DNA of 29,107 bases from a virus. Positions 1 to 29,107 of the stretch are shown in pieces; position 1 is the stretch's first letter, and every line of letters starts with the position of its first letter. The stretch is from positions 1 to 29,107 of the IMG/VR virus record IMGVR_UViG_3300031524_000063, one strand, 5' to 3'. A program made the translations under genes and the position numbers. The notes below the pieces were generated by a model. That model was given only the letters and a program-made list of their open reading frames with translations. It did no database searches and had not been told where the DNA came from.

Positions 1-142
1 CACGCGTGCTCGTATGCCCCTCTGCCAGCTTTTCCATCGAGACCTTGATCTCGTTCACGCTGCTTTGCAGGCTGTCGATGCGCGTGATCAGGGTTGCCAC
101 GTGCCGGGAGATCTCCTGAATGCTTGGGGATTCTTCGCTCAC
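1..142 (-). CDS. Coiled-coil protein, 5' part only (runs off the window)
   Basis: The reading frame starts with GTG at 142 and stays open to the window edge, giving 47 residues (begins VSEESPSIQEI). AAGGA lies 7 bases upstream of the GTG. The visible part is one amphipathic helix with heptad-like spacing of I, L and V, as in small phage coiled-coil proteins that follow holins (XhlA-type proteins look like this), but the C-terminal part that would show a membrane segment is outside the window. It is the last gene of the lysis-end cluster. The same frame is open back to an ATG at 346, which would add 68 residues rich in Cys; codon third positions there are less GC-biased, so I prefer the GTG. 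Function unknown. Confidence 0.5.
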   Translation of the reverse strand, partial: MSEESPSIQEISRHVATLITRIDSLQSSVNEIKVSMEKLAEGHTSTR

Positions 143-332
143 GGTGATTTCCTTTGTCGAGTTCGTCCTGAAGGCCAGTCCCAGGGTTCCGCTCTGCTTT
201 GCCACGTCGCTCACATGCACACAGCCGCCCCAATTCACCCCGCCGCAAGAACCGGTGCTGATCGAGCATGGATAGCCGCAAAATGGACAAATTGGATGCG
301 GTCCCGGCAGCCAGAGAGCGCGCGGCGGCTGT
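143..332. other. Gap between two lysis-end genes
   Basis: About 190 bases between the two-helix membrane protein gene and the coiled-coil gene. I see no terminator or promoter here. On the minus strand it is open in frame with the downstream gene, so it may be an N-terminal extension of that gene rather than a true gap. Confidence 0.4.
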
Positions 333-584
333 TCAGCGGGTAGCATTCCCCGCGGGGTCCGCGCTGCTGATTGTCGTTGGTAAGGGACTCTGCTTCAGGT
401 AGGCAAAGACGGTCTTCAAAGCGGAAAACACGAGCATGCCGGCGAGAGCTTCCCAGAAGCGCGAATCCCGCAGGAAACCCGGAGCCACGACGGCGGCGCC
501 GAGCGCGACACTACCAGAATCTCCAAGTGCGGAAAGCACGGCGGCCAGCAGGCCGTGCAGCCAGAGATGCATGTTGCTGTTCAT
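333..584 (-). CDS. Small two-helix membrane protein, holin candidate
   Basis: The product is 83 residues from the ATG at 584 (MNSNMHLW), preceded by AAAGG about 6 bases upstream. The frame is open further upstream to 629, but those codons lack a ribosome site. It has two hydrophobic stretches, about residues 8-30 (Ala/Leu/Val-rich) and 42-62, and a short polar C-terminus. Size, topology and position three genes downstream of the lysozyme fit a class II-like holin that would permeabilise the inner membrane at lysis. That role is inferred from context; I do not recognise a named family. The neighbouring 107-residue protein is an alternative holin candidate. Confidence 0.6.
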   Translation of the reverse strand: MNSNMHLWLHGLLAAVLSALGDSGSVALGAAVVAPGFLRDSRFWEALAGMLVFSALKTVFAYLKQSPLPTTISSADPAGNATR

Positions 585-657
585 CGTTAACCTTTCGGAG
601 CGGGGCTCGGCGCCCCGCCCAATCTGCATGCTTGTTTTGCGATCGGACGCCGCGGGC

Positions 658-981
658 TTAGGCCGTGGCGCTGGCCGGCTGAGGCGTAGTCTTCTTGAAC
701 CAGCCGAGTTTGTTGAAGGTATCGACCAGCGTGCTGGCGATCGAGGTCACGTACGTGGTGAGTTTGTCGATGGGCACCACCGATGCCACACTCTGTTCCG
801 TCGTGTAGAGCGATTGCAGAGCTGCCTGCACGACGTTGAGTTTGGTCGCGCCGGTTTGGGCGGCGCTGTTGCCGGTCGCCCCAGCGACTTCCTGGAAGCC
901 CTGTTCGAGCGCGGCGATGATGGACATGACGGTCGAAAGGATCGTCGGAATGATCTTCAGCCAAGTCAGAAATACAGTCAT
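658..981 (-). CDS. Small protein with N-terminal membrane segment, lysis-cassette hypothetical
   Basis: The product is 107 residues starting at the ATG at 981, with AGGAG about 8 bases upstream. Residues 3-24 are strongly hydrophobic (FLTWLKIIPTILSTVMSIIA) and could be a signal anchor or single membrane helix. The rest is polar, Thr/Ser/Ala/Val-rich and probably helical, ending in a basic patch (FKK) and a Pro/Ala tail. It lies between the 261-residue membrane coiled-coil protein and the two-helix protein, 12 bases after the former. It could be a holin-like or spanin-like component, but no motif decides this and I do not recognise the family. Confidence 0.6.
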   Translation of the reverse strand: MTVFLTWLKIIPTILSTVMSIIAALEQGFQEVAGATGNSAAQTGATKLNVVQAALQSLYTTEQSVASVVPIDKLTTYVTSIASTLVDTFNKLGWFKKTTPQPASATA

Positions 982-993
982 GTGTTTGTTCTC

Positions 994-1779
994 CTATCGG
1001 ACGGGAAATGTGAGCTTGAGCATGTCGAATGCCTTGCTCACAATGGTTTTCAGCATGCCCGCGCGCTCGCGCCACGGGCGAAGAGCGTCGTCGATCGACT
1101 CGGCGGCGCCGTCGAGATGAGAGCTGGTGCCAGCGATGTTGGCAATCGTGGCCTGAACGTTTTTGTCCTCGAGCAGCTTCGCGAAGGCGTCGACTGCCCG
1201 GTCCAGATCTGTCAGAGTTTGTTCGACCTTGGGCGAGCCGGCGGCGAGCTGGTCGGCAGCCAGCTTGGTCAAACGGTCGATGTTGTCGAGGGATTCCTTG
1301 AGCGGGAGCAGCGTGGAGTTTGCCGTGATCAGCAGTTGGTTTCCGGACTTCACGGCCAGATCCGCATCGTCGAGCGCGGTGTTCAACCGCTGGCGCGTGT
1401 CGCGCACCAGCAGGCCGGTCTCATGAATGGAGGTTTGGAGTTCAGACAGGACGCTGTGCGTGTCGCGATGAACGTCCTTCAGGAACGCCAGGCCTTCCAC
1501 CGCCGTGAGTTGCATTTGCCGCGAGGCCTGATAGCTCTGGACCGAGGCCGCTTTGATCACACCCACAGTGGCGGTGGTTTGCGAAGGCAGGCACGCACTG
1601 TTCTTTTGGCAGTCCGTGAGCCAGTCGAGTGCCCAGGCTGTACTTGTGATGCCCGGGCGCGTCCCATGCAACAGGAGGCCGAGCTCGAGTGCCGGCCAGC
1701 ACAGCAACGTGCCCAGCACGAACCACGGGATGACCAGAGCCACACGTGGCGTGAGGTGTTTGAGAAACCGAGTTTTCAT
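994..1779 (-). CDS. Membrane-anchored coiled-coil protein of unknown function
   Basis: The product is 261 residues. A single membrane helix spans about residues 13-37 after a basic N-terminus (KTRFLKHLTPR), suggesting an N-in topology with a periplasmic body. Residues about 75-235 are a long series of amphipathic helices rich in L, A, D, K and T. Their periodicity resembles the helical tails of MlaD/MCE proteins, although no MCE domain is present. The gene lies 39 bases after the lysozyme gene, where Gram-negative phages often carry holin or spanin genes. An inner-membrane spanin-like role is possible by context only; it is longer than usual i-spanins. No clear Shine-Dalgarno precedes the ATG. 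Confidence 0.6.
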   Translation of the reverse strand: MKTRFLKHLTPRVALVIPWFVLGTLLCWPALELGLLLHGTRPGITSTAWALDWLTDCQKNSACLPSQTTATVGVIKAASVQSYQASRQMQLTAVEGLAFLKDVHRDTHSVLSELQTSIHETGLLVRDTRQRLNTALDDADLAVKSGNQLLITANSTLLPLKESLDNIDRLTKLAADQLAAGSPKVEQTLTDLDRAVDAFAKLLEDKNVQATIANIAGTSSHLDGAAESIDDALRPWRERAGMLKTIVSKAFDMLKLTFPVR

Positions 1780-1818
1780 GATGTTGTTTTGCGGAAGTGA
1801 GCTTGGTGGGCCGCCCTG

Positions 1819-2307
1819 TCAGGCGACGTGCATGTAGTCCTGGAGGCCCAGGAAAAGCGCCCGCTCGCGCCCCCTGCGCGTTATCAGGCCACCCAGCGGA
1901 GTGTTGCCGGCGCCGTGGCACCATCTGGGGAACTCGTCGGCCGCGCCGGCGTAGTCCTTGGCGTTCAGCTTGGTCAACAGCGTCGACGGCTGGCCGTTGG
2001 AGAGGACGATGATTCCGTCCTTCTCGCCCTTCGCGCCAGGCCCGACATTAAAGAGGATGGAGACCAACGCGTCAAACTGGTTCTGGGTGAGCGGAGCGGT
2101 CACGTGCGCTTGCACGAGATTTTCTGCGTAGTGGACATCCTCACAGAGCCAGGCCGCAGCTTGCGCCGGCGTGCAGGTCATGCCCAGCCGGACGCTGGAG
2201 GTGTGGCCGTAGCCGATGGTGGGAATTCCGGACGGGCACGGATAGGCCTTCAGCTCACAGCCCTCCGAGCCTTCGATCAGTCGAAAGCAATTCGCAGATG
2301 CGTTCAT
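1819..2307 (-). CDS. Endolysin: GH24 (T4/P1/P21-type) lysozyme
   Basis: This 162-residue muramidase hydrolyses the MurNAc-GlcNAc bond of peptidoglycan at lysis. The catalytic E-x8-[D/C]-x5-T signature is visible as E15, C24 and T30 in the N-terminal segment ending GIPTIGYGHT. Cys in place of Asp is the variant known from phage P1 Lyz. The middle (TQNQFDALVSILFNVGPG) and C-terminal segments (GLITRRGRERALFL) are conserved GH24 features. I see no signal peptide or SAR membrane anchor, so it should need a holin to reach the periplasm; candidates lie just downstream. GGGAG precedes the ATG. It directly follows the gpD tail gene by 10 bases, so lysis and late tail genes are probably cotranscribed. 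Confidence 0.93.
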   Translation of the reverse strand: MNASANCFRLIEGSEGCELKAYPCPSGIPTIGYGHTSSVRLGMTCTPAQAAAWLCEDVHYAENLVQAHVTAPLTQNQFDALVSILFNVGPGAKGEKDGIIVLSNGQPSTLLTKLNAKDYAGAADEFPRWCHGAGNTPLGGLITRRGRERALFLGLQDYMHVA

Positions 2308-2317
2308 GATGTCTCCC

Positions 2318-3403
2318 TTATTTCGGTCTGGTTGCAGTGAGGCCCTTGCGCTGCCGGTAGCTGGCGGCCTGCATGAGGGTCTTCTGCGCTTCGATTTCGG
2401 TGGTGTAGCCGGATTGCTCCAACGTGTGCGTCACGCGCACGGCGATCCAGGCGTGGTCGATTTCGGGTCGGAAGCCGGAGAGAATCACAGGGCCTTCGGC
2501 ACAGATCGCCGGATTGCCCTGCAGCGTGAGGCGGAGCAGTTCCGAGCCGCGATCGAGGCGTTGCACCCTTGAAGTAGCCGCCGCGAGTGCCTCATTGCTG
2601 TTCGGGTACTCGGCCGGATCGGTGTCGACGGTGTCTTCCTCCGTGGCGTCGTCTGAGACTGCTTCCACATAGGTGTCTTGGCCCGCCTGCGGATCGTGGT
2701 AGCGCGCCCGGGCCCGCTTGTGTGAGCTGCGCCGGGTCAGCGTGGCCGCCCAGCGCAAGCAATCGCTGGGCGCCAGGTTGATCGCGGGAATGGACTGGCC
2801 TGTTCCGCCGGACGCCGATGGCGCGACGCCGGCGTTGTGCTGAAAGACAATGATCTTGCCGCCTTGGACCTTCCAGCCCGCGTTCACCAGCTCGAGCAGC
2901 ACCGACAGGTATTCGTTATCGCTCTGGCCTGTCTGCGCGCGGTGCGCAATCTGAACCGCGCCAATCGCCGGATCGACCGCCGCGCCAAGGTTATTGCGTG
3001 TGGCGATCTTGGCCACAATGCCGGCGATCGTCAGCCTGGTGTACGTGTCGTTGTTGCGGGCCTGGAGCCCTGAAATGCAGGTCGAGTTCGCATTCGCCGC
3101 GGGCGCCGGCGTGTTGGCGCTGCGCGCACGAAGCGTCAGGCGCCGGTCCGGCCCTTCTACTTCGAGCTCATCCACGATCCAGCGGCCCATCGCGGACAGG
3201 CCGGATTCCTTATATCCAAGCGAGCACTCGAGCGTGGCGCCGAAGGGCGGCAGCACAATGGATGCATCCCGGTCGTCGAGGTCGAGCTGCAACTGGTCCG
3301 AGTTCACGCCCACTTCGTCGGTAATGCGCAGGCGGATCAGGCGCGCCGCGATCTTCGATGTGAGATCGACATCGTTAGCGGTGATTTGGAATTGCGGAGT
3401 CAG
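2318..3403 (-). CDS. D: Tail protein D (P2 gpD / gp27-like baseplate hub), probable CTG start
   Basis: This is the P2 late control protein D family, related to the N-terminal hub of VgrG and T4 gp27: a trimeric adaptor between tail tube and spike. From the CTG at 3403 the product is 361 residues (P2 gpD is 387). Residues 1-40 (beginning (M)TPQFQITANDVDLT and including LIRLRITDE) match the conserved start of the family, which any ATG/GTG/TTG start would lose: the first such codon is a GTG at 3319, then a GTG at 3313. An in-frame stop lies five codons before the CTG. GGAG sits 5 bases before the CTG, and the gpX stop is one base before it, so translation is likely coupled. Genes U, X and D follow in P2 order. 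Confidence 0.88.
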   Translation of the reverse strand: MTPQFQITANDVDLTSKIAARLIRLRITDEVGVNSDQLQLDLDDRDASIVLPPFGATLECSLGYKESGLSAMGRWIVDELEVEGPDRRLTLRARSANTPAPAANANSTCISGLQARNNDTYTRLTIAGIVAKIATRNNLGAAVDPAIGAVQIAHRAQTGQSDNEYLSVLLELVNAGWKVQGGKIIVFQHNAGVAPSASGGTGQSIPAINLAPSDCLRWAATLTRRSSHKRARARYHDPQAGQDTYVEAVSDDATEEDTVDTDPAEYPNSNEALAAATSRVQRLDRGSELLRLTLQGNPAICAEGPVILSGFRPEIDHAWIAVRVTHTLEQSGYTTEIEAQKTLMQAASYRQRKGLTATRPK

Positions 3404-3404
3404 A

Positions 3405-3617
3405 TTAGCTCCAGAGCTTCACGGTCTGAATCTGCGGGGCCTGGTCGCTCAGGTCCGGGAGCGTGATGGCGATGCCCGCTGGCAAGAGCGGACCTTCGTC
3501 GGCGAGACCGGGATTCGCTGCCAAGAGGGCCTCGGTGTAGCCCGCCGTCGCGCCATAGACCTTATAAGCGATCGCGTCGACCATGTCGTTCGCCTGGGTG
3601 GTGTACTGCTGGGTCAT
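3405..3617 (-). CDS. X: Tail protein X (P2 gpX, LysM-like)
   Basis: This 70-residue protein matches P2 gpX (67 residues), a small LysM-fold protein needed for tail completion. Typical features are the N-terminal DMVDAIAYKVYG segment, the LLAANPGLA motif and the LPAGIAITLPDL segment, as in LysM repeats. Its ATG overlaps the stop of U (ATGA), and its stop lies one base before the CTG start proposed for D. U-X-D is the conserved P2 order. Its end also carries the GGAG that probably serves D. Confidence 0.92.
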   Translation of the reverse strand: MTQQYTTQANDMVDAIAYKVYGATAGYTEALLAANPGLADEGPLLPAGIAITLPDLSDQAPQIQTVKLWS

Positions 3618-4507
3618 CCGTGATTCACGCCCCGTGCTGTGGTGGCGAGCAAGTTGCCCACAGTCTGGACGGTGCCTTGGCCGACCTGGACCGCGGCGCC
3701 GATCTGAGAGAGCGATCCGGCAAGGTCGGATCCGAAAAGCGTCCGGATCCCGGCCTGCCCGATGCCACTGGTCAGTAGGCGCGAAATGGTTCCGACCGGA
3801 TCATGGGCAATCCCGGTCTTCAGGCTCGAGACCGTCATCGAAACTTGCGCGAGGACGGTTGCCGCTGCGGTCGCATCTTTTTGGATCAGCTGCACCTGCT
3901 GAATCGCCTTGGTGAGCGTCGATGCCGCAACCTGGGGAGGAATCTTGGCGGCAGCGAGTGCGGGTGTCAGACTGCCCAGTTGCGAGGCTTTTACCGGGGG
4001 AACGACGCCCGATTTGGCGGTCGCGATGTCCGGCGGCGTAATCAATGTCGCACCCTGCTTGCCCAGGAGATTGCTCCAGGTCGATGAAACATAGCCGCGC
4101 GAGCCGGTGCTGCCATCGTCCGGGCCGTAGTAGCTGAGCCGCAACGTGAACTCGATCTTGAGCGGCGTTCCTTTGAACGTCATCGTCCGCTGTTCATCGG
4201 TGATCGCGAGCACACACCAGGGTCCCCAGTTCTCACCACGACCGGTTGTGAGCGTCTGCGGCTTCCCCTTTTGGGCGTAGGTGCGCAGAATATCCACCTG
4301 GTGGATCCCGCCCTGAAACGTAGGCAGGATCACGCCGCGCAGTTCGATTTCATCGCGGCCCACGCCGACGAATTGAAGCGAGGGCCGGTGCGCGATCCGG
4401 TTGAGTTCTGCCCAGCGGTATTCCACATTGCGGCGCAATTCCTGATACGCGGCAGTACCGATCGAGAACTGGAAGTTCCCGAGTTGCATCATGATGTCGG
4501 TGGCCAT
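3614..4507 (-). CDS. U: Tail protein U (P2 gpU) with C-terminal extension
   Basis: Residues 1-130 are the gpU family: the start MMQLGNFQFSIGTAAYQELR, then the W-AELNRI and GVILPTFQGG segments. P2 gpU (159 residues) is a tail completion protein. This copy is 297 residues. The extra C-terminal part (about 150-297) is helical, rich in A, T, Q and V, and is common in U proteins of non-enteric P2-like phages; its role is unknown. The gene starts on the stop of the tape measure gene (TGATG) and ends over the start of X (ATGA), so all three should be translated together. Confidence 0.9.
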   Translation of the reverse strand: MATDIMMQLGNFQFSIGTAAYQELRRNVEYRWAELNRIAHRPSLQFVGVGRDEIELRGVILPTFQGGIHQVDILRTYAQKGKPQTLTTGRGENWGPWCVLAITDEQRTMTFKGTPLKIEFTLRLSYYGPDDGSTGSRGYVSSTWSNLLGKQGATLITPPDIATAKSGVVPPVKASQLGSLTPALAAAKIPPQVAASTLTKAIQQVQLIQKDATAAATVLAQVSMTVSSLKTGIAHDPVGTISRLLTSGIGQAGIRTLFGSDLAGSLSQIGAAVQVGQGTVQTVGNLLATTARGVNHG

Positions 4508-6969
4508 CAGTCGTGCATTCCTCCGCGCCGGCGCGCTTCCGCGTCGCGCACGGCGCGCTCCAGCTCAGAGCGCACATGCAAAGCAACGGCGCGCGGTTCT
4601 GGGACGCCGTGGATGGTGATTGGCGCATGAATCGTGATCACGGTGCTGTTTCCCAGACCCTGCCGGAAGCCGCGCGGAAGCGGGACAATGCCCTCCGTGC
4701 CGGCGTCGCCCACCTCGACGAGGGTCGGCTTCGTGGCGATGCCACCCTTCGCCATCTTCTTCGGCTGCCCGATCTCGATCAGGCCGTCGAGCCCGGTGTG
4801 GAGCGGCGTTACCGGAGTGGCCGGAATAGCATGGCCACCAGGGAGTTGCGCTCCCTCGAGAGCTGCGCCAGGAGACGGCGCCACGCCGTGGTTCAGGACA
4901 AGGTGCGTGCCGGACCAGCGCTTCCACCGCTCATCGAGCGCAGCCTGGTTCTCCTTCATCTGGTGGTACGCAATCGCACCACCCGTGGCGGCGCCCAGGA
5001 GTCCGATCCCCAGCAAGGGCGCCAGCGTGGCCATGAGCCCGGCCTGGGCCGTCTCCGCCGTGCCGGCTGCCGTGGCCAATTCCAGCTCAGCATCGCCCGC
5101 AAGCCCGAGCGCTGTGGCCAGCCGGCCCAGGAGCGGGATGCGCGTTAAGAGGCCCGCTTTCGACGCCGCGCCGGCCGTCGCTTCCTCGCCTTCCGCAACA
5201 GCCAGGCCCTCGGTGGCGACCGCTGCCTCGCCGGTTGCGACGGTCTGTGCGCCAAGTTGGATCGTCGTCTCCAAACTGCGCAGCTTCCACAGCAGTGCCA
5301 GTTCCTTCATCTTTAGAAACGGCGTCAGGATCGTCGCCATCGCATAGCCGATGATGGTAATCGCACCGCCAAGACCCAGCGCAGCCACGGTCGCTCCGCC
5401 AATCCACTTCGCCGCAGTCGGATGTTCGTCAAAGAAGGCGCCGAGCTTCGCGCACACGCCTTCCAGTTTTTCAAGCACGGCCGTGGCTGCCGGCATCATC
5501 GCGATGCCAATCGGGTTGAAGATCATCCCGATGTTCTTGACCGCCCTCTCCCATTGCTTTTGTGGAGAATTCTCTAACTTTCGATACTCCTCTCGGACGC
5601 GTCCAGTGCTGCCGGCGAGCGCCTCCTGTGCTTGAACAAGTTCCCCGGTCGCGGCGGCGTGCGACAGGTAGAATGCCGCATCGGCGCCGCGCCGGGTGAA
5701 GGCCTTGGTCAGGGCATCCCGGTTGCGCTCAAGGCCGCCCATCCGGTTCAAGCGAGCGTTCATGGAGAGGATCGTGGCTTCGAAATCCAGGTTGCCCTTC
5801 GCGTCGTGAACCAGCTGAAAGCCGAGTTCCTTGGAAGCCTTGGTCAAATTGCGCAGCACCGCACTCATCTGCTGCCCAGCGCCACCGGCCTCCATGCCGT
5901 AGCGGGTGAGCGCACCGATTGCGGCCCCGGTCTGTTCGAAAGTGACACGCGCCATGCTGGCCTGCGGCAACGCCTTCGCGAGGCCGGAGCCCAGGCCGCC
6001 GATATCCTCAATGGCGAAGTTCTGCTGCATCGCCGCCGCCAGGTCGCCGATGCGCGAAAATTTCTGCTGGGTCGAGCCCACCATCTGGAGCCCGACAGTG
6101 TTGTAAATGCTCGCGATGGCCTTGGCCGTCTCCGCCGCGTCCTGCTGCGTGACTTCCGAGACCATGTGCACGGTCTTCGAAGCGATCAACGCTTCATCCG
6201 CCTGCAGGCCTTCGCGGTTGAGCGTGCCCTGGATGGCGAGCATTTCCGGCATCGTGGCCGAGCTGTTGTGCACGAAAGCTCGCGTTTCCCGGATGACGTC
6301 GCCGATCTGTTTCTTGTCGCCGCGCAGGACGAAGCCCAATCGAATCTTGGCATCCTCCGATTCGCTCGCCTTGTCGAAAACGCGTTTCACCGCCGCGCCC
6401 AGGATGCCGACTTCCACCATGGCGGCCCGCCATTGCGCGCGGTTGGCCTGGTTCTTTTGGAGCGCCGCGCTCGCCCCTTCGTAGCGCTTCATGGCCGCGC
6501 CCAAATGATCGAGCGAGGCTTCCACGTGCTGATTAGCAGCACGGAACTTCTCGGCCGCGGCGGAGGCCTCGCTGTAATCCGTCCGGGCCTTGGTCAGGCT
6601 GACGCTGGTGCGGTCCAGGCTCAGTCGGGCGCGCAGCACCGCCTCATCGGCACGCGCAAGCTGGGCGGCCAGCTTCTCGTCAGCGCCGCCGGCTGCAGTG
6701 ATCTTCTCTTTGACCTTCGCGAAGGATGCCTCCGCCTTGGCGAGCGTCCCGCTCTGTTTCTCATACCGCGCGGTAAGCGTTTCTACGGACTCACCCAGGC
6801 GCAGGCTTGTTGCGTCGAGCCGCTTCATCTCCTGCGAACGCGCCGCCAGGTCCTTCAGCGTGTCGCCGATCTTCTTGAGACCAGACGTGGTTTTGCCGAA
6901 GACAGCGCCGACGGTCGAGTCCATCAGCGCACCGATTTTGACAACGACACTGGCGTTGGGCGTTGGCAT
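4507..6969 (-). CDS. T: Tail tape measure protein (P2 gpT-like)
   Basis: This 820-residue protein sets tail length and occupies the tube lumen; P2 gpT is 815 residues. Residues 30-190 are predicted coiled coil (many A, K, L, R, E heptads). Residues about 200-470 match the TP901-type tape measure core (FVHNSSATMPEMLAIQGTL, ETAKAIASIYN, QTGAAIGALTRYGMEAG). A hydrophobic Gly/Ala stretch lies at about 523-551 and another near 650-670, as expected for a protein that reaches the host membrane. The C-terminus carries the common AKGGI...GDAGTEGIVPLPRG signature. Its ATG overlaps the stop of the frameshifted chaperone E+E' (TGATG), so it is coupled to frameshift product translation. Tail length should be close to that of P2. 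Confidence 0.95.
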   Translation of the reverse strand: MPTPNASVVVKIGALMDSTVGAVFGKTTSGLKKIGDTLKDLAARSQEMKRLDATSLRLGESVETLTARYEKQSGTLAKAEASFAKVKEKITAAGGADEKLAAQLARADEAVLRARLSLDRTSVSLTKARTDYSEASAAAEKFRAANQHVEASLDHLGAAMKRYEGASAALQKNQANRAQWRAAMVEVGILGAAVKRVFDKASESEDAKIRLGFVLRGDKKQIGDVIRETRAFVHNSSATMPEMLAIQGTLNREGLQADEALIASKTVHMVSEVTQQDAAETAKAIASIYNTVGLQMVGSTQQKFSRIGDLAAAMQQNFAIEDIGGLGSGLAKALPQASMARVTFEQTGAAIGALTRYGMEAGGAGQQMSAVLRNLTKASKELGFQLVHDAKGNLDFEATILSMNARLNRMGGLERNRDALTKAFTRRGADAAFYLSHAAATGELVQAQEALAGSTGRVREEYRKLENSPQKQWERAVKNIGMIFNPIGIAMMPAATAVLEKLEGVCAKLGAFFDEHPTAAKWIGGATVAALGLGGAITIIGYAMATILTPFLKMKELALLWKLRSLETTIQLGAQTVATGEAAVATEGLAVAEGEEATAGAASKAGLLTRIPLLGRLATALGLAGDAELELATAAGTAETAQAGLMATLAPLLGIGLLGAATGGAIAYHQMKENQAALDERWKRWSGTHLVLNHGVAPSPGAALEGAQLPGGHAIPATPVTPLHTGLDGLIEIGQPKKMAKGGIATKPTLVEVGDAGTEGIVPLPRGFRQGLGNSTVITIHAPITIHGVPEPRAVALHVRSELERAVRDAEARRRGGMHD

Positions 6970-7369
6970 CAGCTTTGGGGAGTCAGCGTTTCGCGGAGAG
7001 ATTGCGCGGCTTCACACCAGTCGCGGAAGTCCTCGAGCGACAGCTCGAGAAGATCAGGGAGAGACCAGCCGGTCACATGCGCCAGGAAGACTACTGCTTC
7101 GCGGAGTTCCGCAGCGCCGGGGAGAAAAAACGCTCAAGTACCGCCTGCAGGCGCGCATAATCGGCGGCATCGAGTTCTTCGATTTCAGCGGGCGTCAAAC
7201 TCGCGAGGTTCGCCACCAGCCGGACCTCCTGCTCAGCCGTGCTGCCCGCCACTTTCTGGGCGGCGAGGGTGTCTTTGACCTTCGGCCGGCGCAAAGTGAT
7301 CTCTTGAATCAGCTGCGCGCCGGAAGTGATTGGGAACTCGAGTTTGATTGTGATTTCAGTTTGCTGCAT
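6969..7369 (-). CDS. Tail assembly chaperone E+E'-like, -1 frameshift product
   Basis: A -1 slip at T-TTT-TTC (7130-7124) joins the first 82 residues of the short chaperone to 51 more residues encoded in the overlapping frame (CTC at 7124 to TGA at 6971-6969), giving 133 residues. The new tail contains AHVTGWSLPDLLELSLEDFRD, cut here as AHVTGWSLPDLLELS then LEDFRDWCEAA, a helical Trp-containing pattern typical of P2 gpE'/GpE-type extensions. It ends by overlapping the tape measure start (TGATG). In P2 and lambda the long form (E+E', gpGT) escorts the tape measure protein and recruits tube subunits. The frame has no start codon of its own with a ribosome site, so frameshifting explains it best. 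Confidence 0.85.
7091..7369 (-). CDS. E: Tail assembly chaperone E-like, unshifted product
   Basis: This 92-residue product reads through the slippery site in frame and ends at the TAG at 7091. It resembles the Mu gp41/P2 gpE tail assembly chaperone families: a short N-terminal beta segment (TEITIKLEFPI), then ITLRRPKVKD and the SLTPAEIEELDAADYARLQ segment. It lies between the tube gene and the tape measure gene, as in P2 (E) and lambda (G). The short form would be made in excess over the 133-residue frameshift form. AGGA lies 4 bases before the ATG, and the U-tract of a terminator hairpin ends only 11 bases before the ATG. Confidence 0.9.
   Translation of the reverse strand: MQQTEITIKLEFPITSGAQLIQEITLRRPKVKDTLAAQKVAGSTAEQEVRLVANLASLTPAEIEELDAADYARLQAVLERFFSPALRNSAKQ
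7101..7130 (-). promoter_or_regulatory. -1 ribosomal frameshift site
   Basis: The heptamer T TTT TTC (7130-7124) is in the zero frame of the chaperone gene as the last base of CGT, then TTT, TTC. It fits the X-XXY-YYZ rule for -1 slippage and is the same type as the P2 E site. Downstream, GCGG (7112-7109), AACT and CCGC (7104-7101) can form a small hairpin 11 bases after the heptamer. The overlapping frame gives a gpE'-like peptide. Confidence 0.85.
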
Positions 7370-7380
7370 GGAATCCTGCT

Positions 7381-7411
7381 AAAAAAGCGGGGCGGCTCGC
7401 AACACCGCCCC
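7381..7411 (-). terminator. Intrinsic terminator or attenuator between tube and chaperone genes
   Basis: Read on the minus strand, GGGGCGG (7411-7405), a 9-base loop and CCGCCCC (7395-7389) form a perfect 7-bp GC stem, followed by GC and six T (7386-7381). This is a classic rho-independent terminator. It lies 75 bases after the tube stop and 11 bases before the chaperone ATG, leaving no room for a new promoter, so the chaperone, tape measure, U, X and D genes must depend on read-through. Confidence 0.85.
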
Positions 7412-7486
7412 ATCTCCAAGGAAAGCGAAAGTAGTTTGCTCCGGGAATCCCGTCCGGACCGGAACTGCCGTGGCTGCAGAAATGGC

Positions 7487-7993
7487 TTAGATGCCCAGCG
7501 CCGCGCGCTGACTGGCCAGTTGATCGACGCCTTTGATGATGCGTTTCATGTTGACCACATCGATCTCGATCACGTCTGTGCCGTTGACGGTGAGCCGGTA
7601 ATAAGTCACCGCGATGGACGCCTTGAGCGTGGCCTGATCGCCAGCCTTCCACGTGCCGGGATCCAGCTCCTTGATCCGGCCGCCGATCGTGGCCACGATC
7701 GCTTGAGCATCCTCGCCCTGGCGTTGCACGGCGCCGCGGAAGCTGAATTGCGTCTCCGCGCTGGTGGTAATACCCCACAGCGCCATCACGGCGGCGTTGT
7801 ATTCAGCCAGCGTGAAGGAGCACTCGAGCTTCTCCGTGCCGGTGATCACTTCGACCGGCGTGTCCATCCCGCCGGCGCGGTACTCCTCCGTCTTCGAAGT
7901 CACCTTCGGCAGGTTGAGTTCGGGCGCCAGGCCCACATAGCCTTTGCCATCGGCGAAGACGGCGAAGTTCTGCAGACGTTGCGGATAAGGCAT
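7487..7993 (-). CDS. FII: Major tail tube protein (P2 FII)
   Basis: This 168-residue protein matches P2 FII (172 residues), the hexameric ring subunit of the inner tail tube. Family features are the start MPYPQRLQNFAVFADGKGYVG, the LPKVTSKTEEYRAGGMDTPVEV segment, EKLECSFTLAEYN and the C-terminal VTYYRLTVNGTDVIEIDVVN segment. Its ATG overlaps the stop of the sheath gene (TAATG), as is common for this pair, which favours matched synthesis. A terminator follows it. Confidence 0.96.
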   Translation of the reverse strand: MPYPQRLQNFAVFADGKGYVGLAPELNLPKVTSKTEEYRAGGMDTPVEVITGTEKLECSFTLAEYNAAVMALWGITTSAETQFSFRGAVQRQGEDAQAIVATIGGRIKELDPGTWKAGDQATLKASIAVTYYRLTVNGTDVIEIDVVNMKRIIKGVDQLASQRAALGI

Positions 7994-9615
7994 TACGCGG
8001 TCACCTCCGTGAGGTAGTTGTCATTGATCATCGACTGGAAGGTGATGTGCTCAGCCGGATAAGGCGGAGCGAAATCGAAGTCGATGTAAATCTGGCCGGA
8101 GGCGATCGTCGCCGGGGTGTTCAGCTCCGGATCGGCCCAGGCTTTGCCGTCAATGATGGCGCCCTCGGCCTGCAAGCTGCGCAGGTAGGAGTTGACGCCA
8201 TCGACGACGTCGGAGAGGAAGGTCTTGGTGATGTTGCGGTCCACAGCCCAGAGGAAACTCTGGAGAATCGCGTCGTTGATCATGTCGGCGGTGCGGACGA
8301 CCGACAGGAACGTCCACTGCGGGTCTGCAGAGCACGTCCGGTTGCCCCACAGCCGGTAGCCATCCTGGTAAATGATGGTCGCAATGTCGTTCTGGTTGAG
8401 CAAATTCGCCCGGCTGGCGTAATCGCCCATGGCGAAGTCCACAGGGCGATTGGTGCCGAGCACGTCGTTCAGGACCTGGTTCGAAGGGCTGAACCAGAAG
8501 CCGTTGGTGGCGTCCTGGTTCGCGATCACGCCGGCCACATAGCCCGAGGCAGCCTGCGTGTCGTTGACGTCGGTCACCGGGTTCAAGCGCATCACGCCCG
8601 GGTCGACCAGGAAGATGCGCTTCGAACCCCAATCGTTGCGGAAGCTGATCGCCGAGGCATCGGTGGTGAGTGGACCGTTGGCAGCGCTGGGCCCATCGGC
8701 CACTTGGATTGCGCGCAGCTTGCCCGCCACTGCATCCAGCGCAGCGATGACCGCGTTGGCCGTCGTGCCGGTCTTGATGCCGGTAAAACCCGGCGCGCAA
8801 AGAATGCGGGGAGTGACGCCGGCAACGCTCGCCGCGGCCAGCAACGCCTGCGCGCCGGTGTAGGCGCCCGTGGTGGCGTTGGTGCCGCCGGCCGCGGCAA
8901 CCTGCGTCACCTTGGTCGGGTCGAGATAGCTGTAGGCCACGTTGAGCGTGGCGTTGGCCGCGATCTTGCCGCCGCTGATGAGCGTGATCAGACCGTTGTT
9001 CGCGTTAACGCTGTAGTCCGTGCCGGCAGTGATGCCCGCAATCGTGTAGGTCACCAGTACAGCCTGGTTCGCGACCATGCTGCCACCGCCCACCTGGGTG
9101 ATCGTGCCGCCCGCGAAGGTGTAGTCCGTGGCGAGCGTGTAGGTCTTCGTGCCGTCCGCAGACTTCACGACCGGCGCGCTGGCGCCCGCGGGCAACGGCA
9201 GTGCAGTGCCCTGGAACGTCATCGGCGCCGTCACCGGGCCGGTGAGCGCGACAGCAGACACCGCGACATGCGGAAGCTGGATCTGGCCCACCGAGCTGAA
9301 CGTCAGGGGAGCGGCGGCGACGTTGGTTTGGAGCGTGTTGTCGCCCGGGTCCGCCACGTTGACGACGACCACCTGGGCGCCGCACTGCGCGAAGATCGCA
9401 GCCAGCGCGTCGGGAATCGTGAAGCCGTAGCCAGCCGGACCGAATGTCTGGGTGGCGAGCTGCAGACTCCCGCTGATCAGCGTCGGGATGTTGAGCGGCC
9501 CGAAGGGGGCGGAGCCGATCAGGCCAATCACCGCCGAGGACGGTGTCGTGATCGGCCGCGAGCCGGTGTCGATTTGCAGAACTTCGGCACCGTGCAGGAA
9601 CTGGTTTCCTGGCAT
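7993..9615 (-). CDS. FI: Tail sheath protein (P2 FI) with inserted repeat domain
   Basis: This is the contractile sheath subunit of the P2 FI/Mu L family. The N-terminal segment (FLHGAEVLQIDTGSRPI, then SSAVIGLIGSAP) and the C-terminal segments (FLSVVRTADMINDAILQSFLWAVD, FDFAPPYPAEHI) are typical. It is 540 residues against 396 in P2. The difference is mostly an insertion at about residues 100-232 made of Thr/Val/Gly-rich beta strands. Inside it, residues 163-192 and 199-230 look like two copies of one motif (TDY.., GG.., AN..L.V.Y). The insertion probably decorates the outer surface of the sheath. AAGGAG lies 10 bases before the ATG. The 69-base gap before it holds only a small GC hairpin without a T tract. 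Confidence 0.95.
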   Translation of the reverse strand: MPGNQFLHGAEVLQIDTGSRPITTPSSAVIGLIGSAPFGPLNIPTLISGSLQLATQTFGPAGYGFTIPDALAAIFAQCGAQVVVVNVADPGDNTLQTNVAAAPLTFSSVGQIQLPHVAVSAVALTGPVTAPMTFQGTALPLPAGASAPVVKSADGTKTYTLATDYTFAGGTITQVGGGSMVANQAVLVTYTIAGITAGTDYSVNANNGLITLISGGKIAANATLNVAYSYLDPTKVTQVAAAGGTNATTGAYTGAQALLAAASVAGVTPRILCAPGFTGIKTGTTANAVIAALDAVAGKLRAIQVADGPSAANGPLTTDASAISFRNDWGSKRIFLVDPGVMRLNPVTDVNDTQAASGYVAGVIANQDATNGFWFSPSNQVLNDVLGTNRPVDFAMGDYASRANLLNQNDIATIIYQDGYRLWGNRTCSADPQWTFLSVVRTADMINDAILQSFLWAVDRNITKTFLSDVVDGVNSYLRSLQAEGAIIDGKAWADPELNTPATIASGQIYIDFDFAPPYPAEHITFQSMINDNYLTEVTA

Positions 9616-9684
9616 AAGTGAATTTCTCCTTTGAGTGATTTACGCCGGTTCGGGCCGGCCGGAAGAAACTGTCTGGACGAAGCG

Positions 9685-10056
9685 TTAGACCGTAGAGGCG
9701 AGGATCTGGGCCGCGCGCCCTGCGGCGATTAAACCCGCGGATTCGATGTAGGCCAACCCCTGTTGCGTCATCGGATAGCAGAGGTCGATGCTCTCTGCGG
9801 CATCGACGTTCTTCATGAGCGTCGTAAGATACGCTTTCTGATCGGAGGTCAGCGTGGTGCTTGAGGCGAAGTTATCGAGCGCGACCAGCTCATCCATGCT
9901 GAACAGGTTGCGGAACTGGAGCTTCGATAGCCACACATGCTGTTTCGGAACAATGCTGCCATCGGCGTTGACATCGTAGTTGTCGTTGGCATCGATCAGC
10001 ACTTGCTCGCCGTTTATCACCTGAAAGGTATTTGTGCCCTGTTTAATGTATTGCAT
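9685..10056 (-). CDS. Hypothetical protein between fibre and sheath genes
   Basis: The product is 123 residues, starting MQYIKQGTNTFQVINGEQVL, with AAGAAGGG just before the ATG. The N-terminal third is beta-rich; the rest is helical and acidic (KLQFRNLFSMDELVALDNFA, then LTSDQKAYLTTLMKNVDAAESIDL). The position, directly after a fibre gene and before the sheath gene, is that of tail-fibre assembly proteins (Tfa, P2 gpG) in P2-like phages. The helical half with FS.DE...LDNF..S resembles small phage proteins tentatively called tail chaperones. I see no Tfa signature, so a fibre-folding role is inferred from position only. Confidence 0.7.
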   Translation of the reverse strand: MQYIKQGTNTFQVINGEQVLIDANDNYDVNADGSIVPKQHVWLSKLQFRNLFSMDELVALDNFASSTTLTSDQKAYLTTLMKNVDAAESIDLCYPMTQQGLAYIESAGLIAAGRAAQILASTV

Positions 10057-10065
10057 GCGCCCTTC

Positions 10066-11256
10066 TTAATACAGGAGATACAGCAAGCCACTGCCGCCAT
10101 TGCCGCCGCATGGCGCGGGGGAAGAGACGTTCGTGGCGGCAGGAGCCCCGCCCCCGGCGCCGGGCCCGCCATTGCCTGCCACCGGGTTAGCGCTCACACC
10201 ACCGGCACCAGCACCCACCAGCGAGCCGTTTGGCACACCGCACGCAGCGCCAGCGCCCGAATATGTTCCATCCACGCCGGGGATGAAGACCAAGCTTCCG
10301 AGAAGTGCTTCGTACGAACTACTGGAGAGCTGTGGCAGAGTGAACGACCCGTTCGGCGTGCCCAGCGCCTTGCTGCTGGCCGCCGGCGTTCCACCATACA
10401 CGATCAGATTCCCAAAGGTCGTGTTGCCTCCACAGACAGGAAACAACGGTACTGTCGAAAGAACCAGTGCCGCACCGTTTGCCGGCGTGGCCTGAGTGTT
10501 CACCACCCTAAACACCAGAAGCGTTGTGCTCGATGCAATGAAAGCGCCATTGTAGTTCGACAAGTAGTTGGCAGAACCGATAGCAATATAAGGCAGCGAT
10601 GCGATATAGATGCCGAATTGTTGTGCAGAAGCCAATGTAGTCGGAGGTGCAAAGAAAATCCGATTGACACCTGCACTTACCGTTCCAGCTATGTTTGTTG
10701 TCAACGTCACCACACCGCCAGCAATGGATTGAATCACGCGTGTGGCACTGTCACCCTCGACGTACACGGTCCAGCCAACGGCGATTCCAAATCCCGGCGT
10801 ACTCGCAAAGGTCATCGTTGCTGTGCCATTACCTGCTCCCGCTGTCGTCTTGAGCATCACCGGCGTGCCAGCAGGTAGACCGGAGATCAGTGCGCTCGGG
10901 ACCGTCAGCGTCCAGTCGTTGTAGCTGCTGAGGTATGGGTTAACGACAGAGGAACACGAAGAAAGCGTGCCGGTATAGACGCTGGTCTGGACTCCTGCGC
11001 TACCGGCCCCGACGCTGAACGGAATCGAGGCCTGCCCCAGAACCGGGTAATCCACTTCAGCATAGGCGCTGGAGCCTCCGGACTGACAGGGACTCGCTCC
11101 ACCTACGCATACGCTGGTTCCACCCGATCCGCCGGCGGCCATGAGCGCACGGACCATCTGCACGCCGGGCGGAACAGTCCACACACCGGAGCCCGTGAGT
11201 TGAACGAAGTGCGAGAAGCGGCCACCGCCGCCCATGAGCGCAGTTAAACTTTGCAT
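10066..11256 (-). CDS. Glycine-rich tail fibre tip or adhesin-like protein
   Basis: The product is 396 residues. The start (MQSLTALMGGGGRFSHFVQ, then WTVPPGVQMVRALM) resembles the glycine-rich domain found at the ends of many phage fibres. Residues 38-65 and the last 45 residues are dense in Gly and Ser with paired Cys; the end (GAGGGAPAATNVSSPAPCG) recalls polyglycine sandwich adhesins such as T2-type gp38. The central part is beta-rich and less GC-biased than its neighbours, as often seen in exchanged receptor-binding segments. It is the third of three consecutive fibre-type genes; its ATG overlaps the stop of the second (TGATG). A receptor-binding role is inferred. Confidence 0.75.
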   Translation of the reverse strand: MQSLTALMGGGGRFSHFVQLTGSGVWTVPPGVQMVRALMAAGGSGGTSVCVGGASPCQSGGSSAYAEVDYPVLGQASIPFSVGAGSAGVQTSVYTGTLSSCSSVVNPYLSSYNDWTLTVPSALISGLPAGTPVMLKTTAGAGNGTATMTFASTPGFGIAVGWTVYVEGDSATRVIQSIAGGVVTLTTNIAGTVSAGVNRIFFAPPTTLASAQQFGIYIASLPYIAIGSANYLSNYNGAFIASSTTLLVFRVVNTQATPANGAALVLSTVPLFPVCGGNTTFGNLIVYGGTPAASSKALGTPNGSFTLPQLSSSSYEALLGSLVFIPGVDGTYSGAGAACGVPNGSLVGAGAGGVSANPVAGNGGPGAGGGAPAATNVSSPAPCGGNGGSGLLYLLY

Positions 11257-11990
11257 CAGAAGAGTCTCCAGTCCGCCGTGGCGGCGAAATAGATCAGCGC
11301 CAATCCGGCATTGGCGCGATCAACGACGAGCGAAGTATCGCCCATGATGGTCTGGCCCGAAGCCGGCACGATGGTGAAGGTGCTCGTACCGCTGAGCCCG
11401 CTGATGAAGAGCACCTGGTCGCCATTGGCCGTTCCTGCCGGCAAGGTCGCGACGACTCCAGGCACGGGCACGTAGTAGCCGTTTTGGAGCGCCGCGGTGA
11501 ACGAAACCGTGCGCGTGTTCCAGGCAAGCGTAGGCGCACTCAGTATGCCGTTCGCGTAGCTGAGCCCGGCGCCGATGGCCACCGACGCAAAACCGCCTTG
11601 GCCGTTGCCCGCCAGAATCGCCGTCGTGTTGAGCATCGCGAGCGCGGTCGCCTGGAGTGCGTTCTCCCATGCGGTAATGGCAGCGAGCGTGTTGGCCTGC
11701 CATGCGGCGACAGCTGCCAGTGCTGCAGACTGCGAAGCGTCGATGGATGCGACGCTGGTGGCAGCATTCGCCACATCCTGATTGAGCGTGTCGAAGGTTG
11801 GGCTGAGTACGGAATCGAGCCGGGCCAGGCCGAAGTCGGTCAATTCCTGCACAGCCGCTTGCCAGGCGATGTTGAGCGCTTCGAGCGCCGCAATGCGCGT
11901 GTCCAGATCCTGGAAGCGCGGGTTGAAAGTCCCCGCGCTCAGTGGCGTCTGACCGTCCGTGAAGCGGTATTTATCGAAGCTGATTGGCAT
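11256..11990 (-). CDS. Tail fibre protein, coiled-coil stalk with beta C-terminal domain
   Basis: The product is 244 residues. After a short N-terminal segment (MPISFDKYRFTDGQTPLSAG), residues 25-125 form a long Ala/Leu/Thr coiled coil (LDTRIAALEALNIAW and similar). The last 90 residues (from NGILSAPTLAWNTRTVSFTAAL to IYFAATADWRLF) are beta-rich and resemble C-terminal domains of phage fibre proteins ending in an aromatic strand. It should form a trimeric fibre segment between baseplate and tip. Its start overlaps the end of the preceding 73-residue gene by 20 bases, and its stop overlaps the next ATG by one base. Confidence 0.75.
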   Translation of the reverse strand: MPISFDKYRFTDGQTPLSAGTFNPRFQDLDTRIAALEALNIAWQAAVQELTDFGLARLDSVLSPTFDTLNQDVANAATSVASIDASQSAALAAVAAWQANTLAAITAWENALQATALAMLNTTAILAGNGQGGFASVAIGAGLSYANGILSAPTLAWNTRTVSFTAALQNGYYVPVPGVVATLPAGTANGDQVLFISGLSGTSTFTIVPASGQTIMGDTSLVVDRANAGLALIYFAATADWRLF

Positions 11991-12192
11991 CCTTGACGCT
12001 CGCCTGGATCGGAATCAGCACATCCCCGCGCAGGCGATACTCTCGTCCGGGGTACAGTCGCTCGCCCAGCACCTCGACGGTCTCCGCGAGATGCACGACA
12101 TACTGGGCGCCCGGGTCGATCGCGGGCGCATCTGCGCGGGGCGCCACCGTGGGCGCCCGGCTGGATTTCTGTTCGGTCTGATCCTGCTGCAT
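11971..12192 (-). CDS. Small hypothetical protein in the fibre cluster
   Basis: The product is 73 residues. A Pro/Ala/Thr-rich polar N-terminus (1-30) is followed by a compact beta-type segment (YVVHLAETVEVLGERLYPGRE, then YRLRGDVLIPIQASVK). A strong GGGGG precedes the ATG by 5 bases, which supports translation. It starts 12 bases after the long fibre gene and overlaps the next fibre gene by 20 bases. A small capping or joining role in the fibre is possible, but nothing in the sequence identifies it. Confidence 0.6.
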   Translation of the reverse strand: MQQDQTEQKSSRAPTVAPRADAPAIDPGAQYVVHLAETVEVLGERLYPGREYRLRGDVLIPIQASVKDANQLR

Positions 12193-12204
12193 GAAAACCC
12201 CCTG

Positions 12205-14409
12205 TTACTGCGCAACATCTGTCCGCTCAACAACCTGGAACGGCGCGGCGGTCGATTGCCGCGTGCCCTGGGTGTTGATGCTGTATGTGGTGACGCCCGT
12301 GCCCGGGCTGAACTTAAACGTGAACCGCAAGCCCACGCCATCGGGCTCCAGTGCGGAGCTGGTCACCGAGGGCGTGATCGTGTTCCCGCCATTCGCGATC
12401 GTGCAAGTGAGCGTGTGCACGGCCGCGTTGTAACCGACGACAACCACCTGCACCTGGATGTTGGTGCTCGCCGGCGAGATCGTCCGCAACTCGCTCGTAT
12501 GATTGAACGCCAGTGCCGGCCGGGAAACCACAACGCCGGTCGTGGTCGCGAGCACGGCCGGCGCCAGGTCCGAGGTGCCCAGGAAGACAGCCCGGAGCGG
12601 CACCAGCTGCGGCGCGGCGTTCAACGGCGCAGTGGTGTCGCCCAGGTTGTACCACTGGCCGTTGACCTGGAATTGGATCTGCAAGCTGGTGCCCTGCGGC
12701 GTGACCTGAGAAACGTTGATGGCCAGATCGGTCAATCCGCCGGCCAGCGAGACGGGCTGGAGTTGGACCTGCGACAGCGCGTTCACGAACTGCGCGCCAT
12801 ACAGCGTGAACATCAGATCCTTGGTGAGATCGCCGGTGAAATAGGCGCCGTCGGTCGAATAGAAAATCGTGCCGTTGGTGTAGTTATTCCCGCTCACCAC
12901 GGCCACGCGGTGATTGCCCTGCGTGATCAGCACCAACGCATAGCGCGTGCCGGCCTCAAGCAGCACAGCCGGGATCGGGATGTTTGTCGCCTTCGGATAG
13001 GTGTTCAGCGTCGCGACGGGGACATTCACCGTGGCGATCGTATTCGTCAGATCGGGTTGGCCCGCCAGGGTCTTCGTCACCGCGATCGTGATATCGCCGG
13101 TCGAAGCCACGGAGGTCAGGAACAGATCCAACGCCGTCAGCCACATGGCGTTGGAGACCAGGAAGGTCTGCGCCACCATGGCGCCGTTGATCGAGGTTGT
13201 CGAGGTCTGCAGGGCGTAGCTCGTCTGGGTGTAGGCGTACCAGTAGCCGCCCTGCAAATTGTAGGCGTAGTACTGGTTGTAGTAGTTCCAGAACTGGCCC
13301 TGATACCAGTTGGGGTAATAGTTCCAGTTCCAGCCATAGCGATACTGCCAGACCGTTTCCTGCTGCTGCACCAGCGTCTGGCTTTGCACCTGATACTGCG
13401 AGAGCGACAGATCGCCGGAGTAGCCAGTGGTCTGGATGCGCGGGACGCTCGTGTATGCCGGAAGAATCAGGCCACGCGTGCTCTTGATGACGCTCGCATC
13501 GATCGGGTTGAACAGATCCAGCGGAAATGTGCCGCTCGCCGCATCGGGGAAGAGCAGCCCGTTGTTGATCTTGGCAGCGTATCCAGTCGCGCCGTTGTTC
13601 GTCTTGGTCAGATCGCCGAAATAGTCGGACTGGTAGGAAGAAAACGAGCTCGGCAGGTTGAGCTTGGCCTTCGTGCGCGCGAGATCAGCCGCCATCTGCG
13701 TCACCAAACTCAACGAGGCCATGCCATTGGTCTTCGCCGCGAGCGCGCTCAGATCGGTGGCCAGCGAAGAGGTTTTGAGTTGCACCTGGGTGCTGGTGGC
13801 CTCGAGCGTCGTGACGCGGGATTCATGGCTGGCCAGGTTCGGCAGCACGTTGGTCGACTGCATCGCAACCGCGGTGATGCCGGTCGGAGAAATCGTGATC
13901 GTGGCGATGAGCAGGGCATTCGCTGGAATCGTGGGCAACTGCGGGACAGGTGACTCGACGCCGGCGACAAACTGCAGATTGCAGGTGCGGACCGTCTGCA
14001 ATGCGGTCGACTGGGTTTGAGCGAGGCCGGTCTGCGCATTGACCAGGAACGAACGCGGCTCCACATCGGCATTCGCATCGACCGAGCCCCAGGCGATGAG
14101 CGCAATGAGCTTCGGATTGTTCAGTGGCAGCATCGCCTGCAAGGAATTGGTGGTCGCCGTGGGGTACTGATATACCCACAAGCCAGCGCTGCCCGAAGGA
14201 TTCGTGCCCTGCGCGTACAGGCGGCCGAGAGCGACGTTCACCTGGGTCTGGCCATTTTGGGTGGCGGCGAGCCCGGTGAAGTACATGCCAGCCGGGGCGA
14301 TCGCGTCCAGCGCGATGTGGTCCATGCCGTCCGAGGTCCACTGCTGCAGGTCAATGAAGTCCTGCACCTGGAAGTCCATGTTTTGCTGAAAGTTGAATTG
14401 TTGTTCCAT
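12205..14409 (-). CDS. Large tail fibre protein with an aromatic-rich segment
   Basis: The product is 734 residues and occupies the P2 gpH position just after gpI. Residues 1-190 are a mixed N-terminal domain (DGMDHIALDAIAPAGMYFTG, then VNVALGRLYAQG), probably the baseplate attachment. Residues 191-250 are a coiled coil (SRVTTLEATSTQVQL and following). Residues 353-399 are extremely aromatic: 21 of 47 residues are Tyr, Trp or Phe, with Asn and Gln between. The C-terminal half is beta-rich with fibre-like repeats. The baseplate fibre role is inferred from position and composition. I do not recognise the C-terminal domain. GAGAG lies just before the ATG, 11 bases after gpI. Confidence 0.8.
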   Translation of the reverse strand: MEQQFNFQQNMDFQVQDFIDLQQWTSDGMDHIALDAIAPAGMYFTGLAATQNGQTQVNVALGRLYAQGTNPSGSAGLWVYQYPTATTNSLQAMLPLNNPKLIALIAWGSVDANADVEPRSFLVNAQTGLAQTQSTALQTVRTCNLQFVAGVESPVPQLPTIPANALLIATITISPTGITAVAMQSTNVLPNLASHESRVTTLEATSTQVQLKTSSLATDLSALAAKTNGMASLSLVTQMAADLARTKAKLNLPSSFSSYQSDYFGDLTKTNNGATGYAAKINNGLLFPDAASGTFPLDLFNPIDASVIKSTRGLILPAYTSVPRIQTTGYSGDLSLSQYQVQSQTLVQQQETVWQYRYGWNWNYYPNWYQGQFWNYYNQYYAYNLQGGYWYAYTQTSYALQTSTTSINGAMVAQTFLVSNAMWLTALDLFLTSVASTGDITIAVTKTLAGQPDLTNTIATVNVPVATLNTYPKATNIPIPAVLLEAGTRYALVLITQGNHRVAVVSGNNYTNGTIFYSTDGAYFTGDLTKDLMFTLYGAQFVNALSQVQLQPVSLAGGLTDLAINVSQVTPQGTSLQIQFQVNGQWYNLGDTTAPLNAAPQLVPLRAVFLGTSDLAPAVLATTTGVVVSRPALAFNHTSELRTISPASTNIQVQVVVVGYNAAVHTLTCTIANGGNTITPSVTSSALEPDGVGLRFTFKFSPGTGVTTYSINTQGTRQSTAAPFQVVERTDVAQ

Positions 14410-14420
14410 CGGATCTCTCT

Positions 14421-15629
14421 TTACTCACGCGGCAGCATCGCGCCGCACATCGTCGCCGGATCGCACTGCGCCTGGCGTCCACAGCTCACGACCGCGTAGT
14501 TGCGGGTATCCACGAGCAAGGTGTCCCGGAGCGGGGCACAGCGCGCCAGGCTGTCGCAATAGCGCGTCAGCCACTCGTAATCCTCCGCCACGGAGAAGCC
14601 CTGACCGTAATAGCTGGGCGCCCAGGGCGAGCGCTGCAACGGGAACCAGGCCCGGATCTGCGCCGTGTGCGGCTGGACGCCGGTGTGCACGGCGTCGACA
14701 AAGAAACTCTTGCCACTGGCCTCGAGCGTCCGGCTGGAGTTGAACAGGTACAGCCGGGCGTACACGTGGTTGCTGGCGTCTGAGGCCTGCCAGTACAGCC
14801 CACCCGCGCCGAAGTGCGCGCCGGCGAAAATGCAAGGCGCGGAATAGGTCTCCGAAATCCAGTCGGGAAACACCTGCGTCGGCTCGACGCCGGCGTCGAC
14901 GAGCTTGTAATTGACTCCCAGCCCGGGCCCGGCGTAGCTCTGCAGGAGTTGCAGCAGGTAAACCGGCGCATCTGCAGCAATCCCGAATCTCGGAAAGCCG
15001 CCAGCGTAGGTTCCGTGCGGATTACGGATTGGCACTTGGATCTGCAAGTAGGCCACACCGAATGCTGTCCACTCCGACACTGCGCATTGAGTGGTCGATC
15101 CCTGATCCTCAATGAACGCCTGCGGCAGCGCTCGTACCGCCGCGCCGAGGTCGAGGCCATGACAGTGGCCCATGAACCGACCGGCGAACATTGCGCCATC
15201 CGGAACCGCGAAAGGATCGGAATCGGTGCGCAGGATCAGTTGCGGATAGACAGCCAGCGCCGCGTCCTTTTCTGCCTGCGTTTGCGCCGCGCCATAGTAA
15301 AGCTGGCATGGTGGCCGGACGACGTTCGTCACCGTGCCGCCATAAAGCCCAGTTACCCGGCGAACACCGGCGAGTGTCCCATCGACTCGATGATCCGCGA
15401 GGGCAGAAGCGACGACCGCGCGCTTCTTCGCCTCATCCCACGCGGCGTCCCACGCATCGACGCCCAACGCCCAGGCGAGCCAGGGTAACAACGCCGCGGG
15501 GATTGTCTGCGGATTCCACAGGGACCGGATACCCATGGGACCGTCGTCGCCGAGCCGCCATCCCGCGCTCTCAATGTTCCTCTCACATAGCGTCGCGTTG
15601 GGCGGCAGCACCGAGGGGGTGGTGCTCAT
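14421..15629 (-). CDS. I: Baseplate protein I (P2 gpI) with long Cys-rich extension
   Basis: Residues 1-110 are the P2 gpI domain: SVLPPNATLCERNIESAGWR, then the conserved LWNPQTIPAALLPWLAWALGVD and a VVASALADHRVDGTLAGVRR segment. gpI helps link the baseplate wedge to the tail fibres. P2 gpI is 176 residues; this copy is 402. The extension (about 180-402) is beta-rich with several Trp and eight Cys, six of them near the end, and ends CGRQAQCDPATMCGAMLPRE. It may be an extracellular, disulfide-stabilised module or a fibre-docking domain. The ATG overlaps the stop of J (ATGA). Confidence 0.88.
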   Translation of the reverse strand: MSTTPSVLPPNATLCERNIESAGWRLGDDGPMGIRSLWNPQTIPAALLPWLAWALGVDAWDAAWDEAKKRAVVASALADHRVDGTLAGVRRVTGLYGGTVTNVVRPPCQLYYGAAQTQAEKDAALAVYPQLILRTDSDPFAVPDGAMFAGRFMGHCHGLDLGAAVRALPQAFIEDQGSTTQCAVSEWTAFGVAYLQIQVPIRNPHGTYAGGFPRFGIAADAPVYLLQLLQSYAGPGLGVNYKLVDAGVEPTQVFPDWISETYSAPCIFAGAHFGAGGLYWQASDASNHVYARLYLFNSSRTLEASGKSFFVDAVHTGVQPHTAQIRAWFPLQRSPWAPSYYGQGFSVAEDYEWLTRYCDSLARCAPLRDTLLVDTRNYAVVSCGRQAQCDPATMCGAMLPRE

Positions 15630-16507
15630 GCAGTCCTTACCGGCGCAATAGTGACGGTCACCGCGTCACAGACGTTGATCTTGTACGGATCACCAGCAAC
15701 GTCGGTGACCGGCGACTGGATCGTCGCGTTCTGCACGCCGGCCTGGTCGAGAGCACCGTACATGCCGGCGAGCGTGATGCCGTAACCCAGCCGTTGTACG
15801 TTCTGCGTGTAGGCCGTGAGCGCGTTCGTGATCGCCGTCGTAACAGCACTCGCGTCCGGTCCCGGGTAGAGCGTCACCGTGGCCGCTATTAAATAATGTT
15901 GGACCTGCGCTCCCTGCACCTCGACCACATCGGTCAGCGGCCGGACATCATCCGCGTTGAGCGCGGCAGACACAGCGGCCAGCAAGTCCGGCGAAGCAGC
16001 GCCGCCGTTATCGGTGCTGTAGATCGTGACGACGACATTACCCGGCGCCGGCGAGAACGCGCTGGCGTCCGCCACGCGCAGGTCGGCCGAGAACGCAAAG
16101 TAGATGTAGGCGTTGCCCGGACCGGCACAGGAGAACGCATCCGGTGCGAGTTGCGCACGCAGGCGCAGCCGGTCATCGGTTTCGCTCGTCACGTTGCCCT
16201 GTGCATCCGTGAAACTCATGCGCAGGACACCGAACAGCGCAGCCAGATTATCCAGGTCGGAGCCCAGCGCGGTGGCCAGCATGTTGGCGTTCGCGGCGTC
16301 ATTGATCCGCTGGCGCAACATCATCTCCCGGTACGCAAACGCCTCCACCAGCTTGACGGCCGGATCCGACTCCAGCAGCGCGGAAAAAGAGGGATCCCGC
16401 GTCACCAAATCCTGGAGGATGTCGAGCTTGATCGACTCGAAATCGATCGTCTCCACCACATCCGGTGGCGTCAGCGTCGAAAGGTCGATCAGGTTGAAGC
16501 GGCTCAT
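15626..16507 (-). CDS. J: Baseplate assembly protein J (P2 gpJ)
   Basis: This 293-residue protein matches P2 gpJ (302 residues), the wedge protein of the contractile baseplate, related to Mu gp47 and T4 gp6. Family features are the start FNLIDLSTLTPPDVVETIDFE, AFAYREMMLRQRINDAA, the GSDLDNLAALFGV segment and the C-terminal VQRLGYGITLAGMYGALDQAGV region. It overlaps W upstream and I downstream by 4 bases each, so V-W-J-I is one translationally coupled P2-type block. Confidence 0.95.
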   Translation of the reverse strand: MSRFNLIDLSTLTPPDVVETIDFESIKLDILQDLVTRDPSFSALLESDPAVKLVEAFAYREMMLRQRINDAANANMLATALGSDLDNLAALFGVLRMSFTDAQGNVTSETDDRLRLRAQLAPDAFSCAGPGNAYIYFAFSADLRVADASAFSPAPGNVVVTIYSTDNGGAASPDLLAAVSAALNADDVRPLTDVVEVQGAQVQHYLIAATVTLYPGPDASAVTTAITNALTAYTQNVQRLGYGITLAGMYGALDQAGVQNATIQSPVTDVAGDPYKINVCDAVTVTIAPVRTA

Positions 16508-16845
16508 GAAAGTTGCAGGCCCTCGATGGCGATGGTTTGGCCGTCAGGCAAATACTGCGCGGTCAGCGCGATCATGATCGAACCGCCTGCCGGATCCGCG
16601 GTGACCGCTACGCTCTGCACCTGAATCCGCGGCTCCCATGTGGAAAGCGCGCCCACAGTGGCCGCCGTGATCGCCATCTTGGTGCTTTCGTTGAGTGGCT
16701 GGTCGACCAGCGCGAAGAGATCCGAGCCATAGTCGCGCAACATTACCCGGCTGAGCTTCGGCGTCAGGAGGATGTCGCGGATGCTCTGTTCAAGATGGCT
16801 GAGGCCGGCCAGCTCCGCGCCGGAATTCCCGTTCATGCCGATCAT
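16504..16845 (-). CDS. W: Baseplate protein W (P2 gpW, T4 gp25-like)
   Basis: This 113-residue protein matches P2 gpW (115 residues) and the T4 gp25 / type VI TssE lysozyme-like fold that joins the wedge to the sheath and nucleates sheath assembly. The gp25-type EPRI motif (STWEPRIQVQSV) and the upstream SIRDILLTPKLSRVMLRDYGSD region (cut here: SIRDILLTPKLSRV, MLRDYGSD) are clear. It overlaps V and J by 4 bases each. Confidence 0.94.
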   Translation of the reverse strand: MIGMNGNSGAELAGLSHLEQSIRDILLTPKLSRVMLRDYGSDLFALVDQPLNESTKMAITAATVGALSTWEPRIQVQSVAVTADPAGGSIMIALTAQYLPDGQTIAIEGLQLS

Positions 16846-17462
16846 AGTTGAGCTGGCGGAATCGACTGCGCCACTGCACCCGTGGCGCGCACATCGCCGG
16901 TCACTTTCAGAGTGCCCGCTACCTTTCCGTTCAGCGTGAGATCGCCATTGACAGTCAACGTGCCGGCAAGCGTCATGCCATTCTGCGCATTCACCGTTAC
17001 GGCCTGCGCGGTGACCGTGGCGTTGCCCTGGATGTTGATCGCCACCGCGCCCACAGCCTGAACGGCTAAAGTGTGTGCCGCGCGGTCATATGTGATCGTC
17101 GTGCCGTCGGAGTATTTCGTAATGCTTTGGTCGGCGCTGCTCCCCGGCGCTGGGTTGCTGCTGGAATAGAGCGAGCCGATAATCACGCCCTGCGACAGAC
17201 TTCCACCGGGGCAAAGGATCGCCACATGCTCACCGGCCTCCGGCGCCCACCAGGTGATGTCTCCGCCGGCGCGCGAGGTGAGCCAGGGAAGCGGCGCGGT
17301 CTGCACCTCTCCGACCTGGACCGTAGCCACGGCGTGTTGCAGGTCCACAGAGAGGATCAGCCCGCGATGAATGAGGTTGCTCACCTGATGGTTGAGCCGA
17401 GCCGTGTCCGGATCCTGCAGCTCGCCGGTCCGCGCGCCGCGCTGAATCAGAAGGTCCAGCAT
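16842..17462 (-). CDS. V: Baseplate spike protein V (P2 gpV)
   Basis: This 206-residue protein matches P2 gpV (211 residues), the trimeric central spike that pierces the outer membrane. The N-terminal OB-fold segment (LIHRGLILSVDLQHAVATVQV, then WLTSRAGGDITWWAPEAGE) is typical. The C-terminal half consists of short beta repeats with regular V/T/A/G (GAVAINIQGNATVTAQAVTV and following), as expected for the triangular spike helix. I do not see the HxH iron-binding apex motif of P2 gpV, so the tip may lack the metal or use a separate tip protein. It starts 3 bases after the neck protein gene. Confidence 0.9.
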   Translation of the reverse strand: MLDLLIQRGARTGELQDPDTARLNHQVSNLIHRGLILSVDLQHAVATVQVGEVQTAPLPWLTSRAGGDITWWAPEAGEHVAILCPGGSLSQGVIIGSLYSSSNPAPGSSADQSITKYSDGTTITYDRAAHTLAVQAVGAVAINIQGNATVTAQAVTVNAQNGMTLAGTLTVNGDLTLNGKVAGTLKVTGDVRATGAVAQSIPPAQL

Positions 17463-17465
17463 GCC

Positions 17466-18032
17466 TTAGCCGCCCACCACTTCGATGTAATCCGCCTGAT
17501 TGGCAACACCGATGTCCGGCGCAATGCCGACAAAGACCTCCGTCGGCGCAATGCCATCCACATGAGGATCCGTGATCGTCTCTGTGTAGTAGGTGACCGT
17601 ATAAACGAGTTGCACCATCGCGACAGCATCGACGCCACCGGGCTTGAGAGTGACAGTGCTGCGCTGCAGCAGGGACTTCGAGGCCAGGCCTCCGAGGGTC
17701 GGATCGGAGTCCATGAATGCTTCGATCTGGTACGCGAGCTGATCGAGTTGCCGGTCAATCGGCACTCCAGAGCGCGGCATCTCCATGATCCCGGCAACGG
17801 CAAGCACCAGTTCCCGCGTCAACCGGCCCGGACTGTCCGGGTCATTTGAGACCCACGAATCCTTCTGATCGACTGACTCACTGGGTGTGTGAACGAAGAT
17901 CGCCGGCGACCAGTTGTCGCCGACCGGCTCAATCCGGTTGGCAAAAACCTGCGCGCCAGCGAGTGTTGACGCGCTCACCAGGCCCGCGGCAGTGTAATCC
18001 CGAATCAGAGACCGGGGATGATCGGTAGGCAT
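17466..18032 (-). CDS. Neck or tail terminator protein, hypothetical
   Basis: The product is 188 residues, mixed alpha/beta, starting MPTDHPRSLIRDYTAAGLVS, with a central IFVHTPSESVDQKDSW and a TRELVLAVAGIME segment. Position between the gpFII-like neck protein and spike V, together with size, fits the tail terminator or tail completion family (lambda gpU, HK97 gp10-type), which caps the tube end and joins it to the head. The similarity is by pattern and context rather than by a clear motif. Its ATG overlaps the stop of the previous gene by one base. Confidence 0.7.
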   Translation of the reverse strand: MPTDHPRSLIRDYTAAGLVSASTLAGAQVFANRIEPVGDNWSPAIFVHTPSESVDQKDSWVSNDPDSPGRLTRELVLAVAGIMEMPRSGVPIDRQLDQLAYQIEAFMDSDPTLGGLASKSLLQRSTVTLKPGGVDAVAMVQLVYTVTYYTETITDPHVDGIAPTEVFVGIAPDIGVANQADYIEVVGG

Positions 18033-18388
18033 CAGGGTTGTTTCTTCAAAAGCAGGAGCGCGCCGCCATTCTTGTTCACCAGGTCACCCTGTTTGTCCGG
18101 CTGCACGTCCCAGATGGCGTAGTTCACACCGTTGACGACCACCGTGTCGTCCTGCACGGGACCCGCAGTACCAGCGAAATCCGCCAGCCTCACGCCCAGC
18201 ACCGGATGGATCGTCGTGATCGTGCTGCCGTAGCCGTCGAGTTTGACGTTCTCGTAAGCCGCGTTGAAATATCCAGACAGAGCGATCGTGCTGCCACCGC
18301 TGAAGGTGTAAACGTAGGGCGTACCGAATCCGGTGTCCGGATCGAGCAGCGTCTCCAGCATGTCGTCAACTTGGTCTTGCCAGCTCAT
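18032..18388 (-). CDS. Head-tail attachment protein (lambda gpFII-like)
   Basis: The product is 118 residues; lambda gpFII is 117. It is beta-rich with GFGTPYVYTFSGGSTIALSG and a C-terminal DDTVVVNGVNYAIWDVQPD segment that fits the gpFII/gp16-like joining fold, which forms the stopper ring of the head-tail interface. It is the first phage gene left of the accessory island, so it is separated from the capsid gene by about 2.5 kb. No clear Shine-Dalgarno precedes the ATG; the leader is pyrimidine-rich. Downstream it is coupled to the 188-residue gene (TGATG). Confidence 0.8.
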   Translation of the reverse strand: MSWQDQVDDMLETLLDPDTGFGTPYVYTFSGGSTIALSGYFNAAYENVKLDGYGSTITTIHPVLGVRLADFAGTAGPVQDDTVVVNGVNYAIWDVQPDKQGDLVNKNGGALLLLKKQP

Positions 18389-18729
18389 TGCAAAAAGAGG
18401 GCTTGGTCTTCAGTTCGACGGGGAAGCGGAGGAAATGGGCTTTGAGTAAGTTAACTTTGGGCGCCGTTTGCGGCGCAAGAGCGGGACGGCGACTTACGCG
18501 TCCGAGTGGATTGCCTCCGGGTCACCGACTACATGGCCATCTTGTTTTTTCTAGGAAGCGTTTCGCCGTTGAAGGCCGACGGTGATCGACCGAATGTCGA
18601 ACACCAGCACCGTCAATGACGGGGCCGTTTTGCCAACCTGCTCTTTGTTAGCATTTAGTTGTGAGAGATCAGTCGATATTGATCATGGAGCCTCAACATC
18701 AACCGTCCGGCCAGCCGATGTTTCGGGCC
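18389..18729. other. Divergent intergenic region left of the accessory operon
   Basis: This stretch separates the minus-strand neck genes from the plus-strand three-gene operon. I see no gene. It holds an inverted repeat GCGCCG-TTTG-CGGCGC (18461-18476), a second inverted repeat CCGTCA-A-TGACGG (18610-18622) and a weak plus-strand promoter candidate (TTGCCA at 18630-18635, 18 bases, TTTAGT at 18654-18659). Neither hairpin has a T tract. GATCA (18667-18671) and TGATC (18680-18684) form a further short inverted repeat before the first gene. Confidence 0.4.
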
Positions 18730-19098
18730 ATGAAGGAGCATACGAACGGTTATCCCGTCGTTGGACGGTCCGGTCGCACGCTGGGTGTTCGCATTGAAGG
18801 GCCGATCCGTGACATACCCGTTGCCGAAGATGGCACTGTAGCCCCTGCAACCGGTGGGATGTCCGTTGCGCTCGATCAGGCGCGGAACCTACCGAAGCCT
18901 CGCCTACCCAGATCGCTCGGCGGCGAAGGACGGGACCCAGTGTTTCGGCTGTCTTCCGAGGAACGCGGCCCAACATTGCTTGTTCGTTCTGACCGTTACC
19001 CGCACGCATGCGTGGAGCCGCGTGGCCGCTGTCTCTTGACGCAGTTTGAATCCGCTCTGACGGCTACTAGTCCTCGCTGGAGCAAAGTGCATGAGTAA
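18730..19098 (+). CDS. Tse2-like putative toxin, first gene of accessory operon
   Basis: The product is 122 residues from the ATG at 18730. In-frame starts at 18661 (GTG), 18685 and 18718 are possible; none has a ribosome site. I chose 18730 because the conserved-looking part begins there (VVGRSGRTLGVRI). The pattern P-A-T-GGMSV, then an LP/R-rich loop, then HACVEP and a final helix ending TSPRW parallels the P. aeruginosa Tse2 toxin (P-D-T-GGTSV ... HYTIMP ... helix). Tse2 has an ADP-ribosyltransferase-like fold and is toxic in the cytoplasm. Similarity is by motif reading only. It belongs to a family I recall as widespread small hypothetical proteins. Its stop overlaps the next ATG by 8 bases. 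It lies on the strand opposite to the phage genes, as morons often do. Confidence 0.7.
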   Translation: MKEHTNGYPVVGRSGRTLGVRIEGPIRDIPVAEDGTVAPATGGMSVALDQARNLPKPRLPRSLGGEGRDPVFRLSSEERGPTLLVRSDRYPHACVEPRGRCLLTQFESALTATSPRWSKVHE

Positions 19099-19396
19099 AG
19101 AGTTTGTACGCTACCGTCAGTTGGAGCGCCGGTTGTGGATGACCCGCTGGAGGCATCAGGGAGAGGAATCCGCCGAGGAAGACGGAGTCCTCGACGAGAT
19201 GGAGGCAGCCTGGGCGGATCTCACGGAGAGTGAACGCGCCGTCTTGCGAACCGAAGGGCCGCGATGCTGGCCTATCGACTGGTCGGCGCTTCCGCCACAG
19301 TTTGCTGATGCGCAGTATGTATCCGAGCCTGAGGCGTGGGCGTACGAGGGATTCCGGTCCCCCTCGCAGGCTATTCTTTCGGTGGAAGCAGCATGA
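19091..19396 (+). CDS. Unknown acidic protein, second gene of accessory operon
   Basis: The product is 101 residues from ATG 19091, with GGAG 8 bases upstream. It is acidic and Trp-rich, mostly helical: a basic-aromatic N-terminal helix (YRQLERRLWMTRWRHQG), an EESAEEDGVLDEMEAAW acidic helix, LTESERAVLRTEGPRCWP, then a C-terminal WAYEGFRSPSQA segment. I do not recognise a domain. An acidic partner directly after a toxin-like gene, overlapping it by 8 bases, would suit an immunity or antitoxin protein; this is inference. Its stop overlaps the start of the third gene (ATGA). Confidence 0.75.
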   Translation: MSKEFVRYRQLERRLWMTRWRHQGEESAEEDGVLDEMEAAWADLTESERAVLRTEGPRCWPIDWSALPPQFADAQYVSEPEAWAYEGFRSPSQAILSVEAA

Positions 19397-19986
19397 TGCA
19401 TCTCGACTCAACAGCTATCGCGAATGAGCTGACCGAGTGGTTTCAGAGCGTGCAGCGACTGACGGAGTCTAGCCTATTCAGCATTGCGCCAGAGGGACCG
19501 CATCGGGACGCCGTAGTTCTCGACGCTCTGATGCGCAACGCGAGGATAGTGTATGCGGCCGAATTGAGGTTGGATGGCAAGCTCTACTCGCCTCTTTGTT
19601 TCTTTCTCGCTGCAGCGTGCCGACAGTTGCGGACGGGCTTGGGAGTCGGGCATTGGCGGGCAGCGCTGGACAACGTACTCGACCTTCAGAGGCAATTAAC
19701 GAGTTCCCGCTCAGAGTCTGTCTATGTTGGCCTGGACCTGGGCACGCCGGCGACCATGTTTAAGGGAGAATTTGGTGAGGCGATCCGCCAGGCCGGTCTG
19801 ATCGACGGCACCAGTTTCTTGAGCAGGGAGGATCGGCAAGTCGCGCTCGGGCTGGCCATCAACTGGGGGATGAGGCTCCTACTCGCTTACGCAGTGGAAA
19901 CTCCCAGAGACAGTAGTGGTTCCGAGCGGAAGGACCTTGCTTGGTTGTCGAAGCGAGTTGGCTCTGCGATAGCCATGAGTTCATGA
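19393..19986 (+). CDS. Unknown protein, third gene of accessory operon
   Basis: The product is 197 residues from ATG 19393 (overlapping the previous stop as ATGA; a second ATG follows directly). It is largely alpha-helical: residues 5-30, 36-60, 66-104 and 125-170 read as amphipathic helices, with a hydrophobic patch at 150-168 (ALGLAINWGMRLLLAYAVE). I see no catalytic motif, signal peptide or clear membrane segment and do not recognise the family. Co-translation with the two genes before it implies a shared task. The stop lies in the palindrome TCATGA, which also contains the stop of the convergent toxin gene. Confidence 0.75.
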   Translation: MMHLDSTAIANELTEWFQSVQRLTESSLFSIAPEGPHRDAVVLDALMRNARIVYAAELRLDGKLYSPLCFFLAAACRQLRTGLGVGHWRAALDNVLDLQRQLTSSRSESVYVGLDLGTPATMFKGEFGEAIRQAGLIDGTSFLSREDRQVALGLAINWGMRLLLAYAVETPRDSSGSERKDLAWLSKRVGSAIAMSS

Positions 19987-20391
19987 ATTGGTGACGATCC
20001 TTCGGGTGAGGGCTGCTGGAGTCCAGCAGGGGGAAATTCCCTGCCTTGACGGCGGCGGCGAATTGGAACCAGCAGGGATGAGGAATGGGGGAGTGGTTTG
20101 CTTGGCCGCATAACGCCCATAGCCTCTCTGCGCTCGCCGCGTATAAACATCTTTGCGATCCCCGACCTTGTGAACCACAACCGTGGTTGCCTCATCCTCG
20201 ATGTCGTAGATGATTCGATAGTCGCCAACGCGCACCCGGTACGCGTCAACGGCGGTGAGCTTTTCCACTCCAACGGGGCGCGGATTTCTAGCAAGGGCGT
20301 CGAGTTTCTTGAAAATCCGCCGCCTGGCTGAAGCCTCCAGTTTGAGAATCTGGCGTTCGGCGGCGGTGGCAATCTCTATACCGTAGGGCAA
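19981..20391 (-). CDS. RelE/ParE-type toxin with C-terminal extension
   Basis: Residues 1-86 are a typical RelE/ParE toxin: a helical hairpin (AAERQILKLEASARRRIFKK), then NPRPVGVEKL, YRVRVGDYRIIYDIED and a final strand VVHKVGDRKDVY. RelE members cleave mRNA at the ribosome; ParE members inhibit gyrase. Pairing with a Phd/YefM antitoxin favours the RelE side. Family members usually end close to residue 86-90. Here another 50 Pro/Ser/Arg-rich residues follow, encoded by DNA that contains an inverted repeat, which suggests loss of the original stop codon. Whether the toxin is still active cannot be told. The gene starts 6 bases after the antitoxin stop. Confidence 0.88.
   Translation of the reverse strand: MPYGIEIATAAERQILKLEASARRRIFKKLDALARNPRPVGVEKLTAVDAYRVRVGDYRIIYDIEDEATTVVVHKVGDRKDVYTRRAQRGYGRYAAKQTTPPFLIPAGSNSPPPSRQGISPCWTPAALTRRIVTNS
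20013..20041. repeat. Inverted repeats inside the toxin 3' extension
   Basis: CTGCTGGA (20013-20020) and TCCAGCAG (20022-20029) are perfect inverted arms around one base. Directly next to them GGGAA-A-TTCCC (20031-20041) is another. CCAGCAGGG recurs as a direct repeat at 20069-20077. No T tract follows on either strand, so this is not a standard terminator. Confidence 0.6.
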
Positions 20392-20397
20392 CCCAAA

Positions 20398-20652
20398 TCA
20401 CTCTCCCACTTCGGCACGCAGTTGAGCCAATGATTTCGTGCCTTTCTTGCGGGTTTCTTTGCGCGACGCCAACACAGCGGCGCTGTCGAGCTTATCTTCG
20501 AGGGATTGCAGAAGCGCCAAATCCTCCATCGGGACGACGACGGCAATGGCTTTGCCGCGACGCTTCAGGATCACGCGTTCCTTGCCGAAGGAGGCCCGGT
20601 TCAGCACGCTTGAGAAATCGTTTCGGGCTACTACGGTGGTGATGGATGCCAT
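20398..20652 (-). CDS. Phd/YefM-type antitoxin
   Basis: This 84-residue protein starts at ATG 20652 with GGAG 8 bases upstream; the frame runs further up to 20835 but without support, and the promoter lies inside that extra part. The N-terminal DNA-binding part (MASITTVVARNDFSSVLNRA, then RVILKRRGKAIAVVVPMEDL) is the Phd/YefM pattern. The C-terminal part is charged (ASRKETRKKGTKSLAQLRAE) and should fold on the toxin. It neutralises the downstream RelE-type toxin and probably represses its own promoter by binding the TGTACA palindrome over the -10 box. Confidence 0.9.
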   Translation of the reverse strand: MASITTVVARNDFSSVLNRASFGKERVILKRRGKAIAVVVPMEDLALLQSLEDKLDSAAVLASRKETRKKGTKSLAQLRAEVGE

Positions 20653-20671
20653 GGCTGAAGCTCCTGCCTCA

Positions 20672-20700
20672 AATGTACATCTGAGCAAGTTCGTTGTCAA
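20672..20700 (-). promoter_or_regulatory. Toxin-antitoxin promoter with TGTACA operator candidate
   Basis: On the minus strand TTGACA (20700-20695), a 17-base spacer and TACATT (20677-20672) form a near-consensus sigma70 promoter about 20 bases upstream of the antitoxin ATG. The palindrome ATGTACAT (20673-20680) overlaps the -10 box. TGTACA is the core recognised by E. coli YefM-YoeB, so autorepression is likely. Confidence 0.8.
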
Positions 20701-20799
20701 AGCGGGTAGGACTTCGAGGACCCTTCGGTTAACAGTCGAACGGCGGGCCAGGCGAGCTGAAAGTAGCTCGGTCGATGTGCGGTGCCAGACGCCCTTGCT

Positions 20800-20828
20800 G
20801 GGAGTCGGCAGCCTGCCCACCGACTCCC
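20800..20828. repeat. Perfect hairpin between capsid gene and toxin-antitoxin promoter
   Basis: GGGAGTCGG (20800-20808) and CCGACTCCC (20820-20828) are perfect 9-bp inverted arms with an 11-base loop, about 48 bases after the capsid stop. No T tract follows on either strand. It may stabilise or process the 3' end of the capsid message, or mark an insertion boundary. The rest of the 175-base gap holds no gene. Confidence 0.6.
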
Positions 20829-20875
20829 GACGCATCGAGCCCGATCACACCGCTGGTAGTTGCGCGGAATCGTGT

Positions 20876-21898
20876 TTAGCTCATCGTCGCCTTGGTGAGC
20901 AAGGCGGGACGCAGGCACATTGGCAGGGGATTGGACTGCGTGTGCAGATCCATCCCGCGGTTGAACTTGCGCGGCTCGAGCTTGGCATAGATCGGCAGGC
21001 CGACCGTGTTGACGGTCTCGTTGAAGTCCGCCGGCGCGAACCAGGTGCGGAACGTGGTCATCGTGCCCAGCGGGAAGAAGATGGCCGAACTCTCCGGCAC
21101 GAAAACGTGATCGACGCCGTCGCCGTCGCTCGCATGGCCGAGATACTCCTCGAACGTCACGCCACCGTACCGGAAGTTGCGCCGGTTGTCGGTATCCAGT
21201 GTCTGATTGGGCAGATCGGTGTGCTGAAAGAACTGGAACGCGGTGATCACGTCCGGATGACGCGTGAAGGCGTCGAACCAGTCGGGCGCGCACAGGCAAT
21301 GCACTTCGCGCATCACCTCGCCCAACAGGTGCAGTTCCATATACCGCTTCACATTGAGCACGGCGGTCTTGACGTCGAACGCGTTGCTCGAAAACTGGAA
21401 GTTCACGATGTTCTGCGTGAGGCCGAATTCGCTGAACAGGTCGTAGATCACCGAGCCGTCGGCGTCGAGAATCTGGCCCCGCAGTGCGCCCATGCGTAGA
21501 TTCTCGAGCGTGATGTCATGCTTGCGGCGCGCCGTTTCCAGGCGCTCGGCAACGAGCGTCTCCAGCGCCTCAAGCTCGTTTTCCGAACCGAAGGCGCGCA
21601 ACCCCTGCGTTTCCTCGGGCAGGATCCCATCCTCGTGCGGGATATGCGGAATCACGAACGAGCGCACCTTGCGGCGCCCCTTGATCGCTTCCGTGCCCGG
21701 CGCGCCCACCGGCCGCGTGGGCAGCAGGTTCAGGACGCCGTCCTTCTCGTCCACGATCACGGTCCGGGTGCGAACACCCTTTTCCGTGAACAGGCCGAGC
21801 TCGTTGGTCTTGCCGTACATGTTCGGGATGACGTTGATTGCATCGGTGAGCGCAACCAGCGAAAAGCCGTCAGTCGTGAATGGATTGATCATCGGCAT
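20876..21898 (-). CDS. Major capsid protein (lambda gpE-type)
   Basis: The product is 340 residues from ATG 21898 (MPMINPFTTDGFSLVALTDA), with GAGG about 10 bases upstream; lambda gpE is 341. The upstream in-frame ATG at 21991 would overlap the decoration gene and lacks support. Family features are TDAINVIPNMYGKTNELGLF, VRTRTVIVDEKDGVLNLLP, a long acidic helix (EDGILPEETQGLRAFGSENEL and following) and the C-terminal FNETVNTVGLPIYAKLEPRK segment. Lambda-type capsid proteins adopt the HK97 fold. It follows decoration protein and protease/scaffold genes in lambda order. It is the last head gene before the accessory island. Confidence 0.95.
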   Translation of the reverse strand: MPMINPFTTDGFSLVALTDAINVIPNMYGKTNELGLFTEKGVRTRTVIVDEKDGVLNLLPTRPVGAPGTEAIKGRRKVRSFVIPHIPHEDGILPEETQGLRAFGSENELEALETLVAERLETARRKHDITLENLRMGALRGQILDADGSVIYDLFSEFGLTQNIVNFQFSSNAFDVKTAVLNVKRYMELHLLGEVMREVHCLCAPDWFDAFTRHPDVITAFQFFQHTDLPNQTLDTDNRRNFRYGGVTFEEYLGHASDGDGVDHVFVPESSAIFFPLGTMTTFRTWFAPADFNETVNTVGLPIYAKLEPRKFNRGMDLHTQSNPLPMCLRPALLTKATMS

Positions 21899-21935
21899 GG
21901 TGTGTTTTCCTCTTTCTTGATCGCGGCGACGAGTG

Positions 21936-22613
21936 TTACGCGCCCTGCCGGACCTGGATTCCTTTCGCGCCGAGTTGCGCCACGGCGGCATCCTGTTGCG
22001 CCTGCGTGATTCCCGCCGGCCAAGTCAGGCCGTACGAGGACAAGACCGCCTCGCGGGCAATCATCGTGGTCTTCACCGCGCCGGCAGTGGCGTCAGTGGT
22101 GAACAGCAGAATGCCCGCGGCGTTCTGCGTTCCGTCCGAGGCACCCAAGTTCAGCGGCACGACAGTGGCCGGAGAAACTGGTCCTACCTCGATCGAGAAC
22201 TGATCGCCGACGATGAAATCCGGCGCGCCGTCCGCAATGACGAACTTGATCTGAGTCGCGAACGCAGCACCGCCCACAGTCACCGTTCCGAGAACAGCGC
22301 CACCGGGAGCAGTCACCTGGAAAGTGCCGGCGCCGGCGGCAGCGACCGTGCACGTCGCGGTGTAGACACCCGACAGCACGCCCGCCAGAAGCGGCGTCGT
22401 GGGGTCCATGGTCAGGGCGCCGTGGCCGGTGTTCCTGCCCCCGGGGACGACCTCGATCAGGTCTGCGCCGGCCGATTTCTGACCCAGCACCGTGCCGGTC
22501 AGAATGTTCGACTGGCCAGCGGCGAGCACGACCGCATCGCGGCTGAAGCGATGATCCACGTGCTCCCACTTGAGCCAGTCGCCCTGATTGAACGCTTGAA
22601 CTTGAACGGCCAT
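21936..22613 (-). CDS. Head decoration protein (lambda gpD-like) with inserted domain
   Basis: The product is 225 residues; lambda gpD is 110. Residues 15-60 and 145-205 match the two halves of the gpD fold (SRDAVVLAAGQSNILTGTVLG, then LGASDGTQNAAGILLFTTDA and a final WPAGIT). Residues about 62-143 are an extra beta-rich Gly/Ala/Thr/Val module (GVYTATCTVAAAGAGTFQVT and following) set between them. The gpD family forms trimers that stabilise the expanded head. The extra module probably points outward. It lies 3 bases after the protease/scaffold gene and 37 bases before the capsid start. Confidence 0.88.
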   Translation of the reverse strand: MAVQVQAFNQGDWLKWEHVDHRFSRDAVVLAAGQSNILTGTVLGQKSAGADLIEVVPGGRNTGHGALTMDPTTPLLAGVLSGVYTATCTVAAAGAGTFQVTAPGGAVLGTVTVGGAAFATQIKFVIADGAPDFIVGDQFSIEVGPVSPATVVPLNLGASDGTQNAAGILLFTTDATAGAVKTTMIAREAVLSSYGLTWPAGITQAQQDAAVAQLGAKGIQVRQGA

Positions 22614-22616
22614 CGG

Positions 22617-23186
22617 TTAGGCCCTGCCTTTCTGCGCCTGCATGCGCGCGGCCATCGCTTTGCACTTCTTCACCACGCCGGTTTCCCCGGGCGGCACGCG
22701 CAAGTTCGTTCCGGTGTCCGCCTGGATGGCCTGGTCGATCTCGCCCTGATCGCCACCGGCCCGGGCGGCCATCAGCTTCTCCCGCGCCTGTTGAGGCGTT
22801 AGGCCGGCCTTGATGAACTGCGCGGTCATACCGGGCATGCCCGCGAGGATGCAGAGATCCGCGATTTCCGCCGCCACGGCCATGCCCGCCTGTACGGATC
22901 CGGCCGCCGAGCCCTCCGGCGTCGGCTGCGGCGCCTCGGCTTCAGCATGGCGGCCTTTTTTGCCGCCGCGCGGCTTGGATTCCTTCCCCCCAGGCTTGCC
23001 CTTACCCTTCTCTTCGTCATCTTTGGCGTCATCATCGTCGCCTTTGGCGTCGATCTCGTCGTCATCATCACCGTCGTCGGCTTCGGCATTGCTGCCCTTG
23101 GCGCCCTTCGGCTCGTCGTCATCCTCGACCGTCTTTTTCCCGGCTGCGGGCGTTGGTTTTGCGCCCGCCACTTTTGGTCTGGTCAT
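22617..23186 (-). CDS. Nested scaffold protein (Nu3-like), in-frame internal start
   Basis: An in-frame ATG at 23186 inside the protease gene is preceded by GGGAG with 5-base spacing (the context is also ATGAAGGGAG). It gives 189 residues identical to the protease C-terminus: a basic start, a long Asp/Glu/Lys-rich disordered stretch, then a Gln/Ala-rich helical end with a basic tail (KKCKAMAARMQAQKGRA). Lambda Nu3, the head scaffold, is encoded the same way inside gene C. The separate product is inferred from the ribosome site and the family precedent. Confidence 0.7.
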   Translation of the reverse strand: MTRPKVAGAKPTPAAGKKTVEDDDEPKGAKGSNAEADDGDDDDEIDAKGDDDDAKDDEEKGKGKPGGKESKPRGGKKGRHAEAEAPQPTPEGSAAGSVQAGMAVAAEIADLCILAGMPGMTAQFIKAGLTPQQAREKLMAARAGGDQGEIDQAIQADTGTNLRVPPGETGVVKKCKAMAARMQAQKGRA

Positions 23187-24173
23187 CGTGTCTCCCTTCA
23201 TCGAACTCGGAGCGGACGCTCCCGCTTCCGAAACCTGTGCCATCGCGAGTTGGGCCGCCAATTGCCGCTCGCTCTTCAAATCCGTCGACTCCCCCGCTGC
23301 CTTCCGGGCAAGCTCTTCGACCAGCGCCGCGCAGGCGGCCTCAGTGGTCCCCATCTCATCCACTAAACCGGCCGCAATCGCTTGATCGGCGAAGAACACG
23401 CCGGCTTCAGTGCCTTTGACCGCCTTGAGCGTCATCCCGCGGTTGCGCGCTACCGCCTGGGTGAGCATCCCGTAGCAACGACGTCCCTCCGCTTCAAGCA
23501 CCGCGCGTGCGCCGTCGCTCAGCGGCTCGTGCGGATTGCCGTCGATCTTGCGCTCCCCAAAGTAGATGTATTCGTAGCGGAAGCCCTGCTTCTTGTCGTA
23601 GTCGGACTGGTCGGCATGGCACATCACGATGCCCACCGATCCGGCCGCGCCAGTTCGGGTGATGTAGATCCTGTCGGCTGCGCTGGCAATGGCGTACGCC
23701 GCCGAGCAGGCCTGCTCACAGATCGAGGCGAAGATCGGCTTCCGGCCGCGGGCCGCATAGAACTCGTCGACGATGTCGAACAAACCCGCCACCTCGCCGC
23801 CCGGCGAATCGCAGCACAACAACAGCCCGCGGACATCGGGGTCGACCAACGCCATGGACAGCTCTTTGCTCAGCCATTCGTAGCTGGTCATGCCGCTCCA
23901 CGGACGCAGCCCGAGAGACTTTCGCACCAGGCTTCCGCAGACGTCGATGAGTGCGACCCCATCCGGAGTTACGGTGTAAGGCTTGCGGTCGCTCTTCTCC
24001 TGGTCAACCGCGAGCGCGGCATCCACATCCCCGCCGAGGCGCGGCAGGACGACGTTGCGGACAATAATGTCCAACTTGTCGCGCCCGATGGCGAGCGGCT
24101 GGTTGAAGACCCGCAGAGCAATGCCGGTCAAGCCAGACATCCCGCCGTTGTCGATCAGCTCTCCGCGTGTCAC
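22617..24173 (-). CDS. Head maturation protease, S49/SppA-like (lambda gpC-type), fused to scaffold
   Basis: The product is 518 residues from a GTG at 24173 overlapping the portal stop (GTGA); an ATG 11 codons later is also possible. Residues 70-290 are the S49 fold: DSPGGEVAG (122-130) for the oxyanion region, Ser157 in QACSAAYAIA as nucleophile, and Lys209 in GERKIDGNPHEPL as the likely base. It cleaves scaffold, and perhaps portal, during prohead maturation. Residues 330-430 are strongly acidic and low-complexity; the last 90 residues are helical. These form the scaffold part, probably also made alone from an internal start. Confidence 0.93.
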   Translation of the reverse strand: MTRGELIDNGGMSGLTGIALRVFNQPLAIGRDKLDIIVRNVVLPRLGGDVDAALAVDQEKSDRKPYTVTPDGVALIDVCGSLVRKSLGLRPWSGMTSYEWLSKELSMALVDPDVRGLLLCCDSPGGEVAGLFDIVDEFYAARGRKPIFASICEQACSAAYAIASAADRIYITRTGAAGSVGIVMCHADQSDYDKKQGFRYEYIYFGERKIDGNPHEPLSDGARAVLEAEGRRCYGMLTQAVARNRGMTLKAVKGTEAGVFFADQAIAAGLVDEMGTTEAACAALVEELARKAAGESTDLKSERQLAAQLAMAQVSEAGASAPSSMKGDTMTRPKVAGAKPTPAAGKKTVEDDDEPKGAKGSNAEADDGDDDDEIDAKGDDDDAKDDEEKGKGKPGGKESKPRGGKKGRHAEAEAPQPTPEGSAAGSVQAGMAVAAEIADLCILAGMPGMTAQFIKAGLTPQQAREKLMAARAGGDQGEIDQAIQADTGTNLRVPPGETGVVKKCKAMAARMQAQKGRA

Positions 24174-25843
24174 GCCGCCCTCCGATCCAGCTCCAGGCTC
24201 ACGATCTCCTCGAGCACCGCGTAAAGCCCGGCCGGAGTAGCGAGCGCAAGCCGTTGCACCGGCGTGGCGCTGCGCACGCCCTTCTTCTGGCCAGGGCGCG
24301 CAGGACTCTCGCCGGTGGGCATGCCCGCGGCGGAACGGTCCCTCGCGTTGGAGTCGTAAACCAGGCCCAGATCATCGGCACGCTCCTGGTCGCGGGCGTT
24401 CTCGTTGTCGATCTCCTCGACATCGAAGCCCTGCGCACTGGCCGCCGTGTCACGGGAGCCCAGTCCACCGCGAATCGCATCGAGCGTGGCGCCGATCTCT
24501 TTGGCCGGATCCACCCACTGCCGTACGGGTGGAACCCACTTCACACTCGTGAATGCCAGCGGGTCTTTTGCGTAATCGGAGTAATCGAGCTCGCCGGAGA
24601 TCAGAGCCGTGCGGATCCAGGCGTCCCAGACCGGTCGGCAGAAGCGGAAGATGATGACCTGGTGCTGGAACTGCTCGCAGCGGCGCCAGAACTCAATGAG
24701 GCCCGCGCGGATGCTCGAATAGTTCACGCCGGTCAAGTCACCGGTCAGTTGCTCGTAAGTGACGCCGAGGCCCGCCGCGATCGAGCGCAGGTAAATCCGC
24801 ATGAACTCGGGCAGCGAATTGAACTGCGGAGGATTCGCGAATTCAATATCCTCGTTCAAACGCAAATACTGCGTCGTGCCCGGCTCCATCATGGCCGTGC
24901 CCACACCGGGCGGCGGCGCCGGGGCTACACCGGGCGTGCCAGGCACCTCGCCAAACACGCCCTGGCCCGTCATCTGCTTCACGAAGGCCACGAACATCGC
25001 CGCAACCTTTTGTTTCACCAGTTCCGCGTCTTCGAACTGGTTCAATTCATGGATGCGCAGCAACACCGGCGCGAGCCATGGCACGCCGCGCAGCTGCCCG
25101 GCGCGCAACGATTGAAAGACGTGGCATACGTTCTGGCTGGCAACGCGCAGCAGCACGCCGGCGTTGCTGGGCCAGAGGATGGTGTCGCCCGGGTGCTGCT
25201 TCAAAAACCAGTAACCCGCCGTCGAGTGCTCCTTATTCAGCTCGACACCGGCGCGTACCCGGTTCCCGTTCGGGCGGTCGACGCTGTACCAGGCAGGGAG
25301 CAGCTCAGATTCCAGGAGTTGAATTTGAAGCGGCACGCGCAGCCCGCTATCTTTGCGGCGCGGGCGCAGGCGGGCGAAACACTCGCCGCCCTCGATCACT
25401 TCCCGGCACAACAGCGTCTGCAAGCCATAGAAGTCACAAGCGTTGTGCGCATCGCACTGGTCGGTCCAACGCAGCCAGGCGCTCTGGATCTTCTGCTTGA
25501 CCTGCTTGCTGGGGTGCATCGACTGGGGCTTGATGCCAGTACCGATGGCGTTCGCAGCGAACGAGGCAATGCCGTTGTTGGCCCAGGGATCGTTGCGCGC
25601 GGTGTAGCGCGACCGGGAGCGTAGCGTCTCGATGGTCTGAATGCCGACGGTGTTCGGACCTGCGTTGCCCGGGTTCCAGCCGTACATGCGCCGCCCCCAG
25701 CCGGAGGCGTCGTAGTAGGGCATCGCACTTCCGCCAGCGCTCCCGCCAGTGCCTGCATACGCCGCGGCCGGCGCGGGCACAGAGACCCCGGGCGCGCTGG
25801 GCGCGGGACGGTACACGTCGGCGAACAGTTCGGCTTTGGCCAT
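24170..25843 (-). CDS. Portal protein (lambda gpB-type)
   Basis: The product is 557 residues; lambda gpB is 533. It forms the dodecameric DNA channel at the unique head vertex. Family features are the RSRSRYTARNDPWANNGIAS segment near residue 75-95, QTLLCREVIEGGECFARLRP, a QIQLLESELLP segment, VCHVFQSLRAGQLRGVPWLA, and ITYEQL-type GVTYEQLTGDLTGVNYSSIR. The first 45 residues are Ala/Gly/Pro-rich and unrelated to the family core. The 3' end overlaps the protease start by 4 bases. It lies 21 bases after an unknown gene. Confidence 0.95.
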   Translation of the reverse strand: MAKAELFADVYRPAPSAPGVSVPAPAAAYAGTGGSAGGSAMPYYDASGWGRRMYGWNPGNAGPNTVGIQTIETLRSRSRYTARNDPWANNGIASFAANAIGTGIKPQSMHPSKQVKQKIQSAWLRWTDQCDAHNACDFYGLQTLLCREVIEGGECFARLRPRRKDSGLRVPLQIQLLESELLPAWYSVDRPNGNRVRAGVELNKEHSTAGYWFLKQHPGDTILWPSNAGVLLRVASQNVCHVFQSLRAGQLRGVPWLAPVLLRIHELNQFEDAELVKQKVAAMFVAFVKQMTGQGVFGEVPGTPGVAPAPPPGVGTAMMEPGTTQYLRLNEDIEFANPPQFNSLPEFMRIYLRSIAAGLGVTYEQLTGDLTGVNYSSIRAGLIEFWRRCEQFQHQVIIFRFCRPVWDAWIRTALISGELDYSDYAKDPLAFTSVKWVPPVRQWVDPAKEIGATLDAIRGGLGSRDTAASAQGFDVEEIDNENARDQERADDLGLVYDSNARDRSAAGMPTGESPARPGQKKGVRSATPVQRLALATPAGLYAVLEEIVSLELDRRAA

Positions 25844-25864
25844 GATGGGGAGCTACGCGGCGAA

Positions 25865-26290
25865 TCAGAATGCGGAAGGAAGGCTGGGAACGGTCAGGGA
25901 GAAGACCGGGGCGTGCCCGCTGCGAACCTTGGCGATGGCATCCCGCAGCACAACGTCCGGATCATTCTTGCCGGCGATCTGCTTGGCGAAGTGCATCACC
26001 GCGCCGCGCATCGCGTTCATCTGCTCGACGCTCACCCCGATTTGCGATAGATCGACATTGGCCAGCGGCGCTTCGGAATCCACGCCTTGTACGAAGGCCC
26101 ACAGTGCAAAGTCGCGCAGGCAGAGCCAGCTCACCAGCAACGCCTCGAGCGCAACCTGCGGCGTGATCCGCGCGGCGCGCACCGGCACGACCGGCTGTAC
26201 ACCGATCGTGGGAGCTTGCGTCTGCGGTTCTTGCTTCGGTGGCTCCACTGGTTTCTTCCCCTGCTTCTTCTCTGTCTGTTTCGACACCAT
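25865..26290 (-). CDS. Unknown protein between gpW-like and portal genes
   Basis: The product is 141 residues from ATG 26290, with GGGAG 7 bases upstream; a TTG two codons earlier is too close to that site. Residues 1-40 are Lys/Gln/Pro-rich and probably disordered (QTEKKQGKKPVEPPKQEPQ). Residues 45-125 are helical with Trp and Leu (ITPQVALEALLVSWLCLRDF, then VEQMNAMRGAVMHFAKQIAG). Lambda has no gene at this place. Position suggests a connector or packaging accessory role, but there is no motif to support it. It starts 2 bases after the gpW-like gene. Confidence 0.75.
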   Translation of the reverse strand: MVSKQTEKKQGKKPVEPPKQEPQTQAPTIGVQPVVPVRAARITPQVALEALLVSWLCLRDFALWAFVQGVDSEAPLANVDLSQIGVSVEQMNAMRGAVMHFAKQIAGKNDPDVVLRDAIAKVRSGHAPVFSLTVPSLPSAF

Positions 26291-26292
26291 CG

Positions 26293-26493
26293 TCAAACTC
26301 CCTTTTCCGTGTTAAACCGCACCTGGCGGATCGGTGGCTGCTGTGCGGCCAGTTCCGCCTGCATCTCGGCTCGTATGCGCAGCAGTTCGGAGAGCGTGCG
26401 TTTGCGCACCCGGTTGTCGCCATACTGCTGCTCCGCGGCGCCGCTGCCGATCTCCTTCTCGATCCGGTCCAGATCCTGCTGGGTGTAGGCCAT
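26293..26493 (-). CDS. Head-tail joining protein (lambda gpW-like)
   Basis: The product is 66 residues; lambda gpW is 68. It has an N-terminal helix (TQQDLDRIEKEIGSG), a short beta hairpin around QQYGDNRVRKRTLS and a second helix (ELLRIRAEMQAELAAQ), which is the gpW fold. gpW binds under the portal after packaging and is needed for tail attachment. Its position directly after the large terminase and before the portal is that of lambda W. It starts 3 bases after the terminase stop. Confidence 0.85.
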   Translation of the reverse strand: MAYTQQDLDRIEKEIGSGAAEQQYGDNRVRKRTLSELLRIRAEMQAELAAQQPPIRQVRFNTEKGV

Positions 26494-26496
26494 CGC

Positions 26497-28443
26497 TTAG
26501 CTCATCCACTTCGGCCGCGCCACACGGCTCTCTTCGCGCTGTTCGACAGTGCGCGCCGGGGCTTGCCCCGGGACTACCACCGGCGCCGCCGACTGCTGCC
26601 GCTGCTGCTCGAGCGCTTCCCAGGCCGCATCGCTTAGCCGCTGGCCACCGCACAATTCGTACATCGCCCGGTTGCCCACTGCGGTGTCCAGCGGCTCGTT
26701 GCGGCCGGTCTTATGCCACTCGACCGCGCCGGCCTCCGTGACGATCCGAGTCTCGGCTGTCAGCCCCTGGAAGTACGACTCGTCGTAAGCGCTGGGGTGA
26801 TGCGAGTAGCCCTTCGGAAACGGTTGATCGTCGAGCGGCTTGTCCTTCCCCAGCGAGTCATAGACGTTCTGCTTTGCGCAGTGTGTCCCGATCGTGACGA
26901 TCCGCAAACCGCCACGGGCCTTGGCCGCGTCGATCTGGGAGATGTTCTCGATGATCTTGAACGGATTGTGGCCGCCCTTGGTCGGTACCACTGTCCGATA
27001 CGAAGGCACCACCGCGCCGGCCGGGCCATATGCAGGCTGCACAAAACCCCGGCAAAACGAGTAGACCGTTTCGGCCATGTAACCGGAGTCCACACCGCAG
27101 GCCCAGATCGGCAGCGTGCCGCCGTCGGCGTGCGGCCAGTCCTTCATGATCAACTCCGCCAGGCGTTCCCACGGCTCCGGATCCGCTGGCGTGCAACGCA
27201 CCGGGCGCCCACCGGGACCCGGCCGTTCCGGCGCAATCACTTCATACCAGACCGACCAGTTCTCTCCGCCGGTCTTGCCCCAGGCTTTCACCTCGACCTC
27301 GAGCCGCGGCGGGTTCTCCTGAACGTCGACAAACGCAGTGAGGAAAGACGCGCCGTGCGGCACCTTGCCGTAGGCGTAATCCTCGCGACGGTCGTACAGC
27401 CGCTTCCAGTCCGGCGCCATGCCGGGCACATCCCAGACCTCGGCCAGACTCGTGTTCACGAACACCTTGAGACGCTCCGGATCGTCCTTGGCCTTGAGGA
27501 AATCGGAAACCAGTTCCCGCAAGGGTTTGAACTGCGAGTACAACTCACTGATCCAGAAGCCCGCCGCGCCGTTGAATGGCCGATCCGCACGCCACACACC
27601 ACGCTGAACGGCCGCCCAGCGCTGGACGTCGTTCCATATCGCACCGCAGTGCTCGCAGGCGTACGTCGCCGTGGCTGCGCGCTCTTTGACGTCCTCGATC
27701 TTCTTTGCGAACCGGACCTGTCGCCATACCAGGATCTGGTCTTGGCCACAGACAGGGCACGGCACCCAGAACTTGCGCTGGTCCGTCTCCGCGTAGGCTG
27801 CTGCGATTTGCGATTCGCGGGCAATGGTCGGCGAGCAGGTCTGAATTCGCTTGCGCCGGCCGCGGAATGTCGCCGTGCGCTTATTCGCCACATCGATCGG
27901 ATTGCCTTCTCCACCGGAAGACTTGGGATACTTGTCAACCTCATCGCAGAAGAGATAGCGGATCGCGTACGCCGCCAGGTTCGCCGGCGAGCCTGCCGCC
28001 GTCATGATCAGCGGACCGCCTGGGAAGTCCTTCGTGTCGATCGTCGTCGACGAGTTGCGCGACTTGGGATCACAGACCAGTCCGCGCAGCACCGTCATCT
28101 CGCGCAACGTCGATGCCAGCCGGAACTTGGAAAACTTGCCGACGTCCGAGTCGCGCGGCATCACGACCATGATCGGGTCCGGATCCCGCGCGATCACGTA
28201 AGTGATTCCGACCAGGATCGTGATCGTCTTCAACATCTGCGTGGCGGACATGATCACGATCTCGTTGATCGCCGGATCGCCGATCGCATTGATCGGTTCC
28301 AGCTGATACGCAGCCGGCCGGAAGCGTCCTTTGTTCGCGCCAGTGGTGACGATGAAGTTCTCTTTCGCCCACTCGCAGACGGTCTGGCGCGGCGGCGGCG
28401 CCCATAACAGCGAAGCCCTCTCGATCGACCTGTCTACCGTCAT
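26497..28443 (-). CDS. terL: Terminase large subunit (lambda gpA family)
   Basis: The product is 648 residues; lambda gpA is 641. It is the packaging motor ATPase and DNA-cutting nuclease. Visible features: a degenerate Walker A at 66-73 (SATQMLKT), Walker B with D167-E168 in YLFCDEVD, a coupling motif near QTCSPT (201-206), a four-Cys zinc-ribbon C229/C232/C263/C266 and the nuclease start with D373 in FVDVQEN. The zinc ribbon is common in GpA-type terminases. The ATG overlaps the small subunit stop (ATGA). Membership of the gpA group predicts cos-type cleavage, though this is not certain. Confidence 0.96.
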   Translation of the reverse strand: MTVDRSIERASLLWAPPPRQTVCEWAKENFIVTTGANKGRFRPAAYQLEPINAIGDPAINEIVIMSATQMLKTITILVGITYVIARDPDPIMVVMPRDSDVGKFSKFRLASTLREMTVLRGLVCDPKSRNSSTTIDTKDFPGGPLIMTAAGSPANLAAYAIRYLFCDEVDKYPKSSGGEGNPIDVANKRTATFRGRRKRIQTCSPTIARESQIAAAYAETDQRKFWVPCPVCGQDQILVWRQVRFAKKIEDVKERAATATYACEHCGAIWNDVQRWAAVQRGVWRADRPFNGAAGFWISELYSQFKPLRELVSDFLKAKDDPERLKVFVNTSLAEVWDVPGMAPDWKRLYDRREDYAYGKVPHGASFLTAFVDVQENPPRLEVEVKAWGKTGGENWSVWYEVIAPERPGPGGRPVRCTPADPEPWERLAELIMKDWPHADGGTLPIWACGVDSGYMAETVYSFCRGFVQPAYGPAGAVVPSYRTVVPTKGGHNPFKIIENISQIDAAKARGGLRIVTIGTHCAKQNVYDSLGKDKPLDDQPFPKGYSHHPSAYDESYFQGLTAETRIVTEAGAVEWHKTGRNEPLDTAVGNRAMYELCGGQRLSDAAWEALEQQRQQSAAPVVVPGQAPARTVEQREESRVARPKWMS

Positions 28444-29000
28444 TGGCCATTTCTGTACCGGGCGAGCTCGTTCAGGATCTCGTACACCTTGTCATCGATG
28501 AGCTGCTTGCAGTGAACCCGGTCGGAAGAGCACGCCAGGACATCGGCAAGTTCATCGCCCATCTGCATCAACCGCGACTTCGCGTTCAGCACCAGAGCGG
28601 CCCACGCAGCATCCACCTCATCCGCGCGGATCAGTGCGCCTTCCTTCTCGCGCAGCGCGACCTGGCGGAGCTTGAGCCGGACCGCCATGTCCCGCATCTC
28701 CAGGTCGAACTTGGTCAGACCGCCAAGTTTCGCTGGCCCGCCGCCGTCGGTATCCTCATCTGCTACCCGGCGAGCAGTCGGCGCCGGCGCGGGCTGGCGA
28801 ACCGGTTGTACCGGGGCAGGCGGATCCGGGACCGGCGACAATCGCCTGGAGCGCTGCAACGGATCCGCGTTGCGCTCCCAATCGATCCGGATCTGGTCGA
28901 TCGGCTTGCTCGGGTCGATCCGGCCCCGCTTGATGGCTTTGTCGACCGCCTGGCGGCTGACACCGAGCGATTTCGAGATCGAAACGGCGCTTAAACGCAT
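28440..29000 (-). CDS. terS: Terminase small subunit (Nu1-like)
   Basis: The product is 186 residues; lambda gpNu1 is 181. Residues 3-27 form a helix-turn-helix (SAVSISKSLGVSRQAVDKAI, then KRGRI), expected to bind the packaging site. A Pro-rich linker (55-75) leads to a helical half (LEMRDMAVRLKLRQVALREK, then VDAAWAALVLNAKSRLMQMG) for oligomerisation and contact with the large subunit. It overlaps the large subunit gene by 4 bases. Four TGCAAC repeats lie 19-57 bases upstream. No strong ribosome site precedes the ATG. Confidence 0.88.
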   Translation of the reverse strand: MRLSAVSISKSLGVSRQAVDKAIKRGRIDPSKPIDQIRIDWERNADPLQRSRRLSPVPDPPAPVQPVRQPAPAPTARRVADEDTDGGGPAKLGGLTKFDLEMRDMAVRLKLRQVALREKEGALIRADEVDAAWAALVLNAKSRLMQMGDELADVLACSSDRVHCKQLIDDKVYEILNELARYRNGQ

Positions 29001-29018
29001 GAAACTGATCGGATGGGG

Positions 29019-29057
29019 TGCAACCGCACATGCAACCCCTGCAACTCCCCCTGCAAC
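29019..29057. repeat. Four TGCAAC repeats, candidate packaging-site repeats
   Basis: TGCAAC occurs at 29019, 29031, 29040 and 29052 with start-to-start spacings of 12, 9 and 12 bases. They lie just upstream of the small terminase gene, where lambda carries cosB with its gpNu1-binding R repeats. Terminase or regulator binding is inferred. Confidence 0.55.
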
Positions 29058-29107
29058 TCCGGAATTTGACCCGTAGCTGGGCGTTTCCCGCGCGCTCCGG
29101 CACCGGC

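Follow-up and report, generated by a model that had tools for sequence, protein, structure and literature searches.

Background

How the small terminase subunit (TerS) recognizes viral DNA is presented as an unanswered question in the excerpt of a 2022 review consulted here, which judges it unlikely that several helix-turn-helix (HTH) units act at once (PMC9611059). In phage lambda, cosB (R3-I1-R2-R1) comprises three sites, with R2 inverted and an IHF site between R3 and R2 (PMC9026076). A 1994 title cited in the literature gives 47 ± 2 bp as the distance from a lambda R site to the cut. Phage N15 has one critical R, and the paper that describes it calls the 7-bp cosQ highly conserved (PMC4669245). 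Winged HTH units of BldC are found on 9-bp direct repeats, head to tail and in variable number (PMC5859096), and correlations between residues and bases across a whole family are described for LacI and MerR (PMC2978694, PMC5045206). These statements are drawn from excerpts of the papers cited.

The terminase genes of the window

The DNA analysed here, called the window, is an entire IMG/VR virus record of 29,107 bases (class linear), and its right edge is therefore the edge of the contig. The terminase genes and the codons of the putative recognition helix are as follows:

26497..28443, minus strand: terL, GpA-type large terminase (PF05876, PF20454, phrog_15)
28440..29000, minus strand: terS, small terminase subunit, 186 aa, with a putative N-terminal HTH (phrog_57, E 5.6e-17)
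28938..28958, minus strand: codons of the putative recognition helix SRQAVDK (residues 15-21), placed by alignments

A preliminary description of this DNA had assigned the terminase to the gpA/Nu1 group, and the large subunit bears this out, as TerL is GpA-type and matches PF05876 (E 3.8e-67) and PF20454 (E 1.1e-64), both past the curated cut-offs. The HTH profile matches of TerS are weak. HTH_11 is found at E 0.0046, under its cut-off, and the best solved-structure match of the TerS profile is lambda Cro, a weak one at E 0.017, in which the putative recognition helix aligns with that of Cro. The AF2 model of TerS (mean pLDDT 75.7, pTM 0.34 overall) has helices at 5-12 and 16-24, with pLDDT about 83-87. 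A fold search with this model gave nothing significant (best E 0.91), and its fold match with BldC-DNA entries, at E about 3, was not significant. In the phage collection the window TerS had no match at 1e-5, and the wider comparison thus rests on IMG/VR contigs and on more distant TerS. The TerL alignment was made without L037 (which has a stop within the given coordinates), L023 and L021.

The repeat array and its relatives

Just to the right of terS are four copies of TGCAAC on the plus strand, with a spacing of 12-9-12. As terS is on the minus strand, the word read along terS is GTTGCA, present four times, and the array extends from 57 to 19 bp ahead of the ATG:

29052..29057, minus strand: repeat 1, GTTGCA, equivalent to R3 and putatively TerS-binding; starts at bp 48 from the predicted left end
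29040..29045, minus strand: repeat 2, GTTGCA; bp 60 from the predicted left end
29031..29036, minus strand: repeat 3, GTTGCA; bp 69 from the predicted left end
29019..29024, minus strand: repeat 4, GTTGCA, closest to the terS ATG; bp 81 from the predicted left end

Could such a cluster arise by chance? TGCAAC is the only hexamer in the whole 29,107-base window with at least four copies in 45 bp. None of 300 dinucleotide shuffles of the whole window gave a four-copy cluster of any hexamer in 45 bp, and when the last 107 bases were shuffled 20,000 times, four TGCAAC never appeared together. The four copies, their spacing and the opinion that they are unlikely to be due to chance, all put forward in the preliminary description, are thereby confirmed. 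Three-copy hexamer clusters (45 bp) number seven in the window, against a shuffle mean of 1.98; two of these derive from the TGCAAC copies.

Scanning with a profile built on the TerS clade of the window yielded 17 loci, several of them near-identical. Relatives with the same terminase and no repeats, which the preliminary description had named as the case that would count against it, were looked for among these loci, and an array was present ahead of terS in all 17: GTTGCA in four to five copies in 11 loci, and GTTTCC in three copies in six. The GTTGCA type has four copies at 12-9-12 in five loci, four copies at 12-9-9 followed by GTCGCA in four, and five copies at 12-9-9-12 in two. At the GTTTCC loci the helix reads SHTIVNR or THTAVNK, against SRQAVDK in the window. 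L002 is a near twin of the window, with a TerS at 100% identity. The best match in the genome collection, L156, is from an Acidobacteria MAG; its TerL has 41% identity and its cos is laid out in the same way, which offers a weak hint of an acidobacterial host.

A natural mosaic is seen in L028, which is the same contig as L012 and L277 (terS at 3417-3986). Between -60 and +84 relative to the terS start, its identity is 92-100% to L022 versus 32-58% to the window. The cosN block (-107 to -60) is 81% identical to the window versus 74.5% to L022, and terS past base 250 is 82-87% identical to the window versus 66-77% to L022. L028 thus combines the HTH and array of one lineage with the cosN and C-terminal part of terS of another, the array and helix having been swapped as a single unit.

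Arrays ahead of other terS genes

An HTH-type TerS was recognized in 325 loci, and the 303 with enough upstream DNA were reduced to 102 representatives. In the 150 bp ahead of the HTH codons, one hexamer is present in at least three copies in 36 of 102 representatives and in at least four copies in 14 of 102; in the other 66 no hexamer reaches three copies in these 150 bp. The corresponding figures are 10/98 and 2/98 for a control further upstream, 17/102 and 3/102 for a control within the gene, and 2.5% and 0.02% for a shuffle control. In two of the control windows, located 370-520 bp ahead of the HTH codons, a hexamer is present in five and six copies.

A stricter filter left 27 arrays near the ATG, and in 26 of these the word starts with G(G)T on the terS strand. 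The words vary from clade to clade, and include GTTGCA, GTTTCC, GTTGTC, GTGGTC, GTTGAC, GTTAAC, GTGAAC, GGTAAC and GGTTCA. Arrays are found in 12 of 29 representatives with an upstream GGGTCCT and in 15 of 73 without. L042 and L073 (PBb001) carry the words TGCAAC and TGAAAC in the direction opposite to that of the other arrays, and the L042 word is the reverse complement of the window's word. At the loci Lily, CRP-406, Pyei1 and ZRG1 no such array was recognized; KLER1-1 has GGTTGAA words inside inverted repeats, and RcOceanus has GGCGAAG three times. The L263 protein (AcaML1 Gp23) is annotated as hypothetical yet is TerS-like, with a GGTTTCC array and an exact cosQ upstream; the AcaML1 record gives the name gpNu1 to a gene other than Gp23.

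Distance from cosQ and the predicted left virion end

An exact GGGTCCT occurs 110-300 bp ahead of the HTH codons in 141 of the 325 loci. A GT word starts 74-77 bp after it in 125 of these 141, whereas equally wide control windows placed in between gave 25 of 168; the offset was free among four positions (74-77), and the control windows were given equal freedom. Among 21 representatives, in which words, copy numbers and spacings differ, the distance from the cosQ start to the first repeat is 75.05 bp (sd 0.84), whereas that from the first repeat to the HTH codons ranges from 62 to 195 bp (sd 34.9). As the first repeat is fixed to cosQ and not to terS, the array belongs with packaging, and by implication with the cut, and not with terS transcription. 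In a less strictly thinned list, 34 of 38 representatives have a GT word at +74 to +77, the four without it being L155, L042, L421 and L049. The same distance is 83 in lambda. L006 and L011, of the window's clade, have the exact GGGTCCT, and L002 has GGGACCT, with one mismatch to cosQ, exactly 76 bp ahead of the first repeat, where cosQ would be expected.

Where, then, might the left end of the virion DNA be? Two elements bear on this question:

29093..29104, minus strand: predicted 12-base left cohesive end GGTGCCGGAGCG (cosN); related contigs and records begin GGT at the homologous base
29074..29076, minus strand: CTA within CCAGCTACGG; position bp 29, counted from the predicted left end

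It is common for contigs of related phages to end here, and ten of 33 hand-listed contig starts begin with GGT. CTA is found 24-28 bp after the start in nine of these ten (counted by eye in L140 and L148, computed in the other seven) and at 25 in lambda and N15; the tenth contig, L147, seems to sit inside a gene. GGTG is likewise the start of the records of Presto and Lily. A repeat word is at bp 47 in the GGT contigs L030, L209 and L233 (in L233 also at bp 36), at bp 48 in the Presto record, at bp 51 in N15, at bp 54 in lambda and, by prediction, at bp 48 in the window. From the GGT starts of related contigs, together with the CTA and repeat offsets, the left virion end is predicted at 29104, three bases inside the contig edge. 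CGCGGG follows GGTGCCGGAGCG in the window and also follows the 12-base end of lambda. The cosQ of the window is predicted to lie beyond the window edge, about 29 bp out from the predicted end. The cut had earlier been placed to the right of the array, at or beyond the edge: this agrees with a cosQ beyond the edge, as seen in L002, but the predicted left end is just inside.

Several contig ends deserve mention in their own right. L030 was considered as a complete cos-to-cos genome and dropped, as its other end is without GGGTCCT. L140, L146, L148 and L150, which belong to another terminase group, share the start GGTCGTTCG, which is probably a virion end. At the terS end of L258 (the Haddon record) there is an inverted stretch, absent there in the relative Turba, that is possibly a cohesive-end assembly artefact. 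In L002 a gene with an HNH domain (2041-2844; PF01844, E 9.9e-11) is immediately ahead of cos; relatives such as L006 carry other DNA at this position, and sequence divergence begins at the cos block.

Recognition helix and repeat word

The helices can be written as S-x1-x2-x3-V-x5-K and the words as GGTnnN, where N is base 6. Residue x1 predicts base 6 in 42 of 45 non-redundant TerS. His is found with C (15/15), Leu with T (10/10), Lys with A (10/10), Ala or Pro with A (2/2) and Arg with A (5/8); all three exceptions belong to the clade of the window, where Arg is with C (3/3), while elsewhere Arg is always with A (5/5). GGTAAC words are shifted by one base in this table, since the Methylobacterium GGTAAC rows misfit the register when unshifted. 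Among the residue-base pairs tested, x1 and base 6 rank highest in mutual information (1.49 bits, z 11.6, 28 clusters). A partial Mantel test of word against helix, given the rest of the protein, yields r 0.32 (p 2e-4), and word against the rest of TerS, given the helix, yields r 0.39. Tree-aware independent pairs, taken from a tree built on the portion of TerS that follows the HTH, show no disagreement: His with C in four to none and one tie, Leu with T in three to none, and Lys, Arg, Ala or Pro with A in two to none and one tie, numbers too few for significance (p 0.125-0.5).

In Cro, Lys32 faces the GG of its half-site. Genetic work on lambda assigns the C terminus of the helix to the 5' side of R3 (PMC9026076, in excerpt); the direction here is the same, x1 going with the 3' part of the word.

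Interpretation of the array

The four GTTGCA repeats very probably represent the cosB part, with predicted TerS binding, of a lambda-type cos site that would anchor TerL for the cutting of cosN. What the sequences themselves show is a conserved array whose first repeat keeps its distance from cosQ and whose word changes jointly with the recognition helix. The N-terminal HTH of each TerS would read one repeat, and several such HTHs would most likely line up head to tail along the array, all facing one way; BldC on its direct repeats offers a precedent. TerS bound to the array would anchor TerL at a set distance from cosN, and TerL would nick cosN about 47 bp upstream of the array (predicted bp 1 = 29104), leaving a 12-base 5' end. 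TerS binding, the exact nick and the simultaneous occupation of several repeats are what one may infer here. Several findings weigh against this reading: Arg goes with C in the window's clade, the independent pairs are few, the word also follows the rest of TerS, 66 of 102 representatives have no three-copy hexamer while the control within the gene has some, the words of L042 and L073 run the other way, the contig edge is three bases away from the predicted end, and the far end of L030 has no cosQ. The spacings of 9 and 12 add up to 21, i.e. two helical turns, which fits a location of the sites on one face of the DNA, but other arrays have spacings of 7, 8, 10, 13 and 14.

Might the array serve some other purpose? 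A role as operator, by which TerS or another late regulator would govern terS and late transcription with no part in packaging, is improbable. It would suit the location 57 to 19 bp ahead of the terS ATG, and HTH proteins on direct repeats may be regulators, e.g. BldC (PMC5859096, in excerpt), but across the 21 representatives it is cosQ, and not the HTH codons, to which the first repeat holds a fixed distance (sd 0.84 against 34.9 bp). Even less can be said for a coding origin, where terS would start further upstream and the 12-9-12 spacing, in multiples of three, would represent a short peptide repeat. The terS frame is indeed open up to the window edge (28440..29105), and spacings in the GTTGCA clade are all 9 or 12. 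In L021, however, the frame ahead of the ATG is open for just 45 bp, which puts an in-frame stop within the array; the GTTTCC clade has spacings that include 10 and 9 and an in-frame TGA just ahead of the ATG, and spacings of 7, 8, 13 and 14 occur in other clades.

Repeats formed by local slippage and kept without function would account for the variation in copy number, from three to five across relatives. Yet the word is conserved while the letters between vary, word and helix change jointly, and the first repeat holds its position relative to cosQ; slippage is a most improbable source of such an array.

The cosB reading can be extended to a wider proposal, which is put forward tentatively and with slightly less than an even chance of being correct. 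Many phages whose terminases are GpA-type or related would share a third kind of cosB, consisting of a one-way tandem array with its first unit at a fixed distance from the cut and read by several HTHs of TerS oligomers at the same time. A simple code in a Cro-like recognition helix would set packaging specificity: at base 6, His would specify C, Leu T, and Lys or Arg A, while a near-invariant Lys would face the near-invariant GGT. This code would have been rewired repeatedly, array and helix being swapped together.

Since arrays and the helices that match them occur in nature in many versions, they provide ready-made specificity swaps with which the question of TerS-DNA recognition becomes directly testable. 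The cosQ ruler also offers a means, by sequence only, to locate virion ends and predicted TerS-binding sites in uncultured phages.

Comparison with known systems

As in lambda with its cosB and gpNu1, the array is upstream of terS, the predicted cosQ and cosN are on its far side, and TerS carries a putative N-terminal HTH. The core also starts with GT, lambda having GTTTCC at bp 54 and 156 and GGAAAC at bp 114. Between the start of cosQ and bp 1 there are 30 bp in lambda (GGGTCCT in the record) and a predicted 29 in the window. In a lambda-type cos the TerS-binding repeats are expected ahead of terS, some 47-54 bp in from the left end, and the first GTTGCA, at predicted bp 48, falls within this range. 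Unlike in lambda, the window's four sites are all on one strand, and the gaps between words are 3-6 bp, which leaves no room for an IHF site between repeats. The inverted R2 and the R3-R2 IHF site that characterize the 'complex' cosB of lambda are thus not features of this array. The earlier suggestion of cosB-like repeats is upheld by the fixed distance from cosQ and by a word that changes with the TerS helix. The layout is not that of lambda, as all repeats have the same direction and are close together.

In the titles, abstract starts and excerpts of open-licence PMC papers that were consulted, tandem cosB arrays are not described for these phages. BldC, unlike TerS, is a transcription regulator and has no terminase domain, and the LacI and MerR code studies concern transcription factors, not packaging enzymes. 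N15 cosB has R3 at a similar distance from bp 1 (GTTGTT at bp 51) and, like the window, no IHF gap. Its single R differs from the four to five tandem repeats of the GTTGCA clade, and the window, with four copies, departs from a 'simple' cosB. In position, and very probably in working, the tandem direct-repeat array is like lambda cosB, but it has neither the inverted R2 and IHF gap of lambda nor the single site of N15: it may be classed as a lambda-type cos with a new, third cosB layout.
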